Below are positions 1 to 57,948 of a stretch of 57,948 bases of DNA, piece by piece. The DNA comes from Candidatus Gastranaerophilales bacterium (lineage in GTDB: Bacteria; Cyanobacteriota; Vampirovibrionia; Gastranaerophilales; Gastranaerophilaceae). Both the position numbers and the translations under genes were made by a program. The stretch is taken from NCBI GenBank assembly GCA_944324405.1, contig CALUWF010000008.1, positions 1 through 57,948 of the forward strand, in the 5' to 3' direction. The notes under the pieces are model-generated. The model ran no database searches and had not been told where the DNA came from. It was given only the letters and a program-made list of their open reading frames with translations. Positions within the stretch are counted from its first letter, which is position 1. Each line of letters begins with the position of its first letter.

Positions 1-171
1 AATTATCAAACCGTTGGTAGCGCCGCGCTAATACCTATGTCGCAAGCTACGCTCACTCAGTGCGCTAACGCCCCAAACCCAAAGAAAACTATTCAATTAT
101 CAAACCGTTGGTAGCGCCGCGCTAATACCTATGTCGCAAGCTACGCTCACTCAGTGCGCTAACGCCCCAAA
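1..171. repeat. 77-bp direct repeat, two copies (1-77 and 95-171)
   Basis: The two copies are identical and spaced 94 bp apart. Each contains the palindrome-like TAGCGCcGCGCTA. Read on the minus strand, the unit carries GCG-TTAGC, AGTGAGC and GCTTGCGA blocks in the same order as the dispersed elements at 45.8 and 57.7 kb, so it looks like a shorter relative in inverted orientation. The rest of 172-240 shows no gene. Confidence 0.85.
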
Positions 172-241
172 GCGTTATAACCCAATTTAACTACAAATCT
201 TATCAAAAAACAACCCGAAACATTACGAAATACTTTACATT

Positions 242-270
242 TTGACACGGGGGCAAATGTGCTTTATCTT
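242..270 (+). promoter_or_regulatory. Sigma-70-type promoter of the debranching enzyme gene
   Basis: TTGACA at 242-247, a 17-bp spacer and TATCTT at 265-270. It overlaps an in-frame upstream TTG codon at 242, which argues against translation starting there. Predicted transcription starts near 277, leaving a short leader that holds GGGGA before the ATG at 299. Confidence 0.6.
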
Positions 271-298
271 TATTTTAAATAGTGTTGTTGGGGAAATT

Positions 299-2551
299 AT
301 GTCACTTGCGATTAATAGCCTAAATCAAAAATATATTTTAAGTACCTTAAACCTTGCTTCAAAAAAGGTAAACACCCCTAAATACCATACAAATAACATC
401 AGTTTCACGGCCCTTGAAGCAGCAGCTCTTGAGGCTCAGGCAATGTATGGCACAAAGCGTTCTTTAATTGCAAAAGACAAAACAAGACTGGGCGCAAATT
501 TTAACCCTCAGACAAATACTCTTGATTTTAAACTTGCTTCCGACAATGCGCAGGATGTAATTTTATGTATTTTTGACGAACCGAAAGGCAAAGATGCAAA
601 ATTAAACATTAAAATGTCAAAGCGCGAAGGTACAAATATTTTTGAAACTTCAATACCCATAAACGAACTTGGCAACGGTAAAAAGCCTGTGTATTACGGT
701 TATCGGGTTTTTGGTAAAAACTGGAAATTTGATGAGGACTTTTTTAATAATCCAAAAAGCGGCTTTAAAAGCCTTGTTGATAAAGAAGGGAACCGTTTTA
801 ACCCCAATAAACTCGCATTTGACCCTTATACAAAAGAGTTGAGCCATTTACCCTCCGACAATCCGATGGGCGAAGATGCTTTTATTGTAAGTGCGGACAA
901 TTGCTTTGAAGACAACGCAAAATACGCGCCGAAAAGTGTTTTTGCACCAATTGAAGATACAATTATTCCAAAAGCCTCCGCCCGCCCGTTAAGCGATGAA
1001 ATAATCGGCGAAGTGCATATCAAAGATTTAAGCATAAATGAAGATGTGGATGGCGCGGGCACTTATCTCGGCGCAAAAAACATGGCGGAAAAATTGAAAT
1101 CTATGGGTTTTACAATGATTGAATTTCTGCCGCTTACGGAATTTGACGACAAACAAGGCGGCGCAAATTATTGGGGTTATATGCCTTTAGGCTATTTTGC
1201 GCCGGCAAAAAAATACGCAAGCGATAAAACCCCGATGGGTGCACTGAGGGAATTTCGTGAAATGGTAAAAGAATTCCATAAAAACGACCTCAAGGTATGT
1301 ATGGATATTGTTTTTAACCATACCGGCGAGGCGGGGAATATAGACGAAGATGTTCAAAAAACGCGCCAGTTCGGCTTTTCTTTGATAGATAACCAAATGT
1401 ATTACAAACAAAAAGCCGGAAAGTATAATTCAAACTCGGGCTGCGGAAATGATTTAAACGTCGCACAAAATGAAGTTATGAACTTTATAGCGGACAGTGT
1501 CGCTTTTTGGGCTAATCAGGGCGTTGACGCCTTTCGTTTTGACCTTGCCGCAGGGCTTATGGATATTGATAAATCGGACAAAGTTTATTATGACGGAGCA
1601 AGGAGCCTTGCGGGGCAACTCTCCCAAATGCTTAAAGAAAGAGGGGTAAGAGTCCTTGAGCCGAATAAAAAAGGGGACGGAATTTATTTAATAGCAGAAC
1701 CATGGACTTGCGGCGGAGATAATTCTTACCAGCTTGGCAGATTTAGCGATGAGTGGGCGCAATGGAATGACATTGCAAGAGAAACAATTAAAAAAGACTC
1801 CACTTTCCCCTTTACAATAACACCAAGGAATTTAAAAAACATGCTCGAGGGCTCGTATGATGTGCTCGGGGGCGGAGATAAGTCAATAAATTACGCATAT
1901 TCGCATGACGGTTTTAATCTCAATGATGCAAATTCTTACAAGTCATCTTATGACTGTTGGCATTATGCAACGGACTACAACGGGGATACTCGCCGTCAGG
2001 AAAACGCAATGAAAAAACAAATCGCCCTGACGCTTTTATCAAAAGGCGCCCCAATGCTGCAAGTGGGCGATGTTATAGCACATTCAAAAGGCGGAAATGA
2101 CAACAGCTACAATAAAGATGGTGATACAAATTATCTTGACTTTTCAAAAAGCAGAAATCTCAACACCAGAAAGGGCAGAATTTATGACTTTTCAAAGAGG
2201 ATGATAGATTTCAGAAAAAAACACAAAGAGCTGCGCAGCGGAATTTACAATAAAAATATTCAATATTTCAAGCCTGACGGTTCATACGCCCAGCCCTGGG
2301 ATAAAAGTTACTGGGACAATGTAAATTCAAATATAATTTGCTACAAAATAACCGACGGAAGCGACCTGTTTTTTTCCAATTCTTCCGATTCAAACCATAT
2401 AAATGTAATACTTCCGAGCGCAGGTGAAGGCAAAAATTGGTATCTTGTTTGTGATACATCAAGAGAAAATTCTTTTGTTGATAAAGATGAAAAAATAGAC
2501 TACAACTACATTCAAGCACCGCATTCGCTTCTTATTTTTGAACAAAGGTAA
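299..2551 (+). CDS. glgX: Glycogen debranching enzyme / isoamylase-type GH13 (750 aa)
   Basis: Predicted to hydrolyse alpha-1,6 branch points in glycogen-like glucan in the cytoplasm. An N-terminal CBM48-like region (about residues 60-160) precedes a GH13 barrel. All four GH13 signatures are present: DIVFNH near residue 336, FRFD with the probable nucleophile D415, AEPW with the probable acid/base E467, and SHDGFN with H536-D537. Length fits the GlgX/TreX group. The ATG at 299 is preferred because GGGGA lies 8 nt upstream and the longer TTG-started frame runs through the promoter. It is monocistronic and converges on cysE. The exact side-chain preference (glycogen, starch or pullulan) cannot be read from the sequence. 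Confidence 0.85.
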   Translation: MSLAINSLNQKYILSTLNLASKKVNTPKYHTNNISFTALEAAALEAQAMYGTKRSLIAKDKTRLGANFNPQTNTLDFKLASDNAQDVILCIFDEPKGKDAKLNIKMSKREGTNIFETSIPINELGNGKKPVYYGYRVFGKNWKFDEDFFNNPKSGFKSLVDKEGNRFNPNKLAFDPYTKELSHLPSDNPMGEDAFIVSADNCFEDNAKYAPKSVFAPIEDTIIPKASARPLSDEIIGEVHIKDLSINEDVDGAGTYLGAKNMAEKLKSMGFTMIEFLPLTEFDDKQGGANYWGYMPLGYFAPAKKYASDKTPMGALREFREMVKEFHKNDLKVCMDIVFNHTGEAGNIDEDVQKTRQFGFSLIDNQMYYKQKAGKYNSNSGCGNDLNVAQNEVMNFIADSVAFWANQGVDAFRFDLAAGLMDIDKSDKVYYDGARSLAGQLSQMLKERGVRVLEPNKKGDGIYLIAEPWTCGGDNSYQLGRFSDEWAQWNDIARETIKKDSTFPFTITPRNLKNMLEGSYDVLGGGDKSINYAYSHDGFNLNDANSYKSSYDCWHYATDYNGDTRRQENAMKKQIALTLLSKGAPMLQVGDVIAHSKGGNDNSYNKDGDTNYLDFSKSRNLNTRKGRIYDFSKRMIDFRKKHKELRSGIYNKNIQYFKPDGSYAQPWDKSYWDNVNSNIICYKITDGSDLFFSNSSDSNHINVILPSAGEGKNWYLVCDTSRENSFVDKDEKIDYNYIQAPHSLLIFEQR

Positions 2552-2611
2552 AAACGCGCACAATCGCAAATACAATTTGCCAAAGGGTGCAAAACGCCGT
2601 AAATTCTTACT

Positions 2612-3286
2612 TTATGTGCTCTTATTGTTTTTTTCAACCTGGTCGCGAAGCTCTTGCAGCTCATATTTAAGTCTGTTCAACTCGCATTTAATCGGGTCGG
2701 GAATTCTGTTGTGCAAAAGCTGCCCTTGGACAAACACCCTTTGTCTTACAATTCTTCCCGGAATACCTACAACCGTTGAATGTTCCGGTACATCATCCAC
2801 CACAACGCTGCCTGCGCCTATGTTTGTAAAATCCCCTATTGTAATATTCCCCAAAACCTTTGCACCGGCGCCTATTGTAACGCTGTTGCCGACGGTAGGG
2901 TGGCGCTTACCGGTGTCTTTGCCCGTACCGCCAAGTGTTACGCCCTGATAAATAAGAACATCATCGCCTATTACTGCCGTTTCACCGATTACAACGCCCA
3001 TACCATGGTCAATAAAAAAATTTTTTCCGATTTTTGCGCGCGGATGGATTTCAATACCCGTTAAAAAGCGCGCCAGTTGGGATATAAGCCTCGGGATAAA
3101 AGGAATGTGCCATTTTGTAAGCTTATGAGCGCAGCGGTACGCCAAAAGTGCGTGAAAACCCGGGTATAAAAGAATTATCTCCGCAAGATTTCTTGCCGCC
3201 GGGTCTTTATCATAAATTGTTTTTATATCGCTGCAAATTGTCTTAATTCCGCGCACGATAGACAATCCGCGCTTTTTTTCTTCCAT
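2612..3286 (-). CDS. cysE: Serine O-acetyltransferase (224 aa)
   Basis: Transfers acetyl from acetyl-CoA to L-serine, giving the O-acetylserine used by the enzyme encoded just upstream. A helical N-terminal part (to about residue 75) is followed by a left-handed beta-helix of hexapeptide repeats. The conserved motif HPRAKIG-...-IDHG contains the catalytic-type His94, and GETAVIG and GVTLGGTG follow. The ATG comes directly after the cysK stop codon, so the two genes are translationally linked, as suits a cysteine synthase complex. The C-terminal tail beyond the helix is polar and could host CysK binding, though it does not end in the usual isoleucine. Confidence 0.93.
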   Translation of the reverse strand: MEEKKRGLSIVRGIKTICSDIKTIYDKDPAARNLAEIILLYPGFHALLAYRCAHKLTKWHIPFIPRLISQLARFLTGIEIHPRAKIGKNFFIDHGMGVVIGETAVIGDDVLIYQGVTLGGTGKDTGKRHPTVGNSVTIGAGAKVLGNITIGDFTNIGAGSVVVDDVPEHSTVVGIPGRIVRQRVFVQGQLLHNRIPDPIKCELNRLKYELQELRDQVEKNNKST

Positions 3287-4225
3287 TTAAAATACGCCCC
3301 CCGAGAGATATCTTTCCCCGTTATCAGGCAAAATACAGACTATCATTTTTTCCTTGCCTTCAAAAGAAAACTTTTTATCAAGGTCAATGCCCGCCTTTAA
3401 AACAGCGCCTGAAGAAATGCCCGTGAGCAGCCCTTCGGTTTTTGCCGCAAGTCTTGTCATCTCAATTGCATCGTCGCCCTTTACGTCGATTATTTTATCA
3501 ACAGCTTCGCGCTCAAAGGTTTTAGGGATAAAATTTGCGCCAATTCCTTGTATGGCATGTGCTGCGGCGTAACCCTGCGTTAAAAGCGGGCTTTCCGCGG
3601 CTTCTACCCCGCAGGCAATAATTTTAGGATTTAGCTCTTTTAATCTTTTTGAAACTCCGCAAATCGTCCCGCCTGTGCCCACGCCGGCTATTACGATATC
3701 AACCCTGCCTTGCGTTGCTTCAAAAATTTCATCCGCCGTTTTTATATGCGCCAAAGGGTTGTCGGGGTTTTCAAATTGTTTTGATTCAAAAACTTTTTTG
3801 CCTTTATTCTTAAGTTCTTCAATTATTTGCGCCGCTTTGTCCACAGAACCCTGCATACCAAGATTTTTAGGCGTAAGTACGACTTGCGCGCCATAGGCTT
3901 TTATGAGCTTTTTCCTTTCATCAGACATATTTTCAGGCATAACCGCAATAAATTCAAGCCCCATAATTGAAGCGCAAAGAGCAAGCCCCACGCCTGTATT
4001 GCCGGAAGTCGGCTCTACAATGACACTTCCTGTTTCAAGTTCGCCGCGCTCACGGGCGCATTTCAAAATATTATATGCAACACGATCTTTTATTGAACCT
4101 GCGGGGTTAAAGTATTCAAGCTTTGCATATAAATTTTTGGGTTTATAGCCCTTATATGTGCCGCAAATCTTGACTATTGGCGTATTTCCGATTAATTCAA
4201 GAAGATTAGAGTATAATTTTGGCAT
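3287..4225 (-). CDS. cysK: Cysteine synthase A (O-acetylserine sulfhydrylase, 312 aa)
   Basis: PLP enzyme that makes cysteine from O-acetylserine and sulfide. The internal-aldimine lysine is K46 in SIKDR. The substrate loop TSGNTG lies near residues 73-78, and the PLP-phosphate glycine loop GVGTGGT and a serine-containing SSGAV segment follow. The frame is open to 4285, but the ATG at 4225 has AAGGGGG upstream and gives the family's normal N-terminus (LIGNTPIV). With that start it overlaps the tyrS 3' end by 20 nt, so tyrS-cysK-cysE form one tightly packed transcription unit. No cysteine-responsive leader was seen. Confidence 0.94.
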   Translation of the reverse strand: MPKLYSNLLELIGNTPIVKICGTYKGYKPKNLYAKLEYFNPAGSIKDRVAYNILKCARERGELETGSVIVEPTSGNTGVGLALCASIMGLEFIAVMPENMSDERKKLIKAYGAQVVLTPKNLGMQGSVDKAAQIIEELKNKGKKVFESKQFENPDNPLAHIKTADEIFEATQGRVDIVIAGVGTGGTICGVSKRLKELNPKIIACGVEAAESPLLTQGYAAAHAIQGIGANFIPKTFEREAVDKIIDVKGDDAIEMTRLAAKTEGLLTGISSGAVLKAGIDLDKKFSFEGKEKMIVCILPDNGERYLSGGVF

Positions 4226-5399
4226 ATTTTCTTTTGCCCCCTTGCAAAACTCCGCATTTATCAACCATAAAGTCGGCTGCTGCAACCTTTTCGCCGTTAA
4301 ATTTCACGCCGCCGCCCGCTATGAGCCTTTTGGCCTCGCCCTTGCTCTGAACAAAACCCAGACTCAAGAGCAAATCAACGATATTTTGAGGCGCATTGAG
4401 CTTTATTTCTTCAATGTCGTCAGGTATCGCTTTTTTCTGAACAACATTAATAAACTCATCCTGCGCTGCTTTTGCTTCGTTTTCGCCCTTGTACATGCGC
4501 ACTATTTCATAAGCAAGCCTCATTTTCTCATCGCGCGGATTGTTGTCTTTATTAAAATCTAAATCCGTCAAAAGCAGGTAATACTTGGGCATAAGCTCAT
4601 CAGGAATGCTCATAAGCTTGCCGTACATATCTTTTGCACTGTCGGTAAATGAAATGCAGTGCTCCGGATAGGTTTTTGACATTTTAACCTGTCCGTCCGT
4701 GCCTTCAATCAAAGGCAGAAGCATTGCAAGCTGTAAATCTTCAAAGCCGTAGTGCGCCTGCACATCGCGGCCCATCAAAAGGTTAAAACGCTGGTCTGTT
4801 CCGCCCAATTCAATGTCTGCTTTAACCGCAACCGAGTCATAGGCCTGCATAAGCGGATAAAAGAACTCTACAACGCTTATTGGGCGCCCTTGTTCGTATC
4901 TTTTTGCAAAATCATCACGCGTAAGCATTTTTGCAACTGTTGTTGAGGTTGCAAGTTTTAACATTTCAACAAAACTCATCGAATGCAGCCAGTCGGCATT
5001 GTTTGTAACTTCCGCACGCTTAATATCCACAACATTTGACATTTGTTCAAAATAGCTTTTTGCGTTTTCTTCAACCTGCTCTTTTGAAAGCGCGGGGCGT
5101 GTTTCTGATTTGCCCGAAGGGTCGCCCACCATAGCCGTTGCGCCGCCTACTATAAGCACAACCTGATGACCCAGTTCCTGAAACTGCCTTAATTTGCGCA
5201 TTACAACGCTATGACCCAGATGCAGGTCGGGGCGGGTCGGATCAAGACCCAATTTAACACGCAACGGGCGGTTTTCCTTATGTGCTTTTTGAAGTTTATA
5301 CGCAAGCCCCGTAATCCCGTCGGGCAAGATTTCCGCGCCGCGGCTCAAATGTTTTGCATCATCAATAAATTTTTGTTCAATTTTTATATCTTCAGCCAT
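4206..5399 (-). CDS. tyrS: Tyrosyl-tRNA synthetase (397 aa)
   Basis: Charges tRNA-Tyr with tyrosine. It is a class I synthetase: the HIGH-type motif is HLGH (residues 60-63), the KMSKS-type motif is KMSKT (239-243), and the tyrosine-pocket region reads MQAYDSV. A C-terminal S4 RNA-binding domain spans about residues 330-397. GAGG lies just upstream of the ATG. First gene of the tyrS-cysK-cysE unit. The short leader has no T-box features. Confidence 0.95.
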   Translation of the reverse strand: MAEDIKIEQKFIDDAKHLSRGAEILPDGITGLAYKLQKAHKENRPLRVKLGLDPTRPDLHLGHSVVMRKLRQFQELGHQVVLIVGGATAMVGDPSGKSETRPALSKEQVEENAKSYFEQMSNVVDIKRAEVTNNADWLHSMSFVEMLKLATSTTVAKMLTRDDFAKRYEQGRPISVVEFFYPLMQAYDSVAVKADIELGGTDQRFNLLMGRDVQAHYGFEDLQLAMLLPLIEGTDGQVKMSKTYPEHCISFTDSAKDMYGKLMSIPDELMPKYYLLLTDLDFNKDNNPRDEKMRLAYEIVRMYKGENEAKAAQDEFINVVQKKAIPDDIEEIKLNAPQNIVDLLLSLGFVQSKGEAKRLIAGGGVKFNGEKVAAADFMVDKCGVLQGGKRKYAKIIL

Positions 5400-5421
5400 T
5401 TTTTCCTCAAATTACAACTAA

Positions 5422-5452
5422 ATTTTATTGTTTAACTCTGCTTACCTGTCAA
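5422..5452 (-). promoter_or_regulatory. Possible promoter of tyrS-cysK-cysE
   Basis: On the minus strand, TTGACA (5447-5452) and TAAAAT (5422-5427) are separated by 19 bp, longer than ideal. The -35 match is perfect. Confidence 0.45.
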
Positions 5453-5511
5453 TGATATAACAATCCCCTTAAATCAACAAGTTATTTAACCGCCGCGAAA
5501 AATACTTATAA

Positions 5512-7056
5512 TTAAACGAGCGATAAATACTCTTTTTTCCTGCTCTCAAGCAAATCCTGCGGGGCGGCTTTTATAAATGACCACGGAAGCTGCGCATTTT
5601 TGTTATCATAAGGCATTATCGCGCTTTCGTGCAAATCGGCTCTAAAAATTCCCTGCTTGTAAAATTCCCTCCAGACGTGCTTAAACGCGCCTAAGTTCCC
5701 GCCGCGCTCACAGACTTCAATTATATAATCCGCAAGTGAAATATCACAGCGCGACAAAATTGCCTGAACATCATCCCAGTCAACACTTGAGGGGCGCAGG
5801 GTTATGCCGATTTTATGCATTTGTTTTTTTAAGTATTCAATTTTTTTCTCTAAAGACTTTGAATTTTCTTTTAAAATATCCTCAAAAGGCGTGTGTGCCT
5901 TTGGTATTAAGGTTGATAAAGAAAAGGTAAGTTCAAAACCTTTGTTTTTATTTTTTAAATCCTTCGCAAGTTCTACTAACGCGTCGATGTCGCTTTGCGT
6001 TTCATTCGGAAAGCCAATCATAGTATAGATTTTAAGCCCTTTTAACCCAGAGAGCCGCGCACATTCGACAGTTTTAAATATCTGCTCGTCGGTTAAATCT
6101 TTTCTTATTATTTTTCGCATACGCTCGCTTCCTGCTTCAATTGCAATTGTAGCGTGCTTTTGTGCGCATTTTACAAGAGTTTTAAAAAGCTTTTCATCCG
6201 CTAAATCGGCCCTGAGCGAAGATATTGAAAGCTCTATCGGCGAAATTTCATTTTTTTGCGCAATAAAGTCAATAATTTTGTCAAAATCCGGATGACCCGC
6301 GACATAAGCGCCCAGGAGCGCTATTTTATTTGTATACTTAAGTGCGTTGTCAATTGAATTTATGATTTTTTGAGTGTCCAAAAACCTTGCAGGCAGATTA
6401 AGCCAGCTTGCAAGGCAAAAATTACACATCTTGGGACATCCGCGCTCGATTTCAATTACAAATGTATCTTTAAAAAAGCTTTTATCGCTTAAAATCGGGG
6501 TGGATACAGGCTCTAAAAGCTCATCCCTCACAGCTTTTACGTCATATTTGCCAAACTTTGGCACCCAGATGCCTTCAAAATCTTTTATTTTCTCAAGTAT
6601 TTCATCTCTTTTTAAATGCTTGTTATTTGCAATAAAATCAAGCACTTTAAGGGTAAACTGGCCCTCTCCGATTGATATAAAATCGTAAAATTCCTGATAA
6701 GGCAAGGGGTTGGAATTAACAGCAGGGCCGCCCGCAAAAATAAACGGATGGTTTTCGCCGCGCTCGCTTGCCCTAAGGGGTATGTCATATTTTTTCAGCA
6801 TTTTAACAACGGTTAAAATATCAATTTCAAAACTGGTTGAAAAGCCCATCACATCAACATCTTCAACGGGGCAGCGCGTTGTTTTGCTGTCCGCATAGAC
6901 TCTCTCGACAAAAATATCGTCGTTTAAATCCAGAAGTTTAAAAATGGATAAATACCCTAAAGATGCCATGGCAAAATTTTCAATTGCCGGAAACGCAAAC
7001 CAGACATTAATTTTCGGGCGTTTATCAAGCTTTTGCGCGTATAAAAATCTCTCCAT
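5512..7056 (-). CDS. B12-binding-domain radical SAM protein (514 aa)
   Basis: Has an N-terminal cobalamin-binding-like Rossmann domain (about residues 15-145) followed by a radical SAM barrel. The [4Fe-4S] motif CPKMCNFC supplies C207, C211 and C214. The motif GFSTSFEID, the segment FAGGPAVNSNPLPY and the IGEGQ turn resemble the YgiQ/TIGR03960-type group of B12-dependent radical SAM proteins. The substrate is unknown; methylation or rRNA/tRNA modification are possibilities, not conclusions. Its ATG overlaps the stop codon of the upstream permease gene by one base (TGATG), so the two are translated together. An adenosylcobalamin-forming enzyme is encoded at 39.9-40.5 kb. Confidence 0.85.
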   Translation of the reverse strand: MERFLYAQKLDKRPKINVWFAFPAIENFAMASLGYLSIFKLLDLNDDIFVERVYADSKTTRCPVEDVDVMGFSTSFEIDILTVVKMLKKYDIPLRASERGENHPFIFAGGPAVNSNPLPYQEFYDFISIGEGQFTLKVLDFIANNKHLKRDEILEKIKDFEGIWVPKFGKYDVKAVRDELLEPVSTPILSDKSFFKDTFVIEIERGCPKMCNFCLASWLNLPARFLDTQKIINSIDNALKYTNKIALLGAYVAGHPDFDKIIDFIAQKNEISPIELSISSLRADLADEKLFKTLVKCAQKHATIAIEAGSERMRKIIRKDLTDEQIFKTVECARLSGLKGLKIYTMIGFPNETQSDIDALVELAKDLKNKNKGFELTFSLSTLIPKAHTPFEDILKENSKSLEKKIEYLKKQMHKIGITLRPSSVDWDDVQAILSRCDISLADYIIEVCERGGNLGAFKHVWREFYKQGIFRADLHESAIMPYDNKNAQLPWSFIKAAPQDLLESRKKEYLSLV

Positions 7057-8084
7057 CAGCTCGCCTGTTCTTCAACTCTTTTTAAATAAAGCTCATCCAC
7101 TAAAACACAGATGACACTTGCAATTGCGGGGCCCAAAATTACCCCCCAGAAACCTAAAAATCTCGCACCGACAAGCAGAGAGATAATTATAGTAAGAGGG
7201 TGCATATCCATTAGTTTTGCAAATATTACCGGACGCAAAAGCTGGTTTTCAAGCCATTGTACGACCATAAATATTGCAAAAGTTAAAAATACAAATAAAA
7301 ATCCGTGTCCCGTTGCGCTTAAAACCCCTGCTATTACTGCAATTGCGGGGCCAATAACGGGAACCAAATCCAAAATAAAAGTCAAAAATCCAAGTATGAG
7401 CGCGTGTTTATGCCCGATTAACAAAAGTCCTATCATCGTTAAAAAGCCGACAAAAGCCATTGAGAGAATTTGCGCAAAAACATAGCCGCCGACTCTTTCA
7501 GAGATTGTGTCCACAATTTCGCCCGCGCGCTGTTTGTATTTTTGCGGGAAAAAGGCGATAAAAGCGTTTTTAATGTGCGATTCATCAAGCGCAAGATAGA
7601 AAATCATAATCGCAACCGCAAATATTGTCGTAAAAGAATTTGCGACAATTTTGCCCGCTTCAATCGAATGGCTGACAAGATTTCCGACAACTTGTGAAGT
7701 GTCAACCTTAAGTGCTTCCGTATTTATGATTTTTGCAAGCGAAAAGCCGAAAAATTTAAAATTCAAAACACTCTGAATATTATCAATATAGTTTGGAAAA
7801 TTTTGTACGGCAAAAATCGTCTGCTTAACCGTAACTGCAAACAACGGGATTAAAAAACCGAGGACGCCTATTAAAAACAAAAGCAAAATAAGGCTGACCG
7901 CAAGTACTCGCGGCATGTACTTTTGAAGCTTTGCCACAAGCGGGTTAACGGCGCAGGTAAGTACATAGGCTGCAAAAAGCATTAAGAGAATATCAGCAAT
8001 GTTACCCGCCAAAAAAACCATTAACAGTAAAACGAAAAACACAAGAGTATTTTTCAAAGTCAAATATCTGTTTAAATAAGACAT
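7056..8084 (-). CDS. AI-2E family (PerM-type) membrane transporter (342 aa)
   Basis: Polytopic inner-membrane protein with about seven to eight hydrophobic segments: one pair at the N-terminus, one near residue 60-80, one near 150-165 and a cluster from about 205 to 330. The C-terminal segments LDLVPVIGPAIA and FWGVILGPAIA are typical of the PF01594 family. Family members export small molecules or exchange ions; the substrate here is unknown. The ATG at 8084 has GGGAG 9 nt upstream; an adjacent TTG at 8087 is an alternative. It is divergent from lysA and overlaps the radical SAM gene by one base. Confidence 0.88.
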   Translation of the reverse strand: MSYLNRYLTLKNTLVFFVLLLMVFLAGNIADILLMLFAAYVLTCAVNPLVAKLQKYMPRVLAVSLILLLFLIGVLGFLIPLFAVTVKQTIFAVQNFPNYIDNIQSVLNFKFFGFSLAKIINTEALKVDTSQVVGNLVSHSIEAGKIVANSFTTIFAVAIMIFYLALDESHIKNAFIAFFPQKYKQRAGEIVDTISERVGGYVFAQILSMAFVGFLTMIGLLLIGHKHALILGFLTFILDLVPVIGPAIAVIAGVLSATGHGFLFVFLTFAIFMVVQWLENQLLRPVIFAKLMDMHPLTIIISLLVGARFLGFWGVILGPAIASVICVLVDELYLKRVEEQAS

Positions 8085-8114
8085 CAATTATTCTCCCGTC
8101 ATAAACTCTTTTTA

Positions 8115-8123
8115 TGTTACAAT
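8115..8123 (+). promoter_or_regulatory. Extended -10 promoter of lysA-cdaA
   Basis: TGtTACAAT matches an extended -10 element, with no clear -35. It sits in the 76-bp gap between divergent genes and predicts a leader of about 30 nt before lysA. Confidence 0.45.
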
Positions 8124-8160
8124 TATTATCGTAATTTAGCAAGATAAGATTGGACAAATC

Positions 8161-9480
8161 ATGAGTATAAATCAAAAAATTAAACCGATAACAACAAAAA
8201 TAAACAATAAAGGCAGCCTTGAAATCGGCGGTTGCGACCTTGTAGAATTGGCGGATAAATATTCAACTCCCCTATATGTAATGGATGAGGCAACTTTAAG
8301 AGGGGTGGCGCGCGAGTATAAAAAAGCTTTTTCGTGCCTTGATAAGGTAAATATGATGTTTGCCTCAAAAGCTCTTATGGTAAGTGCCGTTGCAAAAATC
8401 CTGTCGCAGGAGAGTTTTGGCTTTGACGTTGTTTCAAGCGGCGAAATTTTTACCCTTAAAAACGCAAATGTTGATATGAAAAATGTGACTTTTAACGGCA
8501 ACAACAAAACATACGACGAGCTTAGCATGGCTCTTGATTTGGGTATCGGGCGTATCAGCGTTGATAATTTCTTAGAGCTTGCACTTTTAAATGAAATTGC
8601 AAAATCAAAAAATAAAACTCAAAAAATCCTTTTAAGAATTACCCCCGGGATTGAATGCCACACGCACGAATACATTCAGACAGGACACCTTGATTCAAAA
8701 TTCGGCTTTGATTTAACTCAGATTGACGAGGCGCTTGAGCTTATTTTAAATGAGTATAAAAACCTTGAGTTGACGGGGCTTCATGCGCATATAGGCTCGC
8801 AGATTTTTGAAACACAGGTTTATTTTGATGAAATCGGCGTAATTTTAAAAGAAATTAAAAGAATTAAGGATAAATTCGGCATTGAACTTTATGAAATAAA
8901 CGCCGGAGGCGGTCTTGGCGTAACCTATACCGAAGAGGACTGTCCGCCTTCCGTTGAAAAAATTGCACAGGTCTTTGCAGAGTCAATTGAAAAACACTGC
9001 AAGGAATACAATCTTAAACAGCCCGTTTTATACATTGAGCCGGGGCGCTCAATTGTGGCAACGGCGGGCGTTACGCTCTATACAATAGGTTCTTCAAAAC
9101 AGGTGCCCAACGGAAGAAAATACATAGCCGTAGACGGCGGTATGGCTGATAATCCGCGTCCTTCCATGTACGGTGCAAAATACTTTGCGCAGATTGCAAA
9201 CAAAAAAGAGGACGAAAAGCCTCAAACAGTCACTGTTGCGGGAAGATTTTGCGAGTCGGGTGATATTTTAATAAAAGATATAGAACTGAATAACCCGCAA
9301 GAAGGCGATATACTCTGTGTATACAACACAGGCGCATATGGGTATTCCATGTCATCCAACTATAACCGTGTTCTAAAACCCGCCATGGTACTTGTAAATT
9401 CTTCACAATCTGATATTATAGTTAAAAGGGAAACTTTAGAACAACTTATCCAAAATGACGTTATACCGGATAGGATTTAA
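8161..9480 (+). CDS. lysA: Diaminopimelate decarboxylase (439 aa)
   Basis: Final step of lysine synthesis: meso-diaminopimelate to L-lysine, PLP-dependent. The PLP lysine is K70 in FASKAL. Fold-III signatures follow: HAHIGSQ, INAGGGLGV, EPGRSIVA (substrate carboxylate binding) and the dimer-interface motif CESGD. Length fits the family. It is first in a plus-strand group whose next gene, cdaA, starts 11 nt downstream. Diaminopimelate is also a peptidoglycan precursor, and c-di-AMP synthesis is linked to wall and turgor control in other bacteria, so the pairing may be meaningful. Confidence 0.95.
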   Translation: MSINQKIKPITTKINNKGSLEIGGCDLVELADKYSTPLYVMDEATLRGVAREYKKAFSCLDKVNMMFASKALMVSAVAKILSQESFGFDVVSSGEIFTLKNANVDMKNVTFNGNNKTYDELSMALDLGIGRISVDNFLELALLNEIAKSKNKTQKILLRITPGIECHTHEYIQTGHLDSKFGFDLTQIDEALELILNEYKNLELTGLHAHIGSQIFETQVYFDEIGVILKEIKRIKDKFGIELYEINAGGGLGVTYTEEDCPPSVEKIAQVFAESIEKHCKEYNLKQPVLYIEPGRSIVATAGVTLYTIGSSKQVPNGRKYIAVDGGMADNPRPSMYGAKYFAQIANKKEDEKPQTVTVAGRFCESGDILIKDIELNNPQEGDILCVYNTGAYGYSMSSNYNRVLKPAMVLVNSSQSDIIVKRETLEQLIQNDVIPDRI

Positions 9481-9491
9481 GGGACAAAAGA

Positions 9492-10412
9492 GTGGATTTT
9501 AGCAGCTTTTACAGTTTTATATTCTCTCAATTTAATGAATTGCTAAAATCGCTGAGCATGGTTAAGCCGAGCATAAATATCATTGAAATAGTGGTTCTTG
9601 TGTTTATTTTGTGGTATTTTTACCGCAAATACATAAGGGGCACCCAGAGCGAAAACCTTGTTCGCGGCATATTTGTACTTATTTTCATGTGGATTTTTTC
9701 CGAACTTTTAATAAAAATAAATCTGCAAATTTTCGGCATGTTCATAAAAACCCTTGTAAGCATTGTAATTTTCGGGCTAATTGTAATATTCCAGCCCGAA
9801 TTAAGGCGATTTTTAGGCTACATCGGGCAGAGCAACTTTTTTGAAAACGTGATTTTAAACCGCAAACACTTTAACTCCAAAAAGCCTAAAATCGATGTTG
9901 TAAAGGAGCTTATTGAAACAATTAAATATTTATCAAAGTCAAAAACAGGCGGTTTAATTGTACTTCAGCGCCCTAATTCACCCATAAATCACTCTGATGT
10001 CGGCACAAAATTAAACGCTGATGTATCGCAGGAACTTTTGCTTACCATTTTTTATCCCTCAACCCCGCTTCATGACGGCGCGGTTATTTTAGAAGGGGAG
10101 AAAATATTATATGCGGGCGTGCTTTTGCCTTTGACGGAGGATCCTAAATTAAGCTGGAGATACGGAACACGCCACAGGGCGGCAATCGGCATAACCGAAA
10201 CATCCGACTGTGCCTGCATTGTGGTATCGGAAGAAACAGGCGACGTTTCAATTGCAATTGACGGCGAACTTAAAAAATACGAAGATTTAGGCAAATTAAA
10301 GACAGACTTATCGAGGATTTTGGGCTATGAAGCGGAAAATGAAGAGCCTAAAACCACAATTTTTAACCTTGATAAATTTTTGTCAAACAACAAACTCTCG
10401 GATAAAAATTGA
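9492..10412 (+). CDS. cdaA: Diadenylate cyclase, CdaA type (306 aa)
   Basis: Makes cyclic di-AMP from two ATP at the inner membrane. Three N-terminal transmembrane helices (about residues 30-47, 57-75 and 83-101) precede a DisA_N/DAC domain with the catalytic motifs DGA (195-197) and GTRHRAA (225-231). The GTG start is 11 nt after lysA and follows AAGGGA. The usual partner cdaR is not next to it in this window. The C-terminal 30 residues are acidic and variable. Signalling outputs (potassium and osmolyte transport in other phyla) cannot be seen here. Confidence 0.93.
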   Translation: MDFSSFYSFIFSQFNELLKSLSMVKPSINIIEIVVLVFILWYFYRKYIRGTQSENLVRGIFVLIFMWIFSELLIKINLQIFGMFIKTLVSIVIFGLIVIFQPELRRFLGYIGQSNFFENVILNRKHFNSKKPKIDVVKELIETIKYLSKSKTGGLIVLQRPNSPINHSDVGTKLNADVSQELLLTIFYPSTPLHDGAVILEGEKILYAGVLLPLTEDPKLSWRYGTRHRAAIGITETSDCACIVVSEETGDVSIAIDGELKKYEDLGKLKTDLSRILGYEAENEEPKTTIFNLDKFLSNNKLSDKN

Positions 10413-10446
10413 TTTTTCGGCTACCCTTTTTGTCTAATGAACTCGG

Positions 10447-10475
10447 ATATGCTTTTATTTATCATAAAAGCATAT
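10447..10475 (+). promoter_or_regulatory. Perfect 12-bp hairpin covering the start codon of the next ORF
   Basis: Arms 10447-10458 and 10464-10475 are fully complementary with a 5-nt loop. The last two bases of the right arm are the A and T of the ATG at 10474. No U-run follows, so it is not a standard terminator. It could be a translational switch or a protein-binding palindrome. Confidence 0.6.
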
Positions 10476-10686
10476 GGAACAGTTTATCGCGCGAAAAGAA
10501 GCACAAAACACTCGAAAAAAAGCCAAGGAGTGTCTTTTTCACTATCTTGGCGAATTAAGGCTGCATTTTAATCTTGAAGACAAAGACATCATAAATATTT
10601 TAAAAAATTCTTACTTTGAATTAACGCGCGAAAGTCTTGTTAAAAGGTGGATGTGTGTGATAAAATCATTTTTGCACCATAAATGA
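10474..10686 (+). CDS. Orphan small basic protein (70 aa)
   Basis: I do not recognise this protein. It is helical by composition, with a basic first third (repeated Lys/Arg between residues 7 and 19) and a middle segment, ELRLHFNLEDKDIINIL, that could form an amphipathic helix pair. No signal peptide or membrane segment. No clear ribosome binding site precedes the ATG, which sits inside a perfect hairpin. It ends 10 nt before the metallo-hydrolase gene and 61 nt after cdaA, so it is probably co-transcribed. The open frame and its spacing make it a plausible gene, but it could also be spurious. Confidence 0.55.
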   Translation: MEQFIARKEAQNTRKKAKECLFHYLGELRLHFNLEDKDIINILKNSYFELTRESLVKRWMCVIKSFLHHK

Positions 10687-10696
10687 AAGACAAAAA

Positions 10697-11335
10697 ATGA
10701 TTATAAAAAAACTTCCCTTAGGCCCGATTGAGGCAAATACATATATAATTTTTGACGAAAATTCAAAAGAAGCAGTTGTTATCGAAGCTTCGGGCGATGC
10801 GCAAAAAATAAAAAATGAACTTGATAATCTTGGCGCAAATTTAAAATATATTTTGCTCACCCACGGGCATTTCGACCATGTTTTTGCGCTAAACGAACTA
10901 AAAGAGCTCTGCCCCGATGTAAAGGCTTATTTAAATAAAGAAGATGAGAAGCTCCTTGAGCATATAGGCGTGCAGTGCGGGAATTTTGGCATAGCAGGAG
11001 TTGATGTGCCAAAAATTGATGAATTTATTGATGAAAATACAAAACTCAGCTTTGCGGGAAAAGAGATAAAACCCATACACACCCCCGGGCACACAAAAGG
11101 TTCTATGTGTTATTTAATTGAAGGCGAGCTTTTCTCGGGAGATACGCTGTTTTTTGAAGAAATAGGACGCTGCGACCTTCCGGGCGGAGATTTTAGCGAA
11201 ATTGAAAACAGCATAAGAAAAAAACTCTTTACACTTGATAAAAATATTGTTGTACACCCGGGGCACTCGCATGATACGACAATTGCCCATGAAATAAAGT
11301 ATAACGCATATTTTGGAGAAAATTCGAGGTATTAA
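10697..11335 (+). CDS. Metallo-beta-lactamase-fold hydrolase, glyoxalase II/YcbL-like (212 aa)
   Basis: Cytoplasmic hydrolase with the metal-binding signature HGHFDH (H56, H58, D60, H61), a third-site histidine in HTPGHT (near 131), the bridging aspartate in FSGDTLF (near 152) and a late histidine in VHPGHSHDT. It is close to the short GloB-like/YcbL group that lacks the C-terminal glutathione-binding domain of classical glyoxalase II, so the thioester substrate is uncertain. The stop codon is directly followed by the cdd start codon, indicating an operon. Confidence 0.88.
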   Translation: MIIKKLPLGPIEANTYIIFDENSKEAVVIEASGDAQKIKNELDNLGANLKYILLTHGHFDHVFALNELKELCPDVKAYLNKEDEKLLEHIGVQCGNFGIAGVDVPKIDEFIDENTKLSFAGKEIKPIHTPGHTKGSMCYLIEGELFSGDTLFFEEIGRCDLPGGDFSEIENSIRKKLFTLDKNIVVHPGHSHDTTIAHEIKYNAYFGENSRY

Positions 11336-11755
11336 ATGCAGATAAACTACGATGAACTTTTAGACAAAGCAAAGGAAGTAAGCAAGAATTCATACTCGCC
11401 CTATTCAAAATTTAAAGTAGGCGCCGCGGTTATCTATGAAAGCGGAAATGTTTATTTAGGCGTTAATGTTGAAAATGTCAGCTACGGAATAACGCTTTGC
11501 GCCGAAAGATGTGCAATTTCAAGCGCCATTGCGGCGGGAGAAAAAACAAAAATCGCAGCAATTGCCGTTTATTCGCCTAATCAGAAAAACTGCCTCCCCT
11601 GCGGGGCTTGCAGACAGTGGCTTGCAGAGTTTGCGCCCGATAACACTCATGACCTCAAAATCGTGCTTGAAGGCTGCAAGGGCGAGAGTGTTGCCTGGGG
11701 TCTGGATGAAATTTTCCCAGACAGCTTTAAATTTACAAACTGTGAAATAGACTGA
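11336..11755 (+). CDS. cdd: Cytidine deaminase (139 aa)
   Basis: Deaminates cytidine and deoxycytidine to the uridine forms (pyrimidine salvage). The zinc ligands are C55, C89 and C92, and E57 is the proton shuttle, in the motifs CAER and PCGAC. The length is that of the small tetrameric enzymes. It is last in the lysA-cdaA group and ends before a strong bidirectional terminator. It offers a salvage route feeding the same uridylate pool as the complete de novo operon at 20-29 kb. Confidence 0.95.
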   Translation: MQINYDELLDKAKEVSKNSYSPYSKFKVGAAVIYESGNVYLGVNVENVSYGITLCAERCAISSAIAAGEKTKIAAIAVYSPNQKNCLPCGACRQWLAEFAPDNTHDLKIVLEGCKGESVAWGLDEIFPDSFKFTNCEID

Positions 11756-11776
11756 GCTGCAAAATAATTTATACAA

Positions 11777-11806
11777 AAACGCCGCAATTTTACCCTTGCG
11801 GCGTTT
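11777..11806. terminator. Bidirectional terminator between cdd and the flagellar genes
   Basis: An 11-bp perfect stem (AAACGCCGCAA/TTGCGGCGTTT) with an 8-nt loop, A-rich on one side and T-rich on the other. It sits between convergent genes. Confidence 0.85.
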
Positions 11807-11824
11807 ATAAAGTCTGTAAGTATA

Positions 11825-12658
11825 TTAATCAAGCAGCTGCAGTGCGTTTTGAAGAAGCTGTTTATAGCTTGAGATAAGCTTGTTTGAAAGCTCCATCTGC
11901 ATTTGCGCTTCTTTGTAGTATGTTGCATTTGCTTTAAAGTCAATGTTTGAAAGTTCAATCATACCGCTTGTTATCTCGGCTTTTCCGACAACGGGTCTGC
12001 CCGACTCCGCCGTTTCAACAAAATATCCGTCTTGATATTGATAGAGTTCCTGCGGGTTGTGAAAATTCATCACGGCAATTTTATACAAAGGGGTTGCCTC
12101 CTTGCCGCCGTTTGTTTTCCCGTATAAAATACCGTCGCCCTTTATTTCATACTCGTCATATTTGCCTAAAAATTTACCGTTATCAGGGTCAATCCAGAGT
12201 TTAATCTCGGTTGTAGGCACGCTCAAAGCTCCGCCATGTGCGGTTGTTTCGTCAAATTCCGCACTTGTAAGCGAACGGGTGCCTGACATTATCTCGCCTC
12301 TGTCATTTAAAATGTATCCCTGGACTTTTGAGCCGTCAGAGGCTTTATACACCCCTTCGGAATCAAATTTAAATTCACCGAGCCGCGTATAGGCTATTCT
12401 GCCTTCGTCATTACGTACAACAAAAAAGCCGTTGCCTTCCAAAAATACGTTTTCGGTCGATGTGCCGGGAATTGCCTTGCCCTGTCCGGTGTTTTTTAAA
12501 TAACCGTCGAGCTGTACCGCATCCAAAAATGTTTTAAAGGTAACCATATTTTCGCGATACCCCGGTGTATACATATTAACCATATTTTCAGACACCGCAT
12601 CCATCCAGTTTCTTGTTGCAGCCTGAATATTTACGGCATTAACATACGCGTCTTTCAT
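11825..12658 (-). CDS. Flagellar hook-basal body protein, FlgE/FlgF/FlgG family (277 aa)
   Basis: Axial component of the flagellar rod or hook. The N-terminal region (AATRNWMDAVSENMVNMYTPGYREN) is a variant of the rod-protein helix with its NNxAN-type turn. The segments FLEGNGFFVV and YTRLGEF are typical of the D1 domain, and the C-terminal helix ends in the coiled segment MELSNKLISSYKQLLQNAL. The length is closer to FlgF/FlgG (about 260) than to FlgE (over 400). The ATG overlaps the stop of the fliK-like gene by 4 nt, so it is the last of a fliJ-fliK-like-rod operon. Which rod or hook subunit it is cannot be decided from sequence alone. Confidence 0.85.
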   Translation of the reverse strand: MKDAYVNAVNIQAATRNWMDAVSENMVNMYTPGYRENMVTFKTFLDAVQLDGYLKNTGQGKAIPGTSTENVFLEGNGFFVVRNDEGRIAYTRLGEFKFDSEGVYKASDGSKVQGYILNDRGEIMSGTRSLTSAEFDETTAHGGALSVPTTEIKLWIDPDNGKFLGKYDEYEIKGDGILYGKTNGGKEATPLYKIAVMNFHNPQELYQYQDGYFVETAESGRPVVGKAEITSGMIELSNIDFKANATYYKEAQMQMELSNKLISSYKQLLQNALQLLD

Positions 12659-13281
12659 TGGTTATTCTCCTTTTTGCTTTTGCGGCTTTGTTCTCTTTGC
12701 CTGTAGCTTATGTTCGAATAGGAAATATTTTGTTCGTCAAATCTCTGCCTTAAATATGGAATATTGTTTTTCAAATACTCTTCTACGGCTTTATCGCCCG
12801 GAATAAAATGTGCGTTAATTTTCCCTTTATCATCGAGTTTTAAAATAACGGTGACATTGTTGTCAAAATCCATTCTTATGGGCTTTTTTGTTTCAAATGA
12901 AGTTTTCAGCATATCAAGAAGGCTTTTTGAAACTTCAATTCCGTTTTGATTTTTTGTTGAAATTTTAAGTTCTTCGCCCTCGCTTTGATAGTTTACAAGG
13001 CCGTTCTGATTGAGCATATTCAAAAAGAACATAGCGTCCTCTTGGCCTATTTTTATACTTTCAATGTCATATTGTGCGGCAAAATCGAGGTCTAAAAAGA
13101 GTTTGTTTATTTCTTCATCTTTATTTAACACTTTATCTTTTGAAAAAGATGAAAGAAGTCTGTCAAATTCGCCCTTAAAAAGTCTGCCTGCGCTTTTTTT
13201 GCTGTATGCGCTCTCAAATTGCGCGGCATTTTGCACAGAGTCAATATTTTGTTCATTTTTTATACTGTTTTCAACCATCAT
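12655..13281 (-). CDS. FliK-like flagellar hook-length control protein (208 aa, tentative)
   Basis: The middle and C-terminal parts resemble the FliK C-terminal domain: a short beta-rich segment with VILKLDDKGKINAHFIP, then the helix YLKNNIPYLRQRFDEQNI and a final strand. FliK proteins measure hook length and switch export specificity. At 208 aa it is short for FliK, whose N-terminal ruler region is normally long and disordered; here only about 100 variable residues precede the domain. Position between fliJ and a rod/hook gene supports the call. It overlaps fliJ by 11 nt. A basic, Lys-rich tail ends the protein. Confidence 0.6.
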   Translation of the reverse strand: MMVENSIKNEQNIDSVQNAAQFESAYSKKSAGRLFKGEFDRLLSSFSKDKVLNKDEEINKLFLDLDFAAQYDIESIKIGQEDAMFFLNMLNQNGLVNYQSEGEELKISTKNQNGIEVSKSLLDMLKTSFETKKPIRMDFDNNVTVILKLDDKGKINAHFIPGDKAVEEYLKNNIPYLRQRFDEQNISYSNISYRQREQSRKSKKENNQ

Positions 13282-13744
13282 TTTTTAACTGTTCCGCCAA
13301 TTCTTCTTCTTGTTTTTCGCGTGTTTTTGCAAAGTGCTTCTGAGCGCCGATTTCATTTAACTGTTTCAGCTCAAGCGCTTTTTGTTCCTGTAAATACTCT
13401 TCGCGCTTGTGCTCTTTGTGTTTTTCAAGTACATTTACCTCTTTTTCGCGCTCTCTTAATTTTTCTTTTTCTTCTTCAAGCTTTTTTAGTGCTTCGCGCC
13501 GCTGCTCTTCAAGGCTTTCCCCTATTTCATAAAGATGCTTTAAAAATTTATCAAAGCCATCGTACATCATAGGGTCTGACTTTCGCATATTTATCCTTGT
13601 ATCTTGGATATCTTTATTGTTTTTGATAATTAAAAGCTCTATCCTGTCAACTTCACTCTGTGCTTTAATTACTTCCTGAAGCTGCTCTTCTTTCTTTTTT
13701 ATTCTAATTTCAAGGAACTTTTGCAGTCTGTAGCGAAAAGGCAT
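13271..13744 (-). CDS. fliJ: Flagellar export chaperone FliJ (157 aa)
   Basis: Almost entirely helical coiled coil rich in Glu, Lys and Arg. It begins with FRYRLQKFLEIR, the usual FliJ opening (F-x-Y-x-L-x2-L-L-x-I-R). FliJ sits in the export gate ATPase ring and escorts late-export chaperones. The length fits the family (about 145-160 aa). It is the first gene of the minus-strand flagellar operon and is preceded by an exact sigma-28-type promoter. Confidence 0.8.
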   Translation of the reverse strand: MPFRYRLQKFLEIRIKKKEEQLQEVIKAQSEVDRIELLIIKNNKDIQDTRINMRKSDPMMYDGFDKFLKHLYEIGESLEEQRREALKKLEEEKEKLREREKEVNVLEKHKEHKREEYLQEQKALELKQLNEIGAQKHFAKTREKQEEELAEQLKNDG

Positions 13745-13780
13745 TTTGTACTCTTACAAGATATACTTACACACAAAATC

Positions 13781-13807
13781 TTATCGGCAACTTTTATAAA
13801 ATATTTA
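13781..13807 (-). promoter_or_regulatory. Sigma-28 (FliA)-type promoter of fliJ
   Basis: On the minus strand TAAA (13804-13807), a 15-bp spacer and GCCGATAA (13781-13788), which is an exact match to the TAAA-N15-GCCGATAA consensus. The start codon is about 37 nt downstream of the -10. Confidence 0.8.
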
Positions 13808-13866
13808 ATGACTCAGGGGGAAAAGTCAAAAAATTCATACAAATATATGATTTTAAGCCAAAAAAA

Positions 13867-14784
13867 ATGGCTGATAATTTAATTACTATGACAAGGGATA
13901 TAAGAAGGTTTTTACTCTGCTTAATTTTTATGTTCATATTTTTGCCTGCTTCATTTGCTTATGAGCGCATAGGCATTGTTTCAGATGCAATCTTGACCCA
14001 GATTAACCCCTATAATGCTTATTTTAAAACGCCTGAATTCTTTTTGCAGGATGTAAGAACACACCTTGTAAAATCAGGAATATCGGTAGTGAGCGTAAGT
14101 ACCGCTCAAAGACTTCTGAGCGATATGGGCGTTAATCAATACGATATTGAAACTCTCGGATCTTTAAAAGACGGCTATGACCTTGATTATGCGCTTTTGA
14201 AAAAAATCTGCCGGGCAATAGGGGTAAGAAAACTTATCGTCATGACAAGCTCTGTTGATATTCAAAGAGATTTTTTGAAAAATACCCTCTGGAATGTTGC
14301 AAATGTACAGGGTATGGACGTTGTAAATCCGACACACAGAGTAAGCGTTTATGTCGCTTTTGTCGATGTACAGCATGAAATTGTCCTGTGGGAACAGATT
14401 TACGCTAAAAATATAAGAAATAACAAATTTAAAAACCTCGATACGACAATAAGCGGAAATTATGAAGGAATGCTCAGATTAAAAGAGTATTCAAAATACA
14501 TAAGCCCCGAAATTTCAAAACAGGTAAGAATGAGGCTTATAGACCCCTCTTATACAACTCCGCCCGTTGAGATTAACAGAGGAAACGTTGTTAAATACTT
14601 TAAAGATATGAAAAACGTAGGCTCTAAAAAACGCCTGACAGACATTAACGAAGAAAAATGGGACAGCGAAAAGCTCAAAGAAGACACAAAAGAAAATATT
14701 CAGGATAAAAAACAAAGATTTTTAAACTGGGTAGACGGCGTAAAGGAAAACATAGGAAGCAAATTTAAACATGAAAACCTCTAA
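13867..14784 (+). CDS. Exported protein of unknown function in the motility cluster (305 aa)
   Basis: I do not recognise the family. A basic stretch and hydrophobic core (residues 11-31, ending ASFA-Y) look like a Sec signal peptide, so it is probably periplasmic or envelope-associated. The mature part is mixed alpha/beta with RKLIVMTSSVDIQRDF and HRVSVYVAFVDVQHEIVLWEQ, reminiscent of beta-alpha domains of periplasmic assembly proteins, but no catalytic motif is visible. The last 60 residues are charged and helical. It overlaps the motA gene by 14 nt, implying a role with the stator or flagellar envelope parts. No clear ribosome site distinguishes the ATG at 13867 from the one at 13888. Confidence 0.75.
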   Translation: MADNLITMTRDIRRFLLCLIFMFIFLPASFAYERIGIVSDAILTQINPYNAYFKTPEFFLQDVRTHLVKSGISVVSVSTAQRLLSDMGVNQYDIETLGSLKDGYDLDYALLKKICRAIGVRKLIVMTSSVDIQRDFLKNTLWNVANVQGMDVVNPTHRVSVYVAFVDVQHEIVLWEQIYAKNIRNNKFKNLDTTISGNYEGMLRLKEYSKYISPEISKQVRMRLIDPSYTTPPVEINRGNVVKYFKDMKNVGSKKRLTDINEEKWDSEKLKEDTKENIQDKKQRFLNWVDGVKENIGSKFKHENL

Positions 14785-15571
14785 ATACGGCTATCAAATG
14801 ATTTTAATATTAACCGCGGGAGTGTTGGCACTTTTTGCGCCTATTGTTTTAAAAACAAAATCTCTAAGCTTTATAATTGCTCCGCATGCGCTTTTGATAG
14901 TGCTTTTTGGTACCCTTTGCGCAATTTGCATAAGCTACTCTCCAAAAGAACTTTTTGGAGCACTTATCTCGCTTAAATCACTTTTTGTTTCAAGGGAAAG
15001 CAATCTTTCACGCTGTGCACAGGAAATTATAGAAATTGCAAAAATTACGCGTGCAAAAGGTTTTCTTGTTTTGGAAGAAATTTCGCAACAGATTGAAAAT
15101 CCTTTTTTAAAAAACGCGCTGGAATACCTTCATGAAGATTGTGACACAAGGACTCTTGAGGAAAATCTTAAAATAATGTGTTTTTATGAAAATAAAGAAG
15201 ATTTCAAAAATATTGAAATCTTTGAAGAAATGGGCGGCTATGCGCCGACTTTCGGCATTATAGGCGCCGTTATGGGGCTTATTCAAATAAGCGCTTCAAG
15301 TTCTGACCCTAAATCTCTCCTTGGGGGCATTGCAACTGCTTTTATTGCAACCGTTTACGGAGTTGCAAGTGCGAATATGTTTTTTCTGCCTGTTGCAAAA
15401 AAGCTCAAAAACAACCTTGAAATTAAACTGAGTGAGCAGGAAATAATCATATCAAGCGTAATAGATATCGCAAACAGGCAAAGTTCAATCATAATCAATG
15501 AAAAGCTGAACAGATTTCTTCACGCAAATAATTTTAAAGGAACTAACAAGGTAATTCCTTTTGCCGCATAA
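14771..15571 (+). CDS. motA: Flagellar stator protein MotA (266 aa)
   Basis: Inner-membrane ion channel subunit that drives flagellar rotation with MotB. Four hydrophobic segments: two at the N-terminus (about 7-24 and 33-52) and two after the cytoplasmic loop (about 150-170 and 180-205). The conserved MGGYAPTFGIIGAVMGLI stretch is the hallmark of transmembrane segment 3 of the MotA/TolQ/ExbB superfamily. The cytoplasmic loop carries the charged residues that meet the rotor. Directly followed by motB. Confidence 0.88.
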   Translation: MKTSKYGYQMILILTAGVLALFAPIVLKTKSLSFIIAPHALLIVLFGTLCAICISYSPKELFGALISLKSLFVSRESNLSRCAQEIIEIAKITRAKGFLVLEEISQQIENPFLKNALEYLHEDCDTRTLEENLKIMCFYENKEDFKNIEIFEEMGGYAPTFGIIGAVMGLIQISASSSDPKSLLGGIATAFIATVYGVASANMFFLPVAKKLKNNLEIKLSEQEIIISSVIDIANRQSSIIINEKLNRFLHANNFKGTNKVIPFAA

Positions 15572-15572
15572 G

Positions 15573-16283
15573 ATGAACAATTTATATGAAAAATACAAAA
15601 ATCTATATAACAATCGTCAAAAAGACGGCGATAAAAGCAGGCTCAACCGCTGGGTAATTTCTTATGCGGATTTTGTGACCGTTTTGCTTGCAATTTTTAT
15701 GGTTTTATGGCTCAGTTCAAGCTTTGATATTTCAGATACCGCACTTGCAAAGAAAATATCTCCGAAAGAAGAAATAAAAGAACAAACAGGCGAAAATCAT
15801 CTCCTTGACGGAGTTAAAAACCCTTCGGATTCAAAAGAAATTAAAATTATTGAATTTGAAAAAGAATTAAACGACTTAAAAATCGCCCTTAAGGACAACA
15901 CAAAAGCGCAGATAATTAAAAACGACACCGAAATTACAATCCGTCTTAGCGAAGGAGTGCTTTTTGATGAAGGTTCTGCTATAATAAAACCTGACTCGGT
16001 GCAAACGCTGAACAGTTTAATTGCACAGTTAAAGAAAAACAACAAGCAAATCAGAATAGAAGGGCACAGCGACAATCTGCCCGTAAAAGGCGGAAAATAT
16101 CCTTCAAACTGGGAATTATCAAGCGCAAGAGCAATAAGTATACTAAACTTTTTAATCTCGGGCGGCATTGAAAAAACAAGACTCAGCGCCATAGGATACG
16201 CTGATAATAAACCTGTTGAAACAAATGACACGCCGCAGGGCAGAGCAAAAAACAGACGGGTTGATATTGTAATTATAAATTAA
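15573..16283 (+). CDS. motB: Flagellar stator protein MotB with OmpA peptidoglycan-binding domain (236 aa)
   Basis: Anchors the stator to peptidoglycan and provides the proton-carrying aspartate. A short basic N-terminus leads into one transmembrane helix containing SYADF, whose D33 matches the essential MotB aspartate. The C-terminal OmpA-like domain (about residues 110-232) has GHSDN, NWELSSARA and the closing NRRVDI motif. The ATG at 15573 gives the usual N-terminus, but a TTG at 15561 has a better-placed AAGG; both are possible, and the latter would overlap motA by 11 nt. Confidence 0.88.
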   Translation: MNNLYEKYKNLYNNRQKDGDKSRLNRWVISYADFVTVLLAIFMVLWLSSSFDISDTALAKKISPKEEIKEQTGENHLLDGVKNPSDSKEIKIIEFEKELNDLKIALKDNTKAQIIKNDTEITIRLSEGVLFDEGSAIIKPDSVQTLNSLIAQLKKNNKQIRIEGHSDNLPVKGGKYPSNWELSSARAISILNFLISGGIEKTRLSAIGYADNKPVETNDTPQGRAKNRRVDIVIIN

Positions 16284-16297
16284 CGGAGTTTAAGAAT

Positions 16298-16924
16298 ATG
16301 TCAAAACCTTTACAGACAAAAGATGCAAAACCGAAGGAAGAAACAACAAGCCAGAAAAAACCTCTCGGTAATGTTAATACAAATGTTATGATTGTGGCAA
16401 ACACTGTTGTTACGATTGTTATTTTAGCTATTTTTATGATAATCATGTATTCACTTTTTGACACCATGATTACAAATAAAATCTCCGCATTTCACTCTCC
16501 CGACGAACAGATAGAAGAAACCGAACAAATAGAAGACGAGCGCGGAATACTTCTTGATTTGGGAGATTTTATCCTAAATCTTGCCGATATTAACCCCAGA
16601 AGATATTTAAAAGTAAACGTTGCTATGGAATTATCCAAAACACAAGATGAAATTGAAATGCTCAACACTCCGCAAAAGGCATCAGGCGGGCACGGTGCCG
16701 CTCCCGCTGACCCGATGGAATCAATTGCTGCGGAAATGGAACAATATAAACCCGCTATTCGCGATGCAATAATTTCTGTTATGTCCAATAAAACATCCGA
16801 CGAACTTTCAAGCGCAACGGGTAAAGAGCTTGCAAAAGAAGAAATAAAAGAGATGGTAAACACTGTATTTAACGGCCAAAGAGAAGTTATGAGGGTAAGC
16901 TTCGGACAATTTATCATCCAGTAG
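16298..16924 (+). CDS. fliL: Flagellar basal body-associated protein FliL (208 aa)
   Basis: Single-pass inner-membrane protein that surrounds the stator and supports torque. A basic, disordered N-terminus of about 28 residues precedes a transmembrane helix (about 29-52). The periplasmic domain shows the FliL pattern LGDFILNLAD near residue 88, RRYLKVNVAMEL, a late segment predicted as helix (EEIKEMVNTVFNG) and the closing VMRVSFGQFIIQ. An Ala/Gly/Pro-rich insert (GGHGAAPADP) sits in the middle. It lies between motB and fliN with 14 and 7 nt gaps. Confidence 0.85.
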   Translation: MSKPLQTKDAKPKEETTSQKKPLGNVNTNVMIVANTVVTIVILAIFMIIMYSLFDTMITNKISAFHSPDEQIEETEQIEDERGILLDLGDFILNLADINPRRYLKVNVAMELSKTQDEIEMLNTPQKASGGHGAAPADPMESIAAEMEQYKPAIRDAIISVMSNKTSDELSSATGKELAKEEIKEMVNTVFNGQREVMRVSFGQFIIQ

Positions 16925-16931
16925 GAATTTT

Positions 16932-17711
16932 ATGGAAGAAGAAAATAAAAACGAAGATATAGTAAACGGCGGACAAATTCCGCCCATATCCGAAACATCC
17001 GCTCCATCTGACGGGACGGATGAATTTGGTGAAAATTCTTCAGGCCAAATAAACCCTGAACAAATAACCGCCCAAGAACAGATACAAACAATCGAAGAAG
17101 AAATTATCGAAGAAATTGCACCCGCAGATAATGCACAAGTGCCAGAAAATGAAACACCTTCTGACTTTGGGCAAAAAACCGCGGAACAAATTGAACAGGA
17201 ATATACACCTGAAGAACAATCTCCAAACCCTGCTCTTTTTCAAGAGGCACAGGAAGAAAAATTTACAGCCCGAGAGCAAATAAAGGAAGAATTACCCCAA
17301 GAGCCGGAAATAGAAAATGAAAAAGGTTTTGAGCGCGTAATTGCGCCAAAAATTCCTAAACCACAGAGCAAAAATGCGGATTTAGAACTTATTACCGTGT
17401 CGCCTGTCGAATTTGTTTCTTTTGAAGATGAGGGCGAACATTTAAGCGATGACCCAAAGGCTAACCTTGATATTTTGCAGGATGTCAAAATGCGCATAAC
17501 CGTTGAGCTGGGGCGCGCAAGAAGCTCGGTCAAAAAAATTCTTGATTTGTCAAAAGGCTCAATAGTAGAGCTTAACAAGGTAGCCGGCGAACAGGTCGAA
17601 CTTTATGCAAACGGAAAATTTATTGCCTATGGCGAAGTTATTGTAATAGAAGATAAATTCGGACTTCGCGTCACAAATGTTTCTCATCAAAATTTACACA
17701 ATTTATCTTAA
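16932..17711 (+). CDS. fliN: Flagellar switch protein FliN with long acidic N-terminal extension (259 aa)
   Basis: C-ring subunit. The last 75 residues (about 184-259) form a SpoA/FliN domain: VKMRITVELGRA, VKKILDLSKGSIVELNK, and GEVIVIEDKFGLRVT. The first 170 residues are low-complexity and strongly acidic (Glu, Gln, Pro), several times longer than in textbook FliN proteins of about 100-140 aa. The extension could bind CheY-like partners or be a disordered spacer. It is the last gene of the motA-motB-fliL-fliN group and ends before a terminator. Confidence 0.88.
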   Translation: MEEENKNEDIVNGGQIPPISETSAPSDGTDEFGENSSGQINPEQITAQEQIQTIEEEIIEEIAPADNAQVPENETPSDFGQKTAEQIEQEYTPEEQSPNPALFQEAQEEKFTAREQIKEELPQEPEIENEKGFERVIAPKIPKPQSKNADLELITVSPVEFVSFEDEGEHLSDDPKANLDILQDVKMRITVELGRARSSVKKILDLSKGSIVELNKVAGEQVELYANGKFIAYGEVIVIEDKFGLRVTNVSHQNLHNLS

Positions 17712-17716
17712 AAATA

Positions 17717-17743
17717 ATGCCGCCTTCAAATTAAAGGCGGCAT
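17717..17743. terminator. Terminator hairpin between fliN and rubrerythrin
   Basis: A perfect 10-bp stem ATGCCGCCTT/AAGGCGGCAT with a 7-nt loop between two convergent genes. The flanking T- or A-runs are short. Confidence 0.7.
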
Positions 17744-17767
17744 AATAAGTTTAATTAGGGTGTTTGT

Positions 17768-18310
17768 TTAGTTGAAATATCTTTTTAATAAACCGTCAAA
17801 GCCTCTGCCGTGGCGAGCTTCGTCTTTTGCCATTTCATGAACTGTATCATGAATTGCATCATAGCCTAATTCTTTTGCTCTTTTTGCGATATCAAGCTTG
17901 CCTTGGCATGCGCCATGTTCCGCATCAGCTCTCATTTCAAGGTTCTTTTTGGTTGATGAAGTTACAACTTCGCCCAAAAGTTCCGCAAATTTTGCAGCGT
18001 GCTCAGCTTCTTCAAATGCATATCTTTTAAACGCTTCCGCAACTTCGGGGTAGCCTTCGCGCTCTGCCTGACGGCTCATCGCAAGGTACATACCGACTTC
18101 CGTGCACTCACCGGTAAAGTTTGCTCTTAAACCTTCAACAACTACGGGGTCAATGCCTTCTGTTGATGCAATTGTGTGTTCGCAGGCATATACTTTGCCG
18201 TTTTTATCATCTACAATATTAAAAGTCGTTGCACCGCAAAGGGGGCATTTTTCAGGTTGTTTATCCGCTTCGATTGACCATCCGCAAACCGTACATACAA
18301 ATTTTGTCAT
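17768..18310 (-). CDS. Rubrerythrin, rubredoxin-domain-first type (180 aa)
   Basis: Non-haem iron peroxidase that protects anaerobes from hydrogen peroxide. The rubredoxin domain is N-terminal (C6, C9, C22, C25, as CTVCG and CPLCG), the reverse of classical rubrerythrin. A ferritin-like four-helix domain follows, with di-iron ligands in GECTE, EEAEH, EHG and DEARHG. It begins 3 nt after the stop codon of the fur-like gene, so the regulator and its probable target share one transcript. Confidence 0.92.
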
Positions 18311-18313
18311 TTT

Positions 18314-18697
18314 TTACCTACCTTCTATCTTACATTCCAGGCATACGCCGTGAAAAACTACGTCATAACTGTCTATCTGAAAACCTGTTTCATATTTCGC
18401 CTTCATGAGTATATCCGGCGCAATTTCCGAGGGAACATCATAAACCCTTCCGCATTTTTTACATATAAAATGAAAATGTTCATGTGTATTGTGGTCAAAA
18501 TGGGCTTTATCTTCCAGCCCCTGAATTTTTTTAATCCGCCCTTGCAGTGCCATTGTGTTAAGGTTGCGATAAATCGTAGTGAGAGAAATCCTTGTTTCGG
18601 CCTTTTTTAAAACATCATAGATATATTCTGCCGAAGGATGAATTGCATTGTCCTCTAGCGCTTTGTATATTAATTCTCTCTGTTTTGAATAATGCAT
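18314..18697 (-). CDS. Fur-family regulator, probably PerR-like peroxide sensor (127 aa)
   Basis: Winged-helix DNA-binding domain (residues 1-75) and a metal-binding dimerisation domain with the structural zinc pairs C79/C82 and C119/C122 and the His-rich segment HFDHNTHEHFHF. Co-transcription with rubrerythrin favours a PerR (peroxide-sensing) role over iron regulation, but this is inference from context. A 7-1-7 operator overlapping its own promoter predicts autoregulation. At 127 aa it is slightly short for the family, mostly through loss of N-terminal residues. Confidence 0.88.
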   Translation of the reverse strand: MHYSKQRELIYKALEDNAIHPSAEYIYDVLKKAETRISLTTIYRNLNTMALQGRIKKIQGLEDKAHFDHNTHEHFHFICKKCGRVYDVPSEIAPDILMKAKYETGFQIDSYDVVFHGVCLECKIEGR

Positions 18698-18724
18698 AAT
18701 TATTACTCTTGTTTTTAGGAAAAT

Positions 18725-18767
18725 TGAAAGTAATTTTCATTTTAGTATACTTTTTTAAATTTGTCAA
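18725..18767 (-). promoter_or_regulatory. Consensus promoter with overlapping Fur/PerR-type operator
   Basis: Minus-strand TTGACA (18762-18767), 17-bp spacer, TAAAAT (18739-18744). Immediately downstream is the 7-1-7 inverted repeat TGAAAATTACTTTCA (18725-18739, six of seven pairs matched), sharing one base with the -10. Binding there would block transcription of the fur-like and rubrerythrin genes. Confidence 0.8.
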
Positions 18768-18792
18768 ATAAAATGAATTTAAAACAGGCGCT

Positions 18793-18819
18793 AAAAAAGC
18801 CCCCGGCTTGCGAGGGCTT
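18793..18819 (-). terminator. Terminator of the 128-aa orphan gene
   Basis: Read on the minus strand: AAGCCC, loop, GGGCTT, then six T. It lies 25 bp after the stop codon of the gene starting at 19230. Confidence 0.75.
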
Positions 18820-18843
18820 AATTTATCGGTAATTTTAAGGCGC

Positions 18844-19230
18844 CTACACCTGCATATTTGCTGCAAGTGCGAGTTTTTGAGCGTCAGAGAGGTTTTCCCA
18901 TGCGCTTACGCCTTCAAACTCCGTATCCATCGCGGCTTTAGCGCTTTCTGTGTTGCCTTCAAAGGTTCCCATGGAAGCCTCAATATCTCTTATTCTGTCT
19001 TCGGACAGATATTCTCTGGGGTTAATAAATTTACCAAATGCAACTGCTTTATTTTGCATTGCGCTTAATTGCATTGCTTCAAAAATAGCCTCGGGATCCT
19101 TTGCTTCATTTTGCAAAGGTGCCGGCTGCGAGTTATTTTCTTGCGCTTTTTTACTGTCTGCTTCCTTCTTTACAGAATGATTTTGAACATAAAAATTGGC
19201 GTTTGCACCTATTTTTGAAATATTGTCCAT
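18844..19230 (-). CDS. Orphan 128-aa protein with a sigma-28-like promoter
   Basis: I do not recognise it. No signal peptide or membrane segment. The first 45 residues are polar and rich in Asn, Lys and Gln; the rest (EAIFEAMQLSAMQNKAVAFGKFINPREYL) is predicted helical. A strong AAGGAG site precedes the ATG. It is a single gene between its own promoter and terminator. Because the promoter matches the sigma-28 pattern, I infer a motility role, for example an anti-sigma factor, export chaperone or secreted filament-associated protein. None of those families is recognisable in the sequence. Confidence 0.75.
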   Translation of the reverse strand: MDNISKIGANANFYVQNHSVKKEADSKKAQENNSQPAPLQNEAKDPEAIFEAMQLSAMQNKAVAFGKFINPREYLSEDRIRDIEASMGTFEGNTESAKAAMDTEFEGVSAWENLSDAQKLALAANMQV

Positions 19231-19273
19231 TGTCTTCTCCTTGTTGCCCTTATTGTCATTGCTTACAATAAGT

Positions 19274-19300
19274 ATTTCGGATAAATTTTAATTAACTTTA
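19274..19300 (-). promoter_or_regulatory. Sigma-28-like promoter of the 128-aa orphan
   Basis: Minus strand: TAAA (19297-19300, continuing as TAAAGTT), 15-bp spacer, TCCGAAAT (19274-19281). Compared with GCCGATAA it keeps CCGA and differs at three of eight positions. Confidence 0.5.
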
Positions 19301-19352
19301 TGGTTTTGACAACTAATTGTTACAAAAATTTATATTTCTAAAAACAAAATAA

Positions 19353-19373
19353 AAGCAGCCTATAAGGCTGCTT
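19353..19373 (-). terminator. Terminator of the 167-aa orphan gene
   Basis: Perfect 8-bp stem AAGCAGCC/GGCTGCTT with a 5-nt loop, followed on the minus strand by a T-rich tract. Confidence 0.8.
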
Positions 19374-19421
19374 GATAGTAGAACAATAGAGGAGGAGAAT
19401 AATAGAGTAATGCTTCTTTAA

Positions 19422-19925
19422 TTAAGCAAAAATGTTAAGAGGTTCCTTGTCTTCTTTTTTGCTTTCTTGCTGAGGCCTGTATGCAAAGGGATTAGAGCCT
19501 TTTGCGTCTTTGTTTAAACTTAATGTTTGATAAAGGTCAACTCTTTGGCTTTGAGGTTCAACCGTGTTGATTACTTCAACTTCTGAATTAGCCGGTACAA
19601 AGAGTTTGCCTTCAACGTTTTTTGCCACATTGTTGCCGCCGTATAATGCACTTGCAGCTTGAGAGTTGAGGTAAGAAGTGTTGATGTTTTGAGTGTTTAT
19701 GCCCGATTGAGCGATGGCAATTTCTCTTTGAAGTTCAACGCTTGTCTTTGCGCTGTATAAATCAACTCCCAAAGTAGGACGTCTGAATTGAGATAAATCA
19801 GCTTTTGAAAGGTCAATAGTCTTTTCGGCAGCGCGCGAGAATATTTCTCCCGATATTCTTTGCGCATTTACGCTGTCAATTCCTGCTAAATAATTTTGAT
19901 TTAATCCAAGTCCTGATACACTCAT
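19422..19925 (-). CDS. Orphan 167-aa protein with a sigma-28-type promoter
   Basis: I do not recognise it. It starts MSVSGLGLNQNYLAGIDSV and is rich in Ser, Asn, Gln and Ala, without signal peptide, cysteines or membrane segments. That composition resembles axial or exported flagellar proteins, which use a type III signal. Residues 70-95 (IAIAQSGINTQNINTSYLNS) look helical and amphipathic. The C-terminus is polar and Lys/Glu-rich. It stands alone between a near-consensus TAAA-N15-ACCGATAA promoter and its own terminator. A late flagellar gene is the best inference. Confidence 0.78.
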   Translation of the reverse strand: MSVSGLGLNQNYLAGIDSVNAQRISGEIFSRAAEKTIDLSKADLSQFRRPTLGVDLYSAKTSVELQREIAIAQSGINTQNINTSYLNSQAASALYGGNNVAKNVEGKLFVPANSEVEVINTVEPQSQRVDLYQTLSLNKDAKGSNPFAYRPQQESKKEDKEPLNIFA

Positions 19926-19962
19926 TTCGGGTCTTTCTACTCCATTGTTCCTTATGTAATAC

Positions 19963-19989
19963 TTATCGGTGAAATTTTAAAAAGGTTTA
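19963..19989 (-). promoter_or_regulatory. Sigma-28 (FliA)-type promoter of the 167-aa orphan
   Basis: Minus strand: TAAA (19986-19989), 15-bp spacer, ACCGATAA (19963-19970), seven of eight -10 positions identical to the fliJ promoter. Confidence 0.72.
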
Positions 19990-20052
19990 GCTTTTTAAAA
20001 TTATTTGTTACATATATTTACATAAATTAGTCATTTTTAATTTTCTTTGAGG

Positions 20053-20058
20053 TATAAT
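20053..20058 (+). promoter_or_regulatory. -10 element of the pyr operon promoter
   Basis: A perfect TATAAT; the -35 region is poor (TAGTCA at 20028 with 19-bp spacing is the closest). Predicted start near 20065, just before the leader ORF. Confidence 0.55.
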
Positions 20059-20081
20059 TAAATCAAAAGGACTTCATCCAA

Positions 20082-20120
20082 ATGAATTTAAAAACGTTTA
20101 AACTTAGATATATCAAATAA
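20082..20120 (+). CDS. Candidate 12-codon pyr leader peptide
   Basis: An ATG preceded 10 nt upstream by AAAAGGA opens a frame reading MNLKTFKLRYIK and stopping at 20120. The next base begins the attenuator hairpin. No plus-strand gene lies upstream, so the ORF and hairpin belong to the pyr leader. The arrangement resembles the E. coli pyrBI leader, where a ribosome close behind RNA polymerase prevents terminator formation when UTP is low. Expression is unproven. Confidence 0.5.
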   Translation: MNLKTFKLRYIK

Positions 20121-20147
20121 AAGAAAGGTTTTTGCCTTTCTTTTTTT
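20121..20147 (+). terminator. Attenuator terminator in the pyr operon leader
   Basis: Stem AAGAAAGG/CCTTTCTT (8 bp, 6-nt loop) followed by a run of T. It lies between the TATAAT and the pyrK start codon, 11 nt before the latter, so unregulated it would stop most transcripts before the first gene. Confidence 0.8.
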
Positions 20148-20157
20148 ATGGGTAAAA

Positions 20158-20874
20158 ATGAAAAAAATTCAAAAAGGTACAATTAAAAAAAATCGACTCA
20201 TCGCAAAAGACACTTTCGCGCTTGAAATTTTGTCCGATGTCAAAGAAGCGCATTCGGGACAATTTATCTCAATTTTATGTCCGCCAAAAGTTCTTCGCCG
20301 CCCTTTCAGCATAAAAGGCTTTAAAAACGGCATTATTGAAGTACTCTACAAATTAAAAGGAGAAGGCACAAATTACATAAAATCTCTGAAAGAAGGGAAT
20401 AGCATTGATTTTCTCGGCGCTCTTGGCAGCGGTTTTAAAATTAAAAATAAAAAAGCCCTCCTTGTGGGCGCAGGAATAGGCATTGCACCAATGCTTTTTT
20501 TAAAAGACGAACTCAATTCTCGGGGAATTGAAAACTTTTTAATCACGGGCTTTAAATGTGAAAATGAAGTTATAAAAGGTTCCGATAAAACGGTCATCGG
20601 CGGCTCGGTGATTGATTATCTTGAAGATATTTTAAAAGATTTTAACCCCGGCATTATTTACTCCTGCGGACCGGAAATTGTTTTAAAACTTGTAAGTGAT
20701 TTTGCAAAAAAACACAACCTTGAAGCGCAAATTGCCATGGAGAAAGTCTTTGCCTGCCAGGTCGGGGTATGCAGGGGCTGTGTAATAAAAGTTTTAAAGG
20801 ACGGAAAAGTGCAAAACGCCACAATTTGCCACGACGGGCCGGTTTTTGACGCAAAGGCGGTATTATGGGAATAA
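20158..20874 (+). CDS. pyrK: Dihydroorotate dehydrogenase electron transfer subunit (238 aa)
   Basis: FAD/[2Fe-2S] subunit that passes electrons from dihydroorotate oxidation to NAD. Flavin-binding RRPFSI (residues 47-52), nucleotide-binding GAGIGIAPM (104-112), and a C-terminal iron-sulfur cluster held by C200, C205, C208 and C224 in the spacing CX4CX2CX15C. First gene of the eight-gene pyrimidine operon, starting 11 nt after the attenuator. Overlaps pyrD by 10 nt, fitting a stoichiometric PyrK-PyrD1B complex. Confidence 0.93.
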   Translation: MKKIQKGTIKKNRLIAKDTFALEILSDVKEAHSGQFISILCPPKVLRRPFSIKGFKNGIIEVLYKLKGEGTNYIKSLKEGNSIDFLGALGSGFKIKNKKALLVGAGIGIAPMLFLKDELNSRGIENFLITGFKCENEVIKGSDKTVIGGSVIDYLEDILKDFNPGIIYSCGPEIVLKLVSDFAKKHNLEAQIAMEKVFACQVGVCRGCVIKVLKDGKVQNATICHDGPVFDAKAVLWE

Positions 20875-21776
20875 AAATAGCAAATTTTGAAATGAAAAAC
20901 CCGATAATTGCAGCGTCCGGCACTTTTGGCTACGCCGATGAATTTGAAGATTTTTGCGACGTTTCAAAAATCGGCGCCGTAGCAACAAAAGGAATTACTC
21001 TTGAACCGAGAAGCGGAAACGACGGAGAGAGAATTTTTGAAACCGATTGCGGGATGATAAATCGCATAGGGCTTGAAAACATCGGCATTGAACGCTTTGT
21101 TGAAGAAAAAATCCCCGTTTTAAAAAAGAAAAATATAACATACATCCTAAATGCCGCGGGAAGCACAATTGAAGATTACTCAAAACTGGCTTCAATTGCG
21201 CATAAGAACGGCATTGAGGCGATGGAACTTAACGTTTCCTGTCCTAACGTAAAATCAGGCTGTTTAGAATTCGGCACGGATGAAAATTCACTCTACGAGC
21301 TTGTTTCAAGAGTCAGAAAAAACTACGGCGGCTGTCTTATCGTAAAATTAACCCCCAATGTCACAAGCATTGAAAACCTTGCCGCGGCAGTTGAGAAAGC
21401 AGGCGCAGACGCAATTAGCGCCATAAATACCCTTAAGGGTCTGGGTATAAAAATAGAGTATTTAAACGGAAAATTCTATAAAAGGGAAGTGCAGGGCGGA
21501 CTTTCGGGCAAATGTATAAAACCCGTCGCACTTGCAATGGTAAAGAGAATACGCACGGCAACAAAGCTGCCGATTATAGGCATGGGCGGGATTTCGTGCC
21601 TGAATGATTTATTTGAATTTATAAGCGCGGGCGCGGACGCTTTTGAAATAGGCACGCAAAACTTTACCCAATGCGACGTCTGCAACACTCTGGCAGATGA
21701 CCTTGAAAACTTTATAAAAACTAACGGATTTAAGGATTTTGAAGATTTAAAAGAAAAAATTAAGGAGATAAATTAA
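20865..21776 (+). CDS. pyrD: Dihydroorotate dehydrogenase catalytic subunit, class 1B (303 aa)
   Basis: FMN enzyme oxidising dihydroorotate to orotate. The catalytic base is C126 in NVSCPN, as in class 1 enzymes; the neighbouring pyrK shows it is the NAD-linked 1B type. FMN contacts are in KLTPNV, INTLKG and GMGGIS. The class 1B enzyme does not need quinones or oxygen, which suits an anaerobe. The stop codon overlaps the pyrE start by one base (TAATG). Confidence 0.95.
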   Translation: MGIKIANFEMKNPIIAASGTFGYADEFEDFCDVSKIGAVATKGITLEPRSGNDGERIFETDCGMINRIGLENIGIERFVEEKIPVLKKKNITYILNAAGSTIEDYSKLASIAHKNGIEAMELNVSCPNVKSGCLEFGTDENSLYELVSRVRKNYGGCLIVKLTPNVTSIENLAAAVEKAGADAISAINTLKGLGIKIEYLNGKFYKREVQGGLSGKCIKPVALAMVKRIRTATKLPIIGMGGISCLNDLFEFISAGADAFEIGTQNFTQCDVCNTLADDLENFIKTNGFKDFEDLKEKIKEIN

Positions 21777-22351
21777 TGCAACAGGAAGATGTAAAACAAC
21801 TGCTGATTGACTTTGACGGGCTTTTAAACGGGCATTTCTGCCTTACTTCGGGTTTACATTCCGATACTTATTTCCAATGTGCAAAACTTTACCAATATCC
21901 GCCCGTTGTAAAGACTCTTGCCGCAGAACTGGCTAAAAAGCTCAAAGAAATTGAATTTGACACTGTTGTATCTCCTGCAATAGGCGCGATAATCTTCGGC
22001 TATGAAGTTGCCGCGGCAGCAGATAAAAGAAATCTTTTTGTTGAAAGAAAAGACGGCGAAATGCAGCTAAGGCGCGGTTATAAATTAAAAGAGGGCGAAA
22101 GAGTGCTGATTGTTGAAGATGTAATTACAACCGCAAGAACAATTTTTGAAACAATTGAGGCGCTAAAACCTTTTAAAATTGAAGTAGCAGGTGTTGCCTG
22201 TATTGTAGATCGCTCTGCGGGAAAACTCAAAGACAAACTTGAAATTACATCCCTTCTTCAAGTTGAACCGATAACATACGAGCCTGAAAATTGTCCCTTG
22301 TGCAAATTAGGCATAGAATTGACAAAACCGGGCAGCAGAAGCGGGAAATAG
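21776..22351 (+). CDS. pyrE: Orotate phosphoribosyltransferase (191 aa)
   Basis: Adds the phosphoribosyl group of PRPP to orotate to give OMP. The PRPP loop is VLIVEDVITTART (residues 109-121); the flexible catalytic loop carries RKDGEMQLRRGY. The final 20 residues contain a CPLC pair, as in one subgroup of PyrE enzymes. Translationally coupled to pyrD and 4 nt from pyrB. Confidence 0.94.
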   Translation: MQQEDVKQLLIDFDGLLNGHFCLTSGLHSDTYFQCAKLYQYPPVVKTLAAELAKKLKEIEFDTVVSPAIGAIIFGYEVAAAADKRNLFVERKDGEMQLRRGYKLKEGERVLIVEDVITTARTIFETIEALKPFKIEVAGVACIVDRSAGKLKDKLEITSLLQVEPITYEPENCPLCKLGIELTKPGSRSGK

Positions 22352-22355
22352 AATT

Positions 22356-23255
22356 ATGAAAAATTTAATCAATATAAAAAGTTTAAAAAATGATGAAATC
22401 CTTGAAATAACGGAACTTGCGGAATATTACGAAAAAAATGTGCCCCAAGGTTTACACAAAAGGAAACAAACCGGCTCAGCGGCGCTTTTATTCTTTGAAA
22501 ACTCTACCCGTACAAGGTTTTCCTTTGAAATGGCGTCTAAAAAACTCGGGTTCGACATTTTTAATTTTGACGCACAAAAGTCAAGTATTTTAAAAGGCGA
22601 GGGCTTTTTTGACACCCTGAATAATTTAAATGCCATAGGCTGTGATATAGCGGTAATCAGACACTCGCGCGAAGGCTTTATTGAAGAGCTTGTAAATAAA
22701 GATTATGCCTACGGACTGGGGATTATTAACGCGGGCGAAGGCAAAAGCGCCCATCCGACCCAGGCACTTCTTGATTTTTACACGCTAAAAAAGCATCTTG
22801 GCGATGTTAAGGGCAAAAAAATAGTAATTGTGGGCGATATAATCCACTCGCGCGTTGCAAAATCAAATATAGAGCTGCTCTCGCGCTTCGGAGCGCATGT
22901 TGTCTGTGCTTCGCCGGATTATTTTGAGGACTGGTCGCAGACAAACGCCAAATACGAAGCAAATATCAATATAGCCCTTAAAGACGCTGACGCGGTTATG
23001 GGATTGAGAATTCAAAAAGAACGGCTTGAAAATCAAATCCCGCTTGCAAATTACATTAAAGACTATCAAATAAACGAAACAAACATGCCCGAAAACGCTA
23101 TTTTAATGCACCCGGGGCCCGTTAATCGCGATGTTGAAATTTCAAGCACACTTCTTGATTCACAAAAGGGCAGGGTAATAATAGAACAGGCACGAAACGG
23201 TGTATTTGTACGCATGGCAGTGCTTGATTTAATTTATAAGGGGCTCAGGGCATGA
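22356..23255 (+). CDS. pyrB: Aspartate carbamoyltransferase catalytic subunit (299 aa)
   Basis: Condenses carbamoyl phosphate and aspartate, the committed step. The carbamoyl-phosphate motif STRTRFSFE lies at residues 49-57, HPTQALLD at about 132-139, and HPGPVNRDVE near the C-terminus. The second-half motif reads MGLRIQKER in place of the more usual MxLRxQxER. No pyrI regulatory subunit is encoded in this operon, so the enzyme is probably an unregulated trimer or complexes with the dihydroorotase encoded next, as in Aquifex. Overlaps pyrC by 4 nt. Confidence 0.94.
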   Translation: MKNLINIKSLKNDEILEITELAEYYEKNVPQGLHKRKQTGSAALLFFENSTRTRFSFEMASKKLGFDIFNFDAQKSSILKGEGFFDTLNNLNAIGCDIAVIRHSREGFIEELVNKDYAYGLGIINAGEGKSAHPTQALLDFYTLKKHLGDVKGKKIVIVGDIIHSRVAKSNIELLSRFGAHVVCASPDYFEDWSQTNAKYEANINIALKDADAVMGLRIQKERLENQIPLANYIKDYQINETNMPENAILMHPGPVNRDVEISSTLLDSQKGRVIIEQARNGVFVRMAVLDLIYKGLRA

Positions 23256-24232
23256 CAAATACGGTTGAAATTCCCGCACTTGTTGATATGCATGTCCATT
23301 TAAGGGAACCCGGCTTTGAATACAAAGAAACAATTCAAAGCGGACTTCTGGCCGCATACCGCGGCGGTTTTGGCGCAGTATGCGCTATGCCCAATACAAG
23401 CCCCGTCTGCGATAATATTGATACCCTTAACTATATTCTTGAAAAAGCAAAAGGGTATAAATGCAAGCTGTATCCCGTTTGTGCCGTTACAAAAAATTTA
23501 AACACAAATAAATTGGTGGATTTTGAGGCGCTGGCAAAAGCCGGTGCCGTTGCTTTTTCTAATGACGGTTTGCCGATTTTAAACCATAGTGTTTTCTATA
23601 ACGCGCTTAAATCCGGCTATTTAATACTTTCACACTGCGAAGATGAAACGCGCGAAGTGCAATGGCAATGTGAAATTTTTGAAGAACTTGTACGGGAAGG
23701 CTTTAGCCCCCGTCTGCATTTTTGCCACATATCAAAAAAAGCAAGTCTTGAAATCATTAAAAAAGCAAAAGCCCGCGGGCTTAAAATCACTTGCGAGAGC
23801 GCCCCGCACTATTTTACTTTTACAAATGAAAACATAACAGACACGGGCGTTTTTAAAATGAACCCTCCGCTTGGCGATGAATGCGACAGGCAGGCAGTCA
23901 TTGAAGCGGTGAAAGACGGTACGATTGACACAATTTCAACAGATCACGCCCCCCACGGAGATGACGAAAAGCTCTTGCCTTACGATAAATCCCCAAACGG
24001 CATAACGGGGCTTGAAACGGCATTTTCACTCACTTACGGGCAATTTGGTCTAAACAAAACTATTGAACTTATGTCACTCAACCCGTCAAAAATTTTAGGA
24101 ATTAAAAACGACAAAAAAGTTAAATTTGACCTTGATGCGCCATGGCAGGTTAAAGGGGCTGAATTTGCCTCTAAATGCAAAGTTACGCCTTATGAAGGAA
24201 TGATTTTAAAAGGAGTCAAAATTGATGATTAA
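23252..24232 (+). CDS. pyrC: Dihydroorotase, unusually short class I type (326 aa)
   Basis: Closes carbamoyl aspartate to dihydroorotate. Metal ligands are visible: H14 and H16 (HVHLRE), H128, H159 and D231 (TDHAPH). D105 (SNDG) matches the bridging aspartate of the Aquifex-type enzymes. The protein begins only 13 residues before HxH. Typical class I enzymes (about 420 aa) carry an N-terminal beta-sandwich segment of some 45 residues and a longer C-terminal one, both reduced here. No upstream start could restore them, because the ATG already overlaps pyrB. Pairing with pyrB is suggestive of a PyrB-PyrC complex. Confidence 0.9.
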   Translation: MTNTVEIPALVDMHVHLREPGFEYKETIQSGLLAAYRGGFGAVCAMPNTSPVCDNIDTLNYILEKAKGYKCKLYPVCAVTKNLNTNKLVDFEALAKAGAVAFSNDGLPILNHSVFYNALKSGYLILSHCEDETREVQWQCEIFEELVREGFSPRLHFCHISKKASLEIIKKAKARGLKITCESAPHYFTFTNENITDTGVFKMNPPLGDECDRQAVIEAVKDGTIDTISTDHAPHGDDEKLLPYDKSPNGITGLETAFSLTYGQFGLNKTIELMSLNPSKILGIKNDKKVKFDLDAPWQVKGAEFASKCKVTPYEGMILKGVKIDD

Positions 24233-24953
24233 CGAAAAAATAAAAGAAAAAATCGTGCTCGCACTTGACGTTGAAACGCTTGAAGATGCAAAAAAACTGG
24301 TAGATGAACTCTCGCCCCATGTCGGCACTTTCAAGGTCGGTTTGCAGCTCTACAGCGGTTTTGGCAATGAAATTATAGACTACATTAAAAGTAAAAATTC
24401 AAATTTCTTTCTGGATATAAAATTAATGGACATCCCGAACACCGTTAAAAAAGCGAGCGAAAACATAGTTTTAAGAGGCGCAAATTTCTACAATGTCCAC
24501 GCGCTTGGCGGATTGGAAATGATGAAACAATCAAAAGAAGGCGCATATAAAGCGGCGGAAAAAGCGGGAAGAAAACCGCCTTTAATCCTTGCGGTTACGG
24601 TACTTACAAGTATTTCGCAGGATGTTTTGGATAATGAAATCAAAATAAATACAAATGTCAAAGAACTTGCGATTAATCTTGCAAAACTGGCTAAGCTTGC
24701 GGGTCTTGACGGTGTGGTGGCTTCGGTACATGAACTAAAAGCCATAAAAGAAGCCTGCGGAGCGGATTTTAAAGTCCTGTGCCCCGGTATTCGCCCCCTC
24801 TGGTCGCTAAAAGATGACCAAAAACGAATTGCAACTCCGAAAGAAGCAATTTTAAACGGCGCAGACTATATTGTAATAGGCAGAGCGGTGACTTGCGCAC
24901 CGAATAAAACAGAGGCTATGCAAAAAATTTATGATGAAATTGGAGAAATATAA
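24222..24953 (+). CDS. pyrF: Orotidine 5'-phosphate decarboxylase (243 aa)
   Basis: Last step to UMP. The catalytic charge network is in LDIKLMDIPNT (residues 66-76), and the phosphate-binding loop is near GADYIVIGRAV. Fits the short bacterial group. The ATG overlaps pyrC by 11 nt and the stop overlaps the carA start by one base. Confidence 0.95.
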   Translation: MMINEKIKEKIVLALDVETLEDAKKLVDELSPHVGTFKVGLQLYSGFGNEIIDYIKSKNSNFFLDIKLMDIPNTVKKASENIVLRGANFYNVHALGGLEMMKQSKEGAYKAAEKAGRKPPLILAVTVLTSISQDVLDNEIKINTNVKELAINLAKLAKLAGLDGVVASVHELKAIKEACGADFKVLCPGIRPLWSLKDDQKRIATPKEAILNGADYIVIGRAVTCAPNKTEAMQKIYDEIGEI

Positions 24954-26044
24954 TGGCAACATTAATACTTGAAGATGGAACGGTAATGACTGCAAAATCC
25001 TTTGGCGCATCACGCGAAGTTTTCGGCGAAATCGTTTTTAACACTTCAATGGCGGGTTATCAGGAAATTTTAACAGACCCAAGCTACGCAAATCAAATAA
25101 TCGTTATGACATATCCTGAAATCGGCAACTACGGCATAAATGACGATGATTTTGAGTCTTTATCGCCCGCACTCAAAGCTCTCATTGTAAAAGAGTACTG
25201 CAAAAACGAATCTCACTACAAAAGCACAAAAAAACTGGGTGAATATTTAAAAGAAAGAAATGTTGCCGCACTTGAAGGAATAGACACAAGAACACTCACA
25301 AAAAAAATCCGCGAAGCGGGCACCATGAACTGTTTTGTATCCCCGCGCGACTTATCAGAATATGAAATTAAAGAAAAAATCGAAGAAACAAAAAATTACA
25401 AGCCGAACCCCGATGTTGTTTTTGACGTTACAACGCGCGTAATGTACACCCGCGGTGAAGGCAACCCCATAAAACTCGCTTTTATTGACTACGGCGCAAA
25501 ATACGGCATTATAAAAAGCCTTGTCAACAGAGGCTGTGAAGTCAGAGTTTACCCCGCAAACGCAAGCGCGCAAAGCATTTTAGACGGCAATTTCGACGCG
25601 GTATTTCTCTCAAACGGCCCGGGCGACCCCAAAGACTGCATACAGGAAATAGAAACAATTAAAAAACTTGCGGGAAAACTTCCGATTTTTGGCATTTGTC
25701 TTGGTTATCAGCTTTTATCCATTGTTTTCGGGGCAAAGACATATAAGCTCAAATACGGTCACAGAGGCGCAAATCACCCCGTTATAAATTTGGAAACAAA
25801 TAAAGTTATGATGTCATCTCAAAATCACGGCTATGCCGTTGATACAAACACTCTGAGCGAAATTATGACACCGACATACAAAAATCTTAACGACGACACT
25901 TTAGAAGGCTTTAAAATAGACTCATTCAAAGTTCACGCCGTCCAGTTTCACCCCGAAGCCGCACCCGGCCCTAATGATGCAGCAATAATTTTTGACGGGT
26001 GGATTGAGTTAATGAAAAAATACAAAAAAGAGAGGGAACAATGA
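24953..26044 (+). CDS. carA: Carbamoyl-phosphate synthase small subunit (363 aa)
   Basis: Glutaminase subunit supplying ammonia to CarB. An N-terminal CPSase_sm domain (1-150) precedes a class I amidotransferase domain with the nucleophile C249 (GICLGYQ) and the His-Glu pair in FHPEAAPGP. Overlaps carB by 4 nt. Because the operon holds a single car pair, the product must also serve arginine synthesis if that pathway exists. Confidence 0.95.
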   Translation: MATLILEDGTVMTAKSFGASREVFGEIVFNTSMAGYQEILTDPSYANQIIVMTYPEIGNYGINDDDFESLSPALKALIVKEYCKNESHYKSTKKLGEYLKERNVAALEGIDTRTLTKKIREAGTMNCFVSPRDLSEYEIKEKIEETKNYKPNPDVVFDVTTRVMYTRGEGNPIKLAFIDYGAKYGIIKSLVNRGCEVRVYPANASAQSILDGNFDAVFLSNGPGDPKDCIQEIETIKKLAGKLPIFGICLGYQLLSIVFGAKTYKLKYGHRGANHPVINLETNKVMMSSQNHGYAVDTNTLSEIMTPTYKNLNDDTLEGFKIDSFKVHAVQFHPEAAPGPNDAAIIFDGWIELMKKYKKEREQ

Positions 26045-29000
26045 AAGATAATTCCATAAAAAAAGTCCTTGTAATAGGCTCGGGCCCGATTGTGATAGGT
26101 CAGGCGGCAGAATTTGACTACGCGGGCGTGCAAGCCTGCCGCGCGCTTAAGGAAGAAGGAATTGAAGTTGTCCTTGTAAATTCAAATCCCGCAACCATTA
26201 TGACGGATGAACACATAGCCGATAAAGTCTATATCGAGCCTCTGACGGTTGATATGCTTGAAAAAATCATTGAAAAAGAACATCCGCAGGGACTTATGGC
26301 GTCATTAGGCGGACAAACCGGTCTAAATCTTGCTTGCGAACTCAACGACAAAGGCATACTTGAAAAACATAACGTAAAAGTTTTAGGCACAAATATTTCC
26401 TCCATCAAAAAAGCAGAGGACAGGGAACTATTTAAAAAACTTATGAACGAAATAGGAGAGCCTATCCCCGACAGCGCAACGGTTTCAAGCTATGAAGAAG
26501 CGCTTGATTTTGCCCAAAAAATAGGCTTTCCCATAATCATTCGTCCCGCCTTTACTTTAGGCGGCGCAGGAGGCGGAATTGCGCACAATGAAAAAGAATA
26601 CGAAGAAATTGTGCACTCCGGACTGACTCAATCCCCCATAAATCAAGTCCTTGTCGAAAAGTCAATCGCCGGCTTTAAAGAAGTCGAATACGAAGTTATG
26701 AGAGATTCAAACGACACATGCATAATTATATGCAACATGGAAAACATTGACCCCATCGGCATTCACACGGGCGACAGCTTTGTGGTTGCGCCTTCTCAAA
26801 CCCTTACAAACAACGAATATCAAATGTTGAGGTCTTCTGCGATAAAAATCATCCGCGCGCTGAAAATCGAAGGCGGCTGCAATGTACAGTTTGCGCTTGA
26901 TACAAAGTCTAACCAATATTATGTTATTGAGGTAAACCCCCGTGTATCAAGGTCATCGGCCCTTGCTTCAAAGGCCACGGGCTACCCTATTGCAAAAATT
27001 ACCGCAAAAATCGCCATCGGCTACAATTTGCACGAAATTAAAAACTCCGTCACACAAAAAACAGTTGCCGCATTTGAGCCTGCTCTTGACTATGTTGTCG
27101 TAAAAATTCCAAAGTGGCCTTTTGACAAATTCGCAACGGGCGACAGGATTTTAGGCACCAAAATGAAAGCCACGGGCGAAGTTATGGCAATAGGGCGCAC
27201 ATTCTGCTCGGGTTTTAAAAAGGCGGTGGCATCACTTGAAGGCAAACAAACGGGGCTTTTGCACCATAAATTTGAAAATATGTCCCTGGAGCAGCTTTTG
27301 GATGAACTCCACATTCAGGACGACAGAAGGATTTTCAGACTTGCGGAAGCACTTTCAAGAGGTGTTGAGGTCGACGAGCTTAATAAAATTACAAAAATCG
27401 ACAGATGGTTTATATATAAAATCAAAGAAATAACCGAAGCAGAGCGGGAATTAGAGGTAAAATCCCTTGATTTTGCGCTCTACAAAAAGGCAAAAGAATA
27501 CGGATTTTTAGACTCCGAGATTTGCGAATATGCCAAAGTCGACAAAAAAACCCTTGATAATTTCAATCTTGATGCGTCTTTTCGCATAGTAGACACATGC
27601 GCAGGGGAATTTCGCGCCGCAACACCCTATTTTTACTCCACATACGGCGAAGAATGCGAACTTGACGAGTACAAAAAAGAAATAACCGACAAAAAAGGCG
27701 CCGCAGCCAAAAACGAAAACGTCATCGTGCTCGGCTCGGGCCCGATAAGAATAGGTCAAGGCATAGAGTTTGACTACTGTTCGGTACATGCGAGCCTCGC
27801 GCTTCGGGAAAACGGCTACGAATCCGTTATGATAAATTCAAACCCCGAAACTCTCTCGACCGATTTTGACGTGGCGACAAGGCTTTATTTTGAGCCGATG
27901 AACGTTGAAAACGTAATGAATATCATAAAAAAAGAAAACCCTAAAGGCGTTATGGTGCAATTTGGCGGGCAAACGGCAATCAACCTTGCGCCAAAACTCG
28001 CATCATACGGTGTAAACATCCTCGGAACGTCTTTAGAAAGCATAAATGCCGCAGAGGACAGAAAAATTTTTGAAAAACTTTTAAAAGAACTTAAAATCCC
28101 GCAGCCAAAAGGCAGGGGCGTAAGGAGCGCTCAAGAAGCCCTTGAAACCACGCATGAACTTGGCTATCCCGTTCTTGTGCGCCCCTCATACGTTATCGGC
28201 GGACGCGGAATGCAGGTCGTATACAACGACGACGAGCTTTTGACCTACATAAATCAGGCGCTGCAATTCTCAAGCGAACATCCCGTTTTAATCGACCAGT
28301 ACATAGAAGGCTTAGAAGTAGAGCTTGACGCCGTATCGGACGGTAAAGACATCCTGATACCCGGTATTTGCGAACATATCGAGCGCGCGGGCGTGCACAG
28401 CGGCGATTCGATGAGCATTTACCCTTCAAGGAATATCAGCCGCAAAAACGAAAGAAAACTCGTAAAATACGCGCGCGACATCGCAAGAAAGCTCAACATA
28501 AAAGGCTTAATGAATATACAATTTATAATAAAAGACGACGTTGTATATGTAATAGAAGTAAACCCCAGAGCCTCGCGCACAGTGCCCATTATGTCTAAAG
28601 TTACGGGCATACCGATGGTAAAAATCGCAATTAACGCGGCTTTAGGCAAATCAATCCGCTCTTTTGGCTTTGGCGTCGGGCTGTACAGGAAAACAAATCT
28701 TGTATGCGTCAAAATGCCCGTATTCTCATTTCAAAAACTAAACAGAATTGACCCCGCGCTTGCGCCTGAAATGAAGTCAACGGGCGAAGTTCTCGGCGTG
28801 GATACAAACTTTAAACGCGCACTTTTAAAATCTTTTATCGCCGCAGGCTACAAATTCGGCGGCAAAAAACAAAGAGTCCTTGTGTCCTTAAATGACCATT
28901 ACAAAAAACCCGCGCTTAAAATCGTCAAAAGACTTTTCTCACAAGGGTTTTTCATTATGGCAACCTGGGGAACGCACAAATTCCTTGAACAAAACGGCGT

Positions 29001-29283
29001 ACCTTCAAAAATGATTGAAAAATTTATGATAGATAAACTCCAAAAACGTATGAAAAACGGACGTTTAAGCTTTATCATAAACACGCCGACTCTAGGTAAA
29101 AACTCCCAGACAAGCGGCTTTCAAATACGTACAATTGCCGAAATGTACGGCGTGCCTTGCTTTACCTCGATTGACACCGCGCGCGCGTATTTAAGGGCAT
29201 ATAAAACTTTTGACAAAAAAGTTGAACTCACGCCCGACACCATAACAAACTACAGGAAAAAGAAACTCTTTGGCATATTTTAA
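26041..29283 (+). CDS. carB: Carbamoyl-phosphate synthase large subunit (1080 aa)
   Basis: Two ATP-grasp halves make carbamoyl phosphate from bicarbonate, ammonia and two ATP. Each half opens with a nucleotide-fold motif: VIGSGPIVIGQAAEFDYAG at about residue 11 and VLGSGPIRIGQGIEFDY at about 562. The paired NSNPATIMTD/NSNPETLSTD segments follow. The allosteric MGS domain spans about 935-1080 and, in known enzymes, is the site of UMP inhibition. Full length, no frameshift. Final gene of the operon; it ends 5 nt from the convergent gmhA stop codon with no clear terminator in between. Confidence 0.96.
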   Translation: MKDNSIKKVLVIGSGPIVIGQAAEFDYAGVQACRALKEEGIEVVLVNSNPATIMTDEHIADKVYIEPLTVDMLEKIIEKEHPQGLMASLGGQTGLNLACELNDKGILEKHNVKVLGTNISSIKKAEDRELFKKLMNEIGEPIPDSATVSSYEEALDFAQKIGFPIIIRPAFTLGGAGGGIAHNEKEYEEIVHSGLTQSPINQVLVEKSIAGFKEVEYEVMRDSNDTCIIICNMENIDPIGIHTGDSFVVAPSQTLTNNEYQMLRSSAIKIIRALKIEGGCNVQFALDTKSNQYYVIEVNPRVSRSSALASKATGYPIAKITAKIAIGYNLHEIKNSVTQKTVAAFEPALDYVVVKIPKWPFDKFATGDRILGTKMKATGEVMAIGRTFCSGFKKAVASLEGKQTGLLHHKFENMSLEQLLDELHIQDDRRIFRLAEALSRGVEVDELNKITKIDRWFIYKIKEITEAERELEVKSLDFALYKKAKEYGFLDSEICEYAKVDKKTLDNFNLDASFRIVDTCAGEFRAATPYFYSTYGEECELDEYKKEITDKKGAAAKNENVIVLGSGPIRIGQGIEFDYCSVHASLALRENGYESVMINSNPETLSTDFDVATRLYFEPMNVENVMNIIKKENPKGVMVQFGGQTAINLAPKLASYGVNILGTSLESINAAEDRKIFEKLLKELKIPQPKGRGVRSAQEALETTHELGYPVLVRPSYVIGGRGMQVVYNDDELLTYINQALQFSSEHPVLIDQYIEGLEVELDAVSDGKDILIPGICEHIERAGVHSGDSMSIYPSRNISRKNERKLVKYARDIARKLNIKGLMNIQFIIKDDVVYVIEVNPRASRTVPIMSKVTGIPMVKIAINAALGKSIRSFGFGVGLYRKTNLVCVKMPVFSFQKLNRIDPALAPEMKSTGEVLGVDTNFKRALLKSFIAAGYKFGGKKQRVLVSLNDHYKKPALKIVKRLFSQGFFIMATWGTHKFLEQNGVPSKMIEKFMIDKLQKRMKNGRLSFIINTPTLGKNSQTSGFQIRTIAEMYGVPCFTSIDTARAYLRAYKTFDKKVELTPDTITNYRKKKLFGIF

Positions 29284-29288
29284 AGCGG

Positions 29289-29879
29289 CTACACTTCGCT
29301 GCGGCTTACGCGTTCTTTTTCAACTTCAAGACAGATAAGGTGTTCAATCATGCTGTGTGCTTCTTGAATAAGCGGGGTATCATTTGAAGGCACACATAAA
29401 GCTATATCGGCCTTTTGAAGGTATGTGGCGCCAAGCATTTCGCTTGTAATGAAAATAACCTGCATACGTTTTTTCTTTGCCGCATCAATTGCATTTAAAA
29501 TATTTTTTGAGTTTCCGCTCGTTGAAATTGCTATAAATACGTCATTTTCGCGCCCCAGGGCTTCAATTTGCCTTGAGAAAATATACTCAAAGTTAAAATC
29601 ATTTGCCGCCGCCGTAATAACGCAACTGTCAGCACTCAGCGCTATTGCGCTCAGGGGAGTTTGTGTGGTATAAAATTTTACAGTAAATTCCGCCGCCATA
29701 TGCATTGCATCTGCCGCAGAGCCGCCGTTTCCGGCAATTAAAATCTTTCCGCGCCTCCTTATTGATGAAATCACAAGCTGGCTTGCCTGATAAATTTTAA
29801 CTAACAGCCTTTCATTTTTTAAAATTGCGGTTTTAACGTCAATCGAGTGTTCGATGTAGTGTTTAATATCATCTAACAA
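29289..29879 (-). CDS. gmhA: Phosphoheptose isomerase, SIS domain (196 aa)
   Basis: Isomerises sedoheptulose 7-phosphate to heptose 7-phosphate, the first step to the ADP-heptose of LPS core or S-layer glycans. GNGGSAADA (50-58), the active-site glutamate E64 in MAAEF, ISTSGNS (near 118) and the C-terminal EAHSMIEHLICLEVE, with its catalytic-type histidine, are all typical. Lies downstream of the coiled-coil gene on the same strand, about 70 nt away. No other heptose gene is nearby. Supports an outer membrane, with lptB and lptF at 52-54 kb. Confidence 0.88.
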   Translation of the reverse strand: MLDDIKHYIEHSIDVKTAILKNERLLVKIYQASQLVISSIRRRGKILIAGNGGSAADAMHMAAEFTVKFYTTQTPLSAIALSADSCVITAAANDFNFEYIFSRQIEALGRENDVFIAISTSGNSKNILNAIDAAKKKRMQVIFITSEMLGATYLQKADIALCVPSNDTPLIQEAHSMIEHLICLEVEKERVSRSEV

Positions 29880-29952
29880 CTGAATTATGCCTCATATATA
29901 CTACATTATTAATAATAACATTTTTTGGCGTTTTTTCAATGCTGCAATTACA

Positions 29953-32900
29953 TTATTCTTCAATATAGGCAACGATTTTTTCCATGTAGCCCTGAATTTT
30001 GTCTATTTTTTGTTCAAGGTCATCCATACGGCCCGTGAGTTCTTTTGTTTGTTTCATATTTTCGTAAGTAACGTCAATAAAAGACGCAGGGTCAAATTCA
30101 CTGCCTTGTTTTTGCAAAAGTAAATTTAATTTTTCATCCAAATCTTCAAGATAAGAAATCTGCTTTCTGCTTGATTCTTCAATTCTTGAACTATCCGGGG
30201 TTTTTTCCGAACGGATGAGCCTTGTTTTAATTTCTTCCATGCTCATGCGCTCTGCATTTTCTACCTGTTGCGAAAGTCCGTCAAGCTTTTGTGAAGCCGA
30301 TTTCAGCCAGCCTCCCATGTGTGAAAGCTGCCCTTCAAGTGTGTGGTTGAGCTTATTATTTTCAATATTGATATTTTTAAGTTCAATAAGCCTGTTGATA
30401 AACTCTTTGTAATTATCCCCTTTGAGATTTTTTTCAATGCTCAATCTCAATTTTGCGATGTCTGATTCAACATCTTGAAGTGAATAAGTATAGCTTGTAT
30501 CTTCATTTGCACTTACGATTTTTGCAATATTCGTTGTAATTCTGTCTATATTTGTTTCAACGTTTGAAATTCTCTGGGTAAGATTATAAGTTTCCACCCG
30601 TATTTCATCATTTTTGGCGTTAAATACCGCTTCAAATTTGTCTTGTAAATCAACAATGCGGGCTTCTATGCAATCTCTTAAATCTTCGCTTAAGTTATTT
30701 TTTAAATACTCGACATTTGCAAGGTATTCATCAATTTTTGAAAGATAATTATTTACATCCTGATTTTTATTCGATGAAAATTCGTCATTTTTGTCGGATA
30801 TTTCGCTTATCTTATCGCTTATGTGATCACTTAATTCTTTTGTCGAACTTTCAAGGTGATCTCTTAAAAGTTCAATTGATTCCCTGAGTTCTTCTTCTTT
30901 ATCCGTATTAAAAAATTCAAGTCTTTCGCTGATAGAGTCAACTTTTTGCAAAATTTCATCTATTGCCATATTTTTAGGCGGCTCTTTTTTTGCAATAATA
31001 TCGACTTTTTTTGCAAGTTCGGTGCCGTTGTTTTGGATTTCTTCAAGAAGTTCTTTTGCATTGTGAATTTGCTGCTGATTTGTATGTTCTATTTTTTCAA
31101 GAATGTTATTTATAACTTCAAGAATTATTTCGTCATTGTTGGAAGATTGGCTTTTTGTCTGGCCTTCGATGATTGTATTGATTTTTTCTTCCAGTATTAT
31201 AAAGTTTGCCTTGGCATTTTTGGTGCTGCCCAAAATGCCCTCTATCATATCGTTTTTAAGCACGATAAGGGCTTCTTTAATTTCGTTTGTGTCCGGATTT
31301 TGCCCCTCAACCGCCTCTTTTAAAACTTCAATTGTTTTTTTATAATCTTCAAATTCCTTTGAAATGTTGAAATTTACGTTTTCGACACTTTCAATCAAAT
31401 GGTTTGAAAGGGTTTGAAGATCAACCTTAATTTCTGCAAGAGAGCTGTTGTGCGAATATTTAACATCTTCAATATACTCTTTTACAATTTCGGATGTTTC
31501 TTTAAAATAATTTTTCAACCCCTCAACATTTCCTGCATTATCGGATGTCAATTGCTCTCTGAATACTTCAAGCTTTTGTGTTATCTGGGGCAGGGTATTG
31601 TTAATTTTTTCAAGTATTTCAATGTTTGTGCCGGAGGCCGCGCGTTCAAAATTTTCTTTTATTCTCTCAAAAGATACGCTTAAACTTGTGCTTGTGTCTT
31701 TTACGCTTTGATTTATTGCATTTAGCTGCTCGCCTATTGTCTTATCTTTCAATTCTTTTAAAGCTCTTTCAATAGGCTCGCGCAGCGCTTCTATTCCGCC
31801 CCTGTTGATAGAGGATATTTCCTCTTTTAAATCGGAAAATCTCTGGGTGAGGGATTTTAAGTCATCCCTTAAATTATTAAGGACAAAATCAACGCTTTGA
31901 TTGCTTTTTTCGGTTTTGCTCTCAAGCATTTTATCAAGGCTTGAAAACTCGCTGCTTATAAGCTCTACAACGCTTGATAAAGAGTCTTTTGTTATTGTTT
32001 TAATGTTATCTTCGATATTTTTTACTTCGCTTAAAGCGCTCTCTCTCGGGAGTTTTTGAATATTCTGCTCCAGCATTTCAAGCTTTGCCTTAAGAAAGCT
32101 TAAATCCTGCGCCATTTTTTGCGTTTTATCGGATAAAGAATTGCCCAGACTTTCTTGCAATTTGGTCATTTGGGCGCTGATAAAATTAATTCCCTCAGCC
32201 ACTCCGTTTGTCTGGTCAAAAATTTGATTTTTTAAATCCGCGTCGCCCTGGGCTTTTATTTTTGCAAGGTTTTCGCGCAGATTTGCGGCAAATTCATCCC
32301 TTCCCGTGCTGAATTGCAGACTGAGTTTGTCAATTAAAGCTTTGAGTTCGCTTTTAAGTTTGTTCAAATCTTCATTTGAAATGTTTTGCTGTAATCTTGT
32401 TTCTATTGAATTAATGGCATTTGTAAATTTTTGCGAACTTTGATTAAGCGTCTGATCGAAATTACCCTCAAGTGCGCTTATATTCTCACTGACAAAGTTA
32501 ATGCGCTCTTTAAGTTCACCTATATCGTCTTTTGATGCGGTTTTTGAAATGTTTTCTTTTACTAAGTCGAATTTTTCCGCAATTTGCCTTATGCCTTCAA
32601 GGCTCTGGTCAAAAACCGCTTCTTTTGAATGAAATGCGTCAATTAGGCCGGTTAAATCACGGTATTTGTGGTCAATTATCGCAAGAGCCGAGATAATGGA
32701 ATTAACGTTGCCGTTAATAGTATCAAGCTCCAGCTGCATATCGGTCAATTCTTCTTTTGAATTAAATGCTTTAACCTGGTTTAAGAAATCTGAAAAATTT
32801 TTATTGAGAGTATGGGTAATATTTTCAAAACCGCGGCTGAAAACGGCAAATTCATTGCTTAATTTAACAATTTCATTAATGGGATTTGCGGATTTGTTTG

Positions 32901-33282
32901 TAATTAAAGTCTGATTGATTTTTTGAAGTGCAATCTCCTGAGCGCCGAGCTTTGCATACATATCGGTCACTTCGTTTAAAATTTTTGACACTTCCATCGA
33001 CATTTTAGGGTTTGAAAGCCCCTGTGTCATTTGTTTAATAAGATTTTCAAAGCCCGTAAGCTGTTGGCGCATTTCAAGCTGTTTTTCTTCAAGGACTTTT
33101 TTTGTTTCGTTTACTATAACGCCGATAAACTTCTGTGTGGTAAGCTCTGAAGAATTTTCAAATTTCTGCGCAAGGCTTGTCATTAAATTATTAATTTCAC
33201 TCTGCGATAGAGCAGGTCTTGAATACAAGCTTCTTATTGCATCTGTAAGCTGTTCTATTTTTACTTCAACATTGTCCGCCAT
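29953..33282 (-). CDS. Giant coiled-coil protein of unknown function (1109 aa)
   Basis: I do not recognise the family. Almost the whole length is helical with heptad-like spacing, very rich in Glu, Lys, Asn, Ser, Leu and Ile, and with hardly any Pro, Cys or Trp. There is no signal peptide, membrane helix, Walker motif or methyl-accepting hairpin. Repeated phrases such as LNxxNxSISxL and KELKDxI occur through the chain. A short non-repetitive head (residues 1-60) and tail (last 25) flank the rod. It is likely a cytoplasmic structural filament or scaffold. Similar composition alone is not homology: SMC, filament and chemoreceptor-like stalks all look like this. Confidence 0.85.
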   Translation of the reverse strand: MADNVEVKIEQLTDAIRSLYSRPALSQSEINNLMTSLAQKFENSSELTTQKFIGVIVNETKKVLEEKQLEMRQQLTGFENLIKQMTQGLSNPKMSMEVSKILNEVTDMYAKLGAQEIALQKINQTLITNKSANPINEIVKLSNEFAVFSRGFENITHTLNKNFSDFLNQVKAFNSKEELTDMQLELDTINGNVNSIISALAIIDHKYRDLTGLIDAFHSKEAVFDQSLEGIRQIAEKFDLVKENISKTASKDDIGELKERINFVSENISALEGNFDQTLNQSSQKFTNAINSIETRLQQNISNEDLNKLKSELKALIDKLSLQFSTGRDEFAANLRENLAKIKAQGDADLKNQIFDQTNGVAEGINFISAQMTKLQESLGNSLSDKTQKMAQDLSFLKAKLEMLEQNIQKLPRESALSEVKNIEDNIKTITKDSLSSVVELISSEFSSLDKMLESKTEKSNQSVDFVLNNLRDDLKSLTQRFSDLKEEISSINRGGIEALREPIERALKELKDKTIGEQLNAINQSVKDTSTSLSVSFERIKENFERAASGTNIEILEKINNTLPQITQKLEVFREQLTSDNAGNVEGLKNYFKETSEIVKEYIEDVKYSHNSSLAEIKVDLQTLSNHLIESVENVNFNISKEFEDYKKTIEVLKEAVEGQNPDTNEIKEALIVLKNDMIEGILGSTKNAKANFIILEEKINTIIEGQTKSQSSNNDEIILEVINNILEKIEHTNQQQIHNAKELLEEIQNNGTELAKKVDIIAKKEPPKNMAIDEILQKVDSISERLEFFNTDKEEELRESIELLRDHLESSTKELSDHISDKISEISDKNDEFSSNKNQDVNNYLSKIDEYLANVEYLKNNLSEDLRDCIEARIVDLQDKFEAVFNAKNDEIRVETYNLTQRISNVETNIDRITTNIAKIVSANEDTSYTYSLQDVESDIAKLRLSIEKNLKGDNYKEFINRLIELKNINIENNKLNHTLEGQLSHMGGWLKSASQKLDGLSQQVENAERMSMEEIKTRLIRSEKTPDSSRIEESSRKQISYLEDLDEKLNLLLQKQGSEFDPASFIDVTYENMKQTKELTGRMDDLEQKIDKIQGYMEKIVAYIEE

Positions 33283-33471
33283 AAACCCGGGTTTTCCTTT
33301 TTAAAAAGTTCTTTTTAATCGACATTTTATACAAAAGCAGTAAATTTTGCCACTTTGTAAACCATATTAATGCCTTGCTCCGTTACAAATCTTTACTTCA
33401 CGTTAAAAAAATAAGAGTTTTTTGATAATATAAACCGGTAAGGATAGATTATAAGATAGGTGAGTGCAAAA

Positions 33472-35670
33472 GTGTTGAATTTAATTAACCCCGCAGCAAA
33501 AGAATGCAATTTTTTATCAGACTTTGACATCAATTTACAATTTGCAAAATTAAAAGAGATTTACGGAATAAAAGACATTGACCCCGGGCGAAGGGAATAT
33601 TTATCAAAAACAATTGAAAAATACGGATATTTACCTTATGCGCACTATAAAACACTTGAAGAGCTGAGCACGGGAGAAATTATTTTTACTTTTTGTGAAA
33701 TTTTAAAACACGAAGGCACATACGACGGAGAAAAATTTATTAATTTTAAAAACCCTTCGGCACTTTCAAGAAGAAAAGTAAAGCATTCAAACTGGTTTAA
33801 AAAAGAAGGACACAATATAAAGCTCATCTCTTTAGCCGGCCTTGGAAGCGACCCAAACCGCGCGGGCAAATTTATTGACTGGCTGGCCGAGCTTATAACA
33901 CTTGATTGCGGCAATAAAGAACTTAATATCATGCCTGCAACATTATATTTAATACCTTTCCACCCAAGAGAATTTGAATGCGCCTATCTTCCGAAGTCTT
34001 CGGATGTTTCAAAAAATCTTGAAGATGAAAAAATCGCAAAATTTTTAGGATTAAATGCAAAAAACCAGGTGAAATTCTTTATAACGCTTGCCCAGCTTGC
34101 GGGACATCCTGTAATTTATGATGTACTGCCGCAGACGGGAAGATTTTCAAAGATTATTTTAACTCATCCGTATTGCGCACGCTGGATTGATGTTAAAAGT
34201 CTTGATAATCAGATTAAAAATTTTGAAAAAGCTTTAAAAGCCAACGGTACAAAGACTTATGAAGAGGATTTAAAAGAATTCAAAATTTTAATTTCGTATA
34301 AAATGTCTTTCAAAGACAAACAAGAAGAGCTTCAGAAGCGGGTTGAAAATATAATCGAAAAAGTTAACCGCAAAAAGCCCAGGGAAGAAGATGACATTGT
34401 AAAACATGATGAAATTATTAAAGCACTTATAGAAGAGGGGCTCTGGACAATGCCGGGGGGTGCTTGGTGTTCTGCGGGCGTGCCGATTTACGATAAAATG
34501 CACAAGTCGGGCGAATATCCCACTTTTAAACACTACAATTTTAAAGGCGAAGATGTCACGCATTTTGCAAATCTCGACTGCCAGACGCCTTATTACTTTG
34601 TTTATTTTGAAAAAAACAGATACAACACGAAAGTTATGGACTTTTTTGTTGATTATATGCAAAATCTTCAAAAGGAATATAACTTTGACGGATTTAGAGT
34701 TGATCACATCGACCACATTGTTGATGAAGTTTCGCAAAAAGATAATATGCCCATAAGCTACAGGGCGCCTTATAAAGTATTGGGCAAAATGAATGCAAAA
34801 CTCAAAAAACACATTCCCTATTTTGCAACTCTTGCCGAATATATGCTCTGGGACGGGTATTTTAAGGAATATCACAGAGATATGCACTTTGATCTTTTGT
34901 GGGGCGATGACATTGTAAGCCAATACCAAAAAACGCCGGAACAGATAATAAATGATAATTTACGCCTTGAAACATACAACACAAGAGCGCCCAAGCTAAA
35001 TCCTTTATCTATATTAAAAGCTTATAACAATCAGGACGGCGAATTTCGCGATATTGACCAGTATCCGGGACAATTAGGCGAAGCAGGCGCGCTTTTTAAA
35101 TGGTTTAAGATAAAGTTTTTGCCCGGCGGAAAATTTGCCCAACGCCCGACACTTTATGTCGACGGAGATGAAAGCTTTACAAAAACAGGCATAGAGCGCA
35201 TTATAGGCAATGAAGTTTCAATGATTAGAAACACAAACTGGAATTTTTACGAAAAATTCAACGCTCTTAATTATTTTGCACAGCACAGCAGACTATTGAG
35301 CTATGGCAAAGCAATTTTGCATATTCAGGATGAAGACGGCTTTTGCTGCTGGGAAGTTATCGGCGATAAAAATTCAAAAGAAAGCCTTTTTATTGTCGCA
35401 AATTATCTCTCGCCGACAGAAAAAGTTCAAGTCACTGACAGCTCGAATAATACAAGACGTATGACAAGAAAAGGCAAGGCTGTTTTAAATAAAACCATAA
35501 AACTCAAAGACAATAAAAAATTGAGCGCTTTTTATGATTTTAGAAACGATGATATGCAAAAATGCCAATTCGTCGAAATTCCTATGCAGGAAGAAATAAC
35601 AGGCTCAATTACCTTTAATACCCTGCAACCTGGCGAATTCAAAGTGTATAAAATGCGTAAGCCGGAGTGA
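33472..35670 (+). CDS. Divergent GH13 alpha-amylase-superfamily protein (732 aa)
   Basis: Barrel signatures are recognisable: YDVLPQTGR near residue 214 (region I), FDGFRVDHIDH with D411 (region II, nucleophile position) and TLAEYM with E456 (region III, acid/base position). The usual HD pair of region IV is not evident; the best-aligned stretch reads RNTNWNFY. A helical insert (about 245-310) sits after region I. Substrate is unresolved; a glucan- or disaccharide-acting role beside the debranching enzyme at 0.3 kb is plausible. The GTG at 33472 is preferred because AGGTGAG lies 7 nt upstream; an in-frame GTG at 33460 overlaps that site. The last codons (MRKPE, stop) are contributed by a repeat element. 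Confidence 0.75.
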   Translation: MLNLINPAAKECNFLSDFDINLQFAKLKEIYGIKDIDPGRREYLSKTIEKYGYLPYAHYKTLEELSTGEIIFTFCEILKHEGTYDGEKFINFKNPSALSRRKVKHSNWFKKEGHNIKLISLAGLGSDPNRAGKFIDWLAELITLDCGNKELNIMPATLYLIPFHPREFECAYLPKSSDVSKNLEDEKIAKFLGLNAKNQVKFFITLAQLAGHPVIYDVLPQTGRFSKIILTHPYCARWIDVKSLDNQIKNFEKALKANGTKTYEEDLKEFKILISYKMSFKDKQEELQKRVENIIEKVNRKKPREEDDIVKHDEIIKALIEEGLWTMPGGAWCSAGVPIYDKMHKSGEYPTFKHYNFKGEDVTHFANLDCQTPYYFVYFEKNRYNTKVMDFFVDYMQNLQKEYNFDGFRVDHIDHIVDEVSQKDNMPISYRAPYKVLGKMNAKLKKHIPYFATLAEYMLWDGYFKEYHRDMHFDLLWGDDIVSQYQKTPEQIINDNLRLETYNTRAPKLNPLSILKAYNNQDGEFRDIDQYPGQLGEAGALFKWFKIKFLPGGKFAQRPTLYVDGDESFTKTGIERIIGNEVSMIRNTNWNFYEKFNALNYFAQHSRLLSYGKAILHIQDEDGFCCWEVIGDKNSKESLFIVANYLSPTEKVQVTDSSNNTRRMTRKGKAVLNKTIKLKDNKKLSAFYDFRNDDMQKCQFVEIPMQEEITGSITFNTLQPGEFKVYKMRKPE

Positions 35671-35786
35671 AGTTTTAGCGTCGCGATGAGCGACCTAAAA
35701 CGAACTGTTGATGACCGCCGTTGCGAATTGAGCGTAAGCGAAATGAGCGGAGCAATCTTTGATTGCACAGGCGGAATGCGTAAGTT
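35653..35786 (+). repeat. Modular hairpin repeat, variant C
   Basis: Begins ATGCGTAAGCCGGAGTGA (which includes the stop codon of the upstream gene). Hairpin 1 spans 35672-35701: GTTTTAG, a bulged C, GTCGC, loop GATGA, GCGAC, CTAAAAC. Further on GCAATC/GATTGC forms another short hairpin, followed by CACAGG and a new ATGCGTAAG at the end. Same layout as the elements at 45.8 and 57.7 kb, with different stem sequences. Confidence 0.7.
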
Positions 35787-35788
35787 TA

Positions 35789-35821
35789 GTAGGTTGGGGT
35801 TTCTACCCCAACACAAAGTGT
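35789..35821. repeat. REP-like 33-bp repeat, copy 1
   Basis: GTAG followed by the perfect 8-bp hairpin GTTGGGGT-ttct-ACCCCAAC and a conserved 3' tail. Identical to 36159-36191. A GTAG tetranucleotide before a hairpin is the signature of REP elements mobilised by RAYT enzymes; similar GGTTGGG hairpins are common in cyanobacteria. Confidence 0.85.
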
Positions 35822-36158
35822 CCAAAAAATAAACTTAGTATTACAGCTTGACGACAATATTGCACTTGCGGCGTTAAAAGGAGAAATTTAAATAATAAAT
35901 TGTCATCCTGAACTCGTTTCAGGATCTTATTAACTGCGTATGTATAAATTTAGCGCATAATTTAACTTCGGAAAATACATTAAGTTTTTTGTGCAATGTT
36001 GTATGTCATCATGCCCCACTGTTAAGACCCTGAAATAAATTCAGGGTGACAGCTGCACATTAAAAGTATACCTGCGTCACCGTTAAGATGCTGTGCTTTA
36101 ATCGGGCAGGCTCACACAAAATTTTTAAGATGTCAAAATACCAGGTAGCATGTAGCTT
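35822..36158. repeat. Gene-free spacer with inverted 29-bp repeats (35901-35929 and 36023-36051)
   Basis: The two arms, TGTCATCCTGAA...TCTTA and its inverted partner, agree at 24 of 29 positions. Each arm is itself a hairpin (ATCCTGAA/TTCAGGAT, and ACCCTGAA/TTCAGGGT in the partner orientation), with one compensatory base-pair change. The 93 bp between them are AT-rich and non-coding. This looks like a MITE or a pair of short palindromic repeats. No gene was found elsewhere in this interval. Confidence 0.65.
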
Positions 36159-36191
36159 GTAGGTTGGGGTTTCTACCCCAACACAAAGTGT
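36159..36191. repeat. REP-like 33-bp repeat, copy 2
   Basis: Identical to 35789-35821, 370 bp away, in the same orientation. It abuts the variant A element that follows. Confidence 0.85.
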
Positions 36192-36195
36192 ATAA

Positions 36196-36410
36196 GAAGC
36201 GAAGCTTGAAGGCTAGTGCGACTGCACAGCCTGAAAGCAAGCGACCGACAGGATGTGAGAAATTAGACGGCTTGTCGAAGGACAAGGCGGCAATTTCGAC
36301 ACTGGACTATGAAGCGAAGCTTGAAGGCCAGTGCGACTGCACAGCCTGAAAGCAAGCGACCGACAGGATGTGAGCACAGGCACAGCGGTTCGTCACTGGT
36401 GGGCCTGTGC
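36196..36410 (+). repeat. Modular hairpin repeats, variant A (two adjacent units)
   Basis: Unit 1 (36196-36309) and unit 2 (36311-36410) share about 64 nearly identical bases that fold into one long hairpin (GCTTG..GGCT..GTGC-gact-GCAC..AGCC..CAAGC). They then differ. Unit 1 has CTTGTC-GAAG-GACAAG (36271-36286); unit 2 has GCACAGGC paired with GCCTGTGC (36374-36381/36403-36410). Unit 1 ends GACACTGGACTA like the copies at 45.8 and 57.9 kb. Confidence 0.8.
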
Positions 36411-36429
36411 GACGCTAAGAAAAAACAAT

Positions 36430-36458
36430 TTGCCCGAAGATTTTTTATATTGTACAAT
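36430..36458 (+). promoter_or_regulatory. Promoter of the membrane-anchored thioredoxin gene
   Basis: TTGCCC (36430-36435), 17-bp spacer, TACAAT (36453-36458). Predicted start near 36465; GGAGTG precedes the ATG at 36488. Confidence 0.6.
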
Positions 36459-36487
36459 GAAACCATAAACAATTACGGAGTGAAATT

Positions 36488-37015
36488 ATGAGTGAAGAAA
36501 ACACCAATCAAGAAAAAAAATGTTATAAAAAAGCGCTTATTGCAGGAGTAATCGTTTCTTTAGTATTGTCCTTTGCGGCCTTTGCGCTTTCACTTGTGAC
36601 TTTTTTAGGTGCAAGCGGGCACATACCGGCTCTTTCCATGGGCCAGGAACTTCCCATTTCAAAAAAATATGACAGAGGACGCACTTTTGAAAAAGCATTA
36701 AAGAAAAACAAACCCGTAATTGTCTGGTTTTATGTAGATTGGTGCGGATATTGCCAAAAATTTGCCCCTGTCTTTGATGAAGTTATAAAAAACAAAGATA
36801 TTAAAAAGAAATTCGCAGTTGCTTTTGTGAACTGCGATAATCATGATAACCAAAAACTCATACAAGAGCACAAAGTTCAGGGCTTCCCGACCGTTTTTGT
36901 TTTAAATCCGAAAACGGGAGAAAAAATTCAGCTTGATAATTACAAATTCTTCACGCCCACCGCACAAGAAGACCTCGTGCGCGACATTAAAGAGTTTTTA
37001 AGGGCCAAAGAATAA
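36488..37015 (+). CDS. Membrane-anchored thioredoxin-fold protein (175 aa)
   Basis: One N-terminal transmembrane helix (about residues 16-41) and a thioredoxin domain with the active site WCGYC (C86, C89). The cis-proline motif is present as GFPTVFVL. Topology places the redox domain in the periplasm, where it could reduce or isomerise disulfides or act in cytochrome or pilin maturation. The middle Tyr of the motif is unlike classical thioredoxin (GP) and closer to TlpA/DsbD-type domains. Monocistronic, convergent with the radical SAM gene, 1 nt apart. Confidence 0.88.
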   Translation: MSEENTNQEKKCYKKALIAGVIVSLVLSFAAFALSLVTFLGASGHIPALSMGQELPISKKYDRGRTFEKALKKNKPVIVWFYVDWCGYCQKFAPVFDEVIKNKDIKKKFAVAFVNCDNHDNQKLIQEHKVQGFPTVFVLNPKTGEKIQLDNYKFFTPTAQEDLVRDIKEFLRAKE

Positions 37016-37016
37016 G

Positions 37017-37907
37017 TTACATCCAGTCATTAGCCTGATTTTTGCTAAAGTGCTCAATGCACTTTGCGCAGGTTTTGGTGTCTAAAAATGTCTTTTTTGA
37101 ATAATTTGACATATCCGACCCGCAGCGTGCGCGAAAATCCCTTGAAAGCGCAGGGCAGGCATAGACTCCGTTTATGCTTAAAATACGCGAATTGTAACAG
37201 TCAAGCTTCTCTTTTTTAATGTCAAAATCCTCTATAAACCCCTCATTTGCATTTTTATCAAAGTAAGGCATAATTTTTAAATTTATGTCCTCTATTTCAA
37301 AATCATACTTTTTAAAAAGTGACGAAAATCCTGCAAATAAATCCTCTTTTGACTCACCATAATAATTACAAACGGAAATAATCGGATTAAATTCATATTT
37401 TGCAAGGTTTAATACTGCACTCAGCGCTTTTCTGAAACTTCCGCGCCCTCTTATTTCATCGTTTTTAAGTTCGTCAAAATGATCTATGCTTATTCGATAT
37501 ATCGTTTCAAAGTTATTTTCATCGTCGATTTTTCTCAAAAATCTTGCTTTTTTGTCGTTAATCATATAGCCGTTTGTCAAAACGGTGACATTTGAAAATT
37601 TCAAACACATTCTTAAAATTGTATTGAAATCAGGATGCAAAAGCGGCTCTCCGCCCGTTAAATAGATTGAAGTTAAATTTTCTCCTCTTGTATCCAATAG
37701 CGCCTGTTTTATTTTATCAAGCGGAATAAAGTCTTTTTCCTGTTTGTAGGGATTTTTTTCAATATAGCAGTGTTTGCATTTTAAATTACATGCCCTGTAA
37801 CAGAGTTCAAAAAATAAATTGTTAAGCTCTTTCATCTCGACTTTTGGCGCTTGAATAAACGCCGCCGCCTCCATTTGGTTTTGTGCCGTCTGTTGAATAT
37901 TTTGCAC
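37017..37907 (-). CDS. Radical SAM protein with C-terminal cysteine cluster (296 aa)
   Basis: Radical SAM motif C40, C44, C47 (CNLKCKHC), followed by YLTGGEPLLHP, the usual SAM-contact motif. The C-terminus has at least four cysteines (CPALS, ARCGSD, TCAKC), consistent with a SPASM/twitch-like auxiliary iron-sulfur cluster. Such proteins modify peptides or mature enzymes. No obvious small precursor peptide gene flanks it; 37908-38236 lacks a convincing ORF. The first 25 residues are Gln- and Ala-rich and may be disordered. Confidence 0.85.
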   Translation of the reverse strand: MQNIQQTAQNQMEAAAFIQAPKVEMKELNNLFFELCYRACNLKCKHCYIEKNPYKQEKDFIPLDKIKQALLDTRGENLTSIYLTGGEPLLHPDFNTILRMCLKFSNVTVLTNGYMINDKKARFLRKIDDENNFETIYRISIDHFDELKNDEIRGRGSFRKALSAVLNLAKYEFNPIISVCNYYGESKEDLFAGFSSLFKKYDFEIEDINLKIMPYFDKNANEGFIEDFDIKKEKLDCYNSRILSINGVYACPALSRDFRARCGSDMSNYSKKTFLDTKTCAKCIEHFSKNQANDWM

Positions 37908-38011
37908 TGTTTTCTCCTTTTTAACTCAATCCTTCGCAATCGTTAATTTAATATTAGTTTTTAAATCAAAAATGAAAATTACCCACCCGAGTATGATTGT
38001 GTAATAAAAAA

Positions 38012-38160
38012 CCCTTCCTTTTGGGAAGGGCAAACTTGGTTTTAATCCTCAAGTTCTTGTGTGGTGTGTTCTCTCTTATCTCTTCTCTCGTGTATGTGTG
38101 GTGGTTGTGTTTTTCTCTCGTGTGTGGTGGTTTTTAATTTTCTCTCTCGTACTTATATAA
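38012..38160 (-). ncRNA. Candidate repeat-containing small RNA or 3' UTR with terminator
   Basis: On the minus strand, from 38160 to 38041 the sequence is almost pure A/C/G. It holds three copies of ACGAGAGA (two preceded by CCACCACACA or a near version) with little self-pairing. It ends in a hairpin CCCTTCC/GGAAGGG (38012-38030) followed by a T run. It lies 77 nt downstream of the exonuclease gene, so it may be processed from that transcript or made from its own promoter. The rest of 37908-38236 (329 bp) contains no gene. Confidence 0.45.
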
Positions 38161-38236
38161 AAAATTTCATGCAAAAAATATTGCCTTTTTATATACAAAA
38201 TAGACAAATTTTATTTACAAATCTTAATATTTAAAA

Positions 38237-39172
38237 CTAAGATGCGCTATTATCAGGCTTTTTAACCGATAATGTGCGATTTTCACTTATTGCAATACGT
38301 GCGGCCTTAATTTTATCTTTTGTATCTTCATCCAGAGCATTGCCCGTAACAAGCCTGTCCACAAAAGCGTTATTAAGCCTCACTGCCTTTGGAAGGGCGC
38401 CTATTTCATCCAATATATCTTTAATTTGCACAAAATCATAAGAAAACGTTTTTTTAGAATTATAAGTAAGCATTTCGCCTGAATTTGCAACGATTTCTTT
38501 ACCGCCTTTTTCAAAATAAATTTTAAAAATAGATCTTAAGTCTTGAATTTCTGATTGCATGGTGCTTATCGCATTTTGAAGCCTCAAATACCTTTCAAAA
38601 AGATAGTCTGCATTTTGAATTTGAGATAATTGCCAGTCGTATTTTTGAAAATACATTTTTTTTAATCTCGGATAACACTGCGCAAGCCCCATGGCATCGG
38701 CCATCGCCCTGTGACGGGTTGAAAAATCCACATTAAAAGTATTCATAAGGCACTCAAGCCCGCATGAATCCATTTGGGGATAAACTTCTTTAAACATTTG
38801 CTGGGTATCGACATAGCGATTTTCCAAAGGTTTATCATAAAGCCTTTTTGATGTGCGGTCTAAAAAACTGAAATCAAAAATCGCATTATGCGCAACAATT
38901 ACACCCTCACCTATAAATTCAAAAATTTTGGGGTAAATTTCCTCTTCCTCGGGCGCTCCTTCAAGCGTTTCTTCGCTTATTCCATGAATTGCCCGGGAGG
39001 ATTTTCTTATATGCTGATGGGGATTAACAAGCGTTTCAAAACTCTCTGTTATAACACCATTAACAAGCTTTACGCCCGCAAATTCTATAATTTTTTCCCT
39101 TGTGTAATCAAGTCCCGTTGTTTCAACATCTACTACAACTTCAACTAAGTTTTCTGACATTGGCTGTTTCAT
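38237..39172 (-). CDS. DnaQ-like 3'-5' exonuclease (311 aa)
   Basis: DEDDh exonuclease: D15 and E17 in DVETTG, D100 in HNAIFDFSFLD, H154 and D159 in HRAMADA. This is the proofreading-type fold of the PolIII epsilon and PolC exonuclease families. The remaining 140 residues are largely helical and have no recognised domain (no UvrC-type GIY-YIG, no BRCT), so this is not a plain epsilon subunit of about 240 aa. It lies 32 nt after the MCE gene on the same strand. Start uncertain between 39172 and 39160. Confidence 0.85.
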   Translation of the reverse strand: MKQPMSENLVEVVVDVETTGLDYTREKIIEFAGVKLVNGVITESFETLVNPHQHIRKSSRAIHGISEETLEGAPEEEEIYPKIFEFIGEGVIVAHNAIFDFSFLDRTSKRLYDKPLENRYVDTQQMFKEVYPQMDSCGLECLMNTFNVDFSTRHRAMADAMGLAQCYPRLKKMYFQKYDWQLSQIQNADYLFERYLRLQNAISTMQSEIQDLRSIFKIYFEKGGKEIVANSGEMLTYNSKKTFSYDFVQIKDILDEIGALPKAVRLNNAFVDRLVTGNALDEDTKDKIKAARIAISENRTLSVKKPDNSAS

Positions 39173-39204
39173 TCTCCATTTTGGAAAAAATATATCACAA
39201 AAGT

Positions 39205-39948
39205 TTATTTTTTTAAATAAGTACCAAGTTTCTTTGCATTTTTATTTGCCCTATCAAGCGTTTTTTCAAGCTTTTTCTCGCTTTCTATAACGTTTTTAAC
39301 CTTTTTATTAAATTCCGCACTTCTCAAATTGCTTTCATTTATGGTTTTGTCTGCTTTATTGAGCACAGGCATACTGTTATCAACAGCTGAGAATACTTTT
39401 AAAATAGTATCGCGATTAATAGCGTCCACAAAATCCTTAAGCGAAGCAAAAATCTTTCCGATACACATGTACTCGTCCAATAAATCAGTAATTCTTAAAG
39501 TATCTTTTGTTACTATGCCGATATCCGATAAATCATCCTTTGGCGGCATAATTTCAATTGATTTTGAACCTGCTATGCCGCTAAATTCAACTGAGGCAAC
39601 AGAGCCCGGGGGAATTTTTACCCCTTTTTTGGTTATTATAATTTCCACTTCAATAAAATCACTGTGATATTTAAGGTTTCTCACATGCCCGCATACTATT
39701 CCCATAAACCTCACGGGAGAGCCCGCTATAAGTCCGTCGATATCATTAAATGCAAGGGTGTAGAGATTTGGTTTTATAAATTTATAATAAGAAAAAGTCC
39801 AAAAAGAGCCAAAAAATACGCCAAGTACTGCAATCCAGACGATAATTTCAACAAATACCGCGTTTTTGAGCTTTTTTTTAAGTTTTTGCCATTTTTCTTT
39901 TCTGCTCAATACTCCATGCCTTCTCTTGCGCTGACTCCTATATCCCAA
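39205..39948 (-). CDS. MCE/MlaD-domain protein (247 aa)
   Basis: One transmembrane helix (about residues 31-52), then an MCE domain whose core reads LTLAFNDIDGLIAGSPVRFMGI, GHVRNL and SGIAGSKSIEI. MCE proteins carry phospholipids or other lipids between inner and outer membranes with an ABC transporter (MlaEF); the partner genes are not in this window. The last 60 residues are Lys-rich coiled coil. The ATG overlaps cobO by 43 nt. A TTG at 39909, overlapping the cobO stop codon, is a plausible alternative start. Confidence 0.82.
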   Translation of the reverse strand: MGYRSQRKRRHGVLSRKEKWQKLKKKLKNAVFVEIIVWIAVLGVFFGSFWTFSYYKFIKPNLYTLAFNDIDGLIAGSPVRFMGIVCGHVRNLKYHSDFIEVEIIITKKGVKIPPGSVASVEFSGIAGSKSIEIMPPKDDLSDIGIVTKDTLRITDLLDEYMCIGKIFASLKDFVDAINRDTILKVFSAVDNSMPVLNKADKTINESNLRSAEFNKKVKNVIESEKKLEKTLDRANKNAKKLGTYLKK

Positions 39949-40472
39949 TAATGTTTTACCGGAATTATTTCAGACACCAAATGCGCCATGTCTATAATTT
40001 CTTGTTTTGCATTTCTGCCCGTTAAAACAATTTCCATATCACAGGGTTTGTTTTTTAAGACTTCAAGCACTTCATTTAAGTCAATGAGGCCCAAATCTAT
40101 TGCAATATTTATTTCATCCAAAATTACAAGCTGATATTTATCGTTTTTAATTGCATCAAGCGCAATATCCCATCCTTTTTGAATTTCTTTTCTGTCAATC
40201 TCATCAATGTTATCGCGGTATACAATTCTATCTGCTCCGGCGTTTACTATCTTAAAACATTTTTTAATCTCATCCGACAAATTTGCAAAAGAATACAATT
40301 CGCCATAATCCGAGCCGCCCTTTGTAAACATTATAATGAGCACACACCAGCCGCGCCCCAATGCCCGAAGGGCTAAACCTAATGAGGCTGTGGTCTTGCC
40401 TTTGCCGTCTCCGGTATAGACCTGAATATAGCCGTGATTATTAAATTTCGGGTTGTGAAGATTGTTTTCCAT
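39906..40472 (-). CDS. cobO: Cob(I)yrinic acid a,c-diamide adenosyltransferase (188 aa)
   Basis: Forms adenosylcobalamin from cob(I)alamin and ATP. The P-loop GDGKGKTT (21-28) and ILDEINIA match the CobA/BtuR family. It supplies the cofactor used by adenosylcobalamin-dependent enzymes; the radical SAM protein at 5.5 kb uses a different B12 form. First gene of a minus-strand group with the MCE and exonuclease genes. No cobalamin riboswitch was seen in the short upstream region. Confidence 0.9.
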   Translation of the reverse strand: MENNLHNPKFNNHGYIQVYTGDGKGKTTASLGLALRALGRGWCVLIIMFTKGGSDYGELYSFANLSDEIKKCFKIVNAGADRIVYRDNIDEIDRKEIQKGWDIALDAIKNDKYQLVILDEINIAIDLGLIDLNEVLEVLKNKPCDMEIVLTGRNAKQEIIDMAHLVSEIIPVKHYWDIGVSAREGMEY

Positions 40473-40570
40473 AACAAAATTTATTATACACTATACAAAA
40501 ATTTCACAAAACAGTGTTATTTTATTAAAAATATTGGGAATAAAAAAAGTATAAGGCAAGGATTAGAACT

Positions 40571-41089
40571 ATGGCAATTTCTCCGATTAGTGCAATTTCA
40601 AGTTATTCATATCTTTTTAATATAAGTTCGGAAGACGACAAAGTCAAACAAAGAGGCGCGCTTGATATTCTGTTGCGTCAGTATGACCTTATTCCGACGG
40701 ATAATTACGATAGTGACGTAGAGCGCTTAAGACTTGCAATGATTCAGGAACAAATGGACAGAATTACCGAACAACAGGAACAAAGCCAAGAAACGGAAGG
40801 CTATGAAGAGCGTCCATGGTATGAAATTATGTGGCAATTGGGTCTTCATCAAAACGATTCCGTGCGCGAAGATTATGACGATATTATGGATGAACTTGAC
40901 TATCGTATAATGAATGCCGAAGATGAAGACGAATACAATAAATACAACGACATGCGAATTCGTGCCGAAGAGTATTTCAACGGATACAGCGAATTTAACG
41001 CTTCAAGAATAAGTGTTGATAATTCATCACATATGATTGGGCTTTCAATGCTTGCTACAATGAATATGATGGAGATAAGCCTAAGCTAG
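40571..41089 (+). CDS. Acidic orphan protein (172 aa)
   Basis: I do not recognise it. A short hydrophobic, Ser-rich head (residues 1-20) is followed by a long acidic region (Glu, Asp, Gln, Tyr) predicted mostly helical, then a Met-rich tail (HMIGLSMLATMNMMEI). No cysteines or catalytic motifs. The head is not a typical signal peptide, because the basic residues are missing. It is a single gene between cobO and a convergent TPR-like gene. Its stop codon TAG shares the palindrome CTAG with the convergent gene's stop. Confidence 0.75.
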   Translation: MAISPISAISSYSYLFNISSEDDKVKQRGALDILLRQYDLIPTDNYDSDVERLRLAMIQEQMDRITEQQEQSQETEGYEERPWYEIMWQLGLHQNDSVREDYDDIMDELDYRIMNAEDEDEYNKYNDMRIRAEEYFNGYSEFNASRISVDNSSHMIGLSMLATMNMMEISLS

Positions 41090-41589
41090 TAATATTCCTC
41101 TTCGTCAAATTCTTCGCCCTCTTCCTCATCCTGCGGAAGTTCAGGCTCAGCTTCTTTAATTTCTATGCCCATCTGGGTTAAAACTTCGCGTGCCTTTGGG
41201 CCATAGGCCGTGTCAGGGAAATTTTCAATAATTGTTTTTAAACAATCAATACATTCCGGCTCCATGCCTCTTAATTTGTATAATGTGCCCAATTTATAGT
41301 AAAGCGGCGCATAAACAGGCTCGGGTGTAGTATTCATAATCTCATCGAGCTGTAATTTTAAATTTATTAAATTATCGCTGTCCTCGGGCGAATAAAGCTC
41401 GCGCGTGTAAAATTTCCTTGTTAAAAGGTCGATTTTCTGCGTCATATCCTTAAGCTGTTCTTCATCAACCTTTGGAGCTTCCTGTTTTTCTTTTGTGTTT
41501 TTTCTTGCGGCATCAGCCGGCATGGCATAGTTTATAAGACATAATATGCCAAACATAACAAGACAAATAACTGTTATTATTTTTCTCAA
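41086..41589 (-). CDS. Secreted TPR-like protein with acidic tail (167 aa)
   Basis: From the TTG at 41589 (GAGGAG 8 nt upstream) the protein begins with basic residues and a 20-residue hydrophobic core, a Sec signal peptide ending near MPADA. The middle (about 70-135) reads as one to two tetratricopeptide-type helical hairpins (YAPLYYKLGTLYKLRGMEPE, CLKTIIENFPDT), similar to YbgF/BamD-like proteins. The C-terminus is a string of Glu/Asp. The frame is open to 41640 but the longer start has no good ribosome site. Function unknown; probably envelope assembly. Confidence 0.75.
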   Translation of the reverse strand: MRKIITVICLVMFGILCLINYAMPADAARKNTKEKQEAPKVDEEQLKDMTQKIDLLTRKFYTRELYSPEDSDNLINLKLQLDEIMNTTPEPVYAPLYYKLGTLYKLRGMEPECIDCLKTIIENFPDTAYGPKAREVLTQMGIEIKEAEPELPQDEEEGEEFDEEEYY

Positions 41590-41682
41590 AACTAAAACTC
41601 CTCTCTTATATAGTACAATAACGCATAAATTCTGCCTCAATCCAAAGTATGATATTTGTAAAAAAATTATTATATTTTAAAT

Positions 41683-42174
41683 ATGAGAAAAATTTTAATT
41701 GCACTTATTTTACTGTTTACGATTAACTGCGCACAGGCAGAGGTTTTGCGCGCCGGAGTGAGCAGAGATGAAATCCCCAAGGGATTTTTTGGCACATGGC
41801 ATGTGACATCAAAACTTGTTGAAACAAACAATCCGGAACTTTTTAATACAATAAGCGTCGATATATGGACATTAGGAGGGTATGGGAACACTTTAATCTT
41901 AGAAAACATACACTCGGGCGCAAGTTCCTCTATTCAGGTCGAGTCACAAAAAAATCTCGACGGCAGAACCCTTAAATTTCAAAGAGTAAAATCAGATATG
42001 AGAGGAGATTTAAAAATAGTGCAAAAAGAAAGCCCCGAGTTTAAATTAAACGGGAATATTTTTGTCGGTTATGATACATATATTATAGAAAGGTACTTAA
42101 ATAATAAGCTAATTCAAAAAGATGTAGTAAAATATAAAGTAGTAGGACAAAAAATATCAGGAGATTTGGGATAA
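41683..42174 (+). CDS. Secreted orphan protein (163 aa)
   Basis: A clear signal peptide (MRKILIALILLFTINCAQA, cleavage near residue 19; a cysteine at 16 does not fit a lipobox). The mature 144 residues are predicted as mainly beta strands, with GTWHVTSKLVETNN, GYGNTLILENI and a C-terminal KYKVVGQKISGDLG, like a lipocalin/META-type small beta barrel. I do not recognise the family. The stop codon is immediately followed by the trxB ATG, so the two genes are co-transcribed. Confidence 0.75.
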   Translation: MRKILIALILLFTINCAQAEVLRAGVSRDEIPKGFFGTWHVTSKLVETNNPELFNTISVDIWTLGGYGNTLILENIHSGASSSIQVESQKNLDGRTLKFQRVKSDMRGDLKIVQKESPEFKLNGNIFVGYDTYIIERYLNNKLIQKDVVKYKVVGQKISGDLG

Positions 42175-43116
42175 ATGGAGAAGATTTTTGATACCATAAT
42201 ACTGGGAGGAGGCCCCGCGGGCATAAGCGCCGGAGTGTATTGCGCAAGAGGGAATATAGACTGCGCGATAATTGACACGTCTTTATTGGGCGGGCAGCCG
42301 ACAAATTACCTTGAGATTGAAAATTATATAGGTTTTCCCTCGATTGAAGGGTGGGAGTTGAGTGAAAAATTTGAAGAACATCTTGATAAATTTAATGTTC
42401 AAAAATTCCCCATGGAAGAAATCCAAAGCGTGGATTTAATTTCTGACCCTAAAGTTATAAAAACACTGAAAGGCGAGTATAAGGCGCACAGCGTAATTAT
42501 TGCAACCGGCGCAAAGTCAACAAAATTAGGCGTCAGGGGGGAAAAAGAATTTACTGGCAAAGGTGTAAGCTACTGCGCGGTGTGCGACGGCGCTTTTTAT
42601 AAAGATAAAATCGTTGTCGTAGTAGGCGGGGGCAATGCCGCAGTTGAAGAAGGTAATTATTTAACAAAATTTGCAAAAAAAGTTTATATAATCCATCGCA
42701 GAGATTCCCTTCGCGCGGATAAAATCGTACAAAAGAGAGCCTTTGACAATGATAAGATTGAATTTATCTGGGACAGCGTCGTTGAAGAAATTAAGGGCGA
42801 AAATAAAGTAGAAAAAGTTGTTATCAGAAACACCAAAACAAATGAAACCAGAGAACTTAAAACAGACGGTGTTTTCCCCTACATCGGCTTCAGCCCCAAC
42901 TGCGAAAGCTTTAACGGACAGCTAAAACAGGACAACAGAGGTTTTATTCTGACCGATGAAACAATGCAGACTTCAATCCCCGGAGTTTTTGCGGCGGGGG
43001 ATGTGAGAGTAACGCCCCTAAGACAGGTAATAACGGCAGTTGCGGACGGAGCCGTCGCGGGTGTGAGTGCAATAAAATACGTTGAAGAAATTTCAACACA
43101 AAAAGTAAAAGTATAA
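42175..43116 (+). CDS. trxB: Thioredoxin reductase (313 aa)
   Basis: FAD enzyme passing electrons from NADPH to thioredoxin. FAD motif GGGPAGISAG (11-20), redox-active C134 and C137 (CAVC), NADPH motif GGGNAAVEEG (about 153-162) and the second FAD motif AAGDVR near the C-terminus. Length fits the low-molecular-weight bacterial type. Starts immediately after the secreted orphan's stop codon. A cytosolic thioredoxin gene is not in this window. Confidence 0.92.
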   Translation: MEKIFDTIILGGGPAGISAGVYCARGNIDCAIIDTSLLGGQPTNYLEIENYIGFPSIEGWELSEKFEEHLDKFNVQKFPMEEIQSVDLISDPKVIKTLKGEYKAHSVIIATGAKSTKLGVRGEKEFTGKGVSYCAVCDGAFYKDKIVVVVGGGNAAVEEGNYLTKFAKKVYIIHRRDSLRADKIVQKRAFDNDKIEFIWDSVVEEIKGENKVEKVVIRNTKTNETRELKTDGVFPYIGFSPNCESFNGQLKQDNRGFILTDETMQTSIPGVFAAGDVRVTPLRQVITAVADGAVAGVSAIKYVEEISTQKVKV

Positions 43117-43142
43117 ACACATATCGGAGGATTTTTTAGCAA

Positions 43143-44111
43143 ATGAAGGCAGTAGTATTTGATAAAACATTAAAACTGGTTGATGACTATGAAACACCCG
43201 TCCCCAAAAAGGGCGAAGCGCTCATTAAAACACGCATGGCGGGAATTTGCAACACAGACCTTGAAATCACAAAAGGGTATATGGGCTACAGCGGCGTTTT
43301 AGGACATGAATTTATAGGCGAAGTGGTTAAAGTCGGCAGCGAGTGCGATTTTGGCTGGGTAGGCAAAAGAGTGGTCGGCGAAATTAACTGCGGCTGCAAC
43401 AATGACAGCTGGTGCGCACAAAATTTACAAAGACACTGTCCAAACCGCCAAACACTTGGTATATGGCAAAAAGACGGATGTTTCAGCGAGTATTTTACTC
43501 TGCCCGTTGAAAATCTGCTTGAAGTTCCGCAAAGTTTAAGCGATGAGGAGGCAACATTTGTCGAACCTGTCGCTGCGGCGATTGAAATAACGGAACAGCT
43601 TCACATAAAACCCTGCGACAAAGTGGCACTTTTGGGCGATGGCAAGCTCGGGCTTTGCATTGCGCTTGTTTTAAACGCGCTCAATGTTGATTTGCTGCAC
43701 ATAGGCAAACACCAAAACAAGCTTGAAATCTCGCGCAAGGCGGGTGTAAAAACAAAAATGCTGCAAGATTTAAGACCCGAGGACAATAAAACTTTTGATA
43801 TTGTAATTGAGGCAACAGGCTCAACAGGCGGATTTGAAACATCTTTGGCACTGACAAGACCAAGGGGCGTGCTTGTTTTAAAAAGTACAATCGCCGCTAA
43901 AGAAGGGCTTAATTTAGCACCCGTTGTGGTGGATGAGATAACAATCTTAGGCTCGCGCTGCGGACAATTTGCCCCCGCCGTAAGGCTTATGGGCTCAAAA
44001 AAGCTTGATATTAAACCGCTTATAAGCGAAATTTACCCTATTGATAAAGCGCTTGAGGCATTTGAGAAAAATAAAGAAAAAGATATGCTTAAAATACTGC
44101 TTAAATTTTAA
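43143..44111 (+). CDS. Zinc-dependent medium-chain dehydrogenase (322 aa)
   Basis: Alcohol/polyol dehydrogenase superfamily. The catalytic zinc ligands are C36, H55 and E56 (GHE) plus a glutamate in FVEP near 148. The structural zinc site is C83, C85, C91 and C99. The nucleotide-binding domain motif is LLGDGKLGLC, near residue 163. The set resembles the threonine dehydrogenase/Zn-dependent dehydrogenase group; the substrate cannot be assigned. GGAGG precedes the ATG by about 11 nt. It lies between trxB and a terminator. Confidence 0.85.
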   Translation: MKAVVFDKTLKLVDDYETPVPKKGEALIKTRMAGICNTDLEITKGYMGYSGVLGHEFIGEVVKVGSECDFGWVGKRVVGEINCGCNNDSWCAQNLQRHCPNRQTLGIWQKDGCFSEYFTLPVENLLEVPQSLSDEEATFVEPVAAAIEITEQLHIKPCDKVALLGDGKLGLCIALVLNALNVDLLHIGKHQNKLEISRKAGVKTKMLQDLRPEDNKTFDIVIEATGSTGGFETSLALTRPRGVLVLKSTIAAKEGLNLAPVVVDEITILGSRCGQFAPAVRLMGSKKLDIKPLISEIYPIDKALEAFEKNKEKDMLKILLKF

Positions 44112-44132
44112 TTTAGGCAAATACCATGCCAT

Positions 44133-44164
44133 AAGGCAGGCTCATAAACTCTCGGGCCTGCCTT
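44133..44164 (+). terminator. Terminator-like hairpin after the dehydrogenase gene
   Basis: Perfect 9-bp stem AAGGCAGGC/GCCTGCCTT with a 14-nt loop. No T run follows, so it may need other factors. Confidence 0.5.
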
Positions 44165-44175
44165 GGGCAAGGCGG

Positions 44176-44216
44176 ATTAAAACAAATTTGTTTTAATAAT
44201 ATATTTTTAATATAAT
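44176..44216 (+). promoter_or_regulatory. dxr promoter overlapped by a perfect 22-bp palindrome
   Basis: The perfect palindrome ATTAAAACAAATTTGTTTTAAT is at 44176-44197 (two centred 11-bp halves). TTGTTT (44188-44193), inside it, a 17-bp spacer and TATAAT (44211-44216) make a good promoter. Its start would fall at about the ATG at 44223, so the mRNA may be leaderless; no Shine-Dalgarno is visible. Confidence 0.55.
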
Positions 44217-44222
44217 AACTTT

Positions 44223-45350
44223 ATGAAAAAAATCACGCTGTTAGGTTCCACAGGTTCAATCGGCACTCAAACGCTTGAAGTGCTTGACTATCTTCAAGAT
44301 TACAAAGTCCTGGCTCTGAGCGCCGGCAAAAATGTCAGACTTTTGTGCAGTCAAATTGAAAAATACCGTCCCGAGAGTGTTTGTGTTCAGCGGGAAGAAG
44401 ATGTAAAAATTATAAAATCAAAATTTCCCGAAATCGAAATTTTTCACGGCCAACAGGGCTTAATTGAGCTTTGCAAAAATAAAAATAATGACATTATCCT
44501 AATTGCCACATCCGGCAAAATAGGTCTTAAGCCTACACTGGAAGCTATTGAAAATAAAATCGATATCGCGCTTGCAAATAAAGAAACTCTCGTTATGGCA
44601 GGCGAAATTGTAATGAAGCGTGCATGTGAAAAAGGGGTCAGAATTTTACCTGTGGATTCGGAGCATTCCGCCATTTTGCAATGTCTTGCGGATAAAAATA
44701 ATAAGCCCTACAGACTTGTTATTACTGCCTCCGGCGGGCCTTTTTTAAATAAAACGCGCGCCGAGATGGAAAAATCAAATGCACTTGATGCGCTTAAGCA
44801 CCCAAGATGGCATATGGGCAGAAAAATAACAATTGACAGCGCAACCCTTATGAATAAAGGTTTGGAGGTAATTGAAGCGCACCATTTATTTAATGTCAGC
44901 TACCATGACATAAAAGTTGTTATCCACCCGCAGAGCCTTGTACATTCATTTGTGGAGTTTATTGACGGCTCAATGCTTGCGCAGGTAGGCTTTCCCTCTA
45001 TGCATATACCTATTCAATACGCGCTTACCTATCCGCAAAGACAGAAAGGCATTAAAACAGACGGCTTTAGCCTTTTCGGGCAAAGTATGACCTTTGAAAA
45101 GCCGGATTTTGAAAAATTCCGCTGCCTTAAAATGGCGTATGAAGCAGGTTTGGCAGGCACAAGCTCCTGTGTTGTATTAAATGCGGCAAATGAAGTTGCC
45201 GTAAATAATTTTCTGGAGGGTAAAATAAGCTTTTTAGATATTGAAAAAACGGTAGAAAAAGCGCTTTGCGAACATAATACAATAAATAATCCGTCTTTGG
45301 ATGATATTTTTGCACTGGATAAAGAAATAAGAGAAAGATACGACAAATAG
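44223..45350 (+). CDS. dxr: 1-Deoxy-D-xylulose 5-phosphate reductoisomerase (375 aa)
   Basis: NADPH enzyme of the non-mevalonate isoprenoid pathway. NADPH motif GSTGSIG (8-14), metal ligands in VDSEHSA (D145, E147) and in the later NKGLEVIEAH motif, and the flexible substrate loop with HPRWHMG. Slightly short, but both ends are complete. The ATG is only 7 nt from a TATAAT and has no ribosome site, so translation may start on a leaderless transcript. The pathway in this window also feeds undecaprenyl carriers for LPS and peptidoglycan. Confidence 0.93.
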   Translation: MKKITLLGSTGSIGTQTLEVLDYLQDYKVLALSAGKNVRLLCSQIEKYRPESVCVQREEDVKIIKSKFPEIEIFHGQQGLIELCKNKNNDIILIATSGKIGLKPTLEAIENKIDIALANKETLVMAGEIVMKRACEKGVRILPVDSEHSAILQCLADKNNKPYRLVITASGGPFLNKTRAEMEKSNALDALKHPRWHMGRKITIDSATLMNKGLEVIEAHHLFNVSYHDIKVVIHPQSLVHSFVEFIDGSMLAQVGFPSMHIPIQYALTYPQRQKGIKTDGFSLFGQSMTFEKPDFEKFRCLKMAYEAGLAGTSSCVVLNAANEVAVNNFLEGKISFLDIEKTVEKALCEHNTINNPSLDDIFALDKEIRERYDK

Positions 45351-45376
45351 GGCATTTTGGGGATTAATATTAATTT

Positions 45377-45442
45377 TTGTAACGAAAAATATAAAAAATA
45401 TATCCTTTTTAGTCAATTTTTCAACTGATATATTTTTTATAT
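45377..45442 (+). promoter_or_regulatory. Perfect 16-bp inverted repeat with promoter upstream of the RHH gene
   Basis: Arms 45389-45404 (ATATAAAAAATATATC) and 45427-45442 (its exact reverse complement) are separated by 22 bp. TTGTAA (45377-45382) with TATATC (45399-45404, 16-bp spacing) is a possible promoter whose -10 lies in the left arm. A site of this form suits a ribbon-helix-helix autoregulator; it could also be a cruciform. Confidence 0.55.
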
Positions 45443-45514
45443 AAATACAAGAGCACAAACGGTAAATCCCCCGATTAAGAGAGAATTAGAAAAAGATAAC
45501 CAAAGGAGAAAAAA

Positions 45515-45703
45515 ATGGCAAGAGTACTTATTTCAATGCCCGAAAAATTTTTAGACGAAATCGACCAAGTTGCAGATACTGAAAATCGCTCCAGAAGCGA
45601 ACTTATCCGCGAAGCATTGAGAACTTACATTCAACGTACAAAAATCAGAGAAAGTTCATTTGCAAGCAAAAACGCAGCAATCCTTGAAGCACTCCTGGAT
45701 TAA
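45515..45703 (+). CDS. Ribbon-helix-helix (CopG/MetJ-type) regulator (62 aa)
   Basis: Residues 1-45 fit the RHH DNA-binding fold: a beta strand (RVLISMP), helix A (KFLDEIDQVADTENRS) and helix B (RSELIREALRTYIQR). No toxin gene follows, so it is not an obvious antitoxin. The C-terminal 20 residues may be a dimer extension. AAGGAGA precedes the ATG. The stop codon is 2 nt before a modular repeat. Autoregulation through the inverted repeat just upstream is a reasonable inference. Confidence 0.85.
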   Translation: MARVLISMPEKFLDEIDQVADTENRSRSELIREALRTYIQRTKIRESSFASKNAAILEALLD

Positions 45704-45705
45704 AA

Positions 45706-45995
45706 GCGTAAGCCGGAGTGAAGCGAAGCTTGAAGGCTAGTGCGACTGCACAGCCTGAAAGCAAGCGACCGACAGGATGTGAGAGCGTGACGGTTTTGCG
45801 AAGGCAAAAGCGGACAGCTCGACACTGGACTAAAAAAATGCGCAAGCCAGAGTGAGCCTTAAGGGCTTGCGATGAGCAAGACCGCAAGGCGCAACTATCG
45901 ATAGGCGACGTAGGATAATCGAGCGCATTGGCGCGAGATACCCACAGGAGCCACGCGTAAGCCGGAGTGAGCCTTAAGGGCTTGCGATGAGCAAA
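45706..45995 (+). repeat. Cluster of modular hairpin repeats (one variant A, two variant B units)
   Basis: Variant A occupies 45706-45832: leader GCGTAAGCCGGAGTG, long hairpin 45728-45766, then TTTTGC-GAAG-GCAAAA (45794-45809). Its 113-bp core is identical to 57836-57948. Variant B follows (45838-45952): leader, hairpin with GATGA loop (45856-45890), palindrome CTATCGATAG, GTAG and a second hairpin built on GCGC-attg-GCGC. A truncated B unit (45953-45995) ends the cluster. Confidence 0.85.
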
Positions 45996-46054
45996 CAAAA
46001 AAATAGGCAGGTAAATTAAAGCCAATATTACGGCTGCTAAACAGAGGAGGTTTA

Positions 46055-46083
46055 AAAAAAGCGGACATAATGTCCGCTTTTTT
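46055..46083. terminator. Strong bidirectional terminator
   Basis: A 13-bp stem including AGCGGACA/TGTCCGCT with a 3-nt loop, flanked by A and T runs. It closes transcription past the RHH gene and repeats. Confidence 0.85.
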
Positions 46084-46160
46084 AGTGCGCCGCATTATTT
46101 TTACAAACCCGCACAGCCCCGCCTAAAAATCCGACAAAAATACCTCAATAAATTTCAAAA

Positions 46161-46181
46161 TCCATGCCAATTTGGCATGGA
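46161..46181. promoter_or_regulatory. Perfect 10-1-10 palindrome in a gene-free region
   Basis: TCCATGCCAA-T-TTGGCATGGA. It sits in the gene-free stretch 46084-46494, about 230 bp upstream of the 46.4-kb promoter. Apart from a small TGCAA/TTGCA hairpin near 46339 and the promoter at 46391, I see nothing else there. It could be an operator. Confidence 0.5.
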
Positions 46182-46390
46182 AATTTTAGCCAAAATGTCA
46201 AATGTTTACACTTCTTAATATTTTTTTTACACTTAAAATCATGAAACCACGCACCCCCCATGGCTTTTCAAAAAACAAATCATGAAAACCATGTCAGCGC
46301 GGGAAATACACAGGGCCGCAATCCGCTAAATACGCGCCATGCAAGCCGTTGCAACTTTGTAATAAAGCGTAATATTTACACCAAATTCGC

Positions 46391-46418
46391 TTGATTAAAC
46401 GCCCTTAGGCGATATAAT
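46391..46418 (+). promoter_or_regulatory. Promoter of the Cys-rich small protein gene
   Basis: TTGATT (46391-46396), 16-bp spacer, TATAAT (46413-46418). It leaves a leader of about 70 nt containing a small GCCTT/AAGGC hairpin. Confidence 0.6.
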
Positions 46419-46494
46419 AATAATAAATTCAATAAAGACAGGCCTTTAAGGCTATATAGGTTTGTAGCGGACAGATTATTTGGGGGATTTTAAC

Positions 46495-46719
46495 GTGCTT
46501 AAAAGTAGGGATTTTGGGCGTGCTGTTGCCGTGAGAAGATGGACAACAACGGCAATGGAATGTTATAAAAGAGGCTGTAATTGCGAAGGTTGTTTTTATA
46601 CAGACTTTTTCAACAACTCTTCGCAAAAATGCCAGATGAAAGCATCCGTTCTGGAATTAGTGAGAGTGCTTGGCAAACCGGATATCGAAATGCAGCAAAT
46701 AATAGCTGATGATATGTAA
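46495..46719 (+). CDS. Conserved-looking Cys-rich small protein (74 aa)
   Basis: Contains the cluster C-x4-C-x-C-x2-C (CYKRGCNCEGC) followed by KCQMKASVLELVRVLGKP, a pattern that could bind zinc or an iron-sulfur cluster. No DNA-binding domain is recognisable. The GTG at 46495 is preferred because GGGGGA lies 8 nt upstream; an in-frame TTG at 46480 precedes it. Own promoter and own terminator. I cannot name the family with confidence. It converges on the XRE regulator gene. Confidence 0.72.
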   Translation: MLKSRDFGRAVAVRRWTTTAMECYKRGCNCEGCFYTDFFNNSSQKCQMKASVLELVRVLGKPDIEMQQIIADDM

Positions 46720-46735
46720 ATTATATTTATAAATT

Positions 46736-46768
46736 AAGAGGCATATTCAACTTATGCCTCTTTTTTTT
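46736..46768 (+). terminator. Terminator of the Cys-rich gene
   Basis: Perfect 10-bp stem AAGAGGCATA/TATGCCTCTT, 7-nt loop, then a T run. It overlaps the end of the convergent XRE gene. Confidence 0.85.
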
Positions 46769-47043
46769 AATATCATCTCAACTTCTCTCATAATGTCATT
46801 TTTAAGGTTTTTTAACTGCTTTTGCCCGCCGTTAAACATATCGCCCACACTTGCAATGAGCCAATTTGCGTTTACGTCGTAGTACAAAATCAGTTTACCG
46901 ATAAAATCAATTGAGGGATTAGACAAATTATTTTCAATATTTGATACAGCCTGTTTTGAAAAACCTATATTTTGACCAAATTCAGCTTGTGTCAAGCCTT
47001 TTGACTTGCGAATGATTTTTAATTTCTCTCCAATAGTTTCCAA
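46747..47043 (-). CDS. XRE-family helix-turn-helix repressor (98 aa)
   Basis: HTH_3 (phage Cro/CI-like) domain at residues 5-62: IGEKLKIIRKSKGLTQ, with the turn GFSKQAVSNIENN and SIDFIGKLILYYD. A Lys-rich helical tail of about 25 residues follows, too short for a peptidase or ligand domain. The start is a TTG preceded by AGGA. It is divergent from the pilin-like gene, with an imperfect 31-bp inverted repeat between the two promoters. No phage genes surround it, so it appears to be a dedicated regulator of its neighbour, and probably of itself. Confidence 0.88.
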   Translation of the reverse strand: METIGEKLKIIRKSKGLTQAEFGQNIGFSKQAVSNIENNLSNPSIDFIGKLILYYDVNANWLIASVGDMFNGGQKQLKNLKNDIMREVEMILKKRGIS

Positions 47044-47060
47044 AAAGTTATCCTTTTTTA

Positions 47061-47124
47061 ATTTTATTGATTTAAAATACTTGACACAAGATTTAAACTA
47101 GTGTACTATTGGTACATTAGTTTA
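47061..47124. promoter_or_regulatory. Divergent promoters and shared operator of XRE and pilin genes
   Basis: Plus strand: TTGACA (47081-47086), 17-bp spacer, TACTAT (47104-47109). Minus strand: TTGTGT (47084-47089), 17-bp spacer, TAAAAT (47061-47066). The two -35 boxes overlap. The inverted repeat TAAACTAgTGTACt/TAAACTAaTGTACc (47094-47124, 12 of 14 pairs) covers the plus -10, so a bound repressor would mainly shut the pilin gene. Confidence 0.75.
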
Positions 47125-47223
47125 GTGTAATTTAATTAAAATATACCACAAATTACGCAAAAAGGGCACTTGTTGCTTTCTTTTTTGCGCGTTTTTTTAC
47201 ACATTTTTTTCAGGAGAATTTAC

Positions 47224-49671
47224 ATGAAATATGCAGACAGCCTAAAAACTTTATACTGCAAGGCATTCAAATACAATACACCAATTTTAAGAAAAATTCA
47301 AAACAAAAGTTTTAAAATACCAGCCTTTACATTAGCCGAGCTTCTTGTTACAACTCTTATCGTTGCAATAATTCTTGTTCTTTTTGCTCCTGTCATAACA
47401 AGACGCGTAAGCGAAAATGTAAAAGTCAGCCAAATTAAAAACAGTACTAAACTCTTTATTTACGATGAAAATAACCCCGACTGCAAAAAAGTTTCCGGGA
47501 AAAATTCCATTGATTGCAGCTTTTCTGTTCCCGCAGGCGTACAGAGTTTAAATGCCGTTATTGTTTCAGGCGGAGGAGGCGGCGCTGGGGCCACTTACCC
47601 GACTTTTGAATACTCAAAAAGCGCAAGCTCAAAGGATGTAAGCTCAAGGACAAAAGAGGTTACAATTGTAAATGGCATGAAAAATGTCATGGTCAAAAAT
47701 CTCTTCGGCGCAGGCGGAGGCGGAGGCGGCGGAGCATGGGCAAAAACAAGCGGCGCTCCGCAATCACAAGCGGATTGTGACCCTTATCAGGCAAAGTTCT
47801 TAACTGCCGGGCAAAACGGGAAACCCGTATGTGTTACAAAATTTAATATTGGCGATATCCCGGGAGCTACAAACGGAGGAATAGCTGCAAGTATTCCCGT
47901 TGTAAGTACAAAACAAAGCTGTTCCCAGGGCGCCTGCTGCTGGAAAGGACAGACAGCTTCAGGTTGTGATTCAAGCGGTACAACCTATAGCGGATGTAAC
48001 AGAACGGTGTGCAATTGGCATGCAGCAAATTACTCATGCAATACTCTTGCTTACTCCGGCACAAAAGCAGGTGATTGGCGCCTGCCTACACTAGATGAAC
48101 TTTCTAAATGGACTTCCAGCATTAGTTCTATTTCACGAAATCAAGGGGATAACGGGCTTAGGCTTTGTGACTTCTACAGTGGCTATGGTTCCGCACGCTG
48201 CAACAACTACAGTGCTGCTTGTCCCGGCTCGCGCGATACTGACTGCCACCCGTACGGCATATGGACATCCAAATTTAGCGGTAATTATTTCCATAACGGA
48301 GGCTTGAATTCTGGTGCATTCTACACTGCCTATGGCTTATCCAATGACGCCTTTTCAGCTCGCTGCGTTTACGATGGCAAAAGTGATGTCTACGATTCTC
48401 TCTCCGGCGGGGGCGGTAGTTCTGCATCTTACATTAAAAACTACCAAATCCCCGACAGTGTAATTTCCTCTGCCATTGGCGGAAAAATTATCCTCACCGC
48501 CTCCGCAGGCGCAGCGGGCGGAGCAAGTGCCACATCTGCGGGCGCAAGCGCTAAAAACGGTTCAAACGGAGGTGAATCAAGCATTGAAGTAAAAGACAAA
48601 ACGGGCAAAACAATCTGGGGCTTAAAAGCATACGGAGGCTATGGCGGCAAAGGTGCAACGGGCAGCTCGGGCGGAGCAGGCGGAGCGCAAAGAAACGCAT
48701 GTAAAATTTATCAAAACGGAAGCTGGCAAGATTTCAGCTGTACAGGTGCAGGCATAGCGGGAAACAGCGGAAATAAAGTCAGCAGCGCAAATTCGACCAA
48801 TGTCGCAATTGGCGGAGCAGGCGGGGGCTCGCTTTACAACAGTGCCACAGCCTCAGGCGGAGGTAACGGCGCAGATGCAAACAACCGAAACGGTTATGCA
48901 GGCTCTATAAACGGTGCAGGCGGGGGCGGTGCAACTGTCGGATTTAACAGTTCAAACAGCGCACTTAAAGGTACGGGCGGAAAAGGTGCGGACGGAGTTG
49001 CCGAAATAAGCTACGATTTAATGCTTAAAGCCGCAGGCGGGGGCGGCGGAGGGGGCGGAGCTTTTGCCCTCATTAAAGACATCCCCGTAGCTCCCGCAAA
49101 AACATATACGGTAAGAGTAGGCAAGGGCGGCACAGGCGGCGCCATTGCCCAAAAAGGAGAAGACGCAGGGGAATCTTCAATAAATTTCGACAATATGATA
49201 TACACCCTATACGGAGGTAAGGGCGGAAGCGTCGGCACTTCGCAAACCGCTTCAACAGATGTCAAACAGGGCACAGGCGGCGCAAGGGGAACTGTAAACA
49301 CAAATGTAAGCGATAAATCTAAATTAACATACGAACACGGTAAAGACGGCACAAATGCGGGAGATATAACAATAAACGCAAGCAATCCTTACGGCGGTTC
49401 ATACGGCGGAAACGGCGGGGACTCCGGAATAAAAACAAAAGGCGGCTGCGGAGGGTTATTCATCGACAGTGCAATATGTTCAAATACAAACGTAAACGGG
49501 CAATATATTTACTTTACGGCACCTATGCTAAATAACGGAGTTGAATACGGCTCTTCAGGCGCAGGGGGCGGGGGCGGGGGCTGGAGCGAAGATATTACCC
49601 GCAACCCGACTCCCGGCGCTGCGGGCCCGGGTCAGGACGGCTATGTATTTTTGTACTGGGTAGAATACTAA
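47224..49671 (+). CDS. Giant glycine-rich pilin-like protein with inserted DUF1566/lectin-like domain (815 aa)
   Basis: A type IV prepilin N-terminus: a 34-residue basic leader, then A/FTLAELLVTTLIVAII with the conserved Glu at mature position 5 and a hydrophobic helix to about residue 60. Cleavage follows Ala instead of the usual Gly. The rest is dominated by Gly/Ala/Ser-rich blocks (GGGG runs, often GAGG or GGNG). Between about residues 180 and 395 a cysteine-rich domain is inserted, with GDWRLPTLDEL and ending FSARCVYDG, like DUF1566/FISUMP C-type-lectin-fold domains. The ATG at 47224 has CAGGAGAA upstream; a TTG at 47170 is open but lacks a site. Likely surface fibre or adhesin, repressed by the adjacent XRE protein. 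Confidence 0.8.
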   Translation: MKYADSLKTLYCKAFKYNTPILRKIQNKSFKIPAFTLAELLVTTLIVAIILVLFAPVITRRVSENVKVSQIKNSTKLFIYDENNPDCKKVSGKNSIDCSFSVPAGVQSLNAVIVSGGGGGAGATYPTFEYSKSASSKDVSSRTKEVTIVNGMKNVMVKNLFGAGGGGGGGAWAKTSGAPQSQADCDPYQAKFLTAGQNGKPVCVTKFNIGDIPGATNGGIAASIPVVSTKQSCSQGACCWKGQTASGCDSSGTTYSGCNRTVCNWHAANYSCNTLAYSGTKAGDWRLPTLDELSKWTSSISSISRNQGDNGLRLCDFYSGYGSARCNNYSAACPGSRDTDCHPYGIWTSKFSGNYFHNGGLNSGAFYTAYGLSNDAFSARCVYDGKSDVYDSLSGGGGSSASYIKNYQIPDSVISSAIGGKIILTASAGAAGGASATSAGASAKNGSNGGESSIEVKDKTGKTIWGLKAYGGYGGKGATGSSGGAGGAQRNACKIYQNGSWQDFSCTGAGIAGNSGNKVSSANSTNVAIGGAGGGSLYNSATASGGGNGADANNRNGYAGSINGAGGGGATVGFNSSNSALKGTGGKGADGVAEISYDLMLKAAGGGGGGGGAFALIKDIPVAPAKTYTVRVGKGGTGGAIAQKGEDAGESSINFDNMIYTLYGGKGGSVGTSQTASTDVKQGTGGARGTVNTNVSDKSKLTYEHGKDGTNAGDITINASNPYGGSYGGNGGDSGIKTKGGCGGLFIDSAICSNTNVNGQYIYFTAPMLNNGVEYGSSGAGGGGGGWSEDITRNPTPGAAGPGQDGYVFLYWVEY

Positions 49672-49694
49672 ATTGTTTTTCGTATCTTAATTCT

Positions 49695-49744
49695 AAGAGG
49701 CACGCTCCAGGTAGATTTAATCTATGTAAGTGCCTCTTTTTTTA
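49695..49744 (+). terminator. Terminator of the pilin-like gene
   Basis: AAGAGGCAC paired with GTGCCTCTT (9 bp) enclosing a smaller AGATT/AATCT hairpin, followed by seven T. Confidence 0.8.
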
Positions 49745-49889
49745 TTAATGCACGCAAAATTATTATTTGCAGAGGCCAAAAAGCCTGATTTTACACTAAA
49801 TTCAGGATAAGAGAACATATAAAAACACATTTGCATGCCTGCAAAAGCGCCAAAGGGCGCCATTACATAACGGCATAAATAAAATATTC

Positions 49890-50510
49890 TCAGTTTTTAG
49901 GAAGGCTGTGGCGTTTTTTATAAAGAATTACAAAAAATAACACTATAACCACGGTAGCGGCGAGAATTATAAGCTCCAGATGGTCTTTTATTTTCTCTCC
50001 AAAAAGCATAAGCACTATACTTACTATAAAAAAGCGCATGCCGCGCCCGATTACGGACGTTAACGTAAAAGCAAGCAGGTTCATATTCAAAATACCGCTT
50101 GCAATTGTAAAAACTTTATAGGGAATGGGCGTAAAAGCCGCGAAAAACACAGCATGTACACCCCATTTGTTGTAGAGTTTTTCAACATCATTAAACTTTT
50201 GAAGGGCGTCTTTTAGCTGTTTTCTTTTTTGCACGCCCTCTTTTTTCTTTGACAAAGCGGTTAAAATCCAGATAAATACAGGCCTGCCGCCAAATTTACC
50301 TATCCAGTAGCCGACCATGCCGCCAAAGGCAGAGGCTATTGTACATATAAGCGCATAGTAAAGCGCGCGCTCAGGCTTTGCTAAATCCATCGCTATAAGT
50401 AAAAAATCCGGAGGCGGAACAAGAAAAAAGCTCTCTATAAAAGAATTTAAGGCAAGCCCAAGCGTTCCTAAACTATGAAAATATGTGTCCATTGCACTAA
50501 AAATTTGCAT
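49890..50510 (-). CDS. DedA/VTT-domain membrane protein, YqaA-like (206 aa)
   Basis: Polytopic inner-membrane protein with about five hydrophobic segments. The VTT signature FIESFFLVPPPDFLL and the helix-breaking TPIPYKVFTIASGI motif are clear. The family acts in lipid scrambling (for example of undecaprenyl phosphate) and proton-dependent envelope homeostasis. Last gene of a six-gene minus-strand run with LPS transport genes at its head. The start codon lies directly after the thioesterase stop codon. Confidence 0.87.
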   Translation of the reverse strand: MQIFSAMDTYFHSLGTLGLALNSFIESFFLVPPPDFLLIAMDLAKPERALYYALICTIASAFGGMVGYWIGKFGGRPVFIWILTALSKKKEGVQKRKQLKDALQKFNDVEKLYNKWGVHAVFFAAFTPIPYKVFTIASGILNMNLLAFTLTSVIGRGMRFFIVSIVLMLFGEKIKDHLELIILAATVVIVLFFVILYKKRHSLPKN

Positions 50511-50906
50511 TTACACTCTCTCCTTAAAAAATTCATCCACATTTCTTGAAATTCTTCCGCCTTTAAGTGCCGTTGCGCGCACCGTTGCCGATGTGCAGAG
50601 TTTTTGCGTTTCTTCAACAAAAATTTCCTGTAAAAAAGTGACGCTTGTTTTTGTCAAATCGATTATTTTTGTCCTCAAAACACACTCGTCCATAAGCTTT
50701 GCGCTGAATTTGTATTTAATATCAAGCTCTATAACGGGCATTATGACATCTTGTTCTTTTTGCAGTCTGTCAATTTTCAAACCGTAATCCTCAAGAAGTT
50801 CGACTCTGCCCATTTCCATATACCTGAGATATGCCCCGTGCCACATAACGCCGTAGGCGTCTGTGTCTGCGTATTGGACTTTAAATCTCATAATGTTTTC
50901 AATCAT
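50511..50906 (-). CDS. Acyl-CoA thioesterase, YbgC/4HBT hotdog family (131 aa)
   Basis: Single hotdog fold. The catalytic motif is YADTDAYGVMWHGAYLRYME, containing the Asp and the helix start of the 4-hydroxybenzoyl-CoA thioesterase type. Substrate unknown: short or medium acyl-CoA or acyl-ACP. YbgC proteins usually accompany tol-pal genes; here the neighbours are LPS-transport and envelope genes. Overlaps the upstream orphan gene by 4 nt. Confidence 0.88.
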   Translation of the reverse strand: MIENIMRFKVQYADTDAYGVMWHGAYLRYMEMGRVELLEDYGLKIDRLQKEQDVIMPVIELDIKYKFSAKLMDECVLRTKIIDLTKTSVTFLQEIFVEETQKLCTSATVRATALKGGRISRNVDEFFKERV

Positions 50907-51328
50907 TTTTTGTCCTCATATTTTTGGTAAGTTACAAAAGAGGGCGGTTTTATGACCGTTCTTACAAGAATTGCATTTTCCAATCCATAGCCTGTTATTG
51001 TAATTGTTTGGATTTTATCGTCAAATTCTACCAATATACTGCCCCTTTGCGGATTTTCAAAAACGTATGCGGGAAGCTTTTTGTCAAAAGGGTTTTTATC
51101 CAAAGTATTAAGCTCATCTGCCGTTTTTTTGGCAATTGAGGAGGCTTTTTTGTCCTTTTCATAAGTAAAATTCGCAAGCGCTTTTGTCGTAAAGACTGCC
51201 GCATTTGCATTTACTTTTGCAGAACGTTTTTTATCCATATTCCCCGAAAAATAAGGCGTCAGGTATAATCCTATGCACAAAAGGAGTATTACTATTACCG
51301 CAATTTCAAGTTTTGTTGTTCTTTTCAT
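50903..51328 (-). CDS. Membrane-anchored orphan, possibly pseudopilin-like (141 aa)
   Basis: A short basic head, then one N-terminal helix (TKLEIAVIVILLLCIGLYLTP), and an Ala/Asn-rich continuing helix before a small beta-rich domain (GSILVEFDDKIQTITITGYG). That layout is pilin-like, and the Glu in KLEIA sits near where a pilin Glu5 would be, but there is no Gly or Ala cleavage site. It may be an envelope accessory protein instead. Sits between the glycosidase and thioesterase genes with an 8-nt gap and a 4-nt overlap. Confidence 0.65.
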   Translation of the reverse strand: MKRTTKLEIAVIVILLLCIGLYLTPYFSGNMDKKRSAKVNANAAVFTTKALANFTYEKDKKASSIAKKTADELNTLDKNPFDKKLPAYVFENPQRGSILVEFDDKIQTITITGYGLENAILVRTVIKPPSFVTYQKYEDKK

Positions 51329-51336
51329 TTTTACCT

Positions 51337-52146
51337 CTATTTTTGAATAATTAAAAACGATTTTACTTTTCGCTGTTCATTGCCGGATGAAAAAATTTCA
51401 TTGTCTTTGTAATTGAGCGATGTGGAAGGGCCCCCGTCCAGCGCCATTATTTTATCAAAATGATATTTTTCAAGCTTTTGACCGGCTTGCGAGATTGTAA
51501 CGGGAGCAAAGTTTGTAAATATTATAACGTATAAATCATCTTTTTTAAGTGCCAAAACCGTACGCGCTCTTTTTTTAAGAACATGCGCACTTTGCAGCAA
51601 AGGATTTCCCGTATCATCATATTTTACAAACCCCTCTTCTTCAATGTTTAAATCGGGATAAATCATCGGGCCGCCACCCAAAATATGCAGTATTTCATAG
51701 TTTTTCAAAACCGGGTCAAAATGCCGCGCTATGTCAAATTTATAAATCGGTGCAAGGTGATGTTTATAAATCCTCAATTCGCTTCTGTTCAGGACTTTTT
51801 CCACCCTTTTTTCATTTGATAATTTCTCAATCATCTCAATTGAATCAAAAGGGGTGCCGACCTCTTTTTTATCAATTGTCACATAGGATACAGACTTTTT
51901 AGTATTTGGGTCAAAAAAGCCGCCGTTCACCACAAGTTCGAAATTATTTTCCTTAAAAACTTCTTTTGAAGTCTTTAAACCATCTTCGGCTATATATGGA
52001 CGAATGCGCGGTGCAAGCTCTTTTGTATCGATTTTATAAACGTAAAATTTTCCTTTTTTATCATATTTAACTTCAATATCATCTTTTGCAAAAGCGGCGT
52101 TTGCAGCTAAAAAAACCATAAATATTAAAAATATTTTTTTAAACAC
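51337..52146 (-). CDS. Exported phosphodiester glycosidase (NAGPA family, 269 aa)
   Basis: Signal peptide at residues 1-20 (ends NAAFA). The mature domain has the paired motifs VNGGFFDP near residue 74 and MALDGGPSTSL near 235, and GGGPMIYP between them, as in the PF09992 family of N-acetylglucosamine-1-phosphodiester alpha-N-acetylglucosaminidases. Bacterial members cleave sugar-phosphodiester bonds of envelope glycans; the substrate here is unknown. Overlaps the lptF stop codon by one base, so it is tied to LPS transport genes. Confidence 0.86.
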   Translation of the reverse strand: MFKKIFLIFMVFLAANAAFAKDDIEVKYDKKGKFYVYKIDTKELAPRIRPYIAEDGLKTSKEVFKENNFELVVNGGFFDPNTKKSVSYVTIDKKEVGTPFDSIEMIEKLSNEKRVEKVLNRSELRIYKHHLAPIYKFDIARHFDPVLKNYEILHILGGGPMIYPDLNIEEEGFVKYDDTGNPLLQSAHVLKKRARTVLALKKDDLYVIIFTNFAPVTISQAGQKLEKYHFDKIMALDGGPSTSLNYKDNEIFSSGNEQRKVKSFLIIQK

Positions 52147-53252
52147 TATAAATCCCTCGCTTTTTTAATTACAAAAATTGCGGCAATAAAAACAATTATC
52201 GGGAATGCTGCCGCCAAAAAAGGCCAAATAACACCCTTTTGCGCCAAAAGGTCAAAGAAAGGCAGCGTGATATAATAGGCAAAAATCATACCTACCCCAA
52301 TTGTAAAACCTACAAGCCTTTGTGAGCGCGGCGGTGAAAACCCGAGCAGACAGCCGATTGCCGCAAAAATTACGCAGGTGAGCGGGTGTAAAAATCTCTG
52401 ATAATATTTTGCAAGCATAAAATTGTATTCATCCGTGTATTCCTGCTTTTTGAGCAATTTTACATATTCGCCGAGTTCTCTGTTTGTATAAGATCTGTCA
52501 CGACGGGTGGCGTTTTTCATAAGCTGAAAAACTTCATCGGATAATTTTTCGTTTAAAATGGGATAATCGCCTATTTCTTTAATTTCCTGATAAATTCCGC
52601 TCACATTTATGCTGTATTGCTTTGCTCCTTTTAAAAGCCACTTGTCATCAAGCTTTAGGGCATATGGCGCAAAAATTATACTGTTAAACATCTGGGCATC
52701 AGCGTATCTGTTGGGTGAAAAGTTAAGCAGGATAATGTTTTTAATGGTTTGAACGCTGAAATTTGAAACTATAAGCCCCTGCTTTGGTTTATTTTCGTCA
52801 TCTTTAATAATGTAGACAAAATGAACGTTATATCCGCCGGCTTCGCCCGCTTTAGCCGATGTATACGGGATAAATTTATCGTTTACGACATAACACATAT
52901 ATGCAAGAATTACACCCAAAACAAGCACGGGGGCCATAATTCTGTTAAATGAAAGCCCTACGCCGCGAAAAATGCTCAATTCGGAATTTTTTGAAAGTGT
53001 ATCAAACGTAAAAAGCGAGCCGAGCAAAATGCCCACAGGAATTGCTTTTGCAAGGACTTTTGGTATTTCATAGAGCAAAAGTTTTGTAGCGTCTATTAGC
53101 GGCATATGCTCAATTAAAATTCTTTTTATCGTTCTTACAAGTGTCTCGGGCGCAATCCAGACAATTATAAACAAAAACAGGCACACAAGGGTTGCCATGA
53201 GCACTTGTTTAAAAATATATTTGTCAAAAATTGTGAGTTTTAATTTATTCAT
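52146..53252 (-). CDS. LPS export permease, LptF/LptG family (368 aa)
   Basis: Six predicted transmembrane helices: three before and three after a periplasmic beta-jellyroll domain (about residues 130-260). The N-terminal DKYIFKQVLMATLVCLFLF is the usual YjgP/YjgQ opening. With LptB it extracts LPS from the inner membrane. Most proteobacteria have two permeases (LptF and LptG); only one is present here, so it may work as a homodimer or have a partner elsewhere. Starts directly after the lptB stop codon. Confidence 0.88.
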   Translation of the reverse strand: MNKLKLTIFDKYIFKQVLMATLVCLFLFIIVWIAPETLVRTIKRILIEHMPLIDATKLLLYEIPKVLAKAIPVGILLGSLFTFDTLSKNSELSIFRGVGLSFNRIMAPVLVLGVILAYMCYVVNDKFIPYTSAKAGEAGGYNVHFVYIIKDDENKPKQGLIVSNFSVQTIKNIILLNFSPNRYADAQMFNSIIFAPYALKLDDKWLLKGAKQYSINVSGIYQEIKEIGDYPILNEKLSDEVFQLMKNATRRDRSYTNRELGEYVKLLKKQEYTDEYNFMLAKYYQRFLHPLTCVIFAAIGCLLGFSPPRSQRLVGFTIGVGMIFAYYITLPFFDLLAQKGVIWPFLAAAFPIIVFIAAIFVIKKARDL

Positions 53253-53996
53253 CTAAAGCGTAAAGTCTTTTCCAAGGTAAAATTCTTTTGCCACGGGGTC
53301 AACCGCAACATCTTTTGATTTGCCCGAAATTTTTATTTTTCCGTCAAAAATTACATAGGCTCTGTCTGTAATAGAAAGCGTCGCCTTCGGATTGTGGTCT
53401 GTAATAAGCACACCGATGCCCTTTTCACATGCAAGCTTATAAATATTTTCCTTAATTTCGCCGATTGCAATGGGGTCAATACCTGTAAACGGCTCGTCAA
53501 GCAAAATAAAGTGAGGAGTTGCAGCAAGTGCGCGGGCAATTTCAACCCTTCTTCTCTCACCGCCCGAGAGCGATACGGCAGAAGCGCTTCTGAGTTTTTT
53601 AACGCCGAATTCTTCAAGCAAATCTTCAAGCTTTTGAGCTTTTTGCTCCTCATTCAGCGAGTCATTCATCTCTAAAACGAGTTTTAAATTATCCTCAACG
53701 GACAGTTTTCTAAAAATTGAAGCCTCTTGCGGCAGATAACCTATACCTTTTTTAGCACGCTCATTCATCGGCATTTGAGTAATTTCAATCTGCGACTTTG
53801 TTTTTTTGTCCTCAAGAAAAATATGCCCCGAGTTTGCCTTTACAAGACCGACAATCATATAAAAAGTAGTTGTCTTACCTGCGCCGTTAGGGCCTAAAAG
53901 TCCTACAACCTCACCCTTGTTGACTTCAAAAGAAACATCATTTACAACAGAGCGGTCGCCGTATATTTTTATTAAATTATTTGCAATTATTCTCAT
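53253..53996 (-). CDS. lptB: LPS export ABC transporter ATPase (247 aa)
   Basis: Walker A GPNGAGKT (35-42), Q-loop GYLPQEASIF, signature LSGGERRR, Walker B FILLDEP, H-loop in ITDHNP. The sequences FRKLSVEDN and PFTGIDPIA are typical of LptB within the branched-chain-type ABC ATPases. First gene of the six-gene run ending in dedA. Confirms an outer membrane with LPS. Confidence 0.94.
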   Translation of the reverse strand: MRIIANNLIKIYGDRSVVNDVSFEVNKGEVVGLLGPNGAGKTTTFYMIVGLVKANSGHIFLEDKKTKSQIEITQMPMNERAKKGIGYLPQEASIFRKLSVEDNLKLVLEMNDSLNEEQKAQKLEDLLEEFGVKKLRSASAVSLSGGERRRVEIARALAATPHFILLDEPFTGIDPIAIGEIKENIYKLACEKGIGVLITDHNPKATLSITDRAYVIFDGKIKISGKSKDVAVDPVAKEFYLGKDFTL

Positions 53997-54058
53997 TAAA
54001 ATCTCTCGATTAATTTTTCAATAATTATAAACCAAACAGCTCTAAATAAAAAGGCAAT

Positions 54059-54087
54059 TTTAAATTTTTTCCGGTTTTAAATATAAT
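54059..54087 (+). promoter_or_regulatory. Promoter of the 919-aa membrane protein gene
   Basis: TTTAAA (54059-54064), 17-bp spacer, TATAAT (54082-54087). AGGAG precedes the ATG at 54110. Confidence 0.5.
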
Positions 54088-54109
54088 ATAATGCATTATA
54101 GGAGAAAAA

Positions 54110-56869
54110 ATGGGATTTTTCAGTTCACTGGGCCAGGTAATTTCAAACAGGCAATACTTTAGAGAATATGAACAGCGCCAAAGGGACGTTGCCGAGCAGA
54201 GAAAAGAGCTTGCAAAAATTAACCCCCCGACTCCCGAAGAACTTGAAAAAGCCAAAAAAGAGGGCAAGGTTTTAATTGATATTGTAGATATCATGGACAC
54301 ACACTCGGAAGATGTTGCCGAAAACACTGAAACCGCGACCATTATCCCGCAGACGTTAATTCCTTATTTTTCTACTGCCGCAGCCGGCGGGCTTTCATTG
54401 AAATTTATTGTCAAACCCGCCATGAGACAATATCAAGACACAAAAAATGATTTTAGAATTAAAAACGAAGAACAATTTAGCAACTGGGCCCAAGAAATTA
54501 TAAAAAAGCTCAATATTACCGATTATTGGGAACAGTACGAAATCAGAGACAATTTTTATAATAAAAAGAAGCTTGAAGAACTTTTAAAAAAGACTGATGA
54601 TGAGGATATTAAAAACATATACGAACAGGCAATAAAAAAATTTGACGAATTCTCCCTTGATAAAGCGGCAAAAAAACTAAAAGCAAAAGGGGCCACTGCT
54701 GCAATAATTCCTGCGGCGACTCTTGCCGCAAGTTTTGTCGCCTCCACAATCTGGGCTACAAAATTACAGGTTAATTCATCAAGGATTGCGCGTTGGCAAT
54801 CAAGAGAACAGCTTGAAAATCCGAAATATTTTGTCCAATTTACTCCCGAGCAGATACAGGAGGCTCAAAAAAACCTTGAAGCAAAAGAAAAAGAGGACAA
54901 AAAATTTGCAAACAAATTATTTAAAAGACAAAACAAAGCCTCACTTCTTAAGGTAATAAAAGACAATAAAGCCTACAAGGCTTGGAGGGCGCAAGATAAG
55001 GACGAGAGCAAAAAAGTCCAAAGACAGCTCAGCGAAGAAGAACTTTTGGATGCTAAAAGAGATAAAGAGGTAATACAAAGAATAACAAGGGTAATCAACA
55101 ACAAAGCCGAAGACTATTCGGAAAATATGGAAGTTGCAGCAGATACCATCATTATGGGCACTCCGTTTTTGGGCGCTGCCGTGGGCAGGGTGATAAGCTT
55201 TGTTGTAAACAAGTTTGATTTTATTGATAAATACGCGGACGCTAAAGTTAAAAATTTCGCGCAATCCCTGGGGGAATATGACAAAAAAGAAGTTTTGCAA
55301 GCATATAAAGAACTGAAGGAACACAAAAAAGGCGCGCCCGGCGGCTTTGTAAAATCCCTAAATCTTTTCGGTTCGATTTTTGATGCGGAAGAAAAGGGCG
55401 TTAAAACAGACGGAATTGACGCGCTTATGTCCTATTTTAAGAAAATATATACCTTCGGAATTTCAACAAACGGGGCAAGAAAAGGGGCAATTTCCTTAAT
55501 GGGCGCATTAGTAGCAGGCATAACAGGCGCCGTAATCGGCTTAAAATTACAAAAAGCTTCCGCAAGGGCGGGACGTTTTCTTGCAAAAAGAGAACTTGAA
55601 AAAGACCCGCAAAACTTTATCGGCTACAGCGACGAAGAGTTAAAACAAGTTGAAAATGTAAAGAGCGAAAAGCCTTCCGTCGGACAAAAATTTAAAGAAT
55701 ACATTACTTTTATTCCGCGCGTTTTGGGCGAGTATTTTGAATATCAAAAATACGTTAAGACAAGCGCCGCAAAAAACAGAGCCCTTAAAGAAGAGCTTGT
55801 AAAACTTGATGTAAGCGAAGAACAGTTAAGGGAAGCCAAAAACGTTCAGAGAAAATTATTTAATACTTTTGAAAAAGTGGACGACAAATCTCAGGAATAT
55901 TCAGAATCTGTCGAAGCGGCAGTTGAAATTGCAAAACCGGTAATTGTTTCAATGGGCTTTGCTACATTGATGTCACCGTTTGCGATTTTTGCACTTCAAG
56001 CGGCACGCGGAAAAATAACCCCCTCGGGCGCAATTGAAAAGCTGACAAAATTCCTCTCAAATCATACAGATTTCCTTAAAGGCAAAAAGGTAAATAATTA
56101 CCTTACAAAGGTTAAGGATAACTTTAATTACGTAATATCCGACACCAAAATGAGCGATTATGACAAAGAAAGAGTTTTTAAAGATGTTCTTTCAAAATTT
56201 GTTGATAAAGATACTCTAAAACAATTTGATTCACTTTATGGCGATGAAAGAGAGCAATTGTTTAAAGTTTTGGATATACAGCTTAGAGAATTTACGGATG
56301 AACTTGTGCAAGAGCTGGATACAAAAATGATTAAAGAGTATTTAAATGAAACAAAAGAACGTGCACGCAATATGAGCGAAGAAGATTTTCAAAAAATCAT
56401 ACAATCAAACAAAAAAATGAAAGCGCTCTTTTCAAAATCAGATAAAAAACAATTTGGTGCAATACTTGAAAATCTTGAAAAAACACTCGATAACCTTCCG
56501 CAAGAAAAATTGGACGAACTTATTAACACAGTAAAAGAGGCGATTTCAAAAAATCCTTATGAAGTGCTTAATTTGTTCAATAATGCAGGCAAACTTAAAG
56601 ATATTTTTGTAACAAAAGGCATTACAGCTACAATTGCCGCAGCAGGGGCTTCTTGGACGGCATTAAACCTGCTTGTTACATTTACGATTGAATCTTATCT
56701 GGCAAAATTACAAAAAGAAGCGGGCAGACTCGGGGTTATAAAAGCCCTTGACGAGCTTGACGACCCTATGTATTACGCCGACAGCGAAGCACCGACAACA
56801 AGCTCAAACACTCCGGAAGAAAACGCAGTGCAAGAAAATCAACTTGCCAAAAATAAATATTTGCTATGA
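54110..56869 (+). CDS. Triplicated membrane protein of unknown function (919 aa)
   Basis: Not recognised. Three repeated modules each have an a-segment and a b-segment. The a-segments at about residues 64-101, 330-370 and 590-630 share (S/A)E-D/E-Y-x-E-x-x-E-A and then a hydrophobic stretch. The b-segments at about 194-255, 459-520 and 837-895 share a hydrophobic, Gly/Ala-rich helix followed by KLQxxxxRxGR, L-x-x-P and an aromatic. Highly charged helical linkers join them. No signal peptide. The hydrophobic stretches suggest six membrane segments. Own promoter and good ribosome site; precedes fabI. Confidence 0.85.
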   Translation: MGFFSSLGQVISNRQYFREYEQRQRDVAEQRKELAKINPPTPEELEKAKKEGKVLIDIVDIMDTHSEDVAENTETATIIPQTLIPYFSTAAAGGLSLKFIVKPAMRQYQDTKNDFRIKNEEQFSNWAQEIIKKLNITDYWEQYEIRDNFYNKKKLEELLKKTDDEDIKNIYEQAIKKFDEFSLDKAAKKLKAKGATAAIIPAATLAASFVASTIWATKLQVNSSRIARWQSREQLENPKYFVQFTPEQIQEAQKNLEAKEKEDKKFANKLFKRQNKASLLKVIKDNKAYKAWRAQDKDESKKVQRQLSEEELLDAKRDKEVIQRITRVINNKAEDYSENMEVAADTIIMGTPFLGAAVGRVISFVVNKFDFIDKYADAKVKNFAQSLGEYDKKEVLQAYKELKEHKKGAPGGFVKSLNLFGSIFDAEEKGVKTDGIDALMSYFKKIYTFGISTNGARKGAISLMGALVAGITGAVIGLKLQKASARAGRFLAKRELEKDPQNFIGYSDEELKQVENVKSEKPSVGQKFKEYITFIPRVLGEYFEYQKYVKTSAAKNRALKEELVKLDVSEEQLREAKNVQRKLFNTFEKVDDKSQEYSESVEAAVEIAKPVIVSMGFATLMSPFAIFALQAARGKITPSGAIEKLTKFLSNHTDFLKGKKVNNYLTKVKDNFNYVISDTKMSDYDKERVFKDVLSKFVDKDTLKQFDSLYGDEREQLFKVLDIQLREFTDELVQELDTKMIKEYLNETKERARNMSEEDFQKIIQSNKKMKALFSKSDKKQFGAILENLEKTLDNLPQEKLDELINTVKEAISKNPYEVLNLFNNAGKLKDIFVTKGITATIAAAGASWTALNLLVTFTIESYLAKLQKEAGRLGVIKALDELDDPMYYADSEAPTTSSNTPEENAVQENQLAKNKYLL

Positions 56870-56919
56870 TAATTTTTGTAGTAATATATTCATAAGGAAC
56901 ATTTTATAAGGAGATTCTT

Positions 56920-57732
56920 ATGGGTATAATGGATGGCAAAAAGGGTATTATTTTTGGTGTTTCAAACAAACACGGCATTGCAAATGCAATAGCGGAACAA
57001 ATCTACTCGGCCGGCGGCGAGCTTGCTTTTACATACGCTAATGAAGCCATGGAAAAACGCGTAAGACCCATAGCGCAGGAAATGAACGCTAAAATCTGCC
57101 TTGAATGTGACGTTACAAAAGAAGAAGATGTCAAAAAAGTATTTGATGAGTATCAAAAAACATACGACAGGCTTGATTTTGTCATCCACGCCGTTGCTTT
57201 TGCAAATAAAGAAGACCTTTTAGGCGATTTTTATACCACAAGCCGCGAAGGCTGGGATCTTGCAATGCATGTAAGCGCCTATTCGCTTTTAACTCTTACA
57301 AAATATGCTAAACCTCAAATGGAAAAAACAGGCGGCGGCTCAATTATTGCACTTACATATCTCGGCTCGACACATGCCGTCGCAAATTACAATATTATGG
57401 GCGTTGCAAAAGCTGCTCTTGAATCTTCAATGAGATATATTGCAATGGATTTAGGAAAATACAACATCCGCTGCAACTGCTTATCGGCAGGCCCGGTTAA
57501 AACCCTTGCCGCAAAAGGCATCGGCGGTTTTGATAAAATGCTTAAATTTAATTCGCTTAAAGCTCCGCTTAATCGCACTCCGGCTCTTGAAGATGTCGGC
57601 AAAGCAGGTTTGTATTTAGTGTCCGACCTCTCATCAGGCGTAACAGGACAGGTACATTTCGTAGACTGCGGCGCTTCAAGCGTGTTTGCCTCCCTCGACG
57701 AAATGGAATGCGTAAGCCGGGGTGAGCCTTAA
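56920..57732 (+). CDS. fabI: Enoyl-[acyl-carrier-protein] reductase (270 aa)
   Basis: NAD(P)H enzyme completing each fatty-acid elongation cycle. Short-chain dehydrogenase fold with the FabI-type active site: Y147, Y157 and K164 (Y-x6-K, as YNIMGVAK), and the cofactor-binding start GIIFGVSNKHGIANAIA. The last seven codons (CVSRGEP, stop) are repeat-element sequence, so the natural C-terminus has been replaced or extended. AAGGAGA lies 6 nt before the ATG. No other fatty-acid genes are adjacent. Confidence 0.93.
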   Translation: MGIMDGKKGIIFGVSNKHGIANAIAEQIYSAGGELAFTYANEAMEKRVRPIAQEMNAKICLECDVTKEEDVKKVFDEYQKTYDRLDFVIHAVAFANKEDLLGDFYTTSREGWDLAMHVSAYSLLTLTKYAKPQMEKTGGGSIIALTYLGSTHAVANYNIMGVAKAALESSMRYIAMDLGKYNIRCNCLSAGPVKTLAAKGIGGFDKMLKFNSLKAPLNRTPALEDVGKAGLYLVSDLSSGVTGQVHFVDCGASSVFASLDEMECVSRGEP

Positions 57733-57819
57733 GGGCTTGCGATGAGCAAGACCGCAAGGCTCAACTATCGATAGGCGACGTAGGAGCGCAAGGGCAAAGC
57801 CCTGAGCACCACAGGAGCA
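57708..57819 (+). repeat. Modular hairpin repeat, variant B, overlapping the fabI 3' end
   Basis: Leader ATGCGTAAGCCGGGGTGA supplies the last fabI codons. Hairpin 1 (57726-57760) is identical to that at 45856-45890 with the GATGA loop. CTATCGATAG and GTAG (57780-57783) follow. Hairpin 2 differs from the 45.9-kb copy: AGGGC-aaa-GCCCT. Then CACAGGAG and the next leader. Confidence 0.85.
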
Positions 57820-57948
57820 ATGCGTAAGCCAGAGTGAAGCGAAGCTTGAAGGCTAGTGCGACTGCACAGCCTGAAAGCAAGCGACCGACAGGATGTGAGA
57901 GCGTGACGGTTTTGCGAAGGCAAAAGCGGACAGCTCGACACTGGACTA
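57820..57948 (+). repeat. Modular hairpin repeat, variant A
   Basis: Leader ATGCGTAAGCCAGAGTG and then a 113-bp core (57836-57948) identical to 45720-45832, including TTTTGC-GAAG-GCAAAA (57910-57925). It runs to the window end, so its right edge is not seen. Confidence 0.85.

Follow-up and report, generated by a model that had tools for sequence, protein, structure and literature searches.

Three-hairpin extragenic repeats adjoining stop codons: an apparently undescribed family in the Gastranaerophilales

Introduction

REPs lie at the ends of open reading frames (ORFs), can supply the stop codon themselves, and have a stop-proximal precedent in Escherichia coli (PMC3733652, PMC12306157). The repeats reported here resemble REP/BIME elements in being palindromic and intergenic, in sitting close behind ORFs, in being able to provide a stop codon, and in forming mosaic arrays. 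However, REP/BIME elements are single palindromes of 20 to 40 bp, usually present in high copy and in opposite orientations, whereas the present units comprise three hairpins over about 100 to 140 nt, follow one another in direct tandem order, number 1 to 15 (B-type units) per genome of the genus, and have no linked RAYT gene. The GTAG/CGTC tag at one end of REPs is also missing; GTAG lies inside the paired frame of hairpin H2 and is not an unpaired tag. REP-type stop-proximal control consists of ribosome pausing or lowered expression at distances of up to 15 nt from the stop, a range that the position of the units fits.

BOX elements of Streptococcus pneumoniae are modular (boxA, boxB, and boxC), intergenic, and structured, and by this description the units are alike; BOX elements are not known to show a one-orientation lock to stop codons. 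Integron attC sites share imperfect hairpins with a variable tip, a position directly behind ORFs, and an arrangement in arrays, but no R boxes were seen by eye in the units, and no integron integrase scored over the curated cutoff in any of 145 genomes. HEARO and other mobile RNA families in Rfam are comparable as repeated, structured, mobile RNA-like elements, but no Rfam family exceeded its gathering score in the window, and nothing fell on a unit when five loci were searched at E values up to 1. SINE-like retroelements are similar in being noncoding and in their target duplications of variable length, A-rich linker, and capture of a host promoter (at tRNA-Tyr and tmRNA in the present case); they differ in that no reverse transcriptase was found in 6 of the 15 genomes of the genus with copies (RVT_1 matches occurred in 9 of 15). 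A literature search on repeats or RNAs of Gastranaerophilales returned nothing relevant, and the units apparently form an order-wide family of three-hairpin repeats of roughly 100 to 140 bases that has so far gone undescribed.

The host group consists of uncultured gut bacteria (Gastranaerophilales, Melainabacteria), and across this order the family offers a natural experiment on the origin of palindromic repeats and the upkeep of their pairing. Scarce G-U intermediates and inverted hairpin tips allow selection on folded RNA to be told from template switching on DNA, an open question in RNA evolution.

Results

Architecture and distribution of the units

Three hairpins make up a unit, namely, the mini-hairpin H0 (GGC-GUAA-GCC), the long H1, and a further one, H2. 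H1 comprises a closing GUGUG...ACAY, an outer stem (P2a), an inner stem (P2b) with a G-A mismatch, and a GNNGA or GNAG loop. H2 has a fixed frame (GCGACGUAGG...CCACAGGAGC), paired as GC-GA-CGUAGG ... CCACAG-GA-GC, and a variable tip that often carries a GNRA loop; an alternative frame (ACCGCCGUUGC...CACAGGCGG) is made of parts of the same kind. The invariance of the frame pieces is partly ascertained because the exact-pattern search preset two of them (GACGTAGGA and CACAGGAGC), a constraint from which the model searches were free. A-type units of the window are likewise built from this kind of parts, and their variable hairpin aligns with H1 of the covariance model (positions 15 to 62). An outer stem closing the whole unit was rejected as a general feature, as it is clear only at tmRNA and tRNA-Tyr insertions.

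The window, i.e., the whole 57,948-nt stretch analyzed, is a contig of a 1.8-Mb draft metagenome-assembled genome of the Gastranaerophilales, the order in which a pattern scan of public genomes placed its relatives. The genes, units, and terminator described in this paragraph are on the plus strand. A 736-aa ORF (33460 to 35670) has its TGA stop inside the leader of the following unit (35653 to 35776), which contains H0, H1 (GTCGC-GATGA-GCGAC), and the alternative H2 frame (GACCGCCGTTGC...CACAGGCGGAA); this unit was read directly, and its model match is weak (20.7 bits; E = 0.02). Further on are two A-type units, one at 36196 to 36309 (inner stem CTTGTC-GAAG-GACAAG at 36271) and one at 36310 to 36412, in which the variable hairpin is replaced and the tip TTCGTCA is the inverse of TGACGAA in another locus (L010). 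A 62-aa gene (45515 to 45703), termed ribbon-helix-helix-like from its sequence, ends with a TAA (45701 to 45703) immediately 5' of an array composed of an H0 leader with an A-type unit (45704 to 45835; inner stem TTTTGC-GAAG-GCAAAA at 45794 to 45809), a B-type unit (45838 to 45953; H0, H1 with CTTGC-GATGA-GCAAG, and H2 frame GCGACGTAGGA...CCACAGGAGC; 53.9 bits, E = 2e-10), and a partial third B unit (45954 to 45996), which ends behind the H1 loop and closes the array as a direct repeat of the unit's 5' part. This array sits between the stop codon and the intrinsic terminator of the gene (46054 to 46084). The FabI-like enoyl-ACP reductase gene (56920 to 57732) takes its final codons and stop from a B-type unit (57708 to 57820; 68.3 bits, E = 6.9e-14), behind which an A-type unit (57821 to 57948; inner stem TTTTGC-GAAG-GCAAAA at 57910) is cut by the contig end. 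The three A-type stems listed in an earlier sequence-only reading (at 36271, 45794, and 57910) and its two GATGA-loop stems are all present, and the common leader that it described is real, corresponding to ATGCGTAAGCCGGAGTGA, which is itself a mini-hairpin (GC-GUAA-GC).

That reading had proposed a modular repeat family, which proved to be genome-wide and larger than first reported. A covariance model made of ten copies taken from other species recovered the window units with E values down to 7e-14 and detected units in 134 of 382 relatives, spanning 34 of 140 genera. Within the genus, none of the 15 genomes lacked B-type units, the copy number per genome ranging from 1 to 15 at E <= 0.01. 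The genome of the window gave 15 BLAST matches, a lower bound of its copy number.

Position relative to stop codons

The 5' end of the units is locked to the stop codon of a co-directional upstream gene, a feature that the sequence-only reading had missed. Fifty-seven of 86 clusters start within 5 nt of the stop or overlap it, against 13.7 expected under uniform placement in the spacer; with model-found copies alone, 41 of 88 were at a stop, compared with 2 of 88 in the mirrored test. The upstream gene was on the same strand in 112 clusters and on the opposite strand in 32, and between tandem genes the unit was co-directional in 64 of 76 cases and opposed in 12. Offsets between the stop end and the unit start peak at -1 to +2 and at +8; at +8, the UAA falls within the H0 loop. 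The FliF gene ends with AAG-UUAA-CUU in one locus (L164) and AAG-UUAG-CUU in another (L174), i.e., H0 is altered on both sides while the stop stays in the loop. The lock spans all three stop codons, and the upstream genes include those for ribosomal proteins S13, S11, L3, and L2, EF-Ts, AtpD, GroEL, FliF, ribonucleotide reductase, and Mu gp36. Some dozen downstream genes begin within 7 nt, and the AGGAG of H2 would then be their ribosome-binding site. For roughly half of the clusters, no stop codon was detected at the unit; some other copies lie behind terminator T-runs, tRNA ends, or the 23S rRNA end (RNA genes recognized by reading).

Covariation of the stems

Among 115 distinct copies aligned to fit the structure, 31 of 32 base pairs showed double changes, and 90.3% of cells were paired, compared with 66.1% after shuffling and 29 to 42% with slid partners. 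An alignment not fitted to the structure gave double changes in 14 of 25 pairs. The pattern described in the sequence-only reading far exceeds chance; absent from its list was the outer part of the variable hairpin, which also co-varies (AGC...GCT versus AAATT...AATTT).

In stems P2a and P2b and the H2 tip (203 distinct copies), 2530 Watson-Crick pairs were counted along with 36 G-U pairs (1.4%) and 23 A-C mismatches, so that G-U is about as rare as A-C; tRNAs from the same loci had 629 Watson-Crick and 47 G-U pairs (7% G-U), their A-C counts not being comparable because ARAGORN prints allowed pairs only. An element under selection as RNA alone would not usually show so few G-U pairs. Comparison of copies that are 80 to 90% identical gave totals of 44 and 18 double Watson-Crick changes in two alignments, versus 4 and 4 single changes, and the changes between copies >90% identical are almost all single. 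One H2 tip occurs in both orientations (GTTTTG-GAA-CAAAAC and GTTTTG-TTC-CAAAAC), as does one A-type tip (TGACGAA and TTCGTCA).

Template switching repairs DNA palindromes and has been described for RNA genes, the paired changes being made in one step (PMC8794818). Its signature, i.e., multibase paired changes, tip inversions, and a lack of G-U intermediates, was observed here, the inversions in two cases only. Given the near absence of G-U and the inverted tips, template switching during replication probably helped create the "compensatory" changes, and covariation alone is therefore no proof of selection on RNA. The H1 loops are, however, strand-fixed, and mismatches (G-A) are conserved, neither of which is expected from template switching alone, suggesting that selection is at work as well. 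The sequence-only reading had taken compensatory change as the sign of a selected fold; together with the strand-fixed loops and conserved mismatches, the paired changes do indicate that the folded form matters, but the covariation by itself does not carry that conclusion.

Gain, loss, and target duplications

Orthologous loci with and without units revealed both gain and loss, as well as units swapped between species of one genus. The 62-aa gene has orthologs in 13 genomes of the genus, of which 10 are bare, with a spacer of about 40 nt to the terminator, and 3 carry three different arrays; where the array is absent, the same terminator stands about 40 nt past the stop. FabI orthologs have differing modules, always in the gene direction, or none.

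At tmRNA and tRNA-Tyr, the initial 12 to 16 nt of the target occur as direct copies on the flanks of the units. Five genomes of genus g7 have a unit behind tmRNA nucleotide 12, with GGGGACGTTTTG repeated at the true gene start, and most other g7 genomes have an empty tmRNA site; in genus g1, the first 14 nt of tRNA-Tyr are duplicated, together with the promoter region in one locus (L377). Behind 62 of 166 terminal units, part of the unit's own or the target's sequence is repeated over 12 to 73 nt, the control maximum being 12. Two loci (L011 and L030) have an A-type unit directly 3' of tmRNA, with CCCGCCGTCTCCAAACTTTCGAAGC repeated further on, i.e., a duplication of the tmRNA 3' end. At another tmRNA start (L345, genome G387), the promoter and 5' end are duplicated around a different, perhaps decayed, insert.

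Units also occur in Mu-like prophages, which belong to several genera. In those at L213, L229, L212, and L089, with MuA-like and gp36 genes, units stand at the stops of successive structural genes. Viral contigs gave eight matches, of which only one (L335) reads as a true unit; the others were rejected as chance matches in coding DNA.

Candidate mobilizing enzymes

The sequence-only reading had pointed to a RAYT or IS200-like gene and to a tyrosine recombinase. The RAYT link failed, Y1_Tnp being found in 1 of the 15 genomes of the genus versus repeats in 15 of 15. Tyrosine recombinases of the integron type were not found in the survey of 145 genomes cited above. Draft genomes limit such claims of absence. 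RAYT was rejected as a general cause on these grounds, as was a reverse transcriptase, RVT_1 being absent from six copy-bearing genomes; one genome (G013; 99% complete, 15 copies) has neither a Y1_Tnp nor an RVT_1 match. An integron cassette, an idea raised by the gene-unit-gene order in L229, was also discarded, since L229 proved to be a Mu-like prophage and the integrase survey was negative. The spread is thus not accounted for by a RAYT, an integron integrase, or a resident reverse transcriptase; a recombinase or a transposase of another kind could be responsible.

Discussion

We regard the family as a structured extragenic repeat of REP/BIME-like kind, placed like stop-proximal REPs but failing the tests of REP tag and linked RAYT, and with a presumed function. 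Our main reading, to which we give a probability of about 0.5, is that of a transcribed, REP-like, nonautonomous structured element at the 3' ends of transcription units, within mRNA, that has no dedicated enzyme for its spread. Copies in transcribed operons, such as those of S13, S11, L3, L2, EF-Ts, AtpD, GroEL, FliF, and Mu gp36, favor this reading. On the transcript, the strong H1 would begin about 5 to 13 nt past the stop codon, where it may slow terminating ribosomes and either shield the 3' end or tune expression of the next cistron, by analogy with stop-proximal REPs in E. coli. The AGGAG with which H2 ends would, in some operons, act as the ribosome-binding site of the next gene. The precise lock to the stops of ribosomal, chaperone, and phage genes suggests that the units may generally influence how translation terminates or the 3' ends of mRNAs. 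Spread and diversification would proceed by template switching during DNA replication: a stalled strand would copy a hairpin unit from elsewhere and return upstream, leaving direct copies of variable length, and the same process would re-pair stems in one step and sometimes invert hairpin tips, while selection would preserve the conserved loops and mismatches. Template switching by itself leaves the precise lock to all three stop codons unexplained. More tentatively, the units may exemplify a new class of enzyme-less mobile structured elements that insert at RNA ends (stops, terminators, and tRNA, rRNA, and tmRNA ends) with duplication of the target end, can turn into a small RNA by taking over a host promoter, and renew their hairpins by template switching.

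That the units are a new type of selfish single-strand DNA element, put at transcript ends by some recombinase or transposase and without host function, is possible but rather doubtful. Such an element would agree with the variable occupancy of orthologous sites, the swapping of modules, the copies carried by Mu-like prophages in several genera, the direct copies of 5' ends at tmRNA and tRNA-Tyr, and the DNA-like scarcity of G-U. Against it, there is no shared candidate gene among Y1_Tnp, integron integrase, and RVT_1, duplication lengths range widely, and a role in RNA is indicated by the strand-fixed loops and by the fixed orientation of the units to genes. A purely RNA-level regulator, either a 3'-UTR element or a coupler of translation between cistrons, that passes on with its genes and changes by ordinary compensatory mutation appears unlikely. 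Agreeing with such a regulator are the placing of the stop codon within the H0 loop, the GNRA-like and G-initial loops of the transcribed strand, the AGGAG that precedes downstream starts, and the conserved G-A mismatches, but presence differs between closely related species, G-U intermediates are nearly absent, and adjacent units with about 97% identical frames bear replaced hairpins. A canonical REP/BIME system, in which a RAYT transposase moves short palindromes in single-stranded form, is the least probable source, because the ORF-end position, the use of the repeat's own stop codon, and the one Y1_Tnp gene of the window's genome, 85 bp from a B-unit remnant, are set against 14 of 15 repeat-bearing genomes (including G013) without Y1_Tnp, a RAYT in G000 flanked by a different palindrome, and the unit length, direct tandem order, and variable direct repeats.

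The single RAYT-like Y1_Tnp gene in G000 (G000:C3:94437-94799; L043 and L014) is flanked by, and contains, the GTAG-tagged palindrome GTAGGTTGGGGTTTCTACCCCAAC. This palindrome also occurs in the window at 35789 to 35828 and 36159 to 36198, so that a classical REP family lies beside the new one. Another scattered palindrome, TGTCATCCTGAACTCGTTTCAGGATCTTA, is found around arrays (window positions 35888 to 35945, L010, and L037). At window positions 1 to 188 there is a 94-bp tandem repeat, the minus strand of which begins with GGGGCGTTAGCGCA, a sequence that looks like the 5' end of a tRNA-Ala, and continues into a short insert; this arrangement resembles the tRNA-Tyr and tmRNA duplications.
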